A DNA stretch of 64,000 bases from contig NZ_JAKMCR010000001.1 of the NCBI RefSeq assembly GCF_022662175.1, forward strand, positions 620,001 to 684,000. The letters run 5' to 3'. The notes under the pieces were generated by a model. It worked only from the letters and a program-made list of their open reading frames with translations. It ran no database searches and was not told the origin of the DNA. The stretch's first letter is position 1. Each line of letters opens with the position of its first letter. The position numbers and the translations under genes are program-made. Positions 1 to 64,000 of the stretch are shown here, in pieces. Source of the stretch: Aestuariivivens marinum (lineage in GTDB: Bacteria; Bacteroidota; Bacteroidia; Flavobacteriales; Flavobacteriaceae).

Positions 1-1
1 A

Positions 2-709
2 GTTGCCACTTACTACTTGTTGAAAAAAACCCATATTCCCTTAATACCAAGGTTTCCTTTTCATCATGAAATAAAGCGGTTTGTTTTAATGATTCTTAAT
101 CTGTTTGTTAGGACCATAGCCCTAAACGTTACCCTTTATTATGCCAGTGCCTTTGCCACCAGTTACGGTGCAGAATATATTGCTGCCTATACCATTGCTA
201 TAAACCTATGGTTTTTGGGGGCGTTTATTATAGATGGGTATGCTAGTGCTGGTAATATTCTATCGGGAAAATTATTTGGTGCAAAAGCATATAAAATGCT
301 TATAGCACTAAGCAACAAGCTTATTAAATATGGTGTTATTGTTGGCATTGGTTTAGGGTGTATTGGAGCTTTAATTTATTATCCTATCGGGAAAATTTTC
401 ACCAAAGACCCTGCTGTTTTAACGGCATTTTACAATATTTTTTGGTTGGTACTACTCATGCAACCCTTCTGTACATTGGCTTTTATTTTTGATGGCATCT
501 TTAAAGGACTTGGTAAAATGAAATATTTACGAAATGTATTGTTGTTTTCTACCTTTATAATATTTCTACCCGTATTGTTCTTTCTTCATAATTTAGATTA
601 TAAACTCTATGCTATTTTCGTTGCCATTATGCTATGGATTATTGCGCGAGGAGTCCCTCTAATCATAAAATTCAGAAAAACGTTTATACCACTTTCACAA
701 AACCCTTAA
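2..709 (+). CDS. MATE family efflux transporter, C-terminal part (5' truncated by window edge)
   Basis: This is the C-terminal half of a multidrug and toxic compound extrusion (MATE) family cation-coupled efflux pump of the inner membrane. The frame is open to the left edge of the window, so the real start lies upstream; the TTG at position 17 is only the first internal start-like codon. About 230 residues are visible, with several long hydrophobic helices separated by short basic loops (for example around residues 20-45, 55-80, 100-125, 130-160 and 175-215). Family MATE proteins are about 440-460 residues, so roughly half is present. The assignment rests on overall helix pattern and sequence flavour, not on one diagnostic motif. 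Two very small membrane proteins follow on the same strand. Confidence 0.7.
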   Translation, partial: VATYYLLKKTHIPLIPRFPFHHEIKRFVLMILNLFVRTIALNVTLYYASAFATSYGAEYIAAYTIAINLWFLGAFIIDGYASAGNILSGKLFGAKAYKMLIALSNKLIKYGVIVGIGLGCIGALIYYPIGKIFTKDPAVLTAFYNIFWLVLLMQPFCTLAFIFDGIFKGLGKMKYLRNVLLFSTFIIFLPVLFFLHNLDYKLYAIFVAIMLWIIARGVPLIIKFRKTFIPLSQNP

Positions 710-733
710 CTTTGTAACATAAATAATAAGGTT

Positions 734-910
734 ATGTCAATACTATTAACCCTAATTCAGCAGGTAAATATTGAAGAGAAAATTAAAAATGCACCAGACA
801 AAAATTATGAAATAGGGGTGTTTATTGGCTCTATGTTGCCTTTTGTGGTATTGGTCATATTTGCCTATGCATTATACAGATATAACAAAAAGCGAATTAA
901 CAAAGAATAA
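734..910 (+). CDS. Small single-pass membrane protein (58 aa)
   Basis: An ATG-initiated 58-residue frame lies 24 bases after the MATE stop codon. It has a polar N-terminal segment, one clear transmembrane helix (about residues 28-46, rich in V, L, F and I), then a strongly basic tail ending KKRINKE, which by the positive-inside rule puts the C-terminus in the cytoplasm. No family is recognised. It is probably cotranscribed with the MATE gene and with the next tiny membrane gene, 3 bases downstream. It could be an accessory subunit or an unrelated small protein; only the clean start, stop and topology support it. Confidence 0.5.
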   Translation: MSILLTLIQQVNIEEKIKNAPDKNYEIGVFIGSMLPFVVLVIFAYALYRYNKKRINKE

Positions 911-913
911 TTT

Positions 914-1012
914 ATGGATATCATGTCCTTTTTAAGCGGAAACGGTTTATTTCTTTTACTGGCTTTGGTTTTAATTATTGTTTACGTCGTAAACCGAAGA
1001 AAACGAAAGTAG
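914..1012 (+). CDS. Very small single-pass membrane protein (32 aa)
   Basis: A 32-residue frame begins with ATG three bases after the previous stop. It encodes a short polar start, one hydrophobic helix (about residues 10-26, nearly all L, V, I, A and Y) and a basic tail NRRKRK. The arrangement (helix followed by an Arg/Lys tail) repeats that of its 58-residue neighbour, suggesting both are real and translated together. Function unknown. Its size means it could be chance, but the tight spacing and shared topology argue for a gene. Confidence 0.4.
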   Translation: MDIMSFLSGNGLFLLLALVLIIVYVVNRRKRK

Positions 1013-1128
1013 GTTTTTTGTTTTCAAAAAATAAAACCTTACTACGCTTTACCTTTGGTTTGATTTATATTGAATGAATCCAAGGGCTTATGATTAAGCA
1101 ATAGAAATGAACATTTACCATTTTATAT

Positions 1129-1758
1129 TTATCTCGTTTTCAACCATCCCGTAATACTCAACCGTTCAGTATTTACGAGCTTAACTTCATGCTCAATGAT
1201 TTGACTTTCAAAAATAACTACCCTCCCAGGTAATGGAAAAATCGCTTTTTCTACTTCATTTAAATACAAGACCAGCTCGCCTCCATTTTCCTTTTGCCAG
1301 CCATCTTCATTTAAATAACATACAAATGATAGTTTACGGCGATCGTCATTTTGAAAAGTATCGATATGTTTTTTATAAAATGTCCCTTTAGGATAAACGG
1401 CATAGTGAAATTCCTTTTGTAAAATTCCTAAAAAACAAGTCTTATTTAAATAGCCTATCAAGTTGTTTATCTTATTAAAAAACAATGACTCACTAGCATT
1501 AGTCTTGGTTTCGTCTATCCAAAAAATTAAATCGCCTCTAATAGATTGTTCTATAGTTTCATTTAACCGGTTTCCTATAGCAGCCTTCTTAAAAGCATCT
1601 TCTTCATAAGCTTTTAAAAGTGCTTTCCTTAATAGATGTACTTCTCCATCTGTAAAAAATCCATCAACAATGCTATATTGCTGTTGGGATAAATCCGAAA
1701 TAATACGTTCAAATAATGGATTCTCTACAAAGTCCAAGGACTCAAATAAAAGACTCAT
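1129..1758 (-). CDS. 2OG-Fe(II) oxygenase (prolyl 4-hydroxylase-like)
   Basis: A 209-residue soluble 2-oxoglutarate/iron-dependent dioxygenase. The iron-binding facial triad is visible as H131 and D133 (YKKHIDTF) plus H190 (IIEHEV), with R200 (ERLSITGW) positioned to bind 2-oxoglutarate. This is the arrangement of prolyl-4-hydroxylase/SM-20-type enzymes. The frame is open further upstream, but I chose the ATG at 1758 because the longer version would run through the start of the divergent queD gene. A TAnnTTTG box with an upstream TTG at 22-base spacing lies 38 bases before this ATG. The substrate cannot be told from sequence; members hydroxylate proteins, and some flavobacterial ones are annotated only as oxygenase. 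Confidence 0.8.
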   Translation of the reverse strand: MSLLFESLDFVENPLFERIISDLSQQQYSIVDGFFTDGEVHLLRKALLKAYEEDAFKKAAIGNRLNETIEQSIRGDLIFWIDETKTNASESLFFNKINNLIGYLNKTCFLGILQKEFHYAVYPKGTFYKKHIDTFQNDDRRKLSFVCYLNEDGWQKENGGELVLYLNEVEKAIFPLPGRVVIFESQIIEHEVKLVNTERLSITGWLKTR

Positions 1759-1795
1759 AAAAATACCCCATAGATCCTTTATGGGTAAAAGTGCG

Positions 1796-1830
1796 CAAAT
1801 GTAATCTAAAAATGCATCCGTTATACAAAA
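1796..1830 (-). promoter_or_regulatory. Candidate Bacteroidetes sigma-A promoter for the 2OG oxygenase gene
   Basis: Read on the minus strand, TTTTG is followed after 22 bases by TACATTTG, matching the Bacteroidetes -33/-7 pattern (TTG, 17-23 bases, TAnnTTTG). The -7 box ends 37 bases before the ATG at 1758, which supports the shorter start for that gene. Confidence 0.5.
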
Positions 1831-1867
1831 TGACTGTTTTTCCTCTGCAATAACATAAAAATTCATG

Positions 1868-1875
1868 TACTTTTG
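1868..1875 (+). promoter_or_regulatory. Candidate -7 box for queD
   Basis: TACTTTTG matches TAnnTTTG and ends 20 bases before the queD ATG at 1896. No convincing -33 TTG was found. Its position makes the in-frame TTG at 1875 unlikely as the start. Confidence 0.4.
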
Positions 1876-1895
1876 TGTTACTAATCTATCAACCA

Positions 1896-2348
1896 ATGAG
1901 TGCTATTCGCATAACCAAGCAATTTTCTTTCGAAACCGGGCATGCCCTTTATGGCTATGATGGCAAGTGCAAAAATGTTCACGGACACAGTTATAAACTT
2001 TCGGTAACCGTTATTGGCAAACCTATTACAGATACTGCCCATGTAAAATATGGGATGGTTATCGATTTTGGTGATTTAAAGAAAATAGTAAAAGAAGAAA
2101 TCGTTAATGTCTTCGATCATGCTACGGTGTTCAACAAGAACACACCCCATGTTGAATTAGCAAAAGAATTGGAAAATCGCGGCCATAATATCTTGTTGGT
2201 AGACTACCAACCCACCAGCGAAATGATGGTTATTGACTTTGCTAAAAAAATTAAAACTCGACTCCCAAACCATATAAAATTACACTCCTTAAAGCTTCAG
2301 GAAACCGAAAGCTCATATGCCGAGTGGTTTGCATACGATAACATATAG
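1896..2348 (+). CDS. queD: 6-carboxytetrahydropterin synthase (QueD / PTPS family)
   Basis: A 150-residue member of the 6-pyruvoyl tetrahydropterin synthase family. It converts 7,8-dihydroneopterin triphosphate to 6-carboxy-5,6,7,8-tetrahydropterin in the queuosine/7-deazaguanine pathway. The zinc ligands H16, H29 and H31 are present (FETGHA and VHGHSY), and C25 sits four residues before H29, giving the CxxxHGH arrangement typical of QueD rather than of eukaryotic PTPS. A C-terminal E near QETESSYAEW fits the substrate-binding glutamate. I start it at ATG 1896; an in-frame TTG at 1875 overlaps the promoter box. It is divergent from the 2OG oxygenase; other queuosine genes are not in this window. 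Confidence 0.85.
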   Translation: MSAIRITKQFSFETGHALYGYDGKCKNVHGHSYKLSVTVIGKPITDTAHVKYGMVIDFGDLKKIVKEEIVNVFDHATVFNKNTPHVELAKELENRGHNILLVDYQPTSEMMVIDFAKKIKTRLPNHIKLHSLKLQETESSYAEWFAYDNI

Positions 2349-2483
2349 TCTTGGTGAATGCTTATCATAGACTCGCTTTGTTACAAATACCATTATAAAT
2401 GCTGAACATTGCCAGCCAAGAACTGCTAACTGAATACTGCGGCTATTTACTATTTTTACGACTTCTTTACTTATATTTACCAA

Positions 2484-3242
2484 ATGCAAATTCCCGAAGG
2501 CAAAAAAATATACTTCGCTTCCGATAATCATTTGGGCGCACCAACGCGTGAAGACTCCTTACCTCGCGAAAAAAAGTTTGTGGCATGGCTCGATTTGGTC
2601 AAAAAAGACGCTGCTGCTATTTTTTTGTTAGGTGATTTGTTTGATTTCTGGATGGAATATAAAAAAGTGGTGCCCAAAGGGTTTACCAGAACCTTAGGGA
2701 AACTGGCTGAAATTAGTGATTCTGGCATTCCCATCTACTACTTTGTGGGGAATCACGATCTTTGGATGAACGGTTATTTTGAGGAAGAACTTAATATTCC
2801 CGTGTACCATAAACCCAAGGAATTCACCTTTAACAATAAGACTTTTTTTATAGGTCATGGTGACGGTTTAGGTCCAGGGGATAAAGGTTATAAACGCATG
2901 AAAAAAGTGTTTACAAATCCGTTTTGTATATGGCTGTTCCGTTGGTTACACCCCGATTTAGGTGTCCGTTTGGCACAATACCTCTCTGTTAAAAACAAAC
3001 TTATTTCAGGCGATGAGGATATCAAGTTTTTAGGCGAGGATAACGAATGGCTGGTACACTATTGCAAACGTAAATTAGAGAATAAACACCGGGATTATTT
3101 TGTGTTTGGTCATAGACACTTACCTCTAAAAATAGACCTTAACCAAAACTCCAAATACATTAACCTTGGTGATTGGATTGGCTACTTTACTTATGGCGTT
3201 TTCGATGGCACAACTTTTGAACTTAAGGAATATTCAAACTAA
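2484..3242 (+). CDS. lpxH: UDP-2,3-diacylglucosamine diphosphatase LpxH
   Basis: A 252-residue calcineurin-like metallophosphoesterase that hydrolyses UDP-2,3-diacylglucosamine to lipid X in lipid A synthesis, acting at the cytoplasmic face of the inner membrane. The dinuclear metal site is complete: D14 and H16 (SDNHLG), D51 (LLGDLFDFW), N90 and H91 (VGNHDLW), H125 (IGHGDG) and the C-terminal GHRH motif. Length fits LpxH/LpxH2 enzymes of Bacteroidetes. It is followed 31 bases later by a secreted esterase on the same strand, with which it may be cotranscribed. A related generic phosphoesterase is the only real alternative. Confidence 0.85.
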   Translation: MQIPEGKKIYFASDNHLGAPTREDSLPREKKFVAWLDLVKKDAAAIFLLGDLFDFWMEYKKVVPKGFTRTLGKLAEISDSGIPIYYFVGNHDLWMNGYFEEELNIPVYHKPKEFTFNNKTFFIGHGDGLGPGDKGYKRMKKVFTNPFCIWLFRWLHPDLGVRLAQYLSVKNKLISGDEDIKFLGEDNEWLVHYCKRKLENKHRDYFVFGHRHLPLKIDLNQNSKYINLGDWIGYFTYGVFDGTTFELKEYSN

Positions 3243-3273
3243 GTCAATAACCCCCATTTGAACATTTTGATTT

Positions 3274-4203
3274 ATGGCTTTTAGATGTATATTATTAATG
3301 CTGTTTTTAAAGGTTTACACAGGCTTTTCTCAAAACAAAGATTTTCTTATCCATGATAACTACAAGCGAAGCTACATTACCTATCTTCCCAAAACCTATT
3401 CTATAGACAAACAACACCCCTTAATTTTAGTGTTGCACGGCGGTGGTGGTACAGCAACCCAAATTATGCAAAGCACTAAAGGATATTTTAATGTATTAGC
3501 TGATAAAAATGGGTTTATTGTTGTTTATCCCAACGGCGTAAAAAAGTCATGGAACGATAACCCTAAACGGGACACTAACAGCTTTTCTAGAAAGAAAAAT
3601 ATAGATGATGTAAGTTTTATAAAGAACCTGATCGAACTGCTCGAATTGAAATATTCCATAAATCCGAAAGCGGTTTTTGCTTGTGGCATATCGAATGGCG
3701 GATTAATGTCCCAGACCCTAGCCATGGCGTTACCTGATAAAATTAAAGCTGTTGGCATGGTCGCTTCTAATTTTGGTAGCATTCAAATTGAAGAATCAAA
3801 AAATGTACAGCCATTTTCCATCTTATTTATTCATGGCACTGCCGATCCAATATTCCCCTATCAAGAAGTGGACATTCAAGTGTTTAATAAAAGTAGAGGT
3901 CATGTTCTGGGCATTGATAAAAGCATTACTTATATGTGCAATCTTAACGGAAATGAAAAGCTTCCTATAAAATTATCTATAAAAAACAAAGCGTTAAATG
4001 ATAATTGCACAAGTGAACACTGCATTTTCCCCAACCCTAAAAACCCCTATTTAAAAATTGAACTGATTAAGGTTACCAATGGTGGCCACACATGGCCTGG
4101 AGCCAAAGAACAGCGATTCATTTCAAAAGTTGTTGGCAATACCACGCAAGATTTTAATGCTTGCGATAAACTTTGGGCTTTCTTTAAAAGCATTATTGAT
4201 TAA
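3274..4203 (+). CDS. Secreted alpha/beta-hydrolase, PHB depolymerase/feruloyl esterase-like (LpqC family)
   Basis: A 309-residue secreted esterase. Residues 1-20 form a signal peptide ending GFSQ. The mature part has the oxyanion motif LHGGGG (residues 55-60), the nucleophile S140 in GISNGG, acid D191 in HGTADPIFPY and H272 in NGGHTWPG, so the catalytic triad is complete. This arrangement is that of the poly(3-hydroxybutyrate) depolymerase/LpqC/feruloyl esterase group; true substrate is likely a plant or algal ester rather than intracellular polyester, but that is inference. Its stop codon overlaps the stop of the convergent MFS gene by four bases, leaving no room for a terminator between them. 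Confidence 0.8.
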   Translation: MAFRCILLMLFLKVYTGFSQNKDFLIHDNYKRSYITYLPKTYSIDKQHPLILVLHGGGGTATQIMQSTKGYFNVLADKNGFIVVYPNGVKKSWNDNPKRDTNSFSRKKNIDDVSFIKNLIELLELKYSINPKAVFACGISNGGLMSQTLAMALPDKIKAVGMVASNFGSIQIEESKNVQPFSILFIHGTADPIFPYQEVDIQVFNKSRGHVLGIDKSITYMCNLNGNEKLPIKLSIKNKALNDNCTSEHCIFPNPKNPYLKIELIKVTNGGHTWPGAKEQRFISKVVGNTTQDFNACDKLWAFFKSIID

Positions 4204-5465
4204 CTCTTTTCGTGTGATTCCAAATCTTCCGTCAAATCCAATTTTCGAAACGATGGCGACACCAAGCCTGTTGTTATTACCGTAATTAATGTCATCGTGC
4301 CTCCAAAAACAACGGCTGTTACCGTGCCCATAAGTTTGGCGGTAAGTCCACTTTCAAAAGCACCCAATTCGTTAGACGACCCCACAAACATTGAATTTAC
4401 AGAAGATACCCGCCCGCGCATATCGTCTGGGGTTTTTATTTGTAAAATGGTTTGACGAATGACCATAGAAACACCATCTGTCATCCCACTAAAAAACAGA
4501 GCCAATAGAGATATCCAAAATACCGAGGACAGTCCAAAAACAATAATACATACACCAAACCCGAAAATCGCTGCTAATAGTTTGATGCCTGCGTTTTTAC
4601 TAATGGGGATGTAGGCTGTGATAAGCATGGTTATAAATGCTCCAACGGCGGGTGCTGCCCTTAAAATACCAAATCCCTCACTCCCCACCTTTAGAATATC
4701 CTGGGCATAAACAGGTAATAAAGCAATGGCTCCACCAAACAGTACGGCCACCATATCCAAAGTCATGGCTCCCAAAATAGCTTTGGTCTTAAATACAAAA
4801 CTCAAGCCTTCTTTTAAACTTTGCACAATTGGCTCCCCAATTTTGGGATTAAGTATAGGTTTTCGTTTTATCTGTATTAGAATGATTAAAGACAGTATAA
4901 CCAGTCCAAAAATGATACAAAGTGACCAGTGTACACCAATCCACCCAATGGCAACACCCCCAAATGCGGGCCCTAAAACGGCCGCCATTTGCCACGTTGA
5001 ACTATTCCAAGTCGCCGCATTAGGGTAAATTTTTTTAGGTACAATTAGCGCCACTAACGAAAAGATAGTTGGACCAAAAAACGATCGTAAAAACCCCCCA
5101 AAGAAAACAAAGGCATAAATGCAGTACAATATGGCTTTGGTAGACCAACCTGAAACAACCTTATCCCAGGTCAATAAAAATAATCCCAAGCTTATTAATG
5201 AAAACGCAGCGATACAGGTTATCAATAAATTACGTTTTTCCTTTTGGTCTACAATATGTCCGGCAAATAAAGCCATGGTAAAGGCTGGAATAATTTCCAA
5301 AAGACCAATAATACCGAGCGATAAGGGGTCTTTTGTTAAACTATACACCTGCCATTCGATAACTATAAATTGCATAGACCAAGCAAATACCAACACAAAA
5401 CGTACCAATAAGAAAATATTAAACTCCCTTATACGCAAGGCAGCATATGGATCGGTCTTTAACAT
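4200..5465 (-). CDS. MFS transporter, enterobactin-exporter (EntS)-like
   Basis: A 421-residue major facilitator superfamily permease with about twelve hydrophobic helices and the MFS motif-A-like loop (AGHIVDQKEKRNLL) after helix 2. It belongs to the MFS_3/EntS-type group of drug and siderophore exporters. It starts with ATG at 5465, three bases after the recJ stop, so it is very probably in one transcription unit with recJ and the upstream PNGase F-like gene. Substrate unknown. Its 3' end overlaps the convergent esterase gene by four bases. Confidence 0.8.
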   Translation of the reverse strand: MLKTDPYAALRIREFNIFLLVRFVLVFAWSMQFIVIEWQVYSLTKDPLSLGIIGLLEIIPAFTMALFAGHIVDQKEKRNLLITCIAAFSLISLGLFLLTWDKVVSGWSTKAILYCIYAFVFFGGFLRSFFGPTIFSLVALIVPKKIYPNAATWNSSTWQMAAVLGPAFGGVAIGWIGVHWSLCIIFGLVILSLIILIQIKRKPILNPKIGEPIVQSLKEGLSFVFKTKAILGAMTLDMVAVLFGGAIALLPVYAQDILKVGSEGFGILRAAPAVGAFITMLITAYIPISKNAGIKLLAAIFGFGVCIIVFGLSSVFWISLLALFFSGMTDGVSMVIRQTILQIKTPDDMRGRVSSVNSMFVGSSNELGAFESGLTAKLMGTVTAVVFGGTMTLITVITTGLVSPSFRKLDLTEDLESHEKS

Positions 5466-5468
5466 AAA

Positions 5469-7166
5469 TTATGCTTTTATATCCCTTAATTTTAATTGCA
5501 AACTTTTACGCCCTTGCCATTCATTTTCATCAATGGAATAAACTGCACTAAACGGTTTTTTATTGGAAATAATGTCGAGTTTATCACCCATACCAAAACC
5601 GATAGCGACTAAATTTTGATCACTGAGCGTAGTCGAAGTGACATTAAGCCTTAAATGCGCATCGTCTTCACCCACACACTTACCATAACCCGTATCTATA
5701 AGATCATCGGTCATAAAAATAGGGGTCATATTACCAGGGCCAAAAGGTGCAAACTGTTTTATGATACGCCAAAGTTTGGAGTCTATTTGTTGTAAATCAA
5801 TTTTGGCATCGACTTTAATTTCAGGAGTCAATAAATGCTTGTCAATAGTTTTAGAAACTTCATCTTCAAAGGCCTTTTTGAAAGCTTCGTAATGTTCTTC
5901 TTTAAGTGTTAGTCCAGCAGCATATTTATGGCCACCAAACTGCTCGATATAAGCGTTACAGGCTTCCAAAGCATTATAAACATCGAATCCAGACACCGAG
6001 CGTGCCGATGCGGCTAATTTTTCACCACTTTTTGTAAATACTAATGTAGGTCTGTAATAAGTGTCGGTTAACCGAGAAGCCACGATACCAATAACACCTT
6101 TATGCCAAGTTTCGTTATAAACAACAGTAGTATAGCGGTCCTGTTCTTTTTGTGCTTCAATTTGCGCCAAAGCTTCTTCTGTAATTTGTTTATCTGCATC
6201 TCGCCTATCGGTGTTAAAAACTTCTATTTCTGCCGCATACTGCTCGGCCAGATTCAAATCTATTTCCATTAATAAGGCAACGGCATAATTACCATGTTTC
6301 ATTCGTCCAGCAGCATTAATACGCGGAGCAATAATAAACACCACATCGGTTATGGTTAATTCTTGTTTTCTGACTTGAGCTATTAAGGCTTGTATACCAG
6401 TTCTTGGCATTTGATTAATGACCTGAAGTCCAAAATAAGCCAACACCCTATTTTCACCAGTAATGGGTACAATATCCGCTCCTATAGCTATAGCCACTAA
6501 ATCGAGATATGCCGTTAAATCCTCAACTGTTTTTCCTTCTTGAACCGCTAAAGCCTGTACCAATTTAAAACCAACACCACAGCCGCAAAGCTCTTTATAG
6601 GGGTAGCTACAATCTCCCCTTTTGGGGTCCAACACTGCTACTGCTTTTGGCAGCTCATTTCCCGGTCGGTGATGATCGCAGATAATAAAATCGATGCTTT
6701 TTTCTTTGGCATAAGCAACTTTGTCTATGGCCTTTATACCACAGTCCAAAGCAATAACGAGTGTAAAACCATTATCATGTGCAAAATCAATCCCTTGGAA
6801 TGAAATACCGTAGCCTTCGTCGTATCGATCTGGAATATAGGTGGCTACATTAGGTGTTCTTGTCTTTAAATAAGATGCCATTAAAGCCACCGATGTAGTT
6901 CCGTCTACATCGTAATCACCATAAACCAAAATATTCTCCTTATTGGCAATAGCTTTTTCTATTCGGGCAACCGCCAAATCCATGTCTTTCATTAAGAATG
7001 GGTCGTGCAAATCGTTCAAACTCGGCCTAAAAAAACGTTTGGCATCTTCAAAAGTTTGTATACCCCTTTGCACCAACAGTGTTGCTATAATAGCATCGAC
7101 CTGAAGGGCTTGTTGTAATGCCTCAACCTTATGTAGTTCTGGTTTTGGTTTTAGCGTCCACCGCAT
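5469..7166 (-). CDS. recJ: Single-stranded-DNA-specific exonuclease RecJ
   Basis: A 565-residue 5'-3' single-strand DNA exonuclease acting in recombination and mismatch repair. DHH-family metal-binding motifs are intact: D84, D86 and D88 in YGDYDVDGTTS, D141 (ALDCG), and D164-H165-H166 in ICDHHRPG. The DHHA1 domain follows (about residues 340-450, including FGGHKYAAGL), then a C-terminal OB-fold-like region. Length matches the family. It lies three bases downstream of the PNGase F-like gene and three bases upstream of the MFS gene, all on the minus strand. Confidence 0.95.
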   Translation of the reverse strand: MRWTLKPKPELHKVEALQQALQVDAIIATLLVQRGIQTFEDAKRFFRPSLNDLHDPFLMKDMDLAVARIEKAIANKENILVYGDYDVDGTTSVALMASYLKTRTPNVATYIPDRYDEGYGISFQGIDFAHDNGFTLVIALDCGIKAIDKVAYAKEKSIDFIICDHHRPGNELPKAVAVLDPKRGDCSYPYKELCGCGVGFKLVQALAVQEGKTVEDLTAYLDLVAIAIGADIVPITGENRVLAYFGLQVINQMPRTGIQALIAQVRKQELTITDVVFIIAPRINAAGRMKHGNYAVALLMEIDLNLAEQYAAEIEVFNTDRRDADKQITEEALAQIEAQKEQDRYTTVVYNETWHKGVIGIVASRLTDTYYRPTLVFTKSGEKLAASARSVSGFDVYNALEACNAYIEQFGGHKYAAGLTLKEEHYEAFKKAFEDEVSKTIDKHLLTPEIKVDAKIDLQQIDSKLWRIIKQFAPFGPGNMTPIFMTDDLIDTGYGKCVGEDDAHLRLNVTSTTLSDQNLVAIGFGMGDKLDIISNKKPFSAVYSIDENEWQGRKSLQLKLRDIKA

Positions 7167-7169
7167 GTA

Positions 7170-9074
7170 TTATTCTTTTAGCCTAATTCTGTTTTTATAG
7201 ACCTCTTCTCCCTCTACATATACTTTAATATAGTAGCGTTGCTTAGGAAGGTAGGACAGGTTATAATCCAAAGATCCTTTAGTAAAATTATAGTAGTTAT
7301 GCTCTTCCAAAATTTTAGACTCATTCTCTTGATCGACAATTAACACTTTTACGTTTGCTGACGTATTGGAAAAATAATCTAAAGTAATGGGGCCACTAGT
7401 CCTTGCCGGAAAAACGGCAATGGATGGTTTATTATCCAATTCATAAGGTATGTCGTCACGCACTGTAAAATAATAATTAATATGACTTCCGAAATCGGAT
7501 TTAAATTGTTTTATAGCCCTGCCCAAAGAATCCAATAGTTTCACCTCTCCTCTACCATCTCTTGCTTTAAACCAAAATTCCAAGCCATCACCAGCAGTAT
7601 CGTTAAACTTAAAGTTGTAATTACCAGGGTTCAGTTTTATGGTGTCCAAGTATACCGTGCTTGGTTTCATATCTATACTGTCTTTTTCAAAGGCAATATC
7701 CCCGAAGCTGTTTTTAATGGCATATGTATTTTGCCCAGGTTTATTATTGGTTTTATAATATACAATAATAGTTTCCGGTAAAATATTGGGGCGTTGGTAT
7801 GTCGATTGTCCTAGATTATCAGTAGAAAAAACATCTCTTTTTCCGTTAGGCCTTTCCAAAGCCACATGAAATTGAGCAGTATCTTTTTTGCTGAAAACTT
7901 CAGTTGGTAAAACTATTAAGGTCTCTTCTCCAAAACCAACATCTCCTTCCCATTGATATTTTTGAGGTTTTTCTCCTTCCAAATGGTAGACAATAGTCAT
8001 TTTTTTAAGCGGTTGACTACCATTGTTTTTTACACGAATTACAGGCAAACCTCCAAATGGATTCTTTCTACTGTGTATAATACGTGTCGAGGGTTGAATA
8101 ATATCTACCAATGAAACATCGTTAGCTGCATTTGCTTCTTCATATTCAATAACAAAGGCACTTATCAATTCATTTGCACTTGGGTTTTCGGTTTGGTAAG
8201 GTTCCATATTTACATCGACAGTAAACGGTTTCCCTGATACAGTTTTTAAAAGTACCTCATCGGGCTGCACTAAATACCCTGGACACCAATTGGCTCGGTC
8301 AAAAATCCAGGTTCCTGCCTGTGGAAATAATGGATTGTCACCACATTCCATCCATAAATCCTTATGGTCTACTACTTCTCCATTAAAAACTATATCGCGG
8401 TACTTACTACAAAACTCCCCACAGCCATTAGCATCCATACCATGGCCGGTTTGGTGAATCTTCATTTTTGAAAAACTGGTATTAGAATTTGCTTTGATGG
8501 TTACTGGAACCAAATGGTTTTCAATAGGGTCATCTTCATAACCATATTTATAACTCCCATCATAAATTTTGTGAATGGTAATAGGGTTAGCTATTGGGGT
8601 GCCATAGGTAATTTCAAAATCCACGGTCACTTTCCAGCCCCGCGTTTTATTATCTTCATAGCCTGAGTGTATATAATCAATCTCTACCTCATCCCTAAGA
8701 ATCAAACTAAAATCGGTAACATCAACCTGCCATTCAAAACCCCAATCCTTTTGAAAAAAACCGCCATAAGGCGTCAACATACGTGCAATTTCATAAACGG
8801 TAGAATCGTTTTTTTGACGCGCTCTTATATGATCTACATAATCCCAATCGGCACAGCGTATACTATCGGGACACTGAAATTTTAAGTTTAATATAATGCT
8901 GCGTATGTCTTTAGTCTTTTTAGGAAAAACAGCCCACCTTTTATAACTATTGTTTCCTTTTGAGGGATCTGTAACTATCGTTTCTCCATTATGGGAAATT
9001 ACATGCGTTTTTTCTTGGGTATGCACATAACCTATAACCCATAGGCTAAAAATTAAGATATTTAATTGCTTCAT
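7170..9074 (-). CDS. Secreted PNGase F-like glycoamidase with C-terminal sorting-type domain
   Basis: A 634-residue secreted protein (signal peptide about residues 1-19). Residues about 45-330 align with peptide-N-glycosidase F of Elizabethkingia, which removes N-glycans from asparagine. Shared features, compared from memory, are CADWDYV with D78 at the place of catalytic D60, ITPY/LTPY, VDVTDF, VDFEITYGTP, the cysteine pair around E220 (GCGEFC; E206 in PNGase F) and DRANWCPG. The third PNGase F residue, E118, falls at a histidine/serine (IDYIHSG), so activity could differ. Residues about 330-550 add beta-rich domains, and the last about 80 residues look like a type IX secretion sorting domain. 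It heads a likely operon with recJ and the MFS gene. Confidence 0.75.
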   Translation of the reverse strand: MKQLNILIFSLWVIGYVHTQEKTHVISHNGETIVTDPSKGNNSYKRWAVFPKKTKDIRSIILNLKFQCPDSIRCADWDYVDHIRARQKNDSTVYEIARMLTPYGGFFQKDWGFEWQVDVTDFSLILRDEVEIDYIHSGYEDNKTRGWKVTVDFEITYGTPIANPITIHKIYDGSYKYGYEDDPIENHLVPVTIKANSNTSFSKMKIHQTGHGMDANGCGEFCSKYRDIVFNGEVVDHKDLWMECGDNPLFPQAGTWIFDRANWCPGYLVQPDEVLLKTVSGKPFTVDVNMEPYQTENPSANELISAFVIEYEEANAANDVSLVDIIQPSTRIIHSRKNPFGGLPVIRVKNNGSQPLKKMTIVYHLEGEKPQKYQWEGDVGFGEETLIVLPTEVFSKKDTAQFHVALERPNGKRDVFSTDNLGQSTYQRPNILPETIIVYYKTNNKPGQNTYAIKNSFGDIAFEKDSIDMKPSTVYLDTIKLNPGNYNFKFNDTAGDGLEFWFKARDGRGEVKLLDSLGRAIKQFKSDFGSHINYYFTVRDDIPYELDNKPSIAVFPARTSGPITLDYFSNTSANVKVLIVDQENESKILEEHNYYNFTKGSLDYNLSYLPKQRYYIKVYVEGEEVYKNRIRLKE

Positions 9075-9082
9075 TGTAATGT

Positions 9083-9502
9083 TTATTGGTTAAAAACCGT
9101 ATTGATTTTAACATCGGCAAACTGGCGAAACATTTCCATTACACCACAATATTTCTCAACCGATAAATCAACAGCTTTTTGTAATTTTTTTTCATTTAGG
9201 TTATCCCCATAAAAATAGAAAATCATTGTAACCTTATCATAATATTTTGGGTGCTCTTCAGTAAGATTAGCATCTATTTCGATTTTGAAATCTTCGACTT
9301 CCAACTTCATTTTTTTTATAAGACCCCCAACATCTATACCAGAACAACCTGCCAATGCCGATAGCATTAATGCCTTAGGGCGATACCCTTCCCCGTTACC
9401 ACCGCCATCTAATCCTGCATCTATAAAAAGATTATGGCCCGAAGGATTAGTGCTTTCAAACTTTGTATTGCCCAACCACTTTGTTGTTATATGATTTGTC
9501 AT
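9083..9502 (-). CDS. OsmC family protein (thiol-dependent peroxidase-like)
   Basis: A 139-residue OsmC/Ohr-fold protein. The two family cysteines are present: C53 in ALAGCSGIDV and C119 in EKYCGVMEM, as peroxidatic and resolving thiols. The family reduces organic hydroperoxides; this YhfA-like subgroup is less well characterised. It is divergent from an AhpD-like gene that also carries a CxxC redox motif, so the pair may serve peroxide defence. Eight bases separate its stop from the start of the PNGase F-like gene, with both on the minus strand. Confidence 0.8.
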   Translation of the reverse strand: MTNHITTKWLGNTKFESTNPSGHNLFIDAGLDGGGNGEGYRPKALMLSALAGCSGIDVGGLIKKMKLEVEDFKIEIDANLTEEHPKYYDKVTMIFYFYGDNLNEKKLQKAVDLSVEKYCGVMEMFRQFADVKINTVFNQ

Positions 9503-9533
9503 TATTTAATTGTTTTTTGTTTCTTGTATGTCT

Positions 9534-9541
9534 CAAAAATA
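9534..9541 (-). promoter_or_regulatory. Candidate -7 box for osmC-like gene
   Basis: TATTTTTG on the minus strand matches TAnnTTTG and ends 31 bases before the ATG at 9502. No matching -33 TTG was seen, so support is from position only. Confidence 0.3.
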
Positions 9542-9559
9542 CTATTAAAAAATATAATT

Positions 9560-10150
9560 ATGCCTTTAGTACCTCCTTTATCTGCCGACTATGATTTAGA
9601 GACCAAAATGCTTGCTGAATTTTTTAACGAGACTTTGGGATTTTGCCCCAATTCGGTACTCACTATGCAACACCGTCCAGCCATTAGTAAGGCGTTTATT
9701 AATTTGAATAAAGCTGTTATGGCCAATGAAGGTAGGGTAACCTCAGCTTTAAAACGCATGATTGCTTGGGTGAGCAGTAATACTACTGGTTGCCGTTATT
9801 GCCAAGCTCATGCTATTCGGGCAGCCGAACGGTATGGTGCCGAACAGGAACAATTGGATAATATTTGGGAATATCGCACACACCCTGCTTTCTCGGAAGC
9901 CGAAAAGGCAGCACTAGATTTTAGTTTGGCTGCTAGCCAAATACCCAATGCTGTAGACGAGAACATTAAAAAGCATTTATACGAACATTGGAATGAAGGT
10001 GAAATTGTTGAAATGCTTGGGGTGATTTCACTCTTTGGTTTCCTTAACCGTTGGAATGATAGCATGGGTACTTCCATAGAAGTTGATGCCGTTAAAAGCG
10101 GTAAAAAATATTTAGATAAACATGGATGGAATAAGGGGAAACATGCTTAA
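9560..10150 (+). CDS. Carboxymuconolactone decarboxylase family protein (AhpD-like)
   Basis: A 196-residue all-helical protein of the AhpD/carboxymuconolactone decarboxylase superfamily. The redox signature C78-R-Y-C81-Q-A-H84 is intact, as in AhpD-type alkylhydroperoxidases that relay electrons to peroxide reduction. I place the start at ATG 9560 because the longer frame to 9434 would run into the divergent osmC-like gene. Its divergent partner is also a thiol redox protein. The physiological substrate is unknown. Confidence 0.8.
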   Translation: MPLVPPLSADYDLETKMLAEFFNETLGFCPNSVLTMQHRPAISKAFINLNKAVMANEGRVTSALKRMIAWVSSNTTGCRYCQAHAIRAAERYGAEQEQLDNIWEYRTHPAFSEAEKAALDFSLAASQIPNAVDENIKKHLYEHWNEGEIVEMLGVISLFGFLNRWNDSMGTSIEVDAVKSGKKYLDKHGWNKGKHA

Positions 10151-10270
10151 AACGAAGAGGTCTATTCTGCCCAATCGTTTCATTATTTTTTGTTTTTATC
10201 TTTTGAAATAATTACAGCTTTTATCTGTTAAAGAAAACCAAAGGCATTAATACCTATTAATAATTTTAAA

Positions 10271-10942
10271 TTATTTTCTCCCTTCAACACAAATTACAAT
10301 TTCTCCCTTAGGGGGTTTATTAGTAAAATGTTCCAAAACATCTTTCATTGCTCCTCTAATGGTTTCTTCATATAGTTTAGATAGCTCTCGAGAGACAGAA
10401 ACGAGTCTGTCCTCACCAAAATACTCACAAAAATGAGTCAACGTTTTAAGGAGTTTATGTGGCGATTCGTAAAAAATCATGGTTCGGGTTTCTTCAGCCA
10501 GAAGTTGTAATCGGGTTTGCCGCCCTTTTTTAACCGGTAAAAACCCTTCAAATACAAATTTATCGTTTGGCAAGCCAGAGTTAACTAAAGCAGGTACAAA
10601 GGCAGTAGCACCAGGCAAACATTCTACCTCAATATTGTTTTCAATGCAGGCACGGACGAGCAAAAAACCTGGATCTGAAATAGCAGGTGTTCCCGCATCG
10701 CTTATCAACGCAATAGACTGTCCCGATTTCAGCCTCTGCAAAATAGCATCAACTGTTTTATGTTCATTATGCATATGGTGCGATTGCATATGTGTTGCAA
10801 TATCAAAATGCTTTAAAAGCTTTCCCGAAGTGCGGGTATCTTCTGCCAATATTAAATCGGCATTCTTCAGAACCTCAATAGCCCTAAATGTCATGTCCTT
10901 TAAATTACCTATTGGGGTTGGTACCAGAAAGAGTTTGCTCAC
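10271..10942 (-). CDS. rsmI: 16S rRNA (cytidine(1402)-2'-O)-methyltransferase RsmI
   Basis: A 223-residue SAM-dependent tetrapyrrole-methylase-fold enzyme that 2'-O-methylates C1402 of 16S rRNA in the decoding centre. The N-terminal LVPTPIGNLKDMTFRA, LAEDTRTSGKLL and ALISDAGTPAISDPG motifs are diagnostic, as is FYESPHKLLKTL in the C-terminal half. Length is slightly short of E. coli RsmI (286) but usual for Bacteroidetes. It lies four bases downstream of the DUF5009 gene on the same strand, implying cotranscription. Confidence 0.95.
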   Translation of the reverse strand: MSKLFLVPTPIGNLKDMTFRAIEVLKNADLILAEDTRTSGKLLKHFDIATHMQSHHMHNEHKTVDAILQRLKSGQSIALISDAGTPAISDPGFLLVRACIENNIEVECLPGATAFVPALVNSGLPNDKFVFEGFLPVKKGRQTRLQLLAEETRTMIFYESPHKLLKTLTHFCEYFGEDRLVSVSRELSKLYEETIRGAMKDVLEHFTNKPPKGEIVICVEGRK

Positions 10943-10946
10943 TAAA

Positions 10947-12140
10947 TTATATTTTAAGTTTGATTTTTAATTTATTTAATATCCATACAATCCCTATTAT
11001 CACAAAGGAAAACAACAACGATTTCAATAATCCTTTGTTTCCGTTGATAATACTTTCGGGCAAATACAAAGTTCCTGTCATAATCATGATAGGATAGACA
11101 AGATAGGGCATAACATAACAGGTAAGTGTATTTGTTCCAGCAATTTTTATAGGTTTAGCCCATATCCTAAAATTAAATTTATCTACAATAATATAAATAA
11201 TCAAAAAGCTTAAGGCGCTAATACCTATACAAACAGAAATCCATGAAGGGGTAGCCCTAATTTTTGAAAATCCACCCCAATAGGGTCTCAAGGCAAAGCC
11301 ATAAACTATAATTACAAACGTAAATATGATTGAGCCTATAATAAATAAATATGTTTTATTTATTTTTTGATAGTTTAAAAGCATCCTTCCTATAATCATA
11401 CCTGCACAAACAGAAGCATGCATAGAAGCACTTACAATTAATTTGAATGGTGTTATCTGTGTTGCCGAAAAAAACTCCTGAACATTTAATAATTGAAAAA
11501 CGATAAAAGCTATAACTAGGGCAAAAAATTTTGCTCCCAAATAGAGGTAAATTATTACATTAAAAAAATAGGCCCAGCCAATTAACCCTAAAATACCCCA
11601 CCAGTATACTTTCATCCATCCAAGATTAGGTACTAAACCGCCTTGGTATATAAGGGCTAAAAAAACAAATAGGACTATACCTGTACTTTGAAATAGTGCA
11701 ATTGATTTTTTTCCAAGGAATTTAAAAGGTTTGTAATTCAACCAAACTAAAAAAATAGCAAAAACCATAATAATTTCCCAAAGGTCTTTATTTATGATCA
11801 TTCCCTCAGAATTTATATTTTCAAAATTAACCATAAAAAAACCCATGATAATTAGCGCAAAAGCCCTTTTGAAAACATGTTTTAAAATAGTAGTATTACT
11901 TTGTAGTTTGTCTCGCCTAGATTTAATGGCAAATGGGATGGACAACCCAACAATAAAAAGAAAGGCTGGAAAAATGACATCCGAAAAACCTATGCCATCT
12001 TCAAAAGCATCTTTATGCTGTAACCATTCTGGAACGCCTGATAAGGTCCAAAAGTCATTCACAAATATCATTAAAAACATAACAAGAGCCCTGAAGATAT
12101 CGATCGAAACAATTCTCTTGGAACCTAAATTTTGTTGCAC
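10947..12140 (-). CDS. DUF5009/NagX-like integral membrane acyltransferase
   Basis: A 397-residue membrane protein with about ten to eleven hydrophobic helices. The N-terminal signature RIVSIDIFRALVMFLMIFVND followed by GFSDVIFPAFLFIVG is that of the heparan-alpha-glucosaminide N-acetyltransferase/NagX/DUF5009 group, whose members are thought to acetylate amino sugars across the membrane. No catalytic residue is certain here. It precedes rsmI by four bases and follows a cytosolic protein of unknown function by eleven bases, all on the minus strand. Assignment to the superfamily is firm; substrate is unknown. Confidence 0.75.
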   Translation of the reverse strand: MQQNLGSKRIVSIDIFRALVMFLMIFVNDFWTLSGVPEWLQHKDAFEDGIGFSDVIFPAFLFIVGLSIPFAIKSRRDKLQSNTTILKHVFKRAFALIIMGFFMVNFENINSEGMIINKDLWEIIMVFAIFLVWLNYKPFKFLGKKSIALFQSTGIVLFVFLALIYQGGLVPNLGWMKVYWWGILGLIGWAYFFNVIIYLYLGAKFFALVIAFIVFQLLNVQEFFSATQITPFKLIVSASMHASVCAGMIIGRMLLNYQKINKTYLFIIGSIIFTFVIIVYGFALRPYWGGFSKIRATPSWISVCIGISALSFLIIYIIVDKFNFRIWAKPIKIAGTNTLTCYVMPYLVYPIMIMTGTLYLPESIINGNKGLLKSLLFSFVIIGIVWILNKLKIKLKI

Positions 12141-12151
12141 TTCATTAGGTT

Positions 12152-12895
12152 TTACTCGTACTTACTTTCAATAATTTCCATAAATCGAATTTCAAGCTCT
12201 TCTTGATTAACCCAGTTATCATAGTCTGGTTTAACCATATCATAAATAAACCGCTTGGCTTCGGCATAAGAACTCGTAGTATTTAATTGAGAAATAACAC
12301 GGTCATAATCTTCATTTTTACCATCAAATAAGTGCTTGATAAAAGCAATTTTATCATTAAGCCCAATATTTAACCGTCCTGTTTTTATTTTATCGTTTAA
12401 GGATTTTTTTTCATTGTTTGAGCCATCATTGATTTTAGAAATTGGTTCAAAAACAGGTGTATTTTCAAAACCAGCCGTAATTTCCTCTAGGTTACTTTTA
12501 TATGTTTTTTTTTCAGGAATGGCTTCTTCAAAAACCGTATCAATCTCTTCAACATCATCTGGCATATGCGATACCATGTCCTTAATTTTATTCATTACTG
12601 GCTCCATAATCTCGTCGTCTTCAACATCATCTAGATTAATGTAAATTTTATCTTCTACTTCAATATTATCACTTACTTTATTGTTAAAAGCAGTATCTAA
12701 CATGTCAAAAAAAGAGGAATCGCTACCAATTGTAGGTAAGGCATCTTCAAAATTTTCGTGAGCAAATTTTAAAACTGTTAACTTTTCGTATAGCGCAGAG
12801 ACCTCAGCATGCATTTTAACCACGTCTTCCTTTCCTTTTAACTTTAAAATTCTATGTGCTATACTTATTAACTCAGACTCAAGCTTCTTCTCCAT
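12152..12895 (-). CDS. Conserved flavobacterial protein of unknown function (247 aa)
   Basis: A 247-residue soluble acidic protein without signal peptide or membrane helix. The N-terminal about 65 residues look helical and coiled-coil-like (EKKLESELISIAHRILKLKG). The middle, about residues 75-150, is rich in D and E and probably disordered. The C-terminal about 75 residues (GLNDKIAFIKHLFDG to the end) form a second helical domain. I recognise the architecture as typical of Flavobacteriaceae proteins without assigned function. It is the first gene of a probable operon with the DUF5009 protein and rsmI and is divergent from tdk. Confidence 0.7.
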   Translation of the reverse strand: MEKKLESELISIAHRILKLKGKEDVVKMHAEVSALYEKLTVLKFAHENFEDALPTIGSDSSFFDMLDTAFNNKVSDNIEVEDKIYINLDDVEDDEIMEPVMNKIKDMVSHMPDDVEEIDTVFEEAIPEKKTYKSNLEEITAGFENTPVFEPISKINDGSNNEKKSLNDKIKTGRLNIGLNDKIAFIKHLFDGKNEDYDRVISQLNTTSSYAEAKRFIYDMVKPDYDNWVNQEELEIRFMEIIESKYE

Positions 12896-13000
12896 TATTT
12901 TTTATTTTGAAATTAAGCCATTAGGCTTTTGATTTTTAATAAATTTACGCCACCTTTATACAAACGAACAACGGCTTGGTTTTAGTGTTAAATTTACAAA

Positions 13001-13648
13001 ATGTTTCTTGAAAATACTGTAAATCATAAAGAACAATTTGGTTGGATTGAAGTCATCTGTGGCTCCATGTTTTCTGGAAAAACAGAAGAACTCATCAGGC
13101 GGCTTAAACGTGCCAAATTTGCAAGGCAAAAAGTGGAGATTTTTAAACCTGTCCTTGATGTCCGCTATGATGAAGAAATGGTAGTGTCTCACGATGCTAA
13201 CGAAATTCGGTCAACGCCTGTGCCAGCTGCCGCAAATATTCCCATTTTAGCTGATGGCTGTGATGTGGTTGGCATTGATGAAGCCCAATTTTTTGATGAT
13301 GAAATAGTACGAGTATGCAACGATTTGGCCAATAAAGGGGTGCGTGTTATTGTCGCAGGATTGGATATGGACTTTAAAGGCAATCCTTTTGGCCCTATGC
13401 CCAACTTAATGGCTACGGCAGAATATGTTACCAAAGTACATGCCGTTTGTACCCGAACAGGAAATTTAGCACAATACAGTTATCGAAAGGCAAAAAATGA
13501 TAGTCTTGTTTTTTTAGGTGAAGTTGAAGAATATGAACCCTTAAGTAGAGCGGCATATTATAAAGCAACCATGCGGGATAAGGTACGCAATATGAAAGTT
13601 CACGATGCCCAAGAGGTTAGCCCTAAAACCAAAGAACCTGATGCCTAA
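13001..13648 (+). CDS. tdk: Thymidine kinase
   Basis: A 215-residue type II thymidine kinase that phosphorylates thymidine in nucleotide salvage. The P-loop [10 protein letters not shown] (residues 21-30), the Walker-B/lasso start GIDEAQFF (91-98) and the [11 protein letters not shown] segment are present. The zinc-ribbon is degenerate: of the four usual cysteines only C150 remains (VCTRTGN), and the second pair is replaced by SRAAYY. The final eight bases overlap the alr start, so the two are translated as a pair. Confidence 0.92.
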
Positions 13649-14750
13649 AGCCCAAGAAACTATACTTGAAATCGATTTAAATGCACTCAAACATAATTTT
13701 GATCATCTTAAGTCCAAGTTAAAAAAGAACACCAAGTTGTTAGCTGTTGTAAAAGCTTTTGCCTATGGTAGTGATGCCTGTGAAATTGCAAAATACTTGC
13801 AAGAACTTCAAGTCGATTATTTCGCAGTTGCCTATGTAAATGAAGGGATAGTTTTAAGGGAGGCGGGTATTAAAACGCCTATTTTGGTACTTCATCCCCA
13901 GATTGTAAATTTTACCGACTTAATTTCCCATTGTCTTGAGCCTAGTCTTTACAATGCAACGGTTTTAAACCAATTTATTAAAGTTGCTTCGGCTAAAAAC
14001 CAAAAGCATTATCCTATACACATTAAATTCAACACTGGATTAAATCGTCTGGGATTTTCGGAAAATGATGTGGATTACGCAGTTTCTAAAATAAATGAAG
14101 CGGCATGTGTTAAAGTAGTTTCTATTTTTTCACATCTGGCAGCCAGCGAAGACTTAATGGAAAAAAGCTTTAGCCTGAAGCAAATAAATAGTTTTAAGAG
14201 TATAGCCAAAAAGTTTAATAAAAAAATAGGTTATAAGCCTTTGATGCATATATGCAATACCTCTGGAATTTTAAATTACCCAGAGGCGCATTTTGACATG
14301 GTAAGGAGCGGCATAGGGTTATATGGTTTTGGAAATTCTAAAACTGAAAGTGCCCATTTTATACCTATTGCTTCTCTAAAAACCATCATTTCCCAAATAC
14401 ATCTTATTAAAAAAGATGAAAGTGTAGGTTACAACCGAGCTTTTAAATCGGAGACTTTTATGAAAATTGCCACCCTGCCCATTGGACATGCCGATGGGAT
14501 TTCAAGAATTTATGGCAATGAAAGGGGTTTTGTTATTGTAAACGGGAAAAAAGCTACTATTATTGGTAATGTATGTATGGACATGATTATGGTGAACATT
14601 ACTGGTATTGATTGCAAAGAAGGGGACGAGGTAATAATTTTTGGCTCCAGTGCCACTTCTGCAGAAGGTTTGGCCGAAGCCGCCAATACCATTTCGTACG
14701 AATTGATTACCAGTATTTCTCAACGGGTTAAGCGGATATTGATCAAATAA
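13641..14750 (+). CDS. alr: Alanine racemase
   Basis: A 369-residue PLP enzyme that interconverts L- and D-alanine for peptidoglycan. The PLP lysine is K38 in [11 protein letters not shown], the second catalytic tyrosine lies in ESVGYNRAF, and the C-terminal VCMDMIMV motif is present. The start at ATG 13641 overlaps the last eight bases of tdk and places the usual IDLNALKHN motif at the N-terminus; the upstream ATG at 13605 would add an unsupported dozen residues. Family length is about 360-380. Confidence 0.93.
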
Positions 14751-14820
14751 GTGCTTAACAAATGTTAATTTACCGGCTTTTTTATTTATTTTAGTAAGGT
14801 ACTAACTAAAAAATATCATT

Positions 14821-15225
14821 ATGCTAAAAGAATTTAAAGAGTTTGCAATGAAGGGCAACTTGGTAGACATTGCCGTTGCTTTTGTTATGGGTGCTGCATT
14901 TAACAATGTGGTTAGCTCCTTTACCGGTGGAATTGTTTCTCCTTTAGTTGGACTGATTTTTAAATCGGATTTTAAAGGTTTAAAATGGGTTGTTTCTGAA
15001 GAGTCTGTAAATGAAGCTGGAGAAAAAGTAGCAGAAGTAGCCGTGTTGTGGGGAGATTTTGTAACCAATTTAATTGACTTTATCATTGTTGCGTTTGTAA
15101 TGTTTATGATTATAAAAGGCATTAACAGATTAAAAAAGAAAGAAGAACCTGCACCACCTCCAGCTCCTAAAGGTCCTAGCCAAGAAGAATTACTTGCTGA
15201 AATTCGTGATTTATTAAAAAAATAA
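14821..15225 (+). CDS. mscL: Large-conductance mechanosensitive channel MscL
   Basis: A 134-residue homopentameric inner-membrane channel that opens under extreme membrane tension during hypo-osmotic shock. The N-terminal amphipathic helix plus TM1 (KEFKEFAMKGNLVDIAVAFV, including the glycine-rich gate), the second helix (about residues 77-97) and the charged cytoplasmic helix KKKEEP...EELLAEIRDLLKK match MscL. Length is typical. It is monocistronic: a terminator hairpin lies about 40 bases after its stop. Confidence 0.95.
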   Translation: MLKEFKEFAMKGNLVDIAVAFVMGAAFNNVVSSFTGGIVSPLVGLIFKSDFKGLKWVVSEESVNEAGEKVAEVAVLWGDFVTNLIDFIIVAFVMFMIIKGINRLKKKEEPAPPPAPKGPSQEELLAEIRDLLKK

Positions 15226-15263
15226 CATGTTGTTAAATATATAACTTTGTGTTATTTGTTGTT

Positions 15264-15299
15264 AAAAAGCCTTTATTTTCTGAAATTTGAAGGCTTTTT
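15264..15299 (+). terminator. Rho-independent terminator after mscL
   Basis: AAAAAGCCTT and AAGGCTTTTT form a ten-base stem around a sixteen-base loop, and the arm ends in a T run. It separates mscL from asd. Confidence 0.75.
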
Positions 15300-15325
15300 A
15301 TATGGGCAATAGCCTAAATATTCTA

Positions 15326-15333
15326 TAATTTTG
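15326..15333 (+). promoter_or_regulatory. Candidate -7 box for asd
   Basis: TAATTTTG matches TAnnTTTG and ends 26 bases before the asd ATG, just beyond the mscL terminator. No -33 TTG is apparent. Confidence 0.4.
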
Positions 15334-15359
15334 TCGCTCAAATTTTAAATGAAACACAC

Positions 15360-16349
15360 ATGAAGGTAGCTGTTGTTGGCGCCACGGGTATGGTTGGCGA
15401 AGTGATGCTAAAAGTATTGGAAGAGCGTAATTTCCCTGTTACAGAATTAATTCCTGTCGCTTCAGAGCGTTCGGTTGGAAAAACCATATCCTATAAAGGG
15501 ACCAGTTATAAAGTGGTTGGATTGGAAACTGCAGTTTCCATGCGTCCTGACATTGCTTTATTTTCAGCGGGTGGAGGCACCTCTTTAGAGTGGGCACCTA
15601 AATTTGCAGAAGCTGGCACAACGGTAGTTGATAACTCTTCGGCTTGGCGTATGGATCCGACCAAAAAATTGGTAGTGCCCGAGATTAATGCTCATGTGTT
15701 AACCAAAGACGATAAAATTATTGCCAACCCAAACTGTTCAACTATTCAAATGGTTATGGCTTTAAATCCGTTACATAAAGCCTATAAAATGAAGCGTGTT
15801 GTGGTTTCTACCTATCAATCGGTTTCAGGTACCGGTATTAAAGCGGTAAGACAATTAGAAAATGAAATCGCTGGTATTGAAGGCGAAATGGCCTATCCTT
15901 ATCCAATTGGTAAAAATGCTTTGCCGCATTGTGATGTATTTGAGGAGAATGGATATACCAAAGAAGAAATGAAATTGGCTAGGGAACCTCAAAAAATAAT
16001 GAACGATAGTACATTTTCGGTATCGGCTACGGCTGTTAGAATTCCTACAGCAGGCGGACATAGTGAATCAGTTAACGTAGAGTTTGAAAATGATTTTGAC
16101 TTATCTGAGGTACGTCAATTATTAAGCGAAACCCCAGGTGTAGTGGTTCAGGATAACACAGCCACGAATTCTTATCCTATGCCTATTTATGCACATGAAA
16201 AGGATGAGGTTTTTGTGGGACGTATTAGACGTGATGAAACACAGCCTAATACCCTAAATATGTGGATTGTTGCGGATAACTTGCGTAAAGGCGCTGCAAC
16301 AAACACCATTCAAATTGCTGAGTACTTAGTTGAGAATAATTTAGTGTAA
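15360..16349 (+). CDS. asd: Aspartate-semialdehyde dehydrogenase
   Basis: A 329-residue NADP-dependent enzyme that reduces aspartyl phosphate to aspartate semialdehyde, the branch point for lysine/diaminopimelate, threonine and methionine. The N-terminal nucleotide motif VVGATGMVGEVML, the catalytic C126 in ANPNCSTIQ and the RIPTAGGHSESVNVEF segment with the active-site histidine are intact. Length is typical. It is flanked by terminators on both sides, so it is probably transcribed alone. Confidence 0.95.
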   Translation: MKVAVVGATGMVGEVMLKVLEERNFPVTELIPVASERSVGKTISYKGTSYKVVGLETAVSMRPDIALFSAGGGTSLEWAPKFAEAGTTVVDNSSAWRMDPTKKLVVPEINAHVLTKDDKIIANPNCSTIQMVMALNPLHKAYKMKRVVVSTYQSVSGTGIKAVRQLENEIAGIEGEMAYPYPIGKNALPHCDVFEENGYTKEEMKLAREPQKIMNDSTFSVSATAVRIPTAGGHSESVNVEFENDFDLSEVRQLLSETPGVVVQDNTATNSYPMPIYAHEKDEVFVGRIRRDETQPNTLNMWIVADNLRKGAATNTIQIAEYLVENNLV

Positions 16350-16370
16350 AACGAGCTTTACAGCTTCCTT

Positions 16371-16400
16371 AAAACTCCTGGCCAAATGCTAGGAGTTTTT
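16371..16400. terminator. Bidirectional terminator between asd and the M28 peptidase gene
   Basis: AAAACTCCT and AGGAGTTTTT form a nine-base stem around an eleven-base loop. It has T runs on both strands and lies between convergent genes. Confidence 0.75.
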
Positions 16401-16404
16401 GCTT

Positions 16405-17361
16405 TTACTCCTGATAGATAAAATACAATGGATCATCTGTTGATGCTTTCTCTAAAATAGCCTTACTAATATACTCACAAATCTGTTTTTGTCCTTCAAA
16501 ATTAATTAAGTCAATCGTGTCTTCGGGCGTATGGTACTGCTCGTGCCCACCCGTATGCATCCCTAAAACTGAGATGTTCTTTTTGTAAAACGACACGTGG
16601 TCCGACCCGCCAATCGAACCAGCATGGACAATAGGTGTAAGTCCTAAAGATTCCCCTAAGTTTTTCATAAAGTCTACTCCATTGGGAAAGGTTCCTGCTC
16701 CACCCATATATACATGCTTTTCGTCATTCATCCTTCCAAGCATATCCATATTGATCATCAACTTTATTTGTGTCAACCGTACTGGTGGATGGTTTACAAA
16801 ATATTTACTCCCCAATAAACCTTGCTCTTCGGCGCCAAATGCCACAAAAATCACACTGCGTTTTAGTTCACTTTTATGAGAAGCAATATATTCGGCTATT
16901 TCAAGTAAGGCAGAAGTGCCACTCGCATTATCATCTGCCCCATGGTAAACTACACCACGTTTATCAGATTTTGATGACGGACCACCAAACCCTAAGTGAT
17001 CATAATGGGCGCCCAAAACAATGTATTCCTTTTTTAAAATAGGATCGTTCCCTTCTAAAAAACCAACAACATTCCATGTTTTAACTTCTTTTTCAGGCTT
17101 GCCTTTATCAACCTTTAATTGTGCAGTAAACTTTTGCTTAAATCCATTTTTAAAAGCATTCAACCCAAAAGTTCTAAATTCGTTTTTTATATACCTAACC
17201 ACTTGTCTGTTGGCATGCCCTCCTGGCAATCGCCCTTCATTAATATCCATAGTTAAATAGGATATATGTGCCCGTAGTTCATTAACTGTAACTTCTGGTT
17301 GGGAAAACATGTTGAAACAGAACAAATATATCAATGTCAATAAAATGTTTTTTCTAATCAT
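16405..17361 (-). CDS. Secreted M28 family zinc aminopeptidase
   Basis: A 318-residue exported metallopeptidase. A signal peptide occupies about residues 1-20 (ending FNMFS). The five co-catalytic zinc ligands of family M28 are visible: H119 (GAHYDH), D143 (HGADDNASGT), E179 with catalytic E178 (GAEEQGLLG), D206 (INMDMLG) and H277 (EQYHTPEDT). The family removes N-terminal residues from peptides in the periplasm or medium. It fits the peptide-scavenging theme of the window (S9, S8 and M1 enzymes also present). Confidence 0.9.
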   Translation of the reverse strand: MIRKNILLTLIYLFCFNMFSQPEVTVNELRAHISYLTMDINEGRLPGGHANRQVVRYIKNEFRTFGLNAFKNGFKQKFTAQLKVDKGKPEKEVKTWNVVGFLEGNDPILKKEYIVLGAHYDHLGFGGPSSKSDKRGVVYHGADDNASGTSALLEIAEYIASHKSELKRSVIFVAFGAEEQGLLGSKYFVNHPPVRLTQIKLMINMDMLGRMNDEKHVYMGGAGTFPNGVDFMKNLGESLGLTPIVHAGSIGGSDHVSFYKKNISVLGMHTGGHEQYHTPEDTIDLINFEGQKQICEYISKAILEKASTDDPLYFIYQE

Positions 17362-17384
17362 TTTCAGTTTGTATCAATTTACTC

Positions 17385-17392
17385 CAAAGATA
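17385..17392 (-). promoter_or_regulatory. Candidate -7 box for the M28 peptidase gene
   Basis: TATCTTTG on the minus strand matches TAnnTTTG and ends 23 bases before the ATG at 17361. Confidence 0.4.
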
Positions 17393-17442
17393 ATAGAATC
17401 TGCCTTTTTAACTTAATGGTAAATTCTTCAAAATCATTTATG

Positions 17443-17450
17443 TATTTTTG
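17443..17450 (+). promoter_or_regulatory. Candidate -7 box for the S9 peptidase gene
   Basis: TATTTTTG matches TAnnTTTG and lies 53 bases before the ATG at 17504. It is close to the divergent box for the M28 gene. No -33 element was found. Confidence 0.3.
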
Positions 17451-17503
17451 AGGCTCTTTCAACAAATATATTTAACCCTTTTGATTGAATAAAAAGAGAA
17501 CAT

Positions 17504-19660
17504 ATGCAAAGATTAGTAATTGGCCTTTTTGTCCTTGGCACTTTGTTGGCTTGTAAAGAAAGTAAAACAGAAAAAAACACAATGGTTGTAAGTTACCCAG
17601 AAACTAAAACGGTAGATACTATAGATACCTATTTTGGAATTGAAGTAAAAGACCCTTACCGCTGGTTAGAAGATGATAGAAGTACAGAAACCGAAACTTG
17701 GGTTAAAGCCCAAAATAGGGTAACTCATGGTTATTTGGAAACCATTCCCTTTCGTGAAGCATTAAAAGAACGTTTATCGAGCCTGTGGAATTACGAAAAA
17801 GTAAGTGCTCCCTTTACTGAAGGTGATTATACCTATTTCTCTAAAAATGATGGTTTGCAAAACCAAAGTGTATATTACAGAAAAAAAGTTGGCAATGGTG
17901 AAACGGAAGTGTTTTTAGACCCCAACACCTTTTCTGAAGATGGTACCACCTCGCTTGATGGTATGAGTTTTTCTAAAAATGGAAAAATATTAGCTTATTC
18001 CATATCTGAAGGGGGAAGTGATTGGCGAAAAATTTTGGTTATGGATGTCGAAACCAAAGAACTTATTGAAGATACCCTCGTGGATGTAAAATTTACGCAA
18101 ATATCATGGTACAAAAATGAAGGCTTTTACTATTCCAGTTACGATAAACCCAAAGGCAGTGAATTATCCGCTAAAACTGACCAGCATAAAGTATATTATC
18201 ACAAACTGGGAACGCCACAAAGTGAGGATCAGCTCATTTTTGGAGGAACGCCCGAAGAGAAGCATCGTTATATTTATGCTATGGTTACCGAAGACGACAA
18301 ATATCTTGTTATCACTCCTCGGGTTTCAACATCTGGAAACAAACTGTTTCTAAAAGATCTTTCCAAACCAAACAGTAATTTTATCACCGTTTTAAACCAT
18401 ACCGATAGCGACACCTACTTGTTGGACAATCAGGGCAGTAAATTATTTTTAGTAACAAATTTAAATGCCCCTAATAAAAAAATTGTTACAACGGATGCTT
18501 CAAACCCTGCTCCAGAAAATTGGGCAGACCTTATCCCTGAAAACGATAATGTTTTAACCCCCTCAACTAGTGGTGGTTATATTTTTGCACATTATATGGT
18601 CCATGCCATTTCACAGGTTAAGCAATACAATTACGATGGTACCTTGGTAAGAGATGTAGAACTGCCAGGATTGGGTACTATTAGCGGTTTTGGAGGTAAA
18701 AAAGAAGAAAAAACAGATTACTTCTACTTTACCAATTACAAAACGCCCTCCAGCATTTATAAAATGAATGTTGATACTGGAGATATTGAAACTTATTGGC
18801 AGCCATCAATAGCCTTTAATAGTGATGATTATGAGAGTAAACAAGTGTTTTATGCTTCAAAGGACGGCACCAAAATCCCCATGATGATTACCCATAGAAA
18901 AGGTTTGGAACTCGATGGGAAAAACCCAACCATTTTATATGGTTATGGCGGCTTCAATATTAGCCTTACCCCTTCGTTTAGTATAGGCAACGCTGTTTGG
19001 ATGGAGCAGGGTGGTATCTTGGCCATTCCTAATTTACGTGGCGGTGGCGAATATGGGAAAGCGTGGCACATCGCAGGCACACAACTGCAAAAACAAAATG
19101 TATTTGATGATTTTATCGCTGCAGGTGAATACTTAATTGCAAACAACTACACATCATCAGACTATTTGGCTTTACGCGGTGGCTCAAACGGTGGTTTATT
19201 GGTAGGTGCCGTTATGACCCAACGCCCCGATTTAGCTAAAGTGGCCTTGCCGGCTGTTGGGGTTTTGGATATGCTGCGTTACCATACCTTTACCGCAGGT
19301 GCTGGTTGGGCTTATGATTATGGAACAGCTGAAGATAATAAAGCCATGTTCGAATACCTAAAAGGGTATTCACCTTTACATAATGTAAAAACAAGTGTAG
19401 AATACCCCGCGACTTTAGTGACTACTGGGGATCATGACGACAGGGTCGTCCCAGCCCATAGCTTTAAATTTGCTGCTGAATTGCAAAGCAAGCAAACTGG
19501 GGATAATCCAACCTTAATCCGTATAGAAACTGATGCGGGGCATGGTGCTGGAACTCCTGTAAGCAAAACCATAGAACAGTATGCCGATGTTTTTGGATTT
19601 ACACTATATAATATGGGTTATCGTGTTCTACCAAGTAAAATGGAAAATTTTAAAGACTAA
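17504..19660 (+). CDS. Prolyl oligopeptidase family (S9A) lipoprotein
   Basis: A 718-residue serine peptidase that cleaves short peptides after proline. It has a lipoprotein signal with lipobox LLAC, the lipid-modified residue being C17, so it is anchored in an envelope membrane. A seven-bladed propeller spans about residues 100-430; the alpha/beta-hydrolase domain is C-terminal. The catalytic triad is S561 (RGGSNGGLL), the aspartate in GDHDDRVVP (about 645) and H680 (DAGHGAG). Length matches prolyl endopeptidase (about 710). A terminator follows immediately. Confidence 0.93.
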
Positions 19661-19680
19661 TTAACATGTTGCATTTTAAG

Positions 19681-19720
19681 CACAGTTAGGGGCAAACCTT
19701 AACTTTCCGACTGTGTTTTT
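19681..19720 (+). terminator. Probable terminator after the S9 peptidase gene
   Basis: CACAGT and ACTGTG form a short stem with a long loop containing a weaker inner pairing (AGG/CCT), followed by a TTTTTATT run. It is weaker than other terminators in the window. Confidence 0.5.
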
Positions 19721-19731
19721 ATTGGATTGCT

Positions 19732-20643
19732 ATGCTCACCGTAACCAACCTTTCTTTTTCCTATAAAAAAACACCTGTTTTAAAGAACATTTCATTTAAC
19801 TTAAAATCAGGTGAAAATCTGGCTGTGATTGGCCAAAGCGGTTCTGGGAAAAGTACCTTACTTAAACTGCTATACGGCACATACGATCTGGATGAAGGCC
19901 AAATGTTTTGGAAAAATCATGAAATTCTCGGGCCAAAATTCAACCTCATTACAGGACCTGATTTCATGAAATACGTAGCACAGGAATTTGATTTGATGCC
20001 TTTTACTTCGGTAGGCGAAAATATTGGTGAATTCCTATCCAACTTCTACCCGGAAGAAAAACAAAACCGTATCGACGAACTTTTAAAAGTAGTAGAACTC
20101 ACCACATATAAAAACAAAAAAGTTAAGACCTTAAGTGGTGGACAAAAACAACGTGTGGCATTGGCCAGAGCTTTGGCCAAAGCTCCTGAAATATTGCTGT
20201 TAGATGAACCCTTTAGCCACATTGACAACTTTAAAAAACAATCGCTGCGCCGTAGTCTGTTTAACTATTTAAAGGATAAAAACATAACCTGTATTGTTGC
20301 TACTCATGACAAAGAGGACGTTATCTCCTATGCCGATACCATGATTGTTTTGCATGATACCAAAGTCATCGCAAACCAATCGCCACAGGAATTATATAAC
20401 AGTCCCAACAACGCATTAATTGCTTCATTTTTTGGGGAATTCAACATCATTGAAAATCACATTGTTTATGCCCATCAGCTTAAGGCTGTTGAAAAATCCA
20501 ACTTAAAAGCGATTATTAAACATACTTATTTTAAAGGCAATCATTATTTAATTGAAGCCGAATTAAAGGGTAAAAAGATCTTTTTTGAACACCCTATTAG
20601 CCTTGAAAAAAATTCAACCGTATCTCTAACAATCAATCGTTAA
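19732..20643 (+). CDS. ABC transporter ATP-binding protein, without adjacent permease
   Basis: A 303-residue ABC ATPase. The Walker A motif GQSGSGKS is at 34-41, the signature LSGGQ at 134-138, Walker B LLLLDEP at about 154-160 and the switch histidine in VATHDKEDV. After about residue 235 there is a small beta-rich TOBE-like extension as in PotA/CysA-type importers. No permease or binding-protein gene is nearby, so its partners must be elsewhere or it acts with an unrelated membrane protein. A PurD-like ATP-grasp gene follows 42 bases later. Confidence 0.85.
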   Translation: MLTVTNLSFSYKKTPVLKNISFNLKSGENLAVIGQSGSGKSTLLKLLYGTYDLDEGQMFWKNHEILGPKFNLITGPDFMKYVAQEFDLMPFTSVGENIGEFLSNFYPEEKQNRIDELLKVVELTTYKNKKVKTLSGGQKQRVALARALAKAPEILLLDEPFSHIDNFKKQSLRRSLFNYLKDKNITCIVATHDKEDVISYADTMIVLHDTKVIANQSPQELYNSPNNALIASFFGEFNIIENHIVYAHQLKAVEKSNLKAIIKHTYFKGNHYLIEAELKGKKIFFEHPISLEKNSTVSLTINR

Positions 20644-20649
20644 ATAGTA

Positions 20650-20657
20650 TACATTTG
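20650..20657 (+). promoter_or_regulatory. Candidate -7 box for the ATP-grasp gene
   Basis: TACATTTG matches TAnnTTTG and ends 28 bases before the TTG start at 20686, supporting that start and a separate transcript for this gene. Confidence 0.4.
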
Positions 20658-20685
20658 TGCTATTAAATTTCTGTTTTTATAGCAG

Positions 20686-21996
20686 TTGAAAACCACACAT
20701 AACGCCAAAAATCCTACCATAAAAAGAAGGTTTCTTTTTATTTCAAGGTGGGGAGAAATACTGGATCTTGTATATTCAGTTCAAAAGGAAGGCCACTCAG
20801 TTAAACTATTTATCGAAGACAAGCCATCTAGGGAAATCGGTTTCGGTTTTGTTAAAAAAGTGAACGATTGGCAAAAACATATCGATTGGGCCGATATCAT
20901 TATTTTCGATTATACAGGATATGGTAAAATCTGTGATGACTTACGCACTACTGGAAAACTTGTTTTTGGAGGTTCCCAATACACCGATTTATTGGAGTTG
21001 GACCGCAATTTTGGACAACAAGAACTTAAAAAGCATAAAATAAAAACCTTGCCCTTTAAAGAGTTCTCCAATTTTCACGATGCCATTTCTTATGTGGAAC
21101 TAAACCCCGATGCCTATGTTATAAAACCTTGTGGTGAAATACAGGATCTTAAACAATTACTTTTTGTAGGAAGTGATGATGAAGGTTTGGATGTAATTCG
21201 GGTATTAAAGGCATACGAAAAATCGTGGGGCAATAAGTTTGGAGATTTTCAATTGCAGCGAAAGGTACGCGGTGTTGAAGTATCGGTCTCAGCTTTCTTT
21301 AATGGCAAGCACTTTATAAAACCACTTAATGTCACCTTCGAACATAAAAAACTGTTTCCTAACGAGCTAGGTGTTTCTACTGGTGAAATGGGAACAAGCA
21401 TGTTTTGGACCAACGATTCCCCAATATACGATGCTACCTTAAAAAAGTTTGAAACCACTTTGGCAAAACACAATTTTGTGGGTCACATTGATATTAATTG
21501 TATTGTAAACGGCAATGGTATCTATCCTCTAGAATTCACCTCCAGATTTGGTTACCCACAAATATACATACAAAGTGATGGAATTAACGAATCTTTGGGT
21601 AATATGATATACAAGATTGCTAATGGCGATACTTTTACGTTTAATACTAAAAAAGGCTTCCAAATAGGTGCTTATATTGTGGTGCCTCCGTTTCCTTATA
21701 CGGACAGGAAAAGTTTTGAACTGTTTTCAAAAGACTCGGTAATCATTTTCAAAAAAGAACTTAAAGAAGGTGTGCATCCCATACACTTAAAATGTATAAA
21801 TAACGAATGGTTAATAACAGGCAATACGGGTATTGCGCTTTTGGTAACGGGAATGGGAGTAACCATGAAAGACGCCCAGCGCATGATGCAAAATCGCATA
21901 AGTAATATTATTGTGAACAACAGTTATTACCGTACCGATATTGGCAACCGATGGGTTGAGGACTCCGATAAGCTTTGGGCTTGGGGCTTGTTATGA
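20686..21996 (+). CDS. PurD-like ATP-grasp protein (phosphoribosylglycinamide synthetase family)
   Basis: A 436-residue ATP-grasp enzyme resembling glycinamide ribonucleotide synthetase (PurD). The ATP-grasp core spans about residues 105-320 (YVIKPCGE, QLQRKVRGVEVSVSAFF, DINCIV, PLEFTSRFGYP). The C-terminal part retains PurD-like features (GNTGIALLVTGMGVTMKDAQ, YYRTDIGNRW). The usual PurD N-terminal glycine-rich GGGGREHA motif is absent, replaced by FISRWGEILDL. It is therefore probably a paralogue making an amide or peptide-type bond rather than the housekeeping PurD. The start is TTG: an in-frame stop lies two codons upstream and no ATG is available near the N-terminus. Confidence 0.75.
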   Translation: MKTTHNAKNPTIKRRFLFISRWGEILDLVYSVQKEGHSVKLFIEDKPSREIGFGFVKKVNDWQKHIDWADIIIFDYTGYGKICDDLRTTGKLVFGGSQYTDLLELDRNFGQQELKKHKIKTLPFKEFSNFHDAISYVELNPDAYVIKPCGEIQDLKQLLFVGSDDEGLDVIRVLKAYEKSWGNKFGDFQLQRKVRGVEVSVSAFFNGKHFIKPLNVTFEHKKLFPNELGVSTGEMGTSMFWTNDSPIYDATLKKFETTLAKHNFVGHIDINCIVNGNGIYPLEFTSRFGYPQIYIQSDGINESLGNMIYKIANGDTFTFNTKKGFQIGAYIVVPPFPYTDRKSFELFSKDSVIIFKKELKEGVHPIHLKCINNEWLITGNTGIALLVTGMGVTMKDAQRMMQNRISNIIVNNSYYRTDIGNRWVEDSDKLWAWGLL

Positions 21997-22043
21997 TATT
22001 TTTTAGGTGTGAAATACGAAGCTTGAAGCAAAAGATATAATCC

Positions 22044-22490
22044 ATGAAATTCCTATTTAAAAGAACCCAAAAACCCAATAGGTTTTTTAAAATTCTGCCA
22101 CAGGATTGGCAGGATATTATCGGACCGCAATGGAACAATTACCGAGATTCTTCTTCCATTTATATTATTGAATGTAATGGGCAGGTCATAGCTGGTGGTA
22201 TTATATTTTCAAAAACACCTCCAAATGCTACTCCATTGGAAATAACCTATAATCACTTGTTTGATAAAGGCTATCTGTATTTAGGATTTATTTTTGTAAT
22301 ACCCAAATATCGAGGAAAACAGATCGCCAGTGGCTGGTTGGGTGCATTAAAAAACAAATATAAAAATCAACCATTTTGGCTCACTATTGAAGATTTTGGC
22401 TTAAAATCATTTTACAAAAAAAATGGTTTTAAGCTTATAAATGAAGACTCTAATTTCATTGGAGAAGAATGGGTTATGGTTTCAGAATAG
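22044..22490 (+). CDS. GNAT family N-acetyltransferase
   Basis: A 148-residue GNAT-fold protein. The acetyl-CoA-binding segment is visible as LGFIFVIPKYRGKQIASGWL (motif A with R/Q-x-x-G-x-G/A), followed by the C-terminal FYKKNGFKLI strand-helix typical of the family. The acceptor is unknown. It follows the PurD-like ATP-grasp gene by 47 bases on the same strand, so the two may act in one modification pathway. Its stop is one base from the stop of the convergent GreA-like gene. Confidence 0.8.
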   Translation: MKFLFKRTQKPNRFFKILPQDWQDIIGPQWNNYRDSSSIYIIECNGQVIAGGIIFSKTPPNATPLEITYNHLFDKGYLYLGFIFVIPKYRGKQIASGWLGALKNKYKNQPFWLTIEDFGLKSFYKKNGFKLINEDSNFIGEEWVMVSE

Positions 22491-22491
22491 T

Positions 22492-22962
22492 TTAAATTAT
22501 TTTATGGACCTGTATATTTTCTCCCCTAAAAACTATAATGTCATTTACAGTTTTCCCTAGAAGTAATTGTCCTATAGGCGAATGGATAGAAATGGCATAA
22601 AACACATCTTTGGCCAATCTTAGTTCGCCAACACTAATGGCAATAAAATAATTTGCTTTGCTTGTATAAACTACGCTTCCCAAAACAATCACTCTTGATG
22701 TTTTTTCAATATTTATTTTAGAAAGAATCGCACTAGTCTTTTGAATTTCCGCAAGTTGTTGTCCTGCTTTTTCCCGCTCCAATTGTACCATAGCACGACC
22801 TGTTTCATGTTTGTCGCCCGCTGTGCTCTTTGTCTCAGCATATAAGGATTCCTGTAGCTGTTTAATGGTAGCCTTAACTAGATCTAGCCTAGATAACAAA
22901 GTATCTCGACACTTATTATAAAGTTCTTGCTTTATTTTGATATCGATTTTACTTACTTTCAT
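22492..22962 (-). CDS. GreA/GreB-like protein
   Basis: A 156-residue protein with a helical N-terminal half (about residues 1-85, likely an antiparallel coiled coil, including KHETGRAMVQLEREKAGQQL) and a C-terminal FKBP-like domain. The segment ISIHSPIGQLLLGKTVNDIIVF corresponds to the conserved SPLGxALLGKxxGD motif of GreA/GreB transcript-cleavage factors. The acidic tip residues are less obvious than in GreA. It may bind the RNA polymerase secondary channel as Gre-like factors do. It overlaps the end of mtgA by fourteen bases and is probably translated from the same mRNA. Some databases label such proteins 3-oxoacyl-ACP synthase, for which I see no support. Confidence 0.65.
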   Translation of the reverse strand: MKVSKIDIKIKQELYNKCRDTLLSRLDLVKATIKQLQESLYAETKSTAGDKHETGRAMVQLEREKAGQQLAEIQKTSAILSKINIEKTSRVIVLGSVVYTSKANYFIAISVGELRLAKDVFYAISIHSPIGQLLLGKTVNDIIVFRGENIQVHKII

Positions 22963-23641
22963 TATAACTTAAATGACCATAATACACCATTTGTTTTTTA
23001 ATCCATTCTTTTCTTCCCTGTATATAACTTGAAGGCGGATTAGCTCTATAGTTCCTTGGGTTTGGCAAAATGGAAGCAATTGCTGCAGCTTCATCTTTTG
23101 TTAATCGTGATGCCGATTTACCAAACCAATATTGTGATGCCGCTTGAATACCATAAACGCCATTACCCATTTCAATACTATTTAAATAGACTTCCATAAT
23201 GCGCTCTTTAGACCATAATTGTTCAATTAAAAAAGTGAAATACGTTTCCAAACCTTTGCGCAACCAACTGCGTTGTGGCCACAAAAACACATTCTTGGCC
23301 ATTTGTTGACTTATGGTACTCGCTCCCCTTAATCGTTTTCCAGTTTTGTTATAATCAATAGCTTTTTCAATAGCCTTAATATCAAAACCACTATGTTTTA
23401 TGAAGTTTTGGTCTTCACTACAAATAACCGCCAATTGTATCTGTTTAGAGATTTCATCCAAACCCACCCATTGGTGTTTCCATATTTTAGTGGTTTGGGT
23501 TTCCTTTGCTTCAAAATAACGAATGGCCATAAGTGGTGTTGCAGGTACTGGAACCCATTTATAAAGTAGGACCCATAAAACGGAAAGGATGATAAACCAA
23601 ATAACCGATTTGAATAAAAACTTGTATATCTTTTTTAACAT
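22949..23641 (-). CDS. mtgA: Monofunctional biosynthetic peptidoglycan transglycosylase
   Basis: A 230-residue GT51 glycosyltransferase that polymerises lipid II into glycan strands. One N-terminal membrane helix (about residues 8-27) anchors it in the inner membrane. The catalytic glutamate lies in ICSEDQNFIKHSGFD, followed by RGASTISQQMAKNVFLWPQRS and RIMEVYLNSIEMG, the standard GT51 motifs. No transpeptidase domain is present. I start at ATG 23641, which directly abuts the upstream oxidoreductase stop, rather than at the TTG three codons earlier. Confidence 0.92.
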   Translation of the reverse strand: MLKKIYKFLFKSVIWFIILSVLWVLLYKWVPVPATPLMAIRYFEAKETQTTKIWKHQWVGLDEISKQIQLAVICSEDQNFIKHSGFDIKAIEKAIDYNKTGKRLRGASTISQQMAKNVFLWPQRSWLRKGLETYFTFLIEQLWSKERIMEVYLNSIEMGNGVYGIQAASQYWFGKSASRLTKDEAAAIASILPNPRNYRANPPSSYIQGRKEWIKKQMVYYGHLSYNESK

Positions 23642-23642
23642 A

Positions 23643-24758
23643 TCAATCAACTAAACCAGCCAATTCCATACCTACTAAACTACCAATAGCAACACCCATA
23701 CCACCTAGACGAACACCACAGTAAACATGGTTACTTAGTTGCTTAACAATAGGTTTTTTTTGAGCACCAATACCCATAATGCCGCTCCAACTATAATCAA
23801 TCTCAAAAGGTGTATTGGGTAAAATTGTTGTTGCCAAGAGTGTTTTTAATTTATTTTGAATTAAAAGAGTTTGTCCAAATACTGTAGTTTCTTCTGTTTT
23901 AAAATCGAGATTTCTTCCTCCTCCCAATAAAATCCTATTATCTATATTTCTGAAGTAATAATACCCTTTATCTAAATGAAATGCTCCTTTAATGTGTAGA
24001 TCTTTTATGGGTTTAGTAATAAGTACTTGTGCTCTGGCCGGTTTAAGGTCTTCATTTAACAATTGCAAAGCAAAACCATTGGTAGCAATCAGTAATTTTG
24101 ATGTTGAAAGTTGAAAACGGTCAGTAACTACTTTAACGGCATTAGCATCTTCCAAAAAGCTTAAAACGGACACATTATTTAATATTTTTATTCCTCTGGA
24201 TTGTGCTTTTAAAAGTAATGCTTCCATCATTTTACCTGTGTCGATCTGTCCTTCGAAAGCATTAAAAATATATTGAGTATTAACCTTTTTAAAATGGAAT
24301 AGATTGCCCTTTAAACAAAAGACATCCTGATTAAAAATAGGCTTTAGTAATTGATTAACCTCATCCATTCTCGACATGCAGGTTTCAAAAAGTTCCATAT
24401 CGACTTCATTGAACAATTCGTAACCTCCTAGTTGCTGGTATTTAATAGTTGTATCGCCTAAATTCTGTCTTAGTAAATGTAAGCCTTGAACACGTTTTTT
24501 TACCAACTCAAGTACTTCCCCTTCAGTATGAGATGTTAAATCATCCAAAATCTCACTCAGACTTCCAAAACACGCAAACCCTGCATTTTTGGTACTAGCG
24601 CCTTGTGGTAAAATCCCTTTTTCTAATATTACAATACGTGATTTTGGAAATCTTTCTTTTAGCGATAATGCGCAATTAAGGCCCACAATACCACTGCCAA
24701 CTACGGTGTAGTCTATATTGGTTAACCAACTTTTTATTTCCCAATAGGATAAATTCAC
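23643..24758 (-). CDS. FAD-dependent oxidoreductase (DAO/glycine oxidase family)
   Basis: A 371-residue flavoprotein of the D-amino-acid oxidase superfamily. The Rossmann dinucleotide motif is near the N-terminus (YTVVGSGIVGLNCALSL) with the acidic ribose-binding ILEKG strand end. A C-terminal GIMGIGAQKKPIV...GVRLGGMGVAIGS segment completes the FAD site. Substrate is likely an amine or amino acid. The start appears to be GTG at 24758; no nearby ATG is in frame. The gene ends just before the mtgA ATG, so these two plus the GreA-like gene form a tight operon. Confidence 0.8.
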   Translation of the reverse strand: MNLSYWEIKSWLTNIDYTVVGSGIVGLNCALSLKERFPKSRIVILEKGILPQGASTKNAGFACFGSLSEILDDLTSHTEGEVLELVKKRVQGLHLLRQNLGDTTIKYQQLGGYELFNEVDMELFETCMSRMDEVNQLLKPIFNQDVFCLKGNLFHFKKVNTQYIFNAFEGQIDTGKMMEALLLKAQSRGIKILNNVSVLSFLEDANAVKVVTDRFQLSTSKLLIATNGFALQLLNEDLKPARAQVLITKPIKDLHIKGAFHLDKGYYYFRNIDNRILLGGGRNLDFKTEETTVFGQTLLIQNKLKTLLATTILPNTPFEIDYSWSGIMGIGAQKKPIVKQLSNHVYCGVRLGGMGVAIGSLVGMELAGLVD

Positions 24759-24800
24759 TTGTTTAGGAATTACAGTTAATTAGTAGCTTCGAAATTAATC

Positions 24801-24832
24801 AAAAAAAACTCCGAAATTGCCTTCGGAGTTTA
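24801..24832 (-). terminator. Terminator after accC
   Basis: On the minus strand AACTCCGAA and TTCGGAGTT form a nine-base stem around a six-base loop, followed by eight T residues. It separates accC from the FAD oxidoreductase operon. Confidence 0.85.
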
Positions 24833-24835
24833 AAT

Positions 24836-26188
24836 CTAATCTTCTGTTTCTTTTTTCATAACGAAGTCTTCCATAAACTTGGTCGTGTAATGACCAGCCA
24901 AATAATCGGGATGGTCCATTAACTGTCTATGGAATGGAATGGTTGTTTTTATACCTTCTATGACAAACTCATCCAATGCACGCTTCATTTTACTTATCGC
25001 TTCTTCTCTAGTTTGAGCAGTTGTAATTAGCTTGGCAATCATTGAGTCATAGTTAGGCGGTATTGTATAACCTGAATACACGTGGGTGTCTAAACGTACA
25101 CCATGACCTCCGGGGGCATGCAAAGTTGTAATCTTGCCTGGTGATGGCCTAAATCCGTTATAAGGGTCTTCAGCATTTATCCTGCATTCAATAGAGTGTA
25201 AATTAGGGGTATAGTTCTTGCCAGAAATTGGCACGCCTGCAGCCACTAATATTTGTTCTCGTATCAAATCGAAATCGATAACCTGCTCTGTAATAGGATG
25301 TTCAACTTGAATACGAGTATTCATTTCCATGAAGTAGAAATTCCTGTGTTTATCAACCAAAAATTCAACAGTTCCTGCTCCTTCATACTTAATATACTCG
25401 GCTGCTTTTACAGCTGCTTCTCCCATCTTTTTACGTAGTGCTGAAGTCATAAATGGTGATGGAACTTCTTCTGTAAGCTTTTGATGACGACGTTGAACGG
25501 AACAATCCCTTTCAGACAAATGACAAGCTTTACCACGGGAATCACCCACAATTTGAATTTCGATATGTCGAGGCTCTTCAATAAGCTTTTCCATATACAT
25601 ATCGTCATTCCCAAATGCTGCTTTACTTTCTTGTCGAGCAGAGTCCCAAGCAGCTTTAAGGTCCTCTTCTTTCCAAACACCGCGCATACCTTTACCGCCA
25701 CCACCAGCACTAGCCTTTAACATTACAGGATAACCCGTTTCCTTAGCTATTTTTTTACATTCCTCAAAATCTTTAATAACACCATCACTTCCAGGAACAC
25801 AAGGTACTCCTGCTGCTTTCATAGTTGCTTTTGCATTAGCCTTATCACCCATACGGTCAATCATTTCGGCCGATGCACCAATAAATTTTATACCGTGATC
25901 TTCACAGATTTTTGAAAATTTAGCATTTTCCGATAGAAATCCATAGCCTGGATGAATGGCATCTGCATTGGTGATTTCAGCAGCAGAAATAACGTTAGAC
26001 ATCTTTAAATAAGATTCACTACTAGGCGCAGGTCCAATACAAACCGCTTCATCGGCAAATTTAACGTGTAAGCTTTCCGCATCTGCAGTTGAATATACTG
26101 CTACCGTTTTTATGCCCATTTCCTTACACGTTCTAATAACACGCAAGGCTATTTCGCCTCTATTGGCAATTAATATTTTTTTAAACAT
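24836..26188 (-). CDS. accC: Acetyl-CoA carboxylase, biotin carboxylase subunit
   Basis: A 450-residue ATP-grasp enzyme that carboxylates biotin on AccB, the first half-reaction of malonyl-CoA synthesis. Visible are the N-terminal [24 protein letters not shown], the glycine-rich ATP loop [12 protein letters not shown], the metal-binding [15 protein letters not shown] and the C-terminal region with RPSPGKI. Length fits AccC (about 450). It is the last gene of a cluster rpmF, fabH, accB, accC, all on the minus strand. Confidence 0.96.
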
Positions 26189-26273
26189 AATATCTTCAAA
26201 TTTTCAATATTCAAAAAACAAATTCCAAAACAAAACGATTGGACATTTGGGAATTGAAAATTGGGATTTTACA

Positions 26274-26753
26274 TTAAGAAGGGTCTACTAAGAATAATGG
26301 CTGGTCGAACTCCACTGGAGACGCATCATCAACTAAAATCTTAACTATTTTTCCCGAAACTTCAGATTCTATTTCGTTAAACAACTTCATGGCCTCTATA
26401 ATACACAGCACATCACCTTCAGCTATAGTTTGTCCTACTTCAACAAATAATGGTTTATCTGGTGATGGTTTTCTGTAAAAAGTTCCTATTATAGGTGATT
26501 TTATAGTAATGTATTTTGAGTCGTCTGACGCAGGGTCAGGAGCCGCAGGAGCTGCGGGTTCAGGAGTAACTGGTGCTGGTGCAGGAGCTACTACTTGGGG
26601 TACTGATGCCGCAGGTACTTGATGTACTATAGTAGTTTCAGAATCGGCTGCTGTTTTAATAGTAATCTTGATATCATCCATTTCGAGTTTAACCTCACTT
26701 GCTCCAGATTTTGCAACGAACTTAATTAAATTTTGAATCTCTTTAATATCCAT
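26274..26753 (-). CDS. accB: Acetyl-CoA carboxylase, biotin carboxyl carrier protein
   Basis: A 159-residue biotin carrier. The C-terminal biotinyl domain carries K123 in the EAMKLFNEIES biotinylation motif, and the preceding IIGTFYRKPSPDKPLFVEVG includes the AccB thumb-type segment. A linker rich in P, A and V (about residues 47-78) joins it to the N-terminal helical region. It lies 34 bases after fabH and 85 bases before accC on the minus strand; the partner carboxyltransferase genes accA and accD are not in this window. Confidence 0.95.
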   Translation of the reverse strand: MDIKEIQNLIKFVAKSGASEVKLEMDDIKITIKTAADSETTIVHQVPAASVPQVVAPAPAPVTPEPAAPAAPDPASDDSKYITIKSPIIGTFYRKPSPDKPLFVEVGQTIAEGDVLCIIEAMKLFNEIESEVSGKIVKILVDDASPVEFDQPLFLVDPS

Positions 26754-26787
26754 AATATGTTTATTGGTAATTGGTTATGTGGTTTAA

Positions 26788-27780
26788 TTAATTATAGGCC
26801 CATTTTAAATAAATGGCTCCCCAGTTAAATCCGCCTCCAAAGGCAGCAAAAATTAAATTATCTCCTTTTTTAAGTTGGGATTCGTAATCGTTTAATAATA
26901 ATGGTAATGTCGCTGAAGTTGTATTACCATATTTATGTATATTAACCATAACTTTTTCTTCTTCTAGTTCTATACGTTGAGCGGTAGCATCAATAATACG
27001 CTTGTTTGCCTGATGTGGCACCAACCAATCCACATTGTCTTTTGTTAGATTATTACGGTCTAAAACTTTTACTGTAGCATCTGCCATATTAAATACGGCA
27101 TTTTTAAAAACAGTACGTCCTTCTTGAAATGCATATTGCCCCCCTTGATCTATCGCTTCATGCGTAATAGGGTTCACAGAGCCTCCATAAGTGGCCTGTA
27201 AAAACTCACGTCCATTACCATCACTTCTAAGATATTCGTCCTGTAACCCTAAACTTTCTTCGTTGGGTTCAAACAAAACTGCTCCAGCTCCATCTCCAAA
27301 AATGATGCAAGTTGCCCTATCTTTATAATTGATTATTGAAGACATTTTATCGGCCCCAATTAACAATACATTTTTGTACCTCCCCGATTCAATATAACTT
27401 GCCGCTACTGACATTCCAAACAAAAAACTGGAACAAGCGGCATCCATATCAAATGAAAACGCATTTATTGCTCCTATCTGAGCTGCAGTATACGCTGCTG
27501 TTGAAGCCGCTTTCATATCTGGAGTTGCCGTGGCAACAATAATAAGTTCAATGGTTTGGGGATCTATTCCTTTTTTATTGATAAGATCTTGGGCTGCCTT
27601 TATGGCTAGGTAAGAGGTGCCTTTGCCCTCTTCTTTTAAAATGCGACGTTCTTTGATACCCGTTCTAGTGGTAATCCATTCGTCATTCGTATCAACCATA
27701 GTTTCAAGAATTTGATTGGTTAATACATAGTCTGGTACATAAGCACCAACAGCTGTAATTGCCGCAGAGATTTTACTCAT
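26788..27780 (-). CDS. fabH: Beta-ketoacyl-ACP synthase III
   Basis: A 330-residue condensing enzyme that starts fatty-acid synthesis from acetyl-CoA (or branched acyl-CoA) and malonyl-ACP. The catalytic triad is complete: C116 (DMDAACSSF), H256 (VPHQANKRI) and N286 (HKYGNTTSA). The C-terminal GGGFNWGAIYLKW is diagnostic. Its proximity to accB and accC links substrate supply and initiation. Confidence 0.95.
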   Translation of the reverse strand: MSKISAAITAVGAYVPDYVLTNQILETMVDTNDEWITTRTGIKERRILKEEGKGTSYLAIKAAQDLINKKGIDPQTIELIIVATATPDMKAASTAAYTAAQIGAINAFSFDMDAACSSFLFGMSVAASYIESGRYKNVLLIGADKMSSIINYKDRATCIIFGDGAGAVLFEPNEESLGLQDEYLRSDGNGREFLQATYGGSVNPITHEAIDQGGQYAFQEGRTVFKNAVFNMADATVKVLDRNNLTKDNVDWLVPHQANKRIIDATAQRIELEEEKVMVNIHKYGNTTSATLPLLLNDYESQLKKGDNLIFAAFGGGFNWGAIYLKWAYN

Positions 27781-27913
27781 AATTTTAGAGTTATTTTGAC
27801 CAAAAACTTACAAAAATTTGGACAAAAACATTTAAAATTTGTGAAAACTACTAAATTTTGGTGTAATAATACACAAAATTATGTGTTTTTGTATTTAGTT
27901 AAATGCACTTCAT

Positions 27914-27945
27914 AAAAAAAACGCTCATAGGTGAGCGTTTTATTA
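27914..27945 (-). terminator. Terminator after rpmF
   Basis: On the minus strand AAAACGCTCA and TGAGCGTTTT form a ten-base stem with a four-base loop, followed by a T run. It would end the DUF177-rpmF transcript before fabH. Confidence 0.85.
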
Positions 27946-27962
27946 TATGCAAGCATTATAGT

Positions 27963-28166
27963 TTATGCTAAATTCTCTACTTCTTTAGAGTTATCAATTA
28001 ATACTTGACCTCTGTAGTATAGTTTTCCTTCATGCCAATGTGCTCTGTGGTATAAATGAGCCTCACCTGTTGTAGGACAAGTAGCAATCTGTGGCGCAGT
28101 TGCTTTATAATGGGTTCTTCTTTTATCTCTTCTAGTTTTCGAGATTTTTCTTTTAGGATGTGCCAT
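27963..28166 (-). CDS. rpmF: 50S ribosomal protein L32
   Basis: A 67-residue basic protein matching L32: [21 protein letters not shown] at the start, then [15 protein letters not shown]. The zinc ribbon is lost except for one cysteine (C30), making this a C-minus, zinc-independent type. It follows the DUF177 gene by eight bases, the conserved yceD-rpmF arrangement of most bacteria. Confidence 0.95.
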
Positions 28167-28174
28167 TTTATAAT

Positions 28175-28714
28175 TTATTTATCCGTTAATAATTTCTTTA
28201 ATGTGTTCCATCGAGGATCTATATCCCCTTCTGATTGCTTTAACTTATTTGGCTTTGGACTTAACTCTTCTAATTTTTTAAGTATGTCTGAATTCAACGT
28301 TCCGTCTATTACTCCAGGATGAATGCGCTTAATAGGAACTGCCAATATAATTAACTCATATATGTATTGCTGAATGTTAATTTCATGGGTTCCATGTGGT
28401 ATAATGAGAATATCTGTATACTCATCATTATATTCGTCACCAAACTTAACCACTAAATCAAAAATATTGCTAATATTTTGATTATACGGTTCGTTAGTTA
28501 AATCGCAATTTATATTGACCTCTCCTGAAACTTCAAAATGCAATTCAAGCAATGTTGCCTTTTTATTTAAAACAACATTGACATGAACGCATGTGTCGTT
28601 AAAGTCTTCATACTCAAAATGTTCAAAGAACGCTTGCTCAATGTCATATTCAAAATGATGCGCTCCAACTTTTAACCCCACAAATGGAATTGTAAACTCT
28701 TTCAAAGGCTTCAT
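28175..28714 (-). CDS. DUF177 (YceD) family protein
   Basis: A 179-residue member of the YceD/DUF177 family, almost always encoded just before rpmF and thought to affect 23S rRNA accumulation. The central [12 protein letters not shown] segment corresponds to the family's conserved C-x-R/L-C-like region, though only one cysteine is kept here. The C-terminal part ([20 protein letters not shown]...[14 protein letters not shown]) is typical for Bacteroidetes members. I choose ATG 28714 over the in-frame GTG six bases upstream. A -7 box lies 22 bases before it. Confidence 0.85.
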
Positions 28715-28736
28715 TATCACATCTATTTTGAGCCTG

Positions 28737-28744
28737 CAAATATA
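28737..28744 (-). promoter_or_regulatory. Candidate -7 box for DUF177-rpmF
   Basis: TATATTTG on the minus strand matches TAnnTTTG and ends 22 bases before the ATG at 28714. No -33 TTG is seen. Confidence 0.4.
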
Positions 28745-28787
28745 TAAATTTTTATTTACGCTACCTTACTTATAAACATTTTTTTGT

Positions 28788-29834
28788 TTATATCTTTTTG
28801 GTTGCTTTTTTTAAAGGATTTGAACTAAGTAATTCATAATCACTTCTATTTCTGAAAATTTTAATAGCTGTAAATATAGCTTCTTTAAAAGAGCTTTCGT
28901 CTGCAACACCTTTTCCCGCTATTTCATATGCCGTGCCATGGTCTGGTGAGGTTCTAATTCGATTAAGACCTCCTGTAAAATTAACCCCTTGCCCAAAAGA
29001 TAAGGTCTTAAAAGGTATTAAACCTTGATCGTGATATGCAGCAATTATGGCATCGAAATTTTTATAATTATCCGATCCAAAAAAACTGTCGGCCGCATAA
29101 GGTCCGAAAACCAATTTACCCGATTCCTTTATATTTTTTAATGTAGGTCTCATAATAGTATCGTCCTCATTCCCAATAACCCCATTATCTCCTGTATGGG
29201 GATTAATACCCAAAACAGCAACTTTTGGTTTATTTATTCTAAAATCTTTCTTTAATGAATTGTAAATAATATCTATCTTTTTCTCAATAAGTTTTGGTGT
29301 TATATGGCTAGCAATATCCTTTACGGGCACATGATCTGTTAATAGGCCAACCCTTAAACCATTGGTTACCATAAACATTAAGCTTTCTCCTTCCAACTGT
29401 TGTGCTAGATAATCAGTATGACCTGGAAAATTAAATTTTTCAGACTGAATGTTGTACTTGTTTATTGGTGCTGTAACCAAAACATCTATGTTGTTGTGCT
29501 TTAATGCTTTGACGGCTACTTCTAAGGATTTTACGGCATAGGTTCCTATTCTAACATCTTCTTGACCAAAGTTAATGTTTACAGGTTCTTTCCAGCAATT
29601 AAATACATTAACCTTGCCCTGCTTAACTTGATCAAAACTATTAATGATATTAAAATGTATTGCTGAGTTGAAATGAGCCTTTAAGAAACCCATCACTTTA
29701 GCCGAAGCAAAAACGACTGGAGTACAAAACTCTAAGCTTCTTTCATCTTCAAAGGTTTTCAAAACAATTTCACCACCAATTCCGTTTAAATCACCTATAG
29801 ATATTCCAACAATTATATTTTCTTCGTTCTCCAT
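28788..29834 (-). CDS. pdxA: 4-hydroxythreonine-4-phosphate dehydrogenase
   Basis: A 348-residue NAD-dependent enzyme of pyridoxal-5'-phosphate synthesis (DXP-dependent pathway). Conserved segments include GISIGDLNGIGGEI, VTAPINKYNI, FPGHTDYLA with a metal-binding histidine, AAYHDQGLIPFK with the second, and TSPDHGTAYEIAG with the third. Length is typical. It is divergent from ribE, with two -7 boxes in the 62-base gap, a pairing that is common in Flavobacteriaceae. Confidence 0.95.
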   Translation of the reverse strand: MENEENIIVGISIGDLNGIGGEIVLKTFEDERSLEFCTPVVFASAKVMGFLKAHFNSAIHFNIINSFDQVKQGKVNVFNCWKEPVNINFGQEDVRIGTYAVKSLEVAVKALKHNNIDVLVTAPINKYNIQSEKFNFPGHTDYLAQQLEGESLMFMVTNGLRVGLLTDHVPVKDIASHITPKLIEKKIDIIYNSLKKDFRINKPKVAVLGINPHTGDNGVIGNEDDTIMRPTLKNIKESGKLVFGPYAADSFFGSDNYKNFDAIIAAYHDQGLIPFKTLSFGQGVNFTGGLNRIRTSPDHGTAYEIAGKGVADESSFKEAIFTAIKIFRNRSDYELLSSNPLKKATKKI

Positions 29835-29853
29835 TAAATATGATTAAGTTTTG

Positions 29854-29861
29854 TAATTTTG
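29854..29861 (+). promoter_or_regulatory. Candidate -7 box for ribE
   Basis: TAATTTTG matches TAnnTTTG and lies 35 bases before the ribE ATG. It sits seven bases from the opposed box for pdxA, so the two promoters may overlap. Confidence 0.4.
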
Positions 29862-29867
29862 ATGATG

Positions 29868-29875
29868 CAAATTTA
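29868..29875 (-). promoter_or_regulatory. Candidate -7 box for pdxA
   Basis: TAAATTTG on the minus strand matches TAnnTTTG and ends 33 bases before the pdxA ATG at 29834. Confidence 0.4.
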
Positions 29876-29896
29876 ACCAAATAAACAGAGATTATA

Positions 29897-30490
29897 ATGT
29901 TCACGGGAATTATTGAAGAGATTGGGGTAATAACTAATCTGATCCATGAAAAAGGAAACCTTAATATTACTCTTGAAAGCAACATAACATCTGACCTAAA
30001 GATTGACCAAAGTGTCGCTCATAATGGGGTGTGCCTAACCGTAGTTGAAATAAAAGACAATAGCTATACTGTTACCGCCATTAACGAAACTCTTGAAAAA
30101 ACTAATTTAAAACACTTAAGTATAGGCGATAAAATAAACTTAGAACGCGCCATGAAACTTGGCGATCGACTAGATGGGCATATTGTTCAAGGACATGTAG
30201 ATCAAACTGCAATGTGTACAAATATAGAGTCTGACAATGGTAGTTGGATTTTCTCGTTTGAATACGATAGCTCACTAAATAATATTACCATTGAAAAAGG
30301 CTCCATAACCGTAAATGGAGTAAGCCTAACGGTTGTAAATTCTAAAACCAATATGTTTAGTGTAGCCATAATACCTTACACTTATGAGCACACTAATTTT
30401 AATACATTTATTATTGGATCGATAGTAAATTTGGAATTTGATGTTTTAGGAAAATATGTGACAAAACTTATTTCTCTTAATAAAATCTAA
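29897..30490 (+). CDS. ribE: Riboflavin synthase, alpha subunit
   Basis: A 197-residue enzyme that dismutates two molecules of 6,7-dimethyl-8-ribityllumazine into riboflavin. It has the expected two lumazine-binding barrels: residues 1-96 starting MFTGIIEEIG with NGVCLTVVE, and residues about 97-190 with DGHIVQGHVD and NGVSLTVVN. No FMN riboswitch is visible in the short leader. Divergent from pdxA. Confidence 0.95.
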   Translation: MFTGIIEEIGVITNLIHEKGNLNITLESNITSDLKIDQSVAHNGVCLTVVEIKDNSYTVTAINETLEKTNLKHLSIGDKINLERAMKLGDRLDGHIVQGHVDQTAMCTNIESDNGSWIFSFEYDSSLNNITIEKGSITVNGVSLTVVNSKTNMFSVAIIPYTYEHTNFNTFIIGSIVNLEFDVLGKYVTKLISLNKI

Positions 30491-30495
30491 GTATG

Positions 30496-30693
30496 CTATT
30501 TAATTTTAAGCATCAAACTTCTAATGCCATAAAAAAGCCCACACACTAAAAGAAATATTGCATCCAAACCTACAGAAAGACCTACAGGGGGCGTAGGCGG
30601 CGGCGGCGGCGGCACATCCTTTTGCGCCATACAAACCATACTTATTAATAAAAATAAGATTGAGGTTAATATTCTTTTCTTTTGTAGCATCAT
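30496..30693 (-). CDS. Small exported proline-rich protein with C-terminal helix (PID-CTERM-like)
   Basis: A 65-residue protein with three parts: a signal peptide (about residues 1-23, ending MVCMAQ), a proline run (PPPPPPTPP), and a C-terminal hydrophobic helix of about 20 residues (AIFLLVCGLFYGIRSL) ending in a basic LKIK. This layout of polyproline, short G/L-rich signature, helix and basic tail resembles the short Bacteroidetes proteins described as having a PID-CTERM-type sorting signal, though here the PID triplet reads GLSVGLDA. Function unknown. It is convergent with ribE, whose stop is five bases away. The alternative is a simple two-helix membrane peptide. Confidence 0.55.
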   Translation of the reverse strand: MMLQKKRILTSILFLLISMVCMAQKDVPPPPPPTPPVGLSVGLDAIFLLVCGLFYGIRSLMLKIK

Positions 30694-31166
30694 GGGGGTG
30701 CTAATGTATAAAAAAATGCAATTTAACTAAAAAACCTAATAGCTGTTTTTATTAAAAAATAGGGTTTAAAACCCATTTAATCCGATTAAATACCATTTTT
30801 ATTAACATTTAACCAAAAAATAAGCTTTCAATAAAAAATAATCCCTCGTTTTTTACAGCAAGCTTAACAAATATATATAATTAAAAGTAAAGGGAAAATT
30901 AAATCTTTTATATCAAAAAACATATCACCTGTAATAGACTTATATTTTGAAACGACATCTACATTGGATTTCAAGGTAATACAAAGATTAAATTTTAAAT
31001 CATTTCAATAAGAACCCTCGGTGATATAAATATGGGATTACTTTAAACCAAAGCACCCAATTATAAAAACCAAATCCACAAAGTGTATCATGATTCTTCA
31101 ATTGAGATTTCTATTTTGAAAAAATAATTAATTACTTTTAAAATTTAATCAACAAACTTTATCAAT
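30694..31166. other. AT-rich intergenic region (473 bp), no gene seen
   Basis: This gap lies between the divergent starts of the small proline-rich gene and the NhaC gene. It is very AT-rich with stops in all frames. I see no convincing hairpin terminator, SAM-type riboswitch or coding remnant. It presumably holds promoters for both flanking genes, but no box pair meets the TTG/TAnnTTTG spacing. Confidence 0.5.
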
Positions 31167-32594
31167 TTGGCAGATACTAAACCCAAAACCTATCAATTAC
31201 TTTTACCTCTTTTATTTTTATTGACTATCATAACTATAGGTTTAGTAATTGGTCCTTATTTTTATGGTTTAAAACCAGTCCCTTTAGAGATTATATTTTT
31301 GCTTGCCGCTGCTTTTTCTGCTGCAGAGTTTATGATTTTAGGGTATAAGTGGACTGACATTCAAAAAGCCATTGTAAAAAAGATTGCAAAAGGGTTTCCA
31401 ATTATACTTATCTTTTTTTCAATTGGCATCCTTATAGGTTCATGGGTTATATCGGGTACAATTCCAATGTTAGTATATTACGGTATAAAGATTATTAACC
31501 CAGAATACATGTATGTAATTGCTTTTTTTGTTCCAATAATTTTTTCACTACTAACTGGTACATCATGGGGTTCTGTGGCAACTATTGGAGTCGTAATAAT
31601 TGGCATTGCATCAATTACCGGAGTAGATTTAGGCATTACGGCGGGTGCTATTATCGGTGGCGCTTTTTTTGGAGACAAAATGTCTCCATTATCCGACACT
31701 ACTAATTTGGCATCAGCAGCAACAGGGGTTAACCTGTACGATCATATTCAGTCCATGATGTACACTACAATACCTTCTGCTATTCTTGCCGCCATCATCT
31801 TTTTTTGTTTATCTTTTGCTTACCCTCCTTTGAACGAAGTAAACAGTGTCGCTAACTATGAAGAAACATTGGCTTCCATAGAAAGCCTATTTAACTTTAA
31901 CATCTTATTGATTATTCCCCCAATAATTGTTCTATGTGGATCCATTATTAGGAAACCTACTGTTCCAGTTATGTTATTGTCTGCCTTTTCAGCCTGTGTA
32001 TTATCCTTATTATTTCAAAATTATTCTATTGAAGACTTAATACAAACACTTTTAAAAGGCTACCATGTAAATATGGCCGAATGGACAACTACTGTACCAA
32101 AAAATATATATGTTTTGTTCAATAGAGGAGGGCTTTATGCGCTTAACGAGGCTATCTTTTTTACAATCATGGTATTTATTTTTATAGGTATTCTAGATAT
32201 GGTTAAAGCCATGCCTACTCTTGTAAATATAGTTTTTAAAGGCATAAAGAAAAAATGGATGTTAATTGTGTCCTCCTTAATAGCAACAGCTTTCACTAAT
32301 GCCTTTACTTCTAACCAAAACGCTACCAGTTTTATAATTGGAGATGCTTTTAAATCGGCTTACGACAAATTAAACATCTCAAGAAAAGTGCTATCTAGAT
32401 CAATTGAAGATTACGGGACCATGATAGAAACCTTAATCCCTTGGACTGCTTCAACTTTATTTGTTGTGGGCACCTTAGGAGTGAGTTATGCCGATTATTG
32501 GCATTGGCAACTATTATCTATTATAAATATTTTTATAGCACCTATTCTAGCCATTGCTGGTATAGGGTGCTTTTATAAAACCAATAAAACATAA
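31167..32594 (+). CDS. nhaC: Na+/H+ antiporter NhaC family
   Basis: A 475-residue integral membrane antiporter with about eleven to twelve helices. Conserved NhaC features are GTSWGSVATIGVV, GAFFGDKMSPLSDTTNLAS in the middle and NQNATSFIIGDAF...LSRSIEDYGTMIETLIPW in the C-terminal half. It would expel Na+ (or exchange other solutes) in a marine-type cell. The start is TTG; an in-frame stop lies seven codons upstream and no ATG intervenes. The PLP lyase gene follows by fourteen bases, so this paralogue may transport a substrate or product of that enzyme, as in NhaC-like amino-acid/malate antiporters. Confidence 0.85.
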   Translation: MADTKPKTYQLLLPLLFLLTIITIGLVIGPYFYGLKPVPLEIIFLLAAAFSAAEFMILGYKWTDIQKAIVKKIAKGFPIILIFFSIGILIGSWVISGTIPMLVYYGIKIINPEYMYVIAFFVPIIFSLLTGTSWGSVATIGVVIIGIASITGVDLGITAGAIIGGAFFGDKMSPLSDTTNLASAATGVNLYDHIQSMMYTTIPSAILAAIIFFCLSFAYPPLNEVNSVANYEETLASIESLFNFNILLIIPPIIVLCGSIIRKPTVPVMLLSAFSACVLSLLFQNYSIEDLIQTLLKGYHVNMAEWTTTVPKNIYVLFNRGGLYALNEAIFFTIMVFIFIGILDMVKAMPTLVNIVFKGIKKKWMLIVSSLIATAFTNAFTSNQNATSFIIGDAFKSAYDKLNISRKVLSRSIEDYGTMIETLIPWTASTLFVVGTLGVSYADYWHWQLLSIINIFIAPILAIAGIGCFYKTNKT

Positions 32595-32608
32595 ATCTAT
32601 TTTCTACA

Positions 32609-33790
32609 ATGAAAAAAGAAAACATAGAAACCATATTGTCCCACGATGGAAAAAAAGCGCATAGCAAAGGGGCTGTAGTACCACCTATATACCAAAACTC
32701 ATTGTTTACCATGAAAGACTGGGACGATGCAGAACAAACTTTTGATGATAGAATTAATAACTACATTTACACAAGAGGCAACAACCCTTCGGTAAGAATT
32801 GTAGAAGAAAAGCTGGCCAAAATATCTGGTGGAGAAAGCGCTAAACTATTTGGATCGGGCATGGCTGCAATAAGTGCATCGATACTATCATGCATCAAAT
32901 CAGGAAGTCATATTATTACCGTGAAAAATATTTATGGCCCTGCCAACAATTTATTGCAAAACTATTTCAAACCAAAATTTAATGTTGACGTTACCTATAT
33001 TTTGGGAACAGATATCAAAGAATTTGAAGATGCTATTCAGCCCAACACCTCATTAATTTATTTGGAAAGTCCCTCGTCTGTTATTTTAAGCTTACAGGAT
33101 ATTGAAGCTGTAGTTAAACTAGCAAAACCTAAAAACATTAAAACCATTATTGACAATACTTGGAGCTCACCTATTTTTCAAAAGCCCTTGAGTCTTGGCG
33201 TTGACTTGGAAATACACTCTTGTACAAAATACATTGGCGGACATAGTGATGTAGTAGCTGGTATTGTAATTGGATCTAAAAGAGATATCGACAACTTATT
33301 CACTAAAGAATTTGAATTGTTAGGAGCAAAACCTGCTCCTTTTGAAGCTTGGTTGCTTTTAAGAAGTTTGCGTACCTTAAAAATCAGGATGGACCAGCAC
33401 CAAAAAAGTGCTTTGGCCGTAGCTCAGTTTTTAGAAAGCCACCCTAAAATTGAAAAAATAAATTATCCAGGTTTAAAAAGCTTCCCGCAATACGAATTAG
33501 GCAAAAAGCAAATGACTGGCTATGGAGGGCTAATGAGCTTTCAATTAAAAACTCCTGATTTAAATAAGATTAAAACTTTTTTTAACAACTTAAACTTATT
33601 CCAAATTGGCGTGAGCTGGGGAGGTCATGAAAGTTTAATATACGCTCCTGCCATAAGCTATCTTAAAGAGCTTAGCAAAGAGCAGTTTGAAGGTATGGGT
33701 ATTAGCTTAGGAGATATGCGTATATCAATAGGTCTTGAAAACACTGAAGATTTAATTGATGATCTTTATAACGGCTTGAAACTGATATAA
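32609..33790 (+). CDS. Cys/Met-metabolism PLP-dependent lyase (cystathionine/methionine gamma-lyase type)
   Basis: A 393-residue fold-type I PLP enzyme of the cystathionine beta/gamma family. Visible are YIYTRGNNPS (Y54 and R56 contact PLP of the neighbouring subunit), the GSGMAAIS phosphate-binding loop, IDNTWSSP and the PLP lysine K207 in IHSCTKYIGGHSD. Sequence alone does not separate cystathionine beta-lyase, gamma-synthase, gamma-lyase or methionine gamma-lyase. Pairing with an antiporter suggests a catabolic lyase, an inference. A strong terminator follows. Confidence 0.85.
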   Translation: MKKENIETILSHDGKKAHSKGAVVPPIYQNSLFTMKDWDDAEQTFDDRINNYIYTRGNNPSVRIVEEKLAKISGGESAKLFGSGMAAISASILSCIKSGSHIITVKNIYGPANNLLQNYFKPKFNVDVTYILGTDIKEFEDAIQPNTSLIYLESPSSVILSLQDIEAVVKLAKPKNIKTIIDNTWSSPIFQKPLSLGVDLEIHSCTKYIGGHSDVVAGIVIGSKRDIDNLFTKEFELLGAKPAPFEAWLLLRSLRTLKIRMDQHQKSALAVAQFLESHPKIEKINYPGLKSFPQYELGKKQMTGYGGLMSFQLKTPDLNKIKTFFNNLNLFQIGVSWGGHESLIYAPAISYLKELSKEQFEGMGISLGDMRISIGLENTEDLIDDLYNGLKLI

Positions 33791-33815
33791 ATTTTGATTG
33801 CTCAATGTAAAAAAT

Positions 33816-33841
33816 AAGCCTTGCAAAAATGCAAGGCTTTA
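33816..33841 (+). terminator. Terminator after nhaC-lyase operon
   Basis: AAGCCTTGCA and TGCAAGGCTT form a perfect ten-base stem around four A residues, followed by T. The T run is short, so it could be partly attenuating. Confidence 0.75.
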
Positions 33842-33848
33842 CATTCTC

Positions 33849-33920
33849 TTAAAGTGCTTCTAAATGTTTTATCACAACTTTTGCATCATTCATGATAAAA
33901 CACCCATGGTTGCAATACAT
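33849..33920 (-). pseudogene. Possible decayed gene tail (coding-like remnant)
   Basis: On the minus strand a short frame reads MYCNHGCFIMNDAKVVIKHL-EAL and stop, and the neighbouring frame just upstream reads IEAKCIATMGV, as if one frameshift broke a longer protein end (…KCIATMGV + FIMNDAKVV…). The amino-acid composition looks like real coding sequence, but no family is recognised and the piece is short. A perfect ten-base inverted repeat (33865-33874 and 33893-33902) falls inside it. Confidence 0.2.
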
Positions 33921-33946
33921 TTAGCTTCTATAAAATTTATCTTTGT

Positions 33947-34567
33947 CTAGTAATAACTTTGGGTAAGTGCTTTTATATGTGCATAGATATCAACTCCATT
34001 AACTACTGCCTCAACAGTTTCTTTTTCCATTTTAACTCCTTTAACATCATTTACCCAACCATTTGGAGAAATAGCTTTAACACCATAGAATTTACCTTCT
34101 TTATTAATCGCTTTAATATTGATAATATTTCCAGATTGACTTACGCCCTTAACATCTAACACCTCTCCCTCTGCTGTTAAAGCCTTAATTTTTATAATAG
34201 TCCCATCGGTATCTAAAGCCTTAACGGGCATATACATGTTTTCACTAACCAGCATTTTAACAGGTAATCTTTTACCATTTACAAAGGCTTTAATATCTAA
34301 AACACTCCGTTGATTCTCGTCTTGGATTGCTTTAACATCATATATGGTTCCATCTTCTCCAATTGCCTTAACATCTAAAAGCTTGCCGTCTGGATGTATA
34401 GCTTTAATATGCCATATAACCTCGGTTAAATTATTCGATTCTGAACTATTAGAGTCCTGAACAAGGTTAACAACTGTTTTATCATCTTTACAGCTGGTTA
34501 ATAAAATAAAAAAACCAAGGAAAGCAGCAATTTTTCCAGGTTTTAATTTAAAAATAAAAGTTTTCAT
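33947..34567 (-). CDS. Lipoprotein composed of 12-residue IKA/VKA repeats
   Basis: A 206-residue lipoprotein. The signal (about residues 1-26) ends in LLTSC with C26 as the lipidated cysteine; I chose the ATG at 34567 because it starts this signal, not the longer frame to 34636. After a short S/N-rich linker, residues about 52-206 are built of about eleven tandem units of twelve residues, consensus (I/V)KAI-x-x-(D/E)-G-x-(I/L)-x-D, for example IKAIHPDGKLLD, VKAIGEDGTIYD and IKALTAEGEVLD. The regular spacing suggests a beta-solenoid or stacked-hairpin fold on the cell surface. No catalytic motif; function unknown. It stands alone between the lyase operon and the integrated element. Confidence 0.75.
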   Translation of the reverse strand: MKTFIFKLKPGKIAAFLGFFILLTSCKDDKTVVNLVQDSNSSESNNLTEVIWHIKAIHPDGKLLDVKAIGEDGTIYDVKAIQDENQRSVLDIKAFVNGKRLPVKMLVSENMYMPVKALDTDGTIIKIKALTAEGEVLDVKGVSQSGNIINIKAINKEGKFYGVKAISPNGWVNDVKGVKMEKETVEAVVNGVDIYAHIKALTQSYY

Positions 34568-34748
34568 CTGTATAAATATTAGTTGATTAGTATTTCTATA
34601 GGTAACAATAATTAAATAGAACCCTATAAATTTCAATGTTGCCGAATTTAACCTAATACCAGAAAAAAAACTATGATAAAAGTCATCTTTTTAATACCGC
34701 ACAAAAATGGTTTTTAGTATATCATGACTAAGAAAACAACACCTCGTC

Positions 34749-34856
34749 CTACGGAATTAAATTGATAAAAACTGATTCCGTATCAAAATCCACATAGCTA
34801 AAAACAGGGCGAAAATTGACATAATCTTCCATTAAAAAAACTGCACCCTTTTCATT
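34749..34856 (-). pseudogene. Possible decayed gene tail
   Basis: On the minus strand an open stretch reads NEKGAVFLMEDYVNFRPV followed by FSYVDFDTESVFINLIP and a stop. It looks like the end of a real protein. Upstream in the same frame there are two stops, each followed again by coding-like residues (…FLEEKAV*KDAI*NEKG…), as expected of a decayed gene. No family recognised; chance cannot be excluded. Confidence 0.25.
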
Positions 34857-34972
34857 TTAAATTGCATCCTTCTATACAGCCTTTTCCTCCAAAAAAACTT
34901 GGCAAGTTGGCATTATTAGTAGTTAATGCGCATAATGCATACAGTCAGCAATACTAATAAGGATAAGTCAAT

Positions 34973-35010
34973 AAAAAAAGCCCAAACAACAAATGTAATT
35001 TAGGCTTTTA
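34973..35010 (-). terminator. Probable original terminator of the tRNA gene, now separated from it
   Basis: On the minus strand AAAAGCCTAAA pairs with TTTGGGCTTTT (one G-T pair) and is followed by a T run. It lies directly left of the left att copy, which is where the sequence downstream of the tRNA would have been before integration. Confidence 0.6.
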
Positions 35011-35011
35011 G

Positions 35012-35024
35012 GTGGTCCCACCTG
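35012..35024 (+). repeat. Left attachment site core (attL)
   Basis: GTGGTCCCACCTG, identical to positions 40842-40854 at the tRNA 3' end. The sequences diverge on both sides, so strand exchange took place within or at the edge of these 13 bases. Confidence 0.8.
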
Positions 35025-35036
35025 AACCACTTGAAT

Positions 35037-35076
35037 TTTTACTTTATTTTACTCTATTTTATTGTATTTTAGCTTG
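35037..35076 (+). repeat. 10-bp phased AT-rich tandem repeat near attL
   Basis: Four consecutive units TTTTACTTTA, TTTTACTCTA, TTTTATTGTA and TTTTAGCTTG share the first four to six bases with exact ten-base spacing, about one helical turn. Such phased T-tracts bend DNA. It lies between the att core and the integrase arm repeat, where accessory bending is expected. Confidence 0.45.
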
Positions 35077-35147
35077 TTAAAGCCCATAAACAGGACATTT
35101 TACAGTTAAGAGAAAACAGGTGAAATTAAACGAAATTAAAAAAATTC

Positions 35148-35167
35148 GTCCCCTGATTCGTCCCCTA
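35148..35167 (+). repeat. Left copy of 20-bp internal direct repeat (candidate integrase arm site)
   Basis: The 20 bases are two tandem versions of GTCCCCT separated by GATTC, and are identical to 40768-40787. Here the preceding bases extend the first unit, so ATTCGTCCCCT occurs twice in tandem. It lies 124 bases right of the left att core and just before the integrase promoter, so integrase binding could also repress its own gene. Confidence 0.6.
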
Positions 35168-35183
35168 TAAATATAATTTATCT

Positions 35184-35191
35184 TACATTTG
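35184..35191 (+). promoter_or_regulatory. Candidate -7 box for the integrase gene
   Basis: TACATTTG matches TAnnTTTG but ends only four bases before the integrase ATG, which would make the transcript leaderless or nearly so. It lies seventeen bases after the arm-type repeat. Confidence 0.35.
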
Positions 35192-35195
35192 AAAC

Positions 35196-36425
35196 ATGGG
35201 AAAAGCAAAATTTATACTCAAAGAACCTACTTCCAAAACGGATACGCTAATCTACTTAATTTTTAGATATCAATATCAAAGATTCAAGTATTCAACTGGC
35301 GAAAAAATAAATCCAAAATTCTGGAATTCTACCTCGCAAAGAGTAAAGGCTACAAAACAATTTACTGAACATCCCGAATTTAATGCTAGATTAGATAAAA
35401 TTCAAAATGGCATAAATAACGCTTTTAGAAAATTACTCAATGATGGCATTCAACCAAATAACACAAACCTAAAAGAAGCTTTAGAAATTGAATTATCGGA
35501 TAATATCGTAAAGCCTAAAAAATTATCTCTTTTTAAATTCATTGAAGATTACATCGAAGAAAGCAAACTCAATAAATCCAATGGAACTATTAAGGTTTAC
35601 AATACCACATTTACATACTTAAAAGAGTATGCTAAAAAATATAAACCTATAGACTTTGAATCTATTACTTTAGAGTTCTATAATCATTATTTAGGTTTTC
35701 TAAAAAAGCATAATCTATCGAATAATACAGTAGGTAAACACATAAAAACTATCAAGTCTTTTATGAATGAAGCTACTGAAAGAGGACATAACACAAACCT
35801 AGAATTTAGAAATAAGCGTTTCAAAACAATTAGGGAAGAATCAGATAGCGTTTATTTAACTGTTGACGAATTAAAAAAGATTGAAAAACTAGATTTGAAA
35901 GCTAGTCCGAGATTAGAAAAAGTTAGAGATTTATTTTTAGTAGGCTGTTATACTGGTTTAAGATTTTCAGACTTCACCCAAATAAACCCCGAGAATATAG
36001 TCTCCAGCAATACTGTTATTGAAATAAGAACTAAAAAAACAGGTCAAAGGGTATCTATTCCACTACATAAAACGGTAAGGACTATTCTTAAAAAATATAA
36101 AAACAAACTGCCTAAAGCCTACACTAATCAAACCATGAATGATTATCTAAAGGAAGTTATAAGCTTGGCAGGGATTAAAGAAAAAATTGAAACTACAATT
36201 ACAAAAGGCGGTAAAGTAGTAAAAAAGCCAATTCCAAAACACAAATTAGTTTCTACCCATACCGCTAGACGAAGCTTTGCCACAAATCTATATTTAGCAG
36301 AAGTCCCAACTATTTCAATAATGAAAATAACAGGACATCAAACAGAGCGTTCATTTTTACAGTATATTCGCGTTTCTCAAAAGGAAAATGCAGATAAATT
36401 ATTAACGCACCCATTTTTTAACTAA
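35196..36425 (+). CDS. Tyrosine recombinase/integrase
   Basis: A 409-residue tyrosine recombinase that would integrate and excise the element. Domains in order: N-terminal arm-DNA-binding domain (about residues 5-95), SAM-like core-binding domain (about 110-205) and catalytic domain (about 215-405). The active-site residues are R256 (GLRFSDF), a lysine at about 280 (RTKKTGQ), H355 and R358 (HTARRSF), H381 (TGHQTE) and the nucleophile Y390 (FLQYIRV). The architecture is that of Bacteroidetes integrases of tRNA-targeting elements. It is adjacent to attL and transcribed into the element. Its stop overlaps the next ATG by one base. Confidence 0.93.
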   Translation: MGKAKFILKEPTSKTDTLIYLIFRYQYQRFKYSTGEKINPKFWNSTSQRVKATKQFTEHPEFNARLDKIQNGINNAFRKLLNDGIQPNNTNLKEALEIELSDNIVKPKKLSLFKFIEDYIEESKLNKSNGTIKVYNTTFTYLKEYAKKYKPIDFESITLEFYNHYLGFLKKHNLSNNTVGKHIKTIKSFMNEATERGHNTNLEFRNKRFKTIREESDSVYLTVDELKKIEKLDLKASPRLEKVRDLFLVGCYTGLRFSDFTQINPENIVSSNTVIEIRTKKTGQRVSIPLHKTVRTILKKYKNKLPKAYTNQTMNDYLKEVISLAGIKEKIETTITKGGKVVKKPIPKHKLVSTHTARRSFATNLYLAEVPTISIMKITGHQTERSFLQYIRVSQKENADKLLTHPFFN

Positions 36426-37072
36426 TGAACATAAAATCTTTTGAAGAGTTCAAAACTGAATTTGAAACTGAACTAAATCAAATACCTCAAACCCACAAAA
36501 AGAACTTTATCGAAAATGAAATTAAAGAAGTTGAGAACTACATAAGACATGAACAGACAAAAAATATTCATGGTAATTTTTTTAAGAACAAGAGCCTTAT
36601 AAACACTTCTAATGCTTTTTCTGTTTTTAAATTAAGCATCTCTCCATTGGCAAGAAAAGGATTTTCTGATTCATTTAATGATTATACACTTAAAGGAATA
36701 ATTAATCAAGAAACGGAGTGTTACAATCAAGCTTATCATTTCGGAAAATATTATCTATGGCTAATTGAGTTAAAAGAAGAATTAAGTAAAAAACCAAAAG
36801 CTAAAACACCTCAATTAACTCACAAACAAAAAATACTTGCCTTGCATTATTATGGAGTTGATTTAAACAGATACGATAATGTAAAAACGGCTAAAATATT
36901 ATCTCAAATTTTAGGTGTTGGAGAAGAAAACACAAGAAAATATCTCTCTTATGTCTCAGCAGGTAAAAATGATGTGAGGACAAAACAAAATTTAGAGAAA
37001 GTTTCTCAATTATTTGAAAATACAGGAGTTATAGAAATATCGAATAAAATAAAATTAGATTTAGAAAAATAA
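36425..37072 (+). CDS. Element protein of unknown function, translationally coupled to the integrase
   Basis: A 215-residue soluble protein, rich in K, E and N, starting on the last base of the integrase stop codon (TAATG). The N-terminal half is helical with no recognised motif. The C-terminal part LTHKQKILALHYYGVDL followed by KTAKILSQILGVGEENTRKYLS looks like a helix-turn-helix region, similar in style to proteins that accompany integrases in Bacteroidetes elements, including RteC-like regulators. A DNA-binding role in excision or regulation is an inference. Confidence 0.6.
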   Translation: MNIKSFEEFKTEFETELNQIPQTHKKNFIENEIKEVENYIRHEQTKNIHGNFFKNKSLINTSNAFSVFKLSISPLARKGFSDSFNDYTLKGIINQETECYNQAYHFGKYYLWLIELKEELSKKPKAKTPQLTHKQKILALHYYGVDLNRYDNVKTAKILSQILGVGEENTRKYLSYVSAGKNDVRTKQNLEKVSQLFENTGVIEISNKIKLDLEK

Positions 37073-37084
37073 AATAAAGGTTGT

Positions 37085-37114
37085 GGCTACCACAGCAACT
37101 ACCATACGGTAGCC
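37085..37114 (+). other. Hairpin between the integrase operon and the HTH gene
   Basis: GGCTACC and GGTAGCC form a perfect seven-base stem with a sixteen-base loop. There is no T run after it, so it is not a classic terminator; it could be an operator, a processing site or a weak terminator. Confidence 0.4.
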
Positions 37115-37159
37115 CTCATTTCATATTTGCACCAGTTAAAACACAAAACAAATGCATTT

Positions 37160-37468
37160 ATGAAAAACATTCAAATTAACAATTTCAACATCGCTGACTT
37201 AGAACAGGCGATAAAAAATGTTCTAAATGAAAATATCTTTAATGGTGTTCTAGATAACATTAATAAAGACATCTCTGTAAATATGTATTCAAGAGAGGCA
37301 ACGGCAGATTTGCTTTGTGTCTCACTACCTACACTAAACGAATGGACAAAACAAGGTATTATCCGAGCGTTTAGAATAGGAGGTCGCGTCCTTTACAAAT
37401 TAGAGGATATAAACGATGCATTAAAAGAGGTTAAAACTTCAGTAAAGAGAGGAGGTAAATCATGTTAA
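37160..37468 (+). CDS. Helix-turn-helix DNA-binding protein (excisionase/MerR-like)
   Basis: A 102-residue protein with a helical N-terminal half and a C-terminal winged-helix domain of the excisionase/HTH_17 type: YSREATADLLCVSLPTLNEW, then KQGIIRAFRIGGRVLYKLEDINDALKEV. This pattern (recognition helix, then G-R-V-x-Y-K wing) is standard for recombination directionality factors and element regulators in Bacteroidetes. I start at ATG 37160, not at the upstream ATG-like codon at 37127, because it gives the usual short N-terminus. It overlaps the next small gene by seven bases. Confidence 0.75.
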   Translation: MKNIQINNFNIADLEQAIKNVLNENIFNGVLDNINKDISVNMYSREATADLLCVSLPTLNEWTKQGIIRAFRIGGRVLYKLEDINDALKEVKTSVKRGGKSC

Positions 37469-37677
37469 AAAAGAAAAATGATTACTCCGTTATTGTTTTC
37501 CTAGAAAATGAAAAAAAGCCTAAAAAATGGTCTTATGTGCATAAGCTAAACGGCTTTTCAATGTTCCTATCTAAAAAGCATCCTAGTTGGCAGTATATGA
37601 ATGTATACAACCGTAGAGAAGGAACCTTTATGAAACAAATTAAGAAAGGCGATTTCGTCCCTGCTTTCCTAGAGTAG
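37462..37677 (+). CDS. Small element protein of unknown function (71 aa)
   Basis: A 71-residue basic protein whose ATG lies inside the end of the HTH gene (seven-base overlap), implying coupled translation. It is rich in K, W, Y and F, with the segment KKWSYVHKLNGFSMFLSKKHPSWQ and no membrane helix. No family is recognised. A candidate terminator overlaps its end, closing the HTH/small-protein transcript. Confidence 0.5.
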   Translation: MLKKKNDYSVIVFLENEKKPKKWSYVHKLNGFSMFLSKKHPSWQYMNVYNRREGTFMKQIKKGDFVPAFLE

Positions 37678-37695
37678 GGAGCCTTTCTTTTTTTT
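37645..37695 (+). terminator. Probable terminator after the HTH/small-protein pair
   Basis: AAAGGC pairs with GCCTTT and, inside, TCCCT pairs with AGGGA across a seven-base bulge; eight T residues follow. The stem begins inside the small gene's coding end. Confidence 0.5.
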
Positions 37696-37760
37696 AACCT
37701 TTAAAAATACTTACTCAATCAATCAACCTTTAGTAACAACCTTTAGTAAATAACCTTTTA
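37696..37760 (+). repeat. Iteron-like direct repeats upstream of the Rep gene
   Basis: AACCTTTAGTAA occurs twice exactly (37725-37736 and 37738-37749), with related copies AACCTTTAAAAA at 37696 and AACCTTTTAA at 37752. The last three copies have 13-14-base spacing. Their place just before an initiator gene is typical of Rep-binding iterons or an operator. Confidence 0.5.
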
Positions 37761-37792
37761 ATGGTATTTATTAATGTACAACGATTCAGATT

Positions 37793-38632
37793 ATGATAGT
37801 TAAGAATACATACGGAACAAGTGTTGCTTTTACAACTAGCAGATACGGTAAAGCACCAAAACATGAGTTTACAGGTTCAGCATTACAACGTAAAAAGCAA
37901 GAACCTAAAAAGAATACAAAAGCAAAAAAAAAAGAGAGTAAGGGCAAGGAGAAAAAGGAGCGCTCCTTGTCCAGGCGTTCGAAACAAAAAATTCGTAAAA
38001 AATTAACCTGTTTTGCTAGGTGTCATAAAAAATTAAGCTTTTTAACCCTAACGTTTTTAAACACAGTAACCGATGAACAAGCCATTAATTTACTAAGGAA
38101 GTTTATAGACAATGTTAAAAAAAGAAGTAAGGATTTTCAATATATCTGGGTAGCGGAAAGACAGACTAAAAATGATGCATTTAAGGGAAATGTACATTTT
38201 CACATGATAACTAATAAATATTGGAAAATCGAAAAATGGTGGAATTATTGGATTAATCTTCAAATAAAGAATGGCATTACTCCAAGAAAAAAAGACTTTA
38301 AGCCCTCCTCTGCTTTTGATGTTAAACAATTAAACTCAAACAATATTAGGTCTATTGCTTCTTATGTTACAAAATATGTCACCAAGAATGATGCGAAGTT
38401 TAAGTGCCAAGTATGGAACTGTTCAAAACATGTTTCAGAACTTTACACCGATTTTTATACTACAACGGAGTTTACAGACCAATTTAAGAGGTTAGGTGCT
38501 GTTAAAAAAGAGTTGACCAACACGGACAGAGAAAGCCCCGTAATTAACGTTAAAATGATTGATTTAAACAGGAATACATTACCTATGTATAAAAGGCTTG
38601 ATGACAAGAATAAAAATACTCTTAAAAAATAA
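37793..38632 (+). CDS. Two-tyrosine HUH endonuclease, rolling-circle replication initiator-like
   Basis: A 279-residue HUH-superfamily protein. Motif I is FLTLTF (residues 83-88), motif II is H135-F136-H137 (GNVHFHM), binding the divalent metal, and motif III is Y191-VTK-Y195-VTK. Two tyrosines four residues apart is the arrangement of phiX174 gpA, microvirus VP4 and related initiators, which nick an origin and alternate the two tyrosines during rolling-circle replication. The N-terminus (about 30-75) is extremely lysine-rich. No helicase domain is present. The upstream iteron-like repeats support an origin role. A relaxase or Y2-type transposase function is a possible alternative. Confidence 0.75.
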   Translation: MIVKNTYGTSVAFTTSRYGKAPKHEFTGSALQRKKQEPKKNTKAKKKESKGKEKKERSLSRRSKQKIRKKLTCFARCHKKLSFLTLTFLNTVTDEQAINLLRKFIDNVKKRSKDFQYIWVAERQTKNDAFKGNVHFHMITNKYWKIEKWWNYWINLQIKNGITPRKKDFKPSSAFDVKQLNSNNIRSIASYVTKYVTKNDAKFKCQVWNCSKHVSELYTDFYTTTEFTDQFKRLGAVKKELTNTDRESPVINVKMIDLNRNTLPMYKRLDDKNKNTLKK

Positions 38633-38709
38633 CTTGTTTACTATGAGAATCACTTTGTAAGAGTTACCTTTATGTGTCAAAATTCAATTTCCAAATCATA
38701 GAAACTCAA

Positions 38710-39591
38710 ATGGAGATACCAAAATTTCATGAAACTTTTATTCCAATACTTAAGGTTTTGAAAAATGGCGAAACTTTACAGGCTAGAGAAATGTATCAAT
38801 TAGTCATAGATCAATTTTATTCTGAATTAACCAAAGAGCAATTAAATCAAAAAACAAAAAGCGGTGATAGATTAATCATTAATAGAATAGCTTGGGGTAA
38901 ATCATACTTAAAAAAAGGTGGGTTTATAGAATTTCCGAAAAGAGGCATTGTAAAAATAACCGAAAAAGGTAAAAACAGCATTGATTCAAAACTTACTTTA
39001 AAACAAGTAGAAAGTTCAGATAATTTCTTAAATTTTTATAGCGAAGAGAACTCCAAAAAAGGGCAAGATGTATATGAGATATCAAACTCATCTCCTCAAG
39101 ATCTTATTGAAGAGGGTTTCAAATTAATTGATTCTCAAGTAAAAGAAGAATTACTAGAAAAACTAAAATCAATTGACCCTTTCTATTTTGAAAGAGTAAT
39201 TCTGATTTTACTTAAAAGAATGGGATACGGTGACTTTATCGAAACATCAAAAACAGGTGATGGTGGAATTGATGGGATAATTAATGAAGATAAACTAGGT
39301 CTTAATAAAATTTATATTCAAGCCAAAAGATATGGTGAAAATAAGGTTCGGGAAAAAGACATTAGAAACTTTATTGGTGCAATGAGTGGCGACACGCAAA
39401 AAGGAGTCTTCGTTACTACTTCGTCATTTGATTTAGGGGCAATAAAAAAAGCTAACGACGCTCACCATACAATAATTCTAATCGATGGGGTAAAACTGGT
39501 TGATCTGATGCATGAATACAACATTGGTGTTCAAGTAAAAAACACCTATGAAGTTAAAGAACTTGACAATGACTTTTTCGAAAGTGAGTAA
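38710..39591 (+). CDS. Mrr-family restriction endonuclease
   Basis: A 293-residue protein with an N-terminal winged-helix Mrr_N domain (about residues 1-90: IPKFHETFIPILKVLKNG, AWGKSYLKKGGFIEFPKRG) and a C-terminal Mrr_cat nuclease domain of the PD-(D/E)xK fold. Catalytic residues are E161 (DPFYFERV), D188 (GDGGIDG) and Q204-A-K206 (YIQAKRY). Mrr enzymes cut DNA carrying methylated bases (type IV restriction). I place the start at ATG 38710, which puts IPKFHE at the N-terminus as in the family; the GTG at 38674 would add twelve residues. It is first in a three-nuclease operon. Confidence 0.88.
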   Translation: MEIPKFHETFIPILKVLKNGETLQAREMYQLVIDQFYSELTKEQLNQKTKSGDRLIINRIAWGKSYLKKGGFIEFPKRGIVKITEKGKNSIDSKLTLKQVESSDNFLNFYSEENSKKGQDVYEISNSSPQDLIEEGFKLIDSQVKEELLEKLKSIDPFYFERVILILLKRMGYGDFIETSKTGDGGIDGIINEDKLGLNKIYIQAKRYGENKVREKDIRNFIGAMSGDTQKGVFVTTSSFDLGAIKKANDAHHTIILIDGVKLVDLMHEYNIGVQVKNTYEVKELDNDFFESE

Positions 39592-39601
39592 AACTAATTA
39601 A

Positions 39602-39925
39602 ATGCCAAACCGTTGGGGAATACCAAAACAAGTAGAAGAATTCGTAAAAAATAGAGATATCGAATGTGTTTATTGTGGTCAAGAGTTTTTAGACAATCCT
39701 ATATCACGTAAGAACAAACCGTCTTGGGAGCATATTGTGAATGATATCAGGATTAATGGAATAGATAATATTGCTGTTTGTTGTATGTCCTGTAATGCAA
39801 GTAAGGGAGCGAAAAATTTGGAAACTTGGCTTCAAAGTGACTATTGTAAAAGAAATAATATAACAGAAAAATCTGTTGCCAATGTGATAAAAGAAGCTAT
39901 AATAAACCCTCCTAAATTAAAATAG
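39602..39925 (+). CDS. Small HNH endonuclease
   Basis: A 107-residue HNH nuclease with a zinc knuckle. Visible are C22-x-x-C25 (CVYCG), H44 of the catalytic ββα motif (SWEHIV), and C61-x-x-C64 followed by NASKG (CMSCNASKG), the classic second half of the HNH domain. A stretch of basic residues follows. It starts ten bases after the Mrr stop and ends four bases before the EVE-HNH gene, so it belongs to the same operon. Its own target preference is unknown; it may be an auxiliary subunit. Confidence 0.8.
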   Translation: MPNRWGIPKQVEEFVKNRDIECVYCGQEFLDNPISRKNKPSWEHIVNDIRINGIDNIAVCCMSCNASKGAKNLETWLQSDYCKRNNITEKSVANVIKEAIINPPKLK

Positions 39926-39929
39926 CAAA

Positions 39930-40736
39930 ATGAGAACATTCCTATTCGCTTGGAATCCAAAAAAATGGAATTGGTCAACTCTCGAACAGAGTATTCAACA
40001 AATTGAACAAACAGGTCGAGCATCAGAAAAATGGAGCGTTATTAGTCACAAAAAAATTCAGCCCGGTGACAGAGCTTTTCTTATAAGGTTGGGAAAAGAG
40101 CCTAAAGGAATAATGGGGTCAGGATTTGTTGTTTCCCCTGTTTTTCTATCCCCTCATTGGGATGGCTCAGATAGGTTAGTTAACAGAGTAATGATTGACT
40201 TTGAAGTACTTCTAAACTCTGAAAAAGAGCCACTTCTAAATTTTGAAAAATTAAAAAATGGAAACTTACAAAAAGTCAATTGGACTCCTCAATCCTCAGG
40301 AATTGAAGTTAACAAGGTTGTTTCTGAAGAACTAGAAGCAGTTTGGTTTGAATTCTTAAATACGCAAAAAATTAGGCATAACCCATTTAAAGAGACTGAA
40401 GAACAAAAACAAAAAGTATATACTGAGGGAACTCCAAATCAAGTGTTAGTTACTAAATATGAACGGAATCCGTTTGCAAGAAAAACTTGTATAGAATATT
40501 ATGGCTTATCATGCTCAGTTTGTAAATTTAACTTTGAAGAAAGATATGGAGAATTAGGAAAAGGGTTTATACACGTACATCATTTAAAACAAATTGCCGA
40601 AATAGGGAAAAAGTGTGAAGTCAATCCAATTAAAGACTTACGACCTGTGTGTCCAAATTGTCATGCAATGATTCATAAACGAAAAACGCCATACTCAATA
40701 AATGAATTGAAAGAAAAAATTGAACTTACAGAATAA
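39930..40736 (+). CDS. EVE-HNH fusion, modification-dependent restriction endonuclease
   Basis: A 268-residue two-domain nuclease. Residues about 1-150 look like an EVE/PUA-fold domain (FLFAWNPKKWNW, KIQPGDRAFLIRLG, KGIMGSGFVVSP), a module that binds modified bases such as 5-methyl- or 5-hydroxymethylcytosine. Residues about 177-262 are an HNH nuclease with C195/C198 (CSVCKF), H217-H218 in HVHHLK and C241/C244 with H245 (CPNCHAMIH). EVE-HNH enzymes such as VcaM4I cut DNA with modified cytosines. It is the last gene of the operon with the Mrr and small HNH nucleases. Confidence 0.82.
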   Translation: MRTFLFAWNPKKWNWSTLEQSIQQIEQTGRASEKWSVISHKKIQPGDRAFLIRLGKEPKGIMGSGFVVSPVFLSPHWDGSDRLVNRVMIDFEVLLNSEKEPLLNFEKLKNGNLQKVNWTPQSSGIEVNKVVSEELEAVWFEFLNTQKIRHNPFKETEEQKQKVYTEGTPNQVLVTKYERNPFARKTCIEYYGLSCSVCKFNFEERYGELGKGFIHVHHLKQIAEIGKKCEVNPIKDLRPVCPNCHAMIHKRKTPYSINELKEKIELTE

Positions 40737-40767
40737 AATATCAACTACTAAATTAGATATAAATACT

Positions 40768-40787
40768 GTCCCCTGATTCGTCCCCTA
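40768..40787 (+). repeat. Right copy of 20-bp internal direct repeat (candidate integrase arm site)
   Basis: Identical over 20 bases to 35148-35167 and in the same orientation. It ends 54 bases before the right att core. In the excised circle the two copies would flank the joined att core on both sides. Confidence 0.6.
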
Positions 40788-40792
40788 GAACT

Positions 40793-40828
40793 AAAAAAGC
40801 CTCATAAATTCAACATTTACAAGGCTTT
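40793..40828 (-). terminator. Element-borne terminator serving the tRNA gene
   Basis: On the minus strand AAAGCCTTGTAAAT pairs with ATTTATGAGGCTTT (one mismatch region) and is followed by a T run. It lies just downstream of the tRNA on element DNA, replacing the original terminator now at 34973-35010. It may also stop leftward transcription from entering the nuclease operon. Confidence 0.65.
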
Positions 40829-40841
40829 ACAGGCTTAAAAA

Positions 40842-40854
40842 GTGGTCCCACCTG
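40842..40854 (+). repeat. Right attachment site core (attR), overlapping the tRNA 3' end
   Basis: GTGGTCCCACCTG, identical to 35012-35024. Twelve of its bases are the 3' end of the tRNA gene, so integration restores an intact tRNA. Confidence 0.8.
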
Positions 40855-40916
40855 GGCTCGAACCAGGGACTTTCTGATTATGAGTCAGATACTCTAACCA
40901 ACTGAGTTATAGGACC
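40843..40916 (-). tRNA. tRNA with CAU anticodon (Met, or Ile2 if lysidine-modified)
   Basis: A complete cloverleaf on the minus strand: acceptor GGTCCTA pairs with TGGGACC (one G-T), D-arm CTC-AGTTGGTTA-GAG, anticodon arm TCTGA-CTCATAA-TCAGA with anticodon CAT, T-arm CCTGG-TTCGAGC-CCAGG, discriminator A; CCA is not encoded. CAU anticodons read Met or, when C34 is modified by TilS, the Ile AUA codon. I cannot decide which from sequence alone. It is the integration target of the element to its left. Confidence 0.93.
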
Positions 40917-40927
40917 TATTAGCATCA

Positions 40928-40959
40928 CACTAATATCGCTCTGTTAAAAGAGTCTGCAA
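40928..40959 (-). promoter_or_regulatory. Weak candidate promoter for the tRNA gene
   Basis: On the minus strand TTG is followed after 21 bases by TATTAGTG, a degraded TAnnTTTG match (two mismatches), twelve bases before the tRNA 5' end. Confidence 0.3.
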
Positions 40960-40993
40960 TATTACTACATATTTTATAACTCTACAAGAAATT

Positions 40994-41398
40994 TTATTCC
41001 TTTATCTCTTGACATAGCTCTATTAAAACCCCATTAGTAGTCTTAGGATGCAAAAAAACAACCAATTTATTATCTGCACCTATCTTGGGCGCTTCATTCA
41101 ATACGATAAAATCTTCTTTTTTTAATCGTTCTATTTCAATTGCAATATTATCAACATCAAACGCTATATGATGGATTCCCTCCCCTTTTTTAGCAATAAA
41201 CTTAGCAATAGGACTGTCCTTATTGGTTGCTTCCAACAGTTCAATCTTATTAGATCCAACTTGAAAAAACGAGGTATTAACTCCTTCGCTTTCCACCATT
41301 TCAGTCTTATAATGCGGTTTCCCAAATAACTTTGAAAAAACTTTGTTGGAAGTTTCCAAACTCTTAACAGCAATGCCTATATGTTCAATTTTGTTCAT
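40994..41398 (-). CDS. mce: Methylmalonyl-CoA epimerase
   Basis: A 134-residue vicinal-oxygen-chelate (VOC) fold protein that interconverts the 2R and 2S forms of methylmalonyl-CoA in propionate metabolism. Metal ligands are in the N-terminal IEHIGIAV histidine, the central GIHHIAFDV histidine and the C-terminal GVLIELCQ glutamate. Length matches the family (about 135). The methylmalonyl-CoA mutase genes are not in this window. Confidence 0.88.
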   Translation of the reverse strand: MNKIEHIGIAVKSLETSNKVFSKLFGKPHYKTEMVESEGVNTSFFQVGSNKIELLEATNKDSPIAKFIAKKGEGIHHIAFDVDNIAIEIERLKKEDFIVLNEAPKIGADNKLVVFLHPKTTNGVLIELCQEIKE

Positions 41399-41434
41399 TT
41401 AGTTCCAAGGTTTAATGATATAAATTTTGAATAC

Positions 41435-41442
41435 CAAAGGTA
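41435..41442 (-). promoter_or_regulatory. Candidate -7 box for mce
   Basis: TACCTTTG on the minus strand matches TAnnTTTG and ends 36 bases before the mce ATG. Confidence 0.4.
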
Positions 41443-41462
41443 AATAATCTTTAAATATCAAT

Positions 41463-41470
41463 TACTTTTG
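41463..41470 (+). promoter_or_regulatory. Candidate -7 box for rbfA, almost adjacent to the start codon
   Basis: TACTTTTG matches TAnnTTTG and ends four bases before the rbfA ATG, so the transcript would start at or next to the ATG. This parallels the box before the integrase gene. Confidence 0.35.
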
Positions 41471-41474
41471 CAAT

Positions 41475-41870
41475 ATGGAAGAAAGTCAAAGACAAAAAAA
41501 AATAGCATCTGTATTACAGCGTGATTTGGCAGAAGTACTTCAATATGCGGCCACACAAGGCGGTATGCGAGGCATTTTAATTTCGGTATCAAAAGTCAAG
41601 GTTACTGTAGACTTATCGATTGCCAAGGTTTACGTAAGTGTGTTTCCCAACCACAAAGGTGCCGAAATTTTAAAGGGCATCACCTCTAACGCCCCTTTAA
41701 TAAAACACGAGTTGGCTCAACGCACTAAACACCAATTAAGACGCATGCCCCAGCTTGAGTTCTTTATAGATGACTCTTTAGAATATATAGACAAAATAGA
41801 GCAATCCCTAAAAGGAAAGGAGAATCCCATTAACAATCCTGATTTGCTCGACAAAAGAAAAAAATCTTAG
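41475..41870 (+). CDS. rbfA: Ribosome-binding factor A
   Basis: A 131-residue KH-like-fold protein needed for late 30S subunit maturation and 16S rRNA 5'-end processing. The N-terminal SQRQKKIASVLQRDLAEVLQ, the central VSKVKVTVDLSIAKVYVSVF and the C-terminal RTKHQLRRMPQLEFFIDDSLEY are characteristic. The TTG start of the LolC/E-like permease immediately follows its stop codon with no gap, so the two are cotranslated. Confidence 0.93.
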   Translation: MEESQRQKKIASVLQRDLAEVLQYAATQGGMRGILISVSKVKVTVDLSIAKVYVSVFPNHKGAEILKGITSNAPLIKHELAQRTKHQLRRMPQLEFFIDDSLEYIDKIEQSLKGKENPINNPDLLDKRKKS

Positions 41871-43088
41871 TTGAATGTTTCTCTATACATAGCAAAGCGT
41901 TACTTACGTTCTAAAAGTAGCAACAACGCCATTAACATTATATCTTATATCGCATTACTTGGTGTTATTTTGGGATCTGCTTCCCTATTTATTGTTCTTT
42001 CGGGGTTTGCTGGGTTAAAGGATTTTACACTTCAATTTTCAACCATCATCGATCCCGATTTAAAAGCCGTGGTCGCCAAAGGGAAATCGTTTATTTTAAC
42101 TGATGAAGAAGCTGTAAAACTATCCCATATTGAAGATATTGTGGTTTTTTCAAAAGTTGTGGAGGAACGTGTTTTTATTCAGTCTAACGACAAATCCTAC
42201 CCAAGCGCTTCCATAAAAGGAATAGATGATAATTTTAAGCGAGTCAATGTAATCGATTCGATATTGGAACAGGGTAATTGGTTGCAGGAAAAAACCAATC
42301 AAATTGTTGTTGGTTCAGGTATTTCTAATAACCTATCTTTTGGCGTCTTGGATTACAATAAAGTCATTAACATCTATGTGCCCAAACCTGGTAAAGGCCA
42401 AATCAACTCGGTCGAAGAAGCGTTCAATACAGTAAACGCAGTTAATGTTGGAGTGTTTTCTATCAATGAAAGCCTAAACGACACTTATGTATTTGCCTCC
42501 TTAAGTTTAGCACAGCATTTATTGAACTACAAGCACAATCAAATTTCAGCTATAGAATTTAAGCTTAAGGAAGATACTGATGAAGCTTGGGTAAGAGAGC
42601 AAATTCAAGCTGTGTTAGGTGATAAGGTCGTGCTTAAAAATAGAGCACAATTAAATGATGCATTATATAAAATGCTAAACACCGAAAATCTAGCGGTCTA
42701 TCTCATTTTTACATTGGTGTTGATTATAGCTCTTTTTAATGTTATTGGATCGATAATTATGATGATTTTAGACAAAAAGAAAACCCTAAACACCCTATTT
42801 AACCTTGGTGCTAACATAAAGGATATTCGTAACATTTTTTTTCTTCAAGGCAGCTTAATGAGTGTTTTAGGCGGAATAATTGGAATTGCTGTTGGTTTGT
42901 TACTTACATTAAATCAATTATACGGTCCTATAGGGTTGAAATTTTTTATAACAGCTTCGTTGCCTTATCCAGTAAAAATAAAAATCATTAACGTTTTTAT
43001 CGTGTTTTTTACTATTTCGGTTTTAGGTGTAATAGCTTCAACAATAGCATCGGCAAGGATTACGAAAAATTTGGTACAGGATTATTGA
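41871..43088 (+). CDS. FtsX/LolC-E-like ABC transporter permease
   Basis: A 405-residue inner-membrane permease with the MacB/FtsX layout: one N-terminal helix (about residues 18-48), a large periplasmic domain (about 50-265) and three C-terminal helices (about 270-300, 320-350 and 370-400). It resembles LolC/LolE, which release lipoproteins to the carrier LolA. The ATPase gene is not adjacent. The start is TTG directly after the rbfA stop; the motif IAKRYLRSKSSNNAINIIS at the N-terminus is typical and supports it. Confidence 0.85.
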   Translation: MNVSLYIAKRYLRSKSSNNAINIISYIALLGVILGSASLFIVLSGFAGLKDFTLQFSTIIDPDLKAVVAKGKSFILTDEEAVKLSHIEDIVVFSKVVEERVFIQSNDKSYPSASIKGIDDNFKRVNVIDSILEQGNWLQEKTNQIVVGSGISNNLSFGVLDYNKVINIYVPKPGKGQINSVEEAFNTVNAVNVGVFSINESLNDTYVFASLSLAQHLLNYKHNQISAIEFKLKEDTDEAWVREQIQAVLGDKVVLKNRAQLNDALYKMLNTENLAVYLIFTLVLIIALFNVIGSIIMMILDKKKTLNTLFNLGANIKDIRNIFFLQGSLMSVLGGIIGIAVGLLLTLNQLYGPIGLKFFITASLPYPVKIKIINVFIVFFTISVLGVIASTIASARITKNLVQDY

Positions 43089-43171
43089 TTTTTTAACACC
43101 GCCTCTGGTGTTTGAGGTTCTCAAAAACATCACATGCTAGTCGGATTTTCACCCCAACCCTCAAGATTAGG

Positions 43172-44167
43172 TTAGTCAGTAAATTGGTAATCACTAAATT
43201 TTTCCAGAACCTCGTCAAAAACAGCAAATACATCTTTTGAATCATCACTAGTAACCATTTTGGTACGGTATTCCTTGAAATGCGGAATGCCCTTAAAATA
43301 ATTAGTGTAATGTCTACGGGTTTCAAAAACACCTAAGATTTCTCCTTTCCAGTTTATTGCCATTTGCAGATGTCGGCGTACCGCTTCTACACGCTCGGCC
43401 ATGGAAATAGGTGGTAAATGTTCTCCTGTTTTAAAATAATGTTTAACTTGTTTAAAAAACCAAGGGTTACCTATACTCGCACGACCTATCATGGCACCGT
43501 CCAATCCGTAGCTATCACGCATTTCTGCTGCTTTTTCCGGTGTATCAACGTCGCCATTACCAAACACGGGAATGTGCATACGAGGGTTGTTTTTTACTTC
43601 GGCAATAGGTTTCCAATCGGCATTTCCCTTATACATTTGGGCTCGTGTTCGTCCATGAATGGCAATAGCCTTACATCCCACATCTTGCAGGCGTTCGGCA
43701 ACCTCAACAATCTTTATGGAATCATGGTCCCAGCCCAAACGTGTTTTTACGGTAATCGGTAGATTGGTGCGTTTTACCATTTCGGCTGTCAATTTTTCCA
43801 TTAAACAAACATCCTTTAAAATGCCTGCGCCTGCGCCTTTACTCACCACTTTTTTTACGGGACAGCCAAAATTGATATCAATAATATCAGGGTTCGATTT
43901 TTCAACAATATCAATGGTTTGCAGCATACTATCCAAATTAGCTCCAAATATTTGAATTCCTACGGGACGCTCCTTTTCATAAATATCCAACTTCATCACG
44001 CTTTTGGCCGCATTGCGTATTAAACCTTCGCTGGAGACAAACTCAGTATACACCACATCAGCGCCCTGTTCCTTGCAAAGCGCACGAAAAGGTGGGTCAC
44101 TAACATCTTCCATAGGAGCCAAAAGTAATGGAAAATCGGGGAGTTCTATATTGTCTATTTTTACCAC
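43172..44167 (-). CDS. dusB: tRNA-dihydrouridine synthase (DusB type)
   Basis: A 331-residue FMN enzyme that reduces uridines to dihydrouridine in tRNA D-loops. The TIM barrel shows LLAPMEDVSDPPFR, the catalytic C102 in DINFGCPVKKVVSKGAGAG, TVKTRLGWD, AIHGRTRAQMYKG and the FMN-phosphate loop GNGDVDTPE...DGAMIGRASIGNPWFF. Length is normal. The 83-base gap to the permease gene has a short hairpin (AACACC/GGTGTT) without a clear T run. Confidence 0.92.
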   Translation of the reverse strand: MVKIDNIELPDFPLLLAPMEDVSDPPFRALCKEQGADVVYTEFVSSEGLIRNAAKSVMKLDIYEKERPVGIQIFGANLDSMLQTIDIVEKSNPDIIDINFGCPVKKVVSKGAGAGILKDVCLMEKLTAEMVKRTNLPITVKTRLGWDHDSIKIVEVAERLQDVGCKAIAIHGRTRAQMYKGNADWKPIAEVKNNPRMHIPVFGNGDVDTPEKAAEMRDSYGLDGAMIGRASIGNPWFFKQVKHYFKTGEHLPPISMAERVEAVRRHLQMAINWKGEILGVFETRRHYTNYFKGIPHFKEYRTKMVTSDDSKDVFAVFDEVLEKFSDYQFTD

Positions 44168-44185
44168 TTAACTTAAATTGGAGTG

Positions 44186-44193
44186 CAAAATTA
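44186..44193 (-). promoter_or_regulatory. Candidate -7 box for dusB
   Basis: TAATTTTG on the minus strand matches TAnnTTTG and ends eighteen bases before the dusB ATG. Confidence 0.4.
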
Positions 44194-44256
44194 CAGTTTT
44201 TTGTTGAATGACTTACCATTACCTTAAAAACCTAACTGCAACATCAAAAAATCAGC

Positions 44257-44264
44257 TATATTTG
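44257..44264 (+). promoter_or_regulatory. Candidate -7 box for lepA
   Basis: TATATTTG matches TAnnTTTG and ends 28 bases before the lepA ATG. Confidence 0.4.
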
Positions 44265-44292
44265 CAAATTCAATCTAGGCATAGATTCAGAC

Positions 44293-46089
44293 ATGAAGCA
44301 TATCAGAAATTTTTGCATTATTGCACATATAGATCACGGTAAGAGCACTCTTGCAGATCGCTTGTTGGATTTTACGGGTTCAGTAACCGATAGGGAAAAA
44401 CAGGATCAGTTACTCGATAATATGGACTTGGAGCGCGAACGTGGCATTACTATAAAATCACACGCTATACAAATGGATTATATGTACAAAGGTGAGCAAT
44501 ATGTACTCAACCTTATCGATACTCCTGGGCATGTTGATTTTAGTTATGAAGTGTCCCGTTCCATTGCAGCTTGCGAAGGCGCCCTTCTTATTGTTGATGC
44601 CGCCCAAAGTATACAGGCACAAACCATATCCAACTTGTATTTGGCATTGGAAAACGATTTGGAAATTATCCCTATTTTAAATAAAGTGGATTTACCTTCT
44701 GCCAATCCCGAAGAAGTAACCGATGATATTGTAGACTTGTTAGGTTGTGAACCAGAAGATGTTATCCATGCCAGTGGTAAAACCGGTTTTGGAGTAGATA
44801 ATGTGTTGGCTGCTGTTATAGAGCGTATTCCTGCGCCTAAAGGTAATCCAGACGAGCCCTTACAAGCCCTTATTTTCGATTCGGTTTACAATTCCTTTCG
44901 TGGGGTGGAAACCTATTTTAGAGTTATTAACGGCTCCATAAAAAAGGGACAGCACATCAAATTTATAGCTACTGGTAAAAACTATTTTGCCGATGAGGTA
45001 GGCACCCTTAAACTCAAACAATTGCCAAAAAATGAAATTAAAGCAGGAGATGTTGGCTATGTAATAACTGGCATAAAAGAGGCTAAAGAAGTTAAAGTAG
45101 GGGATACAATTACCGATGCCAAAAACCCGACAAAAAATGCTATTTCAGGTTTCGAAGATGTCAAACCTATGGTCTTTGCTGGTATTTACCCTGTAGACAC
45201 TGAGGATTATGAAGAGCTACGTGCATCGATGGAGAAACTACAGCTTAACGACGCTTCTTTGGTTTTTCAACCTGAAAGTTCGGCTGCTTTAGGCTTCGGT
45301 TTCCGTTGTGGATTCTTGGGCATGCTCCACATGGAAATTATTCAAGAGCGATTGGAACGTGAGTTCGACATGACAGTAATTACTACTGTACCTAACGTAT
45401 CCTATCATGCCTTTACAAAAAAATATCCAGACGACATTATAATTGTTAACAACCCTTCCGATCTACCAGACCCTTCAACTTTAGATCGTGTGGAAGAACC
45501 TTACATAAAAGCGACCATCATTACTAAAGCCGATTTTGTGGGCAACGTGATGAGCTTATGTATTGAAAAGCGAGGCATGATAACCAATCAAACCTATTTA
45601 ACACAAGACCGTGTAGAGCTTAATTTCGATATGCCTTTGGCCGAAATTGTTTTCGATTTTTACGATCGCTTAAAAACGGTTTCAAAAGGCTATGCCTCTT
45701 TTGATTATCACCCTATTGGAATGCGTACATCAAAATTGGTGCGTGTCGATATTTTATTGAACGCCCAGCCCGTTGATGCACTTTCGGCTTTAATACATGC
45801 CGATAACGCTCAAAACATTGGAAAAAAAATGTGTGAGAAGCTAAAGGAGCTTATTCCGCGTCAGCAATTCGACATTCCGGTGCAAGCTGCCATTGGCGCT
45901 AAAATCATTTCAAGGGAAACCATTAAAGCGCTTCGCAAAGACGTTACTGCAAAATGTTATGGCGGTGATATATCACGTAAGCGTAAACTTTTGGAAAAAC
46001 AGAAAAAAGGGAAAAAGCGCATGCGTCAAGTTGGAAATGTTGAAATCCCACAACAAGCCTTTATGGCTGTTTTAAAACTTAATGATTAA
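44293..46089 (+). CDS. lepA: Elongation factor 4 (LepA)
   Basis: A 598-residue translational GTPase that acts on stalled or initiating ribosomes. G motifs are AHIDHGKST (G1), RGITIKS (G2), DTPGHVDF (G3) and NKVDLPSA (G4). EF-G-like domains follow, and the LepA-specific C-terminal domain ends with [29 protein letters not shown], diagnostic for LepA rather than EF-G. Length fits (about 595-600). Confidence 0.97.
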
Positions 46090-46254
46090 CCAAGTCGGGT
46101 AGCTATATTATCTTATTGATAATCTTTAAATTAAGTTTTCTATTTTGCTTATTGTATAATTGCGATTATTGTAAGTGTTTGATTAATAAAATCTTGTTTT
46201 TAAGGATATTATTAACCAATAGCGTAAAAAGGTTTATTTTCCTCAAAAATATAG

Positions 46255-46284
46255 TTGCAGCCAAAAAAGTATACAATAATTTTG
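46255..46284 (+). promoter_or_regulatory. Promoter of the glgA-glgC-glgB operon
   Basis: TTG at 46255-46257, a 19-base spacer, then TAATTTTG at 46277-46284. Both elements match the Bacteroidetes sigma-A consensus at correct spacing, 27 bases before the glgA ATG. It is the best promoter match in the window. Confidence 0.65.
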
Positions 46285-46311
46285 TATGTTTAAAGACACA
46301 TACAATTTTAA

Positions 46312-47718
46312 ATGAATATAATTCACATAAGTGCTGAATGTTATCCTGTTGCCAAAGTTGGCGGTCTTGCCGATGTTGTTGGAGCTCTACCCAAATACCA
46401 AAATAATGCAAGCATATCATCCCAGGTTATCATGCCATATTACGATGTGAAGTTTACAAAAGAAAACCAATTTACATCCATCTTTGAGTCTGAATTAGAT
46501 TTAGGTGGTGAGCAGTACAACTTCAACATTTTAAAGCTCAAAGAAAACAGTTTAGATTTTGATATCTTTTTTGTTAATGTTCCCAAATTGATCTTTAAGG
46601 ATTATGTGTATTCTTTTGATGATACCAAACGTTTTTTGGCCTTTCAGATTGCCGCTTTAGATTGGATGCTTACATGGGAATCTTTACCCGATATTATCCA
46701 CTGTCATGATCATCACACCGGGTTAACACCGTTTATGCTTCAAGAAAGCCATAAATATCAAGCTTTTAGAAAAATTCCTAATATACTAACAATACACAAT
46801 GCCCAATACCAAGGTTGGTTTTCACATGATAACGTAAATTTAATACCGTCTTTTAATTTTAATAATGTGGGGTTGCTAGATTGGGGTGGTCAAATAAACC
46901 CTTTAGCGGCCGCTATTAAATGTGCATGGCGGGTCACTACGGTATCGCCAAGTTATATGGAAGAATTAAAAACCAACGCCAATGGCTTAGAGAGTTTACT
47001 CGCAGATGAAAGTGCTAAGTGTGTTGGTATTTTAAATGGAATTGACACTAAAGTTTGGAATCCCAAAACCGATAGTTATATTGTAAAAAACTATTCCGAT
47101 AAAACCATAATTTCTGGAAAAAAAGCTAATAAAAAACACTTGTGTAATACCTTCAATTTAGATAGTAGTAAACCTTTATTCGCTTTTATTGGTCGCTTAG
47201 TTGGCGAAAAAGGTTCCGATTTGTTTCCTGAAACCTTTAAAATAGCTTTACAAAACCCTAATATTTCTATTTTGTTATTGGGTTCTGGGCATAAAGATAC
47301 CGAAACCCAACTCGAAGCCTTAAAAGAAGAGTTTCAAGGCCGTTATAACGCTTACATTGGATACGATGAAAAATTGTCCCATATTATCTATGCTGGGGCC
47401 GATTTTCTGTTAATGCCTTCTCGGGTAGAACCTTGCGGATTAAACCAAATGTACTCACTTCGTTATGGCACTATCCCTATTGTACGCAGTATTGGTGGCT
47501 TAAAGGACACTGTTATAGACATTTCTAACCCAGACGGGTTTGGTATTTGCCACGACAATGTAACTATAGATGAAATAACCAATGCTATTGACCGAGGGGC
47601 AAAGCTTTATGAAAACCAAACCCACTTCAAAGCCATAAGAACAAAAATTATGAGGATAGACCACTCATGGGATGCTTCTGCAAAACAATATATCAATTTA
47701 TATAAATCCATAAACTAA
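46312..47718 (+). CDS. glgA: Glycogen synthase
   Basis: A 468-residue GT5 retaining glycosyltransferase that adds glucose from ADP-glucose to glycogen. The N-terminal KVGGLADVVGALPK contains the ADP-glucose-binding K15-x-G-G-L motif. The C-terminal Rossmann domain shows GRLVGEKGSD and PSRVEPCGLNQMYSLRYGTIPIV with the catalytic-pocket glutamate. Length is typical. First gene of the glg operon; glgC follows six bases later. Confidence 0.96.
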   Translation: MNIIHISAECYPVAKVGGLADVVGALPKYQNNASISSQVIMPYYDVKFTKENQFTSIFESELDLGGEQYNFNILKLKENSLDFDIFFVNVPKLIFKDYVYSFDDTKRFLAFQIAALDWMLTWESLPDIIHCHDHHTGLTPFMLQESHKYQAFRKIPNILTIHNAQYQGWFSHDNVNLIPSFNFNNVGLLDWGGQINPLAAAIKCAWRVTTVSPSYMEELKTNANGLESLLADESAKCVGILNGIDTKVWNPKTDSYIVKNYSDKTIISGKKANKKHLCNTFNLDSSKPLFAFIGRLVGEKGSDLFPETFKIALQNPNISILLLGSGHKDTETQLEALKEEFQGRYNAYIGYDEKLSHIIYAGADFLLMPSRVEPCGLNQMYSLRYGTIPIVRSIGGLKDTVIDISNPDGFGICHDNVTIDEITNAIDRGAKLYENQTHFKAIRTKIMRIDHSWDASAKQYINLYKSIN

Positions 47719-47723
47719 TAGCC

Positions 47724-48989
47724 ATGATAAATGATAAAGTATTATCCATAATTTTAGGGGGTGGCCAAGGTAGCAGATTGCACCCGTTAACCGAGCAGAG
47801 ATCTAAACCAGCTGTTCCCATCGCTGGAAAATATAGGCTGGTAGATATTCCTATTTCTAACTGTATTAATGCAGATATTAAGCGCATTTATGTTCTAACG
47901 CAGTTTAATTCTGCTTCATTAAACCGTCATATAAAAAACACCTATCATTTTAGCTTCTTTAGTTCGGCATTTGTCGATGTATTGGCAGCCGAACAAACTC
48001 CTCAAAACAAGGGATGGTTTCAGGGTACTGCTGATGCTGTACGACAAAGTATGCAACACATTACAAGACATGATTTTGAATATGCTTTAATTCTTTCTGG
48101 TGATCAATTATATCAAATGGATTATGACGAAATGATTAAGGCTCACGAAGCCAGTGGTGCTGAAATATCAATCGCTACTATTCCGGTAAATGCTAAAGAT
48201 GCTACAGGGTTTGGTATCTTAAAATCGGATGAAAATAATATTATTACCTCTTTTATTGAAAAACCAGATACCAGCTTGCTGCCCGATTGGACATCAGACG
48301 TTAGCGAGGAGATGAAAGCTCAAGGTAGAAACTACTTAGCTTCCATGGGTATATATATCTTTAATAGGGATTTACTAATCGAATTGATGAATGACGATTC
48401 AACAATAGATTTTGGTAAAGAGATTATTCCCCAAAACATTGAAAAACATAAAACCCTAAGCTATCAATATGAAGGCTATTGGACTGATATAGGTACTATT
48501 GAATCGTTTTTTGAAGCCAATATTGGGTTAACAGAAGATATTCCAAAATTCGATTTATACGATAAAACAAGACGTATTTATACAAGGGCTCGTATGCTGC
48601 CAACTTCTAAGGTATCTGGAACCATGCTGGAAAAAGCTGTTATTGCTGAAGGCTGTATCATTAATGCCGCAAAAATAGAGCAATCTGTTATAGGTATTCG
48701 TTCTAGGATTGGTGAAGAATCAACTATAATAAATACTTATATGATGGGATGCGATTATTATGAAAATATTTTGACCATTGATAGAAATGAAGTTGAAATT
48801 CTTACAGGAATAGGCAAGCGTTGTTTCATTAAAAATGCCATTATTGACAAAAACTGTCGTATTGGTGATGATGTGCGTATTAATGGCGGAAAACACTTGG
48901 AAGACACAGAAACCGACACCTATGCAGTAAGAGATGGCATTATCGTTATTAAAAAAGGTGCCGTTATCCCTAATGGAACCGTAATTTAA
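47724..48989 (+). CDS. glgC: Glucose-1-phosphate adenylyltransferase
   Basis: A 421-residue enzyme that makes ADP-glucose from ATP and glucose-1-phosphate, the committed step of glycogen synthesis. The nucleotidyltransferase signature GGGQGSRLHPLTEQRSKPAVPIAGKYR opens the protein, with FQGTADAVRQ, SGDQLYQMDY and IEKPD following. The C-terminal left-handed beta-helix carries the allosteric region. It is normally activated by glycolytic intermediates. Three bases separate it from glgB. Confidence 0.96.
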   Translation: MINDKVLSIILGGGQGSRLHPLTEQRSKPAVPIAGKYRLVDIPISNCINADIKRIYVLTQFNSASLNRHIKNTYHFSFFSSAFVDVLAAEQTPQNKGWFQGTADAVRQSMQHITRHDFEYALILSGDQLYQMDYDEMIKAHEASGAEISIATIPVNAKDATGFGILKSDENNIITSFIEKPDTSLLPDWTSDVSEEMKAQGRNYLASMGIYIFNRDLLIELMNDDSTIDFGKEIIPQNIEKHKTLSYQYEGYWTDIGTIESFFEANIGLTEDIPKFDLYDKTRRIYTRARMLPTSKVSGTMLEKAVIAEGCIINAAKIEQSVIGIRSRIGEESTIINTYMMGCDYYENILTIDRNEVEILTGIGKRCFIKNAIIDKNCRIGDDVRINGGKHLEDTETDTYAVRDGIIVIKKGAVIPNGTVI

Positions 48990-48992
48990 TTT

Positions 48993-50903
48993 ATGACAAA
49001 CGTAATAGCACATAGCCTTTTTAGTGATTTTGATATAAACCTATTTAAAGCAGGTAAGCATTACCGTTTATATGAAAAATTTGGATCACACCCACTTACT
49101 GTTGATGGTATTCAAGGAACTTATTTTGCTGTATGGGCCCCAAGCGCCAAACAAGTGTCTGTGGTAGGAGACTTCAATTATTGGAACGGTAAGAACCATC
49201 AGCTTTATGTACGTTGGGATGCTTCGGGTATTTGGGAAGGTTTTATCCCTCATGTAGGCAAAGGTAATTTATATAAATACAAAATCCATTCGAATCACAA
49301 TGGTGTTGTGACCGAAAAGGCTGATCCTTATGCTAGACGTAATGAACATCCTCCAAAAACAGCATCAATTATTTGGGACTATAACTATAAGTGGAAAGAT
49401 GCCCAATGGATGAGAAAACGTAAAAAGCATAATGCTTTGGATGCACCTTATTCCGTTTATGAAGTGCATTTGGGATCATGGAAAAAACAGGTGGAAGAAG
49501 ATCGGTATTTGTCATACTTCGAGTTGGCCGATGAGCTTGTAAACTATGTCAAGGACATGAATTTTACCCATGTGGAACTCATGCCTATTATGGAATTTCC
49601 ATACGATCCTTCTTGGGGCTACCAAATAACTGGTTATTTTGCTCCCTCATCACGTTTTGGATATCCAGAAGAATTCAAATATCTAGTAGATAAACTACAC
49701 CAAAACAATATAGGGATAATCTTAGACTGGGTACCATCACATTTTCCTGAAGACGCACATGGATTAGGGTTCTTTGATGGATCTCATTTATACGAACACC
49801 CAGACCCTAGAAAAGGGTATCACCAAGATTGGAAAAGTTTAATTTTTAATTATGGCCGTAACGAAGTTAAATCTTTTTTAATAAGTAATGCTATATTTTG
49901 GTTGGAGCAATTCCATGTTGATGGTTTACGGGTTGATGCTGTGGCTTCTATGCTATTTTTGGATTACTCTAGAGAAGATGGACAATGGGAACCAAATATA
50001 TATGGCGGAAGGGAAAATCTGGAAGCCATAGCTTTCTTAAAGGAATTAAATGAAGAGGTCTATAAATCATTCCCCGATGCACAAACCATTGCTGAAGAAT
50101 CGACAGCATTTCCAGGAGTTTCCAAACCCGTATTTTTAGGAGGCTTAGGGTTTGGCATGAAATGGATGATGGGTTGGATGCATGATACTTTAGAATATTT
50201 TAAAAAAGACCCTATTTATAGGCAGTATCATCAAAACGATATCACTTTTAGTTTGGCATATGCCTTTACTGAAAATTTTATGTTGCCACTATCACATGAT
50301 GAAGTGGTATATGGTAAAAACTCTATTTTAGGCAGAATGCCCGGTGACGAGTGGCAACGGTTTGCCAACCTTCGCTTATTATATAGCTATATGTTTACCC
50401 ATCCAGGGACAAACCTCATATTTATGGGCGGTGAGTTTGGGCAATACAACGAATGGGATTTTCAAAGTAGTTTGGATTGGAATTTATTGGACTTTGAACC
50501 TCATCAAAAATTTCAAAGCTTTTTTAAGGCGCTTAATACGTTTTATCGAGAAACCCCTGCCTTGTTTGAAAAACAATTTAGCCATGATGGTTTTGAATGG
50601 ATTAGTTACGACGACCACCAAAACTGTGTCATGTCCTATATACGGAAGGGTAAAGACCCTAAACAAGATATTATAGTAGTGTGCAACCTAACCCCAACAG
50701 TAAGGGAAAATTATAAGATAGGGCTTCCAAATAGCGGAAAACTAAAAGAGGTTTTTAATATTGATAACGCTGAATTTGGCGGTAGCGGTATATCTAATAA
50801 ACGTGCTTTAACCATTAAAAAAGAATCATGGAACGGAAAACCGTTTTCAGCTAAAATAAAACTGCCTCCACTTGCAATTACTATTTTTCAATTTCAAACT
50901 TAA
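48993..50903 (+). CDS. glgB: 1,4-alpha-glucan branching enzyme
   Basis: A 636-residue GH13 enzyme that introduces alpha-1,6 branches in glycogen. An N-terminal CBM48 domain (about residues 25-125; AVWAPSAKQVSVVGDFNYWNG) precedes the (beta/alpha)8 barrel with nucleophile D315 (DGLRVDAVASM), acid E368 (IAEEST) and LSHDEVVYGK. The C-terminal all-beta domain ends the protein. Length is typical of the shorter GlgB type lacking the extra N-terminal module. A strong terminator follows. Confidence 0.96.
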   Translation: MTNVIAHSLFSDFDINLFKAGKHYRLYEKFGSHPLTVDGIQGTYFAVWAPSAKQVSVVGDFNYWNGKNHQLYVRWDASGIWEGFIPHVGKGNLYKYKIHSNHNGVVTEKADPYARRNEHPPKTASIIWDYNYKWKDAQWMRKRKKHNALDAPYSVYEVHLGSWKKQVEEDRYLSYFELADELVNYVKDMNFTHVELMPIMEFPYDPSWGYQITGYFAPSSRFGYPEEFKYLVDKLHQNNIGIILDWVPSHFPEDAHGLGFFDGSHLYEHPDPRKGYHQDWKSLIFNYGRNEVKSFLISNAIFWLEQFHVDGLRVDAVASMLFLDYSREDGQWEPNIYGGRENLEAIAFLKELNEEVYKSFPDAQTIAEESTAFPGVSKPVFLGGLGFGMKWMMGWMHDTLEYFKKDPIYRQYHQNDITFSLAYAFTENFMLPLSHDEVVYGKNSILGRMPGDEWQRFANLRLLYSYMFTHPGTNLIFMGGEFGQYNEWDFQSSLDWNLLDFEPHQKFQSFFKALNTFYRETPALFEKQFSHDGFEWISYDDHQNCVMSYIRKGKDPKQDIIVVCNLTPTVRENYKIGLPNSGKLKEVFNIDNAEFGGSGISNKRALTIKKESWNGKPFSAKIKLPPLAITIFQFQT

Positions 50904-50924
50904 TCAATTGATACTTTTATAATT

Positions 50925-50971
50925 ATATCACTAATTGTTTGGCCTTAACACAAATAATTAGTGATATTTTT
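50925..50971 (+). terminator. Strong terminator after glgB
   Basis: ATATCACTAATT and AATTAGTGATAT form a perfect twelve-base stem, extended inward by TTTG/CAAA, followed by a T run. It ends the glgACB operon before the GH31 gene. Confidence 0.85.
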
Positions 50972-50997
50972 ACCAAATATAAAGGCTTAAAACCTAA

Positions 50998-51005
50998 TAT
51001 ATTTG
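50998..51005 (+). promoter_or_regulatory. Candidate -7 box for the GH31 gene
   Basis: TATATTTG matches TAnnTTTG and ends 32 bases before the ATG at 51038, after the glgB terminator, suggesting separate transcription. Confidence 0.4.
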
Positions 51006-51037
51006 TTACTTTCGTGGATTAATTAATTCAATTAATT

Positions 51038-53440
51038 ATGATATTAAATACAGAACTTGAACATAAAGGAAATCTATTTCCTTCCAAAATAATTTCATAT
51101 AAAAAAGACCTTAACGTATTATCGTTTAAAACCGCAAACGGTGTTGTTTTGCAGGTAACAGTGCGTCGAGATAGTATTTTACGTTTTAGATACACAACTA
51201 CTGGGATTTTTGAAAATGATTTCTCTTATGCCATCACCAAATATGCCAGTAGAGGTTATAACCATCTTGAAGTTTCTGAAGATGATGTCTTTTATATTAT
51301 TACTACCTCAAAACTTATTTGCCATATTTCAAAAACAGATTTAAGAATCTCTATTTTTGATGCAAAAGACAATACGCTTGTTTGTGAAGATGAGCTGGGC
51401 TTCCATTGGGAGGAAAGTTATGAATTGGGTGGAGACGTTGTTAAAATGTCGAAAACGGCACAACCCGGGGAAAGTTATTACGGTTTGGGGGATAAACCTG
51501 TAGATAATAACCTAAAAGGTAAGCGTTTTGAAAATTGGGTAACCGATTCCTACGCTTATGGTAGGGACACCGATCCTATTTATAAAGCTATTCCGTTTTA
51601 CACGGCACTACACAACAAAAAGGCCTATGGTATCTTTTTTGACAATACCTTTAAAACCTTTTTCGATTTTTGTCAAGAACGTAGAAATGTTACTAGCTTT
51701 TGGGCGCATGGTGGTGAAATGAACTACTACTTCATTTATGGTCCAGAAATGAGTGAAGTGGTTGCCAATTATACCGATTTAACAGGTAAGCCTCATGCTC
51801 TTCCTCCGCTTTGGGCTTTGGGTTATCACCAATGCAAGTGGAGCTATTATCCAGAATCTAATGTAAAAGATATTACTGCTAAGTTTAGGGAACTACAAAT
51901 TCCTTGTGATGCTATATACTTAGATATTGACTACATGGAAGGGTTTCGATGTTTTACTTGGAGTGAAGAGTATTTTCCAAACCCTAAGCGTATGGTTAAA
52001 GAATTAGCCGATGACGGTTTTAAGACCATTGTTATAATAGATCCGGGTATAAAAATAGACATGGATTACAGTGTGTTTAAAGAAGGCCTGGAAAAAGATT
52101 ATTTTTGTAAACGTGCCGATGGCCCATATATGAAAGGAAAAGTATGGCCCGGAGAGTGTTACTTCCCAGATTTTACAAGTGCAGAGGTAAGAGAATGGTG
52201 GTCTGGGTTATTTAAGGAGCTTATTGAAGATATAGGGGTTAAAGGTGTTTGGAACGATATGAACGAACCCGCTGTCATGGACATACCCGGAAAAACATTT
52301 CCTAACGATGTACGTCATGATTATGATGGTAACCCATGTAGCCATAGAAAGGCGCACAACGTTTACGGCATGCAAATGGCTAGGGCAACTTATCAAGGTT
52401 TAAAAAAATTTTCCTACCCAAAGCGTCCTTTTGTTATTACTAGAGCTGCTTATTCGGGCACACAACGATACACCTCAAGCTGGACAGGAGACAATGTGGC
52501 TTCTTGGGACCATCTTAATATAGCCAACCTACAAGCGCAACGTATGGCTATGTCTGGATTTTCCTTTGTGGGATCAGATATAGGTGGTTTTGCCGAACAG
52601 CCTAATGGCGAACTTTACGCTCGCTGGATCCAGTTGGGTATTTTCCATCCGTTCTGTAGAACACATTCTTCTGGCGACCATGGTGATCAAGAGCCTTGGG
52701 CTTTTGGTGATAACATTACCAAAGTGGTAAAGAAATTTATCGAATTAAGGTATCAATTATTACCCTATTTGTACACTGCCTTTTGGCGTTATGCCGAAGA
52801 AGGTGTTCCTATTTTAAAATCATTGGTTTTATACGATCAAGAAGATTCCCAAACCCATTACAGAAATGATGAATTTGTTTTTGGTGAAAAAATTCTGGTT
52901 TGTCCTGTTAATGCACCAAACCAAAAAGGGCGACGAATGTATATTCCTCGAGGTCTTTGGTATAATTACTGGACAGATGATGTTGTGATTGGCGGACAGG
53001 AGTTATGGGTAGATGCAGATTTAGATAGTATGCCCATTTTTGTAAAAGATGGCTCTATAATACCTAAATATCCCATTCAACAATTTGTTGGTGAAAAAAC
53101 CATAGATGAACTATTGCTGGATGTTTATTATAAACTGGGAAAAGAAATCTCTGAGGTTTACGAAGATGCCACCGATGGTTATGATTATATAAAAGGGCGG
53201 TATAGTTTAAGAACCTTTAAATTACATGGCAAAAAGAAAGAATTAATCATACAACAGCATAAATCTGGTAAATATATTACTACTTACAAAACCTTTAAGC
53301 TCAGCCTTCATGGCTTACCGTTTAAAATATCGAAGGTGCAGATTGATAATGAGGAAATTGCCTTTAAGGACATCAAGCTAAATGGTGACAATACCTTAGT
53401 GCTTACCAAAGAGTTTACGGAGTTGCATATTATGGCTTAA
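51038..53440 (+). CDS. GH31 family alpha-glucosidase
   Basis: An 800-residue glycoside hydrolase family 31 enzyme. An N-terminal beta-sandwich (about residues 1-255) precedes the barrel, in which the nucleophile is D407 (GVWNDMNEP) and the general acid D485 (WTGDNVASW). HPFCRTHSSGD and the C-terminal beta domains follow. It lacks a signal peptide, so it acts in the cytoplasm, consistent with turnover of alpha-glucans made by the adjacent glg operon. Related activities (alpha-xylosidase, transglucosidase) cannot be excluded from sequence alone. Confidence 0.88.
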   Translation: MILNTELEHKGNLFPSKIISYKKDLNVLSFKTANGVVLQVTVRRDSILRFRYTTTGIFENDFSYAITKYASRGYNHLEVSEDDVFYIITTSKLICHISKTDLRISIFDAKDNTLVCEDELGFHWEESYELGGDVVKMSKTAQPGESYYGLGDKPVDNNLKGKRFENWVTDSYAYGRDTDPIYKAIPFYTALHNKKAYGIFFDNTFKTFFDFCQERRNVTSFWAHGGEMNYYFIYGPEMSEVVANYTDLTGKPHALPPLWALGYHQCKWSYYPESNVKDITAKFRELQIPCDAIYLDIDYMEGFRCFTWSEEYFPNPKRMVKELADDGFKTIVIIDPGIKIDMDYSVFKEGLEKDYFCKRADGPYMKGKVWPGECYFPDFTSAEVREWWSGLFKELIEDIGVKGVWNDMNEPAVMDIPGKTFPNDVRHDYDGNPCSHRKAHNVYGMQMARATYQGLKKFSYPKRPFVITRAAYSGTQRYTSSWTGDNVASWDHLNIANLQAQRMAMSGFSFVGSDIGGFAEQPNGELYARWIQLGIFHPFCRTHSSGDHGDQEPWAFGDNITKVVKKFIELRYQLLPYLYTAFWRYAEEGVPILKSLVLYDQEDSQTHYRNDEFVFGEKILVCPVNAPNQKGRRMYIPRGLWYNYWTDDVVIGGQELWVDADLDSMPIFVKDGSIIPKYPIQQFVGEKTIDELLLDVYYKLGKEISEVYEDATDGYDYIKGRYSLRTFKLHGKKKELIIQQHKSGKYITTYKTFKLSLHGLPFKISKVQIDNEEIAFKDIKLNGDNTLVLTKEFTELHIMA

Positions 53441-53453
53441 ATATAAAACCTAT

Positions 53454-53483
53454 AAAGGCTCAATGTAAAAATTGAGCCTTTTG
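53454..53483. terminator. Bidirectional terminator between the GH31 and phzF genes
   Basis: AAAGGCTCAAT and ATTGAGCCTTT form an eleven-base perfect stem with a six-base loop and T runs on both strands, between convergent genes. Confidence 0.85.
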
Positions 53484-53492
53484 TTTCTAAGA

Positions 53493-54284
53493 TTACTTAA
53501 AATAAATCTCTCCAATTAAATACAGCTTACATTGCCCACTAATCTCTACCCTATCGCCTAAATAACGGCATTGTAAATGTCCTCTTCTATTCGATAATTG
53601 CATTGCTGTTAATTCTGTTTTGCTTAACTGTTTAGACCAATAAGGTGTTAGTGTAGTATGTGCCGATCCCGTTACAGGGTCTTCATCGATGCCAGATTGA
53701 GGTGCAAAAAAACGTGATACAAAATCGGTTTCGTTACCTTTGGCTGTTACTATGATACCACGGGCTTTTAATTTTGAAATCTCGTAATACATAGGTTTTA
53801 GCGTTTTTATTTGCTCTTCATTTTTAAATACCAACAAGTAATCGGTTTTTCCCTTAAAAGCCATTTGAGGTTTAATATCAAAACAGTTATTAATCTCATT
53901 AGTCAAAGAAGTTTCTTCAATTTTATCTACGGGAAAGTTTAGAGTCAATAATTCTTCTTGTTTAGTTACTTTTAATGTTCCACTCCGCGGTGAATAAAAT
54001 TGAATGGTGTCAGCCTCGTGGTTTTCATAATTGAACAATACAAATGCGGCGGCCAATGTAGCGTGTCCACATAGGTCGACTTCAACTGTTGGTGTAAACC
54101 ATCTTATTTCAAAACGATTGTCTTGCTTAACATAAAAGGCAGTTTCTGCTAGGTTATTTTCCATAGCTATGCTTTGTAAAACAGCATCATCAAGCCATTG
54201 GTCTAACGGACAAACGGCTGCTGGATTTCCAGAAAAAACCTTATTGGTAAACGCATCAATATGATATATTTTTTGCGGTATCAT
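53493..54284 (-). CDS. PhzF family isomerase
   Basis: A 263-residue protein with the diaminopimelate-epimerase-like two-lobed fold of the PhzF family. The N-terminal IYHIDAFTNKVFSGNPAAVC, catalytic E47 (NNLAETAF), TVEVDLCGHATLAAAF and C-terminal DEDPVTGSAHTTL motifs are all present. Family members isomerise small acids (PhzF acts in phenazine synthesis), but no phenazine genes are here, so the substrate is unknown. It overlaps the antiporter stop by one base and is cotranscribed with it. Confidence 0.88.
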   Translation of the reverse strand: MIPQKIYHIDAFTNKVFSGNPAAVCPLDQWLDDAVLQSIAMENNLAETAFYVKQDNRFEIRWFTPTVEVDLCGHATLAAAFVLFNYENHEADTIQFYSPRSGTLKVTKQEELLTLNFPVDKIEETSLTNEINNCFDIKPQMAFKGKTDYLLVFKNEEQIKTLKPMYYEISKLKARGIIVTAKGNETDFVSRFFAPQSGIDEDPVTGSAHTTLTPYWSKQLSKTELTAMQLSNRRGHLQCRYLGDRVEISGQCKLYLIGEIYFK

Positions 54285-56131
54285 TAAGTTAATTTTTGCA
54301 CCTGTTCCATATCAAAAGGCTTTCCCAAATAAACCAGTTGAAATCCTTTTTTAATAGTCTCTATTTCTAAGTTGTATGAAGATATAATGTGTAATTCTCC
54401 TTCTAAATCTTTAATAAATAAAGGAATCATGTCTTTATCCTTGTTGGTAATTTCAATAAGCTTAATATAATGCTCTTTGTCTTGTAATTCAATTTCCTGT
54501 ATGGAAGGATATTTACCTGTTAGTTCCATTAAAGCATTATAATCATCAGTATGTGAAAATAGACCTTCTCGTGGATTGTTGTGATCGTCTAGCATCTCTT
54601 GGATGGTTACCAGTCTAAAAGATCCATTTTCTCCAAATTGCTTTCCAAATTTGTTGATAGCATATTTATTAATATCAGAATTACCCGTTAAGGCCATTAA
54701 ATAGCCCATATCATTTAATTCAATATTATCAAATATAGTGTCTGAAAAAATATTCGTGGTTATAGCTTCAAGATCCATTTCCTTAGCTTTTTCTACATTG
54801 CGATCGTTACTATCTATTAACACCACATGCCTGCCATTAGATACAAGGTAATGACCTATCAATCTTGAAGTTTTTGAAGCTCCAATTATTAATATCCCTT
54901 CCGATTTTTTTAAAAACACACCTATTAATTTAGCAAATAACCTTGCCGTAGTTGCATTCAATAAAACGGTCCCCAATACAATCATAAATACCAATGGGGT
55001 AATGTATTCTGCTCCAGTAACACCTTGCTTGATCAATTTACTTCCAAAGAGCGACGCGATTCCAGCAGCAACTATTCCTCTTGGCCCTACCCAACTTATA
55101 AAAAGCTTTTCGTTAAATTTAAGTTTCGAACCTGCTGTGCTTAAAAATACCGCAAGCGGCCTTACAAAAAGTATTACCGCCAAAAAAATTGCTGCTGTTT
55201 TCCAAGTGTATAACAGCATTAAATCTTCTATATTAATATTAGCTGCCAAAAGAATAAATAGAATAGAGATAAGTAAAACACTTAAGGACTCCTTAAAGTA
55301 TAACAGCTCTTTAATGTTGTTAAGTTTACTATTGCCTAAAACCATTCCCATAACGACAACAGCTAATAATCCGGATTCGTGGGCAAAAATTTCGGACTCA
55401 ACAAACACTAATAACACCGTGGAAAGGGAAACGACATTCAACAAATAATGTGGAATGAGTTTTTTATTGATAACAAATGCCAGAGCATGGGCAAATGTAA
55501 ATCCAAAAGTAGTTCCAAAAAGAATGATTTTACCAAACTCTACCAATGCCGTTTTTGTAAAACCGCTATCTCCTTCAACACTAATAAACTCAAATACCAA
55601 TACCGCAACTAACGCCCCAATAGGATCAATTAATATACCTTCCCATTTCAAAACGGCAGACACATCCTTTTTTAATGGAATATTTCTAAGAATAGGTGTT
55701 ATAACTGTAGGGCCGGTAACAATTATAAGCCCTGAAAATAAAAAAGATATTTCCCAACTTAAATCAAAAATAAAGTAAGCCAAAATTCCAGCCCCAAAAA
55801 AGGTAACAGCAGAACCTAGGGTTATTAGCTTAGTAATGACTGGTCCTAGCGTTTTTATTTCAGACCGTTTTAAGGTCAGGCCTCCTTCAAAAAGAATAAT
55901 ACTTATGGCTAGTGAGACAAAATAGTATAAGCCATCACCTGGGAAAAGCCCTTGTCTTCCATTCCAAATAGGTTCAATCCATTTGCTGCCATCATCTGAA
56001 ATGTATTCAGCTGCAACAGGTCCAACCAACAATCCAATTATAATCAACGGAAGAATGGCAGGAATCTTAAATTTCCAAGCAACCCATTGTGCTAATATGC
56101 CTAAAATTATAATTCCTGCTAGCTCTATCAT
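54284..56131 (-). CDS. Cation/proton antiporter (CPA1/NhaP type) with TrkA-N domain
   Basis: A 615-residue antiporter. Residues about 1-395 hold about twelve helices (GLTLKRSEIKTLG; GPTVITPIL; WEGILIDPIGAL with the CPA1 aspartate, WVGPRGIVAAGIASLFG). Residues about 405-520 form a Rossmann TrkA-N/RCK-like domain (GILIIGASKTSRLIGHYLV, VVLIDSN) that would sense nucleotides, followed by a further domain of about 95 residues. It expels Na+ or K+ in exchange for protons. The PhzF gene overlaps its end by one base. Confidence 0.88.
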   Translation of the reverse strand: MIELAGIIILGILAQWVAWKFKIPAILPLIIIGLLVGPVAAEYISDDGSKWIEPIWNGRQGLFPGDGLYYFVSLAISIILFEGGLTLKRSEIKTLGPVITKLITLGSAVTFFGAGILAYFIFDLSWEISFLFSGLIIVTGPTVITPILRNIPLKKDVSAVLKWEGILIDPIGALVAVLVFEFISVEGDSGFTKTALVEFGKIILFGTTFGFTFAHALAFVINKKLIPHYLLNVVSLSTVLLVFVESEIFAHESGLLAVVVMGMVLGNSKLNNIKELLYFKESLSVLLISILFILLAANINIEDLMLLYTWKTAAIFLAVILFVRPLAVFLSTAGSKLKFNEKLFISWVGPRGIVAAGIASLFGSKLIKQGVTGAEYITPLVFMIVLGTVLLNATTARLFAKLIGVFLKKSEGILIIGASKTSRLIGHYLVSNGRHVVLIDSNDRNVEKAKEMDLEAITTNIFSDTIFDNIELNDMGYLMALTGNSDINKYAINKFGKQFGENGSFRLVTIQEMLDDHNNPREGLFSHTDDYNALMELTGKYPSIQEIELQDKEHYIKLIEITNKDKDMIPLFIKDLEGELHIISSYNLEIETIKKGFQLVYLGKPFDMEQVQKLT

Positions 56132-56236
56132 ATTGTTTTCTGTTTTATTAAAAGCACTAATTTAAACAAAACGGTTGATTTAGTTTTTTTAAAAAATAGT
56201 ATCTTTCAGATTTCAGAATAAAAAGTATTTAGCATT

Positions 56237-57085
56237 TTGGTTTTAAAACCTTTTAAAAGTATTGGTATTGGGGTGGCATTTTCGCCCAATTTAAAGGCAA
56301 ACCTATTTGAGGCAGCTAGACTGTCCGTTTTCTTTAAGTCTAAGTTATTCTTAATCCACGTTGGAGAGGCTTCCGATGATAAAATAAAAGCTTTTAAAGT
56401 CATTCTTAGCGCTTTTAAAAAAGACCATTTAGATTATGAGGTCGTTTTCAAACCTGGTAATCCCGTTGAGGTTATTTTATCTACTTGTGAAGAAAAAAAA
56501 ATAAACCTACTCATTCTTGGAGCAGTACAAAGGGAACGATTTGTAAAATATTATGTAGGTTCCATTGCGCGAAAAATTACCAGACAAGCTAATTGTTCTG
56601 TGCTGCTGTTAATAAAGCCTTCAGTTAAAAGGGTTCCTTGCAAGCATATTGTTGTAAACGGTTTAAAAGACCCAAAGACTAAAAACACTATTACCTGTGC
56701 ATTTTATGTAGCAAAAATGCTTGATGCTGAAAAAGTTACCATCGTAGAAGAAATTAAACAAGACGCTATAGCTGTTAAGGTTGATGATGACAAATCATTA
56801 CGGCGAGCCAATATCATAAAAGAGCGTATTAAGCTTAGGGAAAACTCTAGGATAAAGGAAATTGTTGAGAGTATCCCGAAGCAATATACCGAAAACATGC
56901 TCATAAAATCCCAACCTATTTTTGGAAAACAAGGATACTCCATTGGTCATTATGCACAAGTGTCCCGAGCCGATTTATTAGTAATGAATGCTCCAAGTAA
57001 AATGACCTTTTGGGATCGCTTGTTTCCTCATGACATAGAACATATTTTAACTGAGTTGCCAACCGATGTACTAATTCTTCAATGA
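56237..57085 (+). CDS. Universal stress protein (tandem UspA domains)
   Basis: A 282-residue protein made of two UspA-like domains (about residues 1-130 and 135-282). The first keeps the VKYYVGSIARKITRQANCSVLLL segment, corresponding to the G-x2-G-x9-G(S/T) nucleotide-binding region in weakened form. The start is TTG at 56237, the first usable codon. The stop overlaps the ATG of the SulP transporter by four bases (ATGA), so the two are translationally coupled and USP probably regulates or senses for the transporter. Confidence 0.8.
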   Translation: MVLKPFKSIGIGVAFSPNLKANLFEAARLSVFFKSKLFLIHVGEASDDKIKAFKVILSAFKKDHLDYEVVFKPGNPVEVILSTCEEKKINLLILGAVQRERFVKYYVGSIARKITRQANCSVLLLIKPSVKRVPCKHIVVNGLKDPKTKNTITCAFYVAKMLDAEKVTIVEEIKQDAIAVKVDDDKSLRRANIIKERIKLRENSRIKEIVESIPKQYTENMLIKSQPIFGKQGYSIGHYAQVSRADLLVMNAPSKMTFWDRLFPHDIEHILTELPTDVLILQ

Positions 57086-59286
57086 GTCCGAAAAAAAATA
57101 ACATCAAAGCTTTTTTTAAGGCAATGCCAAAAAATATATTCTCTGGGTTTGTAGTAAGCCTCATAGCCTTACCTTTAGGACTCGGACTTGCCATGGCAAG
57201 TGATGCACCCCCAATAGCAGGAATAATTTCGGCAGTTATAGGTGGTGTTATTGTTTCTATTTTAGGAGGAAGTCATGTTACCATTGCCGGACCTGGAAAT
57301 GGTTTGGTTGGTGTTATCTTAATTGCTATTACTGCTCTAGGTTTGGAATCAGCTTATATTGCCATTGTTTTTTCTGGAATTCTTTTAATCCTACTGGGCT
57401 TTTTTAGAATGGGTACATTGGCTGATTTTTTTCCTTCTTCAGCCATTCAAGGTATGTTAGCTGCAATAGGGCTTATTATATTGGGAAAACAGTTTCACAT
57501 CATGCTAGCCCATAGAATTAAGCGTAATGATACTCTAGATTATCTCATAGAAATACCTTTTAGTGTTAATGATGCGTTGCACTATGAAAATAAAGGTCTC
57601 ATTTTTGCCGCATTAGCAGGTGTTATTAGTTTATCCATTATGTTGTTTTATTCTAAACTTCGAAATAAGTATTTACAACTTATTCCTGCTCCTATGTGGA
57701 TTGTCATTTTGTCTATTGGGTTTAGTTACTATTTCGAATTGGTGTTACATGAACAAAACCCCATTTCAAAAGAATATATGATAACTGGCATACCTACTAT
57801 TCAACATATTATTTCAGACATACCCGTTCCAAATTTTAGTAAAGTATCTACGTTGTCTTTTTGGGGAAGTGTATTGGCATTAACACTTATTGCCAGTATA
57901 GAATCATTATTAAGTATAAAAGCAGTAGATAAATTAGATCCAGAAAAAAGGCGGTCTAATGTAAACAAGGATTTAAAAGCTTTAGGGTTGGCAACTGTTG
58001 GCAGTGGTTTTTTAGGTGGCCTCAATGTAGTAACGGTTATTGCACGAAGTTCGGTTAACGTTAATAACGGAGCCACTAATAGATCTGCCAATTTTTTCCA
58101 TGCGCTGTTTCTTGTTCTTTTTATCGTGTTATTTAGCACCCAACTAACTAGAATACCTTTACCCGCTTTGATGGCTATCTTGGTTTATACAGGGTATAAA
58201 TTGGCATCACCTAATGTTATCACCAAAATTTTCTCAATTGGCAAAGAGCAACTTGTGATTTTCTTTATAACCCTAATCGTTACCTTAAAAGTAGGCCTTA
58301 TTACAGGTATTGTCGCCGGAGTTATAGCTACATTTATTATTCATATTATTATTAGTAAAAGTTTTGGGCTGTTCATAAGAAACGTGTTGAAGCCTAATGT
58401 TCTCATGTACAAAGAAGAAAACACCAACAACTATTATGTTAGTGTAAAACACTTTTGTAGTTTTTTAAATTACTTTCGCCTTAAACATCGCCTTGATGTA
58501 ATACCTGAAAATCAAGATGTTATTGTCGATTTTTCGCTTTGTGAGTTTGTAGACCATACCGTAATGGAAAACATGTATAGCTATCAGGAACTATTTAACA
58601 AAAGAGATGGGCATTTTGATGTAATTGGTTTGGATATGCATGATACCAAATCTAAACATCCTTTTGCCCTAAGACGCTTATTACCTGTGCCCAACCTTAT
58701 TAAAAATAGTTTAACGCGTAGGCAAACCATTATGGAAACGCTTTCTAAAGATTATGACCTAGTCTATAATGTGAAAAAACAAAAACAGGTCAATTTTTTA
58801 AATAATTTTTTATTTTTTAACACCAAAAGCATTAGCCATATTTATAACGAAATATCCTATCGAGATAAAACCATATGCTTGTTCGACATTGAATTTTCAG
58901 AAGGTGAATTTATAGCAAAAGAAGTGATACATGCCACCATGCTACATATCAACTTAAAAAACAATATTCCTGAATTTACTCTGGACAGAGAAGGCTTTTT
59001 AGAAAAAATGTATGCTTTTGCTGGGTTTAAGGATATTCCATTTGAAGACCATGCCGACTTCTCAAAACGTTTTTATCTTTTAGGTGACAACGAAGAAGCT
59101 ATTCGTGATTTTTTTAGTAATGACCTTATTCATTTCTTTGAAAGCAATCCATATTACCATGTAGAGTCTAACGGAAAGGCTATATTAATATTTGCTAAGG
59201 AACGTTTGGCAAGCATTAAGGAAATAAAAGCTTTATTAGATTTTGGTAAACGCTTAAAAGATGTGATATTATTGATAAAGGCCTAA
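57082..59286 (+). CDS. SulP family anion transporter with C-terminal extension
   Basis: A 734-residue SulP/SLC26 transporter. Residues about 15-440 form the membrane domain (SGFVVSLIALPLGLGLAMASDAPP at the start; SIESLLSIKAVDKLDPEKRRSNVNKDLKALGLATVGSG in the middle). A STAS domain follows (about 450-550, with DVIVDFSLCEFVDHTVMENM). Beyond it are about 180 residues that do not look like STAS (FFNTKSISHIYNEISYRDKT to the end). Members carry sulfate or bicarbonate; the latter is common in marine Bacteroidetes, but the anion is not determined here. It is coupled to the universal stress protein. Confidence 0.85.
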   Translation: MSPKKNNIKAFFKAMPKNIFSGFVVSLIALPLGLGLAMASDAPPIAGIISAVIGGVIVSILGGSHVTIAGPGNGLVGVILIAITALGLESAYIAIVFSGILLILLGFFRMGTLADFFPSSAIQGMLAAIGLIILGKQFHIMLAHRIKRNDTLDYLIEIPFSVNDALHYENKGLIFAALAGVISLSIMLFYSKLRNKYLQLIPAPMWIVILSIGFSYYFELVLHEQNPISKEYMITGIPTIQHIISDIPVPNFSKVSTLSFWGSVLALTLIASIESLLSIKAVDKLDPEKRRSNVNKDLKALGLATVGSGFLGGLNVVTVIARSSVNVNNGATNRSANFFHALFLVLFIVLFSTQLTRIPLPALMAILVYTGYKLASPNVITKIFSIGKEQLVIFFITLIVTLKVGLITGIVAGVIATFIIHIIISKSFGLFIRNVLKPNVLMYKEENTNNYYVSVKHFCSFLNYFRLKHRLDVIPENQDVIVDFSLCEFVDHTVMENMYSYQELFNKRDGHFDVIGLDMHDTKSKHPFALRRLLPVPNLIKNSLTRRQTIMETLSKDYDLVYNVKKQKQVNFLNNFLFFNTKSISHIYNEISYRDKTICLFDIEFSEGEFIAKEVIHATMLHINLKNNIPEFTLDREGFLEKMYAFAGFKDIPFEDHADFSKRFYLLGDNEEAIRDFFSNDLIHFFESNPYYHVESNGKAILIFAKERLASIKEIKALLDFGKRLKDVILLIKA

Positions 59287-59359
59287 TTTCAAAATCTTTT
59301 CTTAATATATTCTTAACATTTTTAGTCCTTTAATAGATATTTGTTAATTTGCGCTCCTT

Positions 59360-60220
59360 ATGAACTTATACCCTATTGAGTCGGGCAATTTTAAATTGGA
59401 TGGAGGTGCAATGTTTGGTGTTGTGCCTAAAGTCTTATGGGAAAAAACCAATCCTGCCGATGCCAATAATATGATCGATCTTGCAGCACGCTGTCTCTTG
59501 ATTGAAGACGGCAAACGTCTTATTTTAATCGATACTGGTATGGGTAATAAGCAGTCTTATAAATTCTTTGGCTATTACCATTTATGGGGCAATCATTCCA
59601 TTGAAAAATCACTGGCATCATACGGGTTTCATAAAAATGATGTGACCGACGTTTTTATGACCCATCTACATTTCGACCACTGTGGAGGAAGTATTCAATG
59701 GAACAAAGACAAAACGGGTTACGAACCCGCCTTTAAAAATGCTACGTTCTGGACTAATAAAAACCATTGGCAATGGGCAACACAACCCAATAGAAGGGAA
59801 AAAGCATCTTTCTTGAAGGAAAATTTATTACCTATGGAAGATAGTGGCCAGCTTGATTTTGTACAGTTAAACAATACTGATTTTATTAAAAGCTCAGAAT
59901 TGGGTTTTGATATTTTTTTAGCTGATGGCCATACCGAAAAGCAAATGATTCCGTTAATACATTACAAAGACAAGACCATTGCTTTTATGGCTGACCTATT
60001 GCCAACTGCGGGACATTTACCTATACCATACGTTATGGGTTACGACACCAGGCCTTTGTTAACGTTAAACGAAAAAGAAAAATTTCTTAATCTTGCAGCT
60101 AACAAAAACTATTATTTGTTTATGGAGCACGATGCCCATAACGAAATCATTACCGTACAACACACAGATAAAGGTGTACGCTTAAAAAATACATTTAAAA
60201 CAACAGAAATATTTAATTAA
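59360..60220 (+). CDS. MBL-fold metallo-hydrolase
   Basis: A 286-residue metallo-beta-lactamase-fold protein. The zinc motif is H102-L-H104-F-D106-H107 (MTHLHFDHCGG), with LADGHTEKQMIP and the C-terminal MEHDAHNE providing the remaining ligands. No signal peptide, so cytoplasmic. The group includes lactonases, phosphodiesterases and others; substrate unknown. Thirteen bases separate it from the S8 protease lipoprotein gene. Confidence 0.85.
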   Translation: MNLYPIESGNFKLDGGAMFGVVPKVLWEKTNPADANNMIDLAARCLLIEDGKRLILIDTGMGNKQSYKFFGYYHLWGNHSIEKSLASYGFHKNDVTDVFMTHLHFDHCGGSIQWNKDKTGYEPAFKNATFWTNKNHWQWATQPNRREKASFLKENLLPMEDSGQLDFVQLNNTDFIKSSELGFDIFLADGHTEKQMIPLIHYKDKTIAFMADLLPTAGHLPIPYVMGYDTRPLLTLNEKEKFLNLAANKNYYLFMEHDAHNEIITVQHTDKGVRLKNTFKTTEIFN

Positions 60221-60233
60221 ATAATTACACATA

Positions 60234-61844
60234 ATGAAAACAATACAAACCTTATTAACCATCACTGGAATATCTCTTTTACTTTCCGGCTGTGGAAGCA
60301 CAACGCTAGTAGTATCAACTCCAATTGAAAATATTGATTCTTCGCCATTAAAAGTTTCAGAATTAACAGAAGCTGAAAAACATAACTGGGGCCATCTAGA
60401 TTTGGCAAAAGACACTATACCCGGAATGAGTGTTGATAAAGCTTATTCAGAAATTATTAAAAACAAAAAGGGGAAATCGGTTATTGTTGCAGTTATTGAT
60501 TCGGGTATCGATATCAATCACGAAGATTTAAACGATGTGTTATGGACCAATGAAGATGAAATTCCAAACAATGGTAAAGATGATGACAACAATGGTTATA
60601 TTGATGATATCCATGGCTGGAACTTTTTAGGAGACGGCTATGATGAACAATTGGAAATGGTTCGTATAATTGCAAGTGGAGACACTAGTAATCCTGAATA
60701 TGCTGATGCTGTTGCCGAATATGAAAAAGAATTTGAAAAATGGTCATCCAGAAAGGCACAGTATGACCAAATATCCCAACAAATAAAATTAGCTGACGAA
60801 ACTCTTGTTAAGCATTTTGGTAAAAAGGATTACACAAAAAAAGAAGTTGATGCAATAAATACCGAAGATGAAGACTTAAAGAGAGCTGCACAAATAGCAT
60901 CATACATGTTTAGCAATGGTTTGGATTCTCTTGGAGAGGCTCTTGAAGAAATAGCAAGTGATCTAGAAGGTATTACTGATAGGTTAAACTACAACCTTAA
61001 CAAAGATTTCAAAGGGCGTAAAACTGGCGATAACCCAGATGATTTATCTGATGTTGGTTACGGTAATGGCAATGTTTTACATGTAAAGAAAAGTGAAAGT
61101 CATGGTACACACGTTGCTGGTATTATTGCTGCAGAGCGTAATAATGGTTTAGGGGCCAATGGTGTTGCTAATAATGTTGAGATTATGAGCATAAGAGCTG
61201 TGCCTAATGGTGACGAATACGATAAAGATGTGGCATTGGCTATTCGTTACGCTGTAGACAACGGTGCAAAAATTATTAACGGTAGCTTTGGTAAGAGTTT
61301 TTCACCTCACAGTGATTGGGTACGTGAAGCTATTGCCTATGCCTCTAAAAATGATGTGGTATTTGTACATGCTGCCGGAAACGACAGTAATGATGTTGAT
61401 ACTGCAAAAAACTACCCAGATGACAACCTAAATAACGGTCCAGAAGTATCGAATTCTTATATTAGGGTTGGAGCATTAGCACCAAAATATGGTTCTAACC
61501 TAGTTGCTAGCTTTTCAAATTATGGCAAACAAAACGTAGATGTTTTTGCTCCTGGAGCTAGTGTATATTCTACTACCCCAGAAAACGAATACGGTTCTAA
61601 AGGTGGTACGTCTATGGCGGCACCTGCTGTAGCTGGTGTAGCCGCATTAATTCGTTCATACTACCCAAAATTAAGTGCTGCTCAGGTAAAGAAAATCATC
61701 ATGGATTCTGGTTTGGCACTTAAGACTAAAGTAGTTGTAGGTGGAGACACCAACGATATAAGACCATTTTCAGAATTGTGTAAATCTGGTAGAATAGTTA
61801 ACGCATACAATGCTTTAATTATGGCCTCCAAACTTGATAAATAA
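60234..61844 (+). CDS. S8 family serine protease (subtilisin-like) lipoprotein
   Basis: A 536-residue subtilase. The signal ends in lipobox LLSGC with C20 lipidated. The catalytic triad is D89 (AVIDSGIDINHEDL), H290 (ESHGTHVAGI) and S460 (GGTSMAAPAVAG), with oxyanion N383 (AAGND). About 200 residues separate D89 from H290, far more than the usual 35-45; the insert (about 130-270) is acidic and partly helical. It would act at the cell surface or periplasm. The M1 peptidase lipoprotein follows eleven bases later. Confidence 0.9.
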   Translation: MKTIQTLLTITGISLLLSGCGSTTLVVSTPIENIDSSPLKVSELTEAEKHNWGHLDLAKDTIPGMSVDKAYSEIIKNKKGKSVIVAVIDSGIDINHEDLNDVLWTNEDEIPNNGKDDDNNGYIDDIHGWNFLGDGYDEQLEMVRIIASGDTSNPEYADAVAEYEKEFEKWSSRKAQYDQISQQIKLADETLVKHFGKKDYTKKEVDAINTEDEDLKRAAQIASYMFSNGLDSLGEALEEIASDLEGITDRLNYNLNKDFKGRKTGDNPDDLSDVGYGNGNVLHVKKSESHGTHVAGIIAAERNNGLGANGVANNVEIMSIRAVPNGDEYDKDVALAIRYAVDNGAKIINGSFGKSFSPHSDWVREAIAYASKNDVVFVHAAGNDSNDVDTAKNYPDDNLNNGPEVSNSYIRVGALAPKYGSNLVASFSNYGKQNVDVFAPGASVYSTTPENEYGSKGGTSMAAPAVAGVAALIRSYYPKLSAAQVKKIIMDSGLALKTKVVVGGDTNDIRPFSELCKSGRIVNAYNALIMASKLDK

Positions 61845-61854
61845 CAAATAGTCT

Positions 61855-63684
61855 ATGAAATATAGTCTGTTCTTATTTTTAGGTTTTGTTTTATCTGGAA
61901 TATCTTGTAAATCGCAAAATGGAATTGCAAACGTAAAGACAATATCGACTATAAAACCAGCGTATTGGCAACAGCATGTTGATTATAAAATGGAAATCGA
62001 CATGGATGTTAAAAACTATCAATACAAAGGGAAACAACAATTGGTCTATACAAATAATTCACCCGATATCTTGTATAAGGTGTATTATCACCTTTATTTT
62101 AATGCTTTTCAACCTGGCAGTGAGATGGATGTACATTCGCGAACCGTTCCAGATCCAGATTCGAGAATTGGAGATAGAATTAGTGTTTTAAAGTCCGAAG
62201 AAATAGGCTATATAAATGTAAAGTCCTTAAAACAAAATGGAACAGATTTAAAATATGAAACCGTAGGCACGATATTGGAAGTTGAATTGGCCAATCCTAT
62301 TCAATCTGGTGAAAGTGCAACTTTTAATATGCTTTTCGATGCCCAAGTTCCTGTACAAATTCGTCGTTCGGGAAGAAACAACAATGAAGGTGTTGCATTA
62401 TCCATGGCACAATGGTATCCGAAATTAGCTGAATACGATTTTGAAGGCTGGCATGCCGATCCATACATTGAACGTGAATTTCATGGTGTTTGGGGTAATT
62501 TTGATGTTAAGCTAACTATCGACAAAGATTTTGTTGTTGGTGCTACTGGATACCTACAAAATCCAAATGAAATAGGTCATGGATATGAAAACGGTCAAGT
62601 AAATCGTCCAAAAGGAAATACATTAACTTGGCATTTTGTGGCACCTAACGTACACGATTTTACATGGGCAGCAGATCCAAATTATATTCATGATACCATT
62701 AAGGTCCCTAATGGTCCATCGATGCACTTTTTTTATAAAAGTACCATGCCTAAAGAAAATTTAGAAAATTGGAAAAATTTGCAGCCCAAGGCAGTTGAAC
62801 TTATGCAATTCTATAGCAATAATATTGGTAAATATCCTTACGATCAATATTCTGTAATACAAGGAGGCGATGGAGGTATGGAATATGCCATGTGTACTTT
62901 GATTCTAGGTGAAGGTAAGTTTGATGGTTTGTTTGGAGTTACCGCTCATGAAATGGCTCATACATGGTTTCAGTTTTTATTGGCTACAAATGAGCTGAAG
63001 CACTATTGGATGGATGAAGGCTTTACTGAGTATTTTGGGGAACTTGCAGGAAGCCACATTCTTAATTACAGCTTTAAAGACAAAACAAAAAGTGTTTATG
63101 ATGTGTATCGCTATTTAGCGAAATCTGGGCAAGAACAACCCCAAACCACACATGCCGACAGATTTAATTTTAGGCAGGCCTATTCCATTTCGGCATATTA
63201 TAAAGGCTATGTGTTTTTGGCCCAATTGGCTTATGTTATTGGCAAGGAAAACCAAGAAAAAACCATAAAAAAATATTTTGAAGATTTTGCTTTTACACAC
63301 CCTGTCCCTAACGATATTATTCGCACTGCTGAAAAAGTGTCTGGTTTGGAGCTCGATTGGTATTTAATGGATTTTGCTCAAACCACAAATACTATCGATT
63401 ATGGTGTGAAAGCAATTGAAGGCAGTACTGTCACTTTAGAACGTATCGGTTTAATGCCCATGCCTATAGATGTAACCGTTACATATACCGACGGCAGCAC
63501 CGAAGACTTTTATATTCCTTTGCAAATGATGCGTGGTGAAAAACCAACCTCTGCTCACATAATTAAAGATTGGGCATGGGCCTACCCTACTTACTCTTTC
63601 AAGACTAATAAGCCTGTACAATCTGTTATAATAGACCCAGGTGGTTTAATGGCAGATATAAATTTGGTTAATAATAAAATGTAA
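61855..63684 (+). CDS. M1 family aminopeptidase lipoprotein
   Basis: A 609-residue gluzincin metallopeptidase. The signal ends SGISC with lipidated C18. The zinc site is H365-E366-M-A-H369 and E388 (HEMAHTWF, then MDEGFTEYFGE), the HExxH-x18-E layout of family M1, with the exopeptidase motif in the form GGMEYAM just before it. It follows the S8 protease by eleven bases, so an endopeptidase and an aminopeptidase are made together for extracellular protein breakdown. A strong terminator follows. Confidence 0.92.
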   Translation: MKYSLFLFLGFVLSGISCKSQNGIANVKTISTIKPAYWQQHVDYKMEIDMDVKNYQYKGKQQLVYTNNSPDILYKVYYHLYFNAFQPGSEMDVHSRTVPDPDSRIGDRISVLKSEEIGYINVKSLKQNGTDLKYETVGTILEVELANPIQSGESATFNMLFDAQVPVQIRRSGRNNNEGVALSMAQWYPKLAEYDFEGWHADPYIEREFHGVWGNFDVKLTIDKDFVVGATGYLQNPNEIGHGYENGQVNRPKGNTLTWHFVAPNVHDFTWAADPNYIHDTIKVPNGPSMHFFYKSTMPKENLENWKNLQPKAVELMQFYSNNIGKYPYDQYSVIQGGDGGMEYAMCTLILGEGKFDGLFGVTAHEMAHTWFQFLLATNELKHYWMDEGFTEYFGELAGSHILNYSFKDKTKSVYDVYRYLAKSGQEQPQTTHADRFNFRQAYSISAYYKGYVFLAQLAYVIGKENQEKTIKKYFEDFAFTHPVPNDIIRTAEKVSGLELDWYLMDFAQTTNTIDYGVKAIEGSTVTLERIGLMPMPIDVTVTYTDGSTEDFYIPLQMMRGEKPTSAHIIKDWAWAYPTYSFKTNKPVQSVIIDPGGLMADINLVNNKM

Positions 63685-63705
63685 TTCTTTTCAAAAGTTT
63701 AGCAT

Positions 63706-63734
63706 AAAACCACCTTCTAATAAGGTGGTTTTTT
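63706..63734. terminator. Terminator after the MBL-S8-M1 operon
   Basis: AAAACCACCTT and AAGGTGGTTTT form an eleven-base perfect stem with a five-base loop and T runs on both strands. Confidence 0.85.
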
Positions 63735-63753
63735 AACATAATGAACATAAATA

Positions 63754-63999
63754 TTATCTATACCAATGTTCTTCTTTATACATTTCGGTCTTAGCCACTC
63801 GCTCACGGTTGTACAACAATAAATGAGTTGCATCTGTTTGTTTGCTCCGATAGCCTAAAAGATGAAAAAAAGGCTTTGCAAAAAACTTGGCTACATTTAA
63901 ATTGACCTTTAAAACTCCTTGCTCCTTATTATGCCAAAATATACCTGGTAGGATACTCAATAAATTATCTGCTTTTAATAGCCTTAACCAAACTGATAG
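63754..63999 (-). CDS. C-terminal fragment of an unrecognised protein (5' part beyond window)
   Basis: An open minus-strand frame runs from the window edge to a stop at 63754, about 81 residues. It reads as a mixed hydrophobic/basic C-terminus (WLRLLKADNLLSILPGIFW, FFAKPFFHLLGY, KEEHWYR). The TTG at 63960 is internal, so the start lies beyond the window. The style recalls the C-termini of short-chain dehydrogenase-like proteins but I cannot support a family. Confidence 0.45.
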   Translation of the reverse strand, partial: LSVWLRLLKADNLLSILPGIFWHNKEQGVLKVNLNVAKFFAKPFFHLLGYRSKQTDATHLLLYNRERVAKTEMYKEEHWYR

Positions 64000-64000
64000 C

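What the first reader, a model, noticed from the sequence alone, without database searches (positions are those of the whole stretch)
35012..40854. Compact tRNA-targeted integrative element carrying replication and modification-dependent restriction genes
In 5.84 kb the element combines a tyrosine integrase, coupled unknown protein, HTH directionality-type protein, HUH initiator with iteron-like repeats, and three nucleases. It has exact att cores and arm repeats. It carries no transfer, capsid or packaging gene. Such a small element that can apparently integrate and replicate by rolling circle, and whose only cargo is nuclease defence, looks like an under-described class of defence-carrying satellites in Bacteroidetes.
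Basis: partly seen in the sequence, partly recalled or inferred. Interest (0 to 1): 0.75.

Follow-up and report, generated by a model that had tools for sequence, protein, structure and literature searches.

The report
Tiny tRNA-hopping carrier of phage defences
This is one member of a previously unnamed family of very small DNA islands in Flavobacteriaceae that share five genes for inserting into a tRNA gene and (probably) copying themselves, swap a short cargo that is mostly anti-virus defence genes, and must rely on some still unknown helper to move between cells.

Summary
Window 35012-40854 is a complete tRNA-Met island with exact 13-bp cores, paired 12-bp arm repeats, Int, coupled unknown, HTH, 71-aa protein, iterons plus HUH initiator, then Mrr, HNH and EVE-HNH cargo. 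(i) The same backbone in the same order occurs in 26 other loci from many Flavobacteriaceae genera, usually with different cargo; at least 18 of 27 carry recognisable restriction or other defence genes. (ii) Two congeners have the empty site. New findings: attP geometry is nearly invariant in 23 complete elements. A conserved origin-like block with iterons precedes Rep in all 28 members checked. Close Int and full-length Rep occur in exactly the same 11 of 299 family genomes. Synonymous-site identity shows transfer between genera. Int and Rep trees conflict. No transfer, capsid or packaging gene was recognised, and no close match exists in phage, viral-contig or plasmid collections. Best reading: a helper-dependent, integrative, rolling-circle element, organised like Vibrio PICMI satellites but built from different proteins. 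Helper, excision and replication are untested. New variant of a known kind.

The parts
35012..40854 (+). whole integrated element, attL to attR, 5843 bp
   Evidence: 13-bp direct repeat with tRNA 3' end; empty site in congeners
35012..35024 (+). attL core GTGGTCCCACCTG
   Evidence: exact copy of the tRNA-Met 3' end
35144..35166 (+). left arm pair ATTCGTCCCCTGATTCGTCCCCT, starts 132 bp from core start
   Evidence: spacing 130-132 bp in 23 complete elements
35196..36425 (+). tyrosine integrase, 409 aa
   Evidence: Pfam PF17293/PF13102/PF00589; 60-98% identical across the family
36425..37072 (+). unknown all-helical protein, 215 aa, start overlaps int stop by 1 nt (TAATG)
   Evidence: overlap conserved in most relatives that have the gene; AF2 model, pLDDT 82, no PDB match at E<=0.001
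37160..37468 (+). HTH_17 / excisionase-like protein (likely RDF and/or regulator)
   Evidence: PF12728, phrog_66, TIGR01764 below its cut-off; start by family alignment
37462..37677 (+). 71-aa orphan protein, beta-beta-alpha-beta-beta model, 7-nt overlap with HTH gene
   Evidence: strongly conserved, 30 sequences; model pLDDT 90; no significant fold match
37694..37792 (+). origin-like region: AACCTTT iterons, then AATGGTATTTATTAATGTACAACGATTCAGATT
   Evidence: block CAACGATTCAGATT (at most 1 mismatch) exactly once in 28/28 members checked; iterons in the aligned intergenic regions
37793..38632 (+). HUH rolling-circle initiator (Rep), HFH motif and two-tyrosine YVTKYVTK motif
   Evidence: PF23343 E 7e-14, phrog_3419 E 7e-18; key residues invariant in 30 relatives
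38674..39591 (+). cargo: Mrr type IV restriction endonuclease (Mrr_N + Mrr_cat)
   Evidence: PF04471 E 4e-33, PF14338 E 5e-23, PADLOC mREase_IV E 1e-59
39602..39925 (+). cargo: small HNH nuclease
   Evidence: PHROG HNH/endonuclease VII profiles, E 1e-9
39930..40736 (+). cargo: EVE-HNH nuclease, probable modified-base-dependent restriction
   Evidence: PF01878 + PF01844
40764..40786 (+). right arm pair, first copy degenerate, starts 78 bp from core
   Evidence: spacing 77-78 bp in 23 complete elements
40794..40834 (-). element-borne hairpin/terminator-like sequence that would follow the tRNA
   Evidence: GCC...GGC hairpin with T-run on the minus strand, present at the right end of relatives; seen by eye, not folded
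40842..40854 (+). attR core GTGGTCCCACCTG, inside tRNA-Met
40842..40916 (-). target tRNA-Met gene (CAT), left intact
   Evidence: ARAGORN

Best explanation
It is one member of a widespread family of compact (about 5.3-8.1 kb), helper-dependent integrative elements of Flavobacteriaceae. Int binds paired arm repeats and recombines a 13-bp core with the 3' end of tRNA-Met (tRNA-Asp for one integrase clade), leaving the tRNA whole and supplying its own terminator. The HTH protein, probably with the int-overlapping helical protein, directs excision. In the circle, the HUH initiator nicks the conserved iteron-plus-CAACGATTCAGATT origin and drives rolling-circle copying. The element has no recognised transfer or packaging gene, so the DNA leaves the cell in a helper's vehicle (phage particle or conjugation pore). 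It repays the host with an exchangeable defence cassette, here Mrr + HNH + EVE-HNH, which probably cut DNA with modified bases. Shown by sequence: architecture, attP geometry, origin-like block, empty sites, cargo swap, movement between genera. Inferred: excision, replication, helper, restriction activity.
For: Same gene order in L019-L043, L047, L048. Core/arm geometry nearly constant in 23 complete elements. Origin-like block once in each of 28 members. Close Int (E<=1e-100) and full-length Rep in exactly the same 11 of 299 genomes. Empty tRNA site in congeners G685 and G219. Window versus Tamlana L019: fourfold-site identity int 80%, unknown 69%, HTH 65%, Rep 57%, against 22-38% for flanking chromosomal genes, with no cargo DNA similarity. 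Int tree: tRNA-Asp users form one 100/100 clade; Rep tree: they nest with tRNA-Met elements L026/L043/L047 at 97/94. Cargo: DpnII, EcoRI-type methylases, Sau3AI/MutH type, type ISP, methylase-only large proteins, GmrSD, OLD, Tmn, retron RT + PRTase, AbiJ.
Against: No excised circle, junction reads or replication data. No helper identified. About a third of the tabulated elements carry only genes with no recognised defence family; Fic and MORN-like proteins also occur. The unknown and the 71-aa protein have no assigned function. For most pairs other than window-L019, element and chromosomal synonymous divergence are similar, so recent transfer is demonstrated for that pair and only implied elsewhere by patchiness and tree conflict.
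Confidence: 0.8

Rival explanations
1. It is a phage satellite in the strict sense: a helper phage induces excision and rolling-circle copying and packages the DNA, as PICMIs do in Vibrio.
For: Layout int - int-overlapping unknown - HTH - small gene - replication gene - variable cargo, mean size near 6.7 kb and defence cargo match what is described for PICMIs (PMC10803314), which also lack capsid-remodelling and recognised packaging genes and replicate by rolling circle.
Against: Different proteins (HUH Rep, no primase), a tRNA instead of fis, and no related Rep, arm pair or origin block in 2.9 million viral contigs and no related Rep in 50,697 phage records; those collections would miss satellites without viral genes. 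Cross-genus spread is wider than usual phage host ranges.
Confidence: 0.42
2. It is an integrative mobilizable element: the HUH protein doubles as a non-canonical relaxase and the element leaves through a co-resident conjugation system.
For: Rolling-circle initiators act as relaxases in Firmicutes ICEs, and Streptococcus IMEs encode initiator-related putative relaxases (PMC5704250). Spread between genera fits conjugation.
Against: No canonical relaxase, coupling protein or oriT recognised; Rep has the two-His, two-Tyr replication-initiator signature; no full-length plasmid relative.
Confidence: 0.3
3. It spreads mainly by natural transformation or rare transduction of chromosomal DNA, and the 'replicon' serves only to stabilise the excised circle.
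For: No transfer gene; same orthologous tRNA locus in several genera with conserved neighbours.
Against: Strict co-occurrence of Int and full-length Rep and nearly invariant attP geometry argue for selection on an active cycle.
Confidence: 0.18
4. It is a decayed prophage or a fixed chromosomal defence locus.
For: Some relatives are visibly decayed (L037, L038, L049-L058).
Against: All eight window genes are open; empty sites in congeners; no phage structural gene in the window element; cargo differs between members.
Confidence: 0.04

Closest known systems
PICMI (phage-inducible chromosomal minimalist islands, Vibrionaceae)
   Same: Small island: int, int-overlapping gene of unknown function, HTH regulator, small gene, replication gene, then variable genes including defence; no capsid or recognised packaging genes (PMC10803314)
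   Different: tRNA-Met/Asp instead of fis; HUH Rep with iteron origin instead of a primase; Bacteroidota; helper not shown
Integrative mobilizable elements with rolling-circle-type relaxases (Streptococcus)
   Same: Small, tyrosine integrase, RCR-type initiator, no transfer pore
   Different: Different initiator family (PF23343); no oriT or coupling protein known; Flavobacteriaceae (PMC5704250)
Actinomycete ICEs (pSAM2 type)
   Same: tRNA target, int, excisionase and RepSA-type rolling-circle replication (own knowledge; weak RepSA hit)
   Different: No TraB-type transfer gene; far smaller
NBU/Tn4555-type mobilizable elements of Bacteroides
   Same: Bacteroidota, tyrosine integrase, extra proteins needed for excision (PMC5704250)
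   Different: Those encode canonical MobP relaxases; none recognised here
Tycheposons
   Same: tRNA-targeted tyrosine-recombinase elements with exchangeable cargo (own knowledge)
   Different: Different hosts and backbone, cargo mainly metabolic; not compared by sequence here

Membership tests
PICMI | int + alpA + prim co-located | tested here: not met
   int and HTH present; no primase family in any backbone gene
PICMI | integration at fis | tested here: not met
   tRNA-Met or tRNA-Asp 3' end
PICMI | mobilised by a virulent helper phage | not testable with these tools
   needs infection and lysate sequencing
phage satellite (PICI/P4 type) | packaging or capsid-redirecting genes | tested here: not met
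   no such Pfam or PHROG function in the window element; the HTH protein's weak phrog_57 hit covers only its HTH
integrative mobilizable element | own relaxase or oriT used with a helper's pore | tested here: inconclusive
   no canonical relaxase; HUH Rep could serve as one (PMC5704250)
actinomycete ICE | FtsK/TraB-type transfer gene | tested here: not met
   absent from the window element
tRNA-targeted integrative element (generic) | tyrosine integrase, direct-repeat cores at a tRNA 3' end, empty site in relatives | tested here: met
rolling-circle replicon | HUH initiator with catalytic motifs and a conserved origin | tested here: met
   motifs invariant, origin-like block 28/28; activity not tested
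type IV (modification-dependent) restriction | Mrr or modified-base reader fused to a nuclease | tested here: met
   Mrr_N/Mrr_cat and EVE-HNH domain matches; activity not tested

The most novel reading that the evidence does not exclude
A new class of phage satellite: minimal tRNA-integrated islands of Bacteroidota that use an HUH rolling-circle initiator rather than a primase, are packaged by helper phages without any recognised packaging gene of their own, and serve as a shared, cargo-swapping reservoir of anti-phage systems across a bacterial family.
Probability: 0.38. Interest if true: 0.78.

Novelty: new variant of a known kind. Interest (0 to 1): 0.66.

Why it matters
Much of bacterial immunity is thought to sit on mobile elements, but in Flavobacteriaceae, dominant marine and freshwater bacteria, the carriers are little described. 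This family gives a simple recognisable signature (arm pair at fixed spacing, origin block, five-gene backbone). With it one can count these elements, mine their unknown cargo for new defence systems, and ask how elements without transfer genes move between genera. The resemblance of layout to PICMIs, with different proteins, suggests that this minimal design evolved more than once.

Tried and rejected
Prophage or inovirus/microvirus remnant: no structural gene, no phage or viral-contig relative of Rep. Integrated plasmid: no full-length plasmid relative; only weak partial hits (<=31% identity) to small cryptic plasmids. Fixed locus: rejected by empty sites. Vertical inheritance with cargo loss for window/Tamlana: rejected by fourfold-site identity. 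Fold searches of the 71-aa and 215-aa proteins gave no significant match. The Rep profile found no relative among solved structures. The integrase profile in viral contigs found only distant relatives, 32-44% identical; their neighbourhoods were not examined. The arm-pair and origin patterns occur once in the host genome, giving no hint of a helper sharing those motifs. Literature searches found no description of this family; only open-licence papers are held, so an unseen description cannot be excluded.

Full report
Observation. The 5843 bp from 35012 to 40854 are bounded by an exact 13-bp repeat, GTGGTCCCACCTG, whose right copy is the 3' end of a tRNA-Met gene on the minus strand. Inside are a tyrosine integrase, a 215-aa protein whose start overlaps the int stop by one base, an HTH_17 protein, a 71-aa protein, an HUH initiator of the ORF2/G2P family, and three nuclease genes: Mrr, HNH, and EVE-HNH. 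Paired 12-bp arm repeats lie near both ends.

A family, not a single island. The Rep protein has relatives in 18 of 299 sampled genomes of the family, 11 of them full length or nearly so at 73% identity or more, and 40 loci in the named genome collection, nearly all Flavobacteriaceae, plus three more distant ones in other Bacteroidota among them. In L019-L043, L047 and L048 the order int - unknown - HTH - small - Rep recurs, with occasional loss or decay of a gene. Close integrases (E<=1e-100) occur in exactly the same 11 of 299 genomes as full-length Rep, so the two modules form an obligate pair. In a sample of the class the small protein is rare: 4 of 395 genomes, two of them weak partial matches.

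attP geometry. In 23 complete elements the left arm pair starts 130-132 bp from the core and the right pair starts 77-78 bp from it, whether the target is tRNA-Met (core GTGGTCCCACYTG, one variant GTGGTCCCAACTG) or tRNA-Asp (core GCGGTCTGGACGGGACT). In L041 both ends carry the same altered arm, ATTCCGCCCCT, as expected if one protein reads both. This is the layout of a working lambda-type attachment site. The right end also carries a hairpin followed by a T-run on the tRNA strand, which should replace the tRNA's own terminator (read by eye).

Origin. Between the 71-aa gene and rep lie AACCTTT iterons and a block ending CAACGATTCAGATT, present exactly once, with at most one mismatch, in 28 of 28 members checked. 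In L037, L038 and L042, where the rep start codon has moved, the block is still there, so its conservation is not coding. The HFH and two-tyrosine YVTKYVTK motifs of Rep are conserved through 30 relatives. Nicking at this block is inferred.

Mobility. Joining the window's flanks reproduces a contiguous sequence in two congeners: G685 (L080:16892-17084) and G219 (L075:8054-7869). Against Tamlana L019, at the orthologous tRNA locus, fourfold-site identity is 80/69/65/44/57% for int/unknown/HTH/small/Rep but 22-38% for five neighbouring chromosomal genes, and the cargo shows no nucleotide similarity. This shows transfer between genera after the chromosomes had diverged, and a change of cargo. For other pairs the synonymous signal is weaker. 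The integrase tree puts tRNA-Asp users in one 100/100 clade, whereas the Rep tree nests them with tRNA-Met elements at 97/94, so integration and replication modules have been exchanged.

Cargo. Counting elements with a match to a restriction, methylase or defence profile gives 18 of 27: window, L020, L022, L023, L024, L027, L028, L029, L031-L037, L041, L043, L048. Examples: a DpnII system (L022), a MutH/Sau3AI-type protein with a C5 methylase (L029), an OLD-like nuclease (L027), Tmn (L033), a retron-type RT with PRTase-CE (L034), and type ISP with AbiJ (L037). This tally counts lone methylases and generic profiles and was not compared with a background rate, so it is descriptive. A second cargo slot left of int holds UDG-family proteins (L020, L047) and repeat-rich lipoproteins (L023, L026). 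L041 and L043 share an EcoRI-type methylase cassette in opposite orientation on different backbones.

How it works. Int integrates and, with the HTH protein and probably the int-coupled protein, excises the element; Rep copies the circle; a helper carries it. Only architecture and history are shown. The helper could be a phage (PICMI precedent, PMC10803314) or a conjugation system (initiator-type relaxases, PMC5704250). No relative was found in viral contigs, phages or, at full length, plasmids, which weakly argues against autonomous phage or plasmid life but does not choose between helpers.

Comparison. The layout is close to that described for PICMIs (int, int-overlapping unknown gene, HTH, small gene, replication gene, variable genes; average 6.7 kb), yet the replication protein and target differ, so it is not a PICMI. 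No published description was found in the open library searched.

Verdict. A real, well-delimited and apparently undescribed family: a new variant of the known kind 'helper-dependent integrative element carrying defence genes'.

Noticed in passing
L034:2841-5225: Flavobacterium oncorhynchi element carries a reverse transcriptase plus PRTase-CE protein, i.e. a likely retron on this backbone.
   Followed up: partly
L020:2867-3598 and L047:6629-7336: UDG-family proteins between attL and int, a second cargo slot; possibly related to glycosylase-type phage defence.
   Followed up: no
L023:6916-7998 and L026:6269-7351: Homologous repeat-rich (MORN/YwqK-like by eye) lipoproteins in the left cargo slot.
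   Followed up: no
L029:3928-4290, L032:4413-4805, L033, L035, L039, L040: A recurring 100-136-aa ORF directly after rep, possibly an optional sixth backbone gene; no Pfam match in the one tested (L032).
   Followed up: partly
L019:274, L020:2514, L033:6968, L055:3398: Extra core or arm copies beside elements, consistent with tandem insertions or relics at the same tRNA.
   Followed up: partly
L075, L076-L077, L078-L080: In congeners the same tRNA-Met site holds other insertions with distant integrases (26-29% identity) and extra att-like copies: the site is a hotspot.
   Followed up: partly
L049-L058: Many genomes keep only Rep fragments, some next to an arm or tRNA core, i.e. decayed relatives.
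   Followed up: no
L019, L025, L026, L039, L040 cargo: Cargo genes with no recognised family; by position, candidates for undescribed defence systems.
   Followed up: no
L039:14037: Right core in Polaribacter glomeratus is not followed by a tRNA gene, perhaps a secondary site or a damaged target.
   Followed up: no
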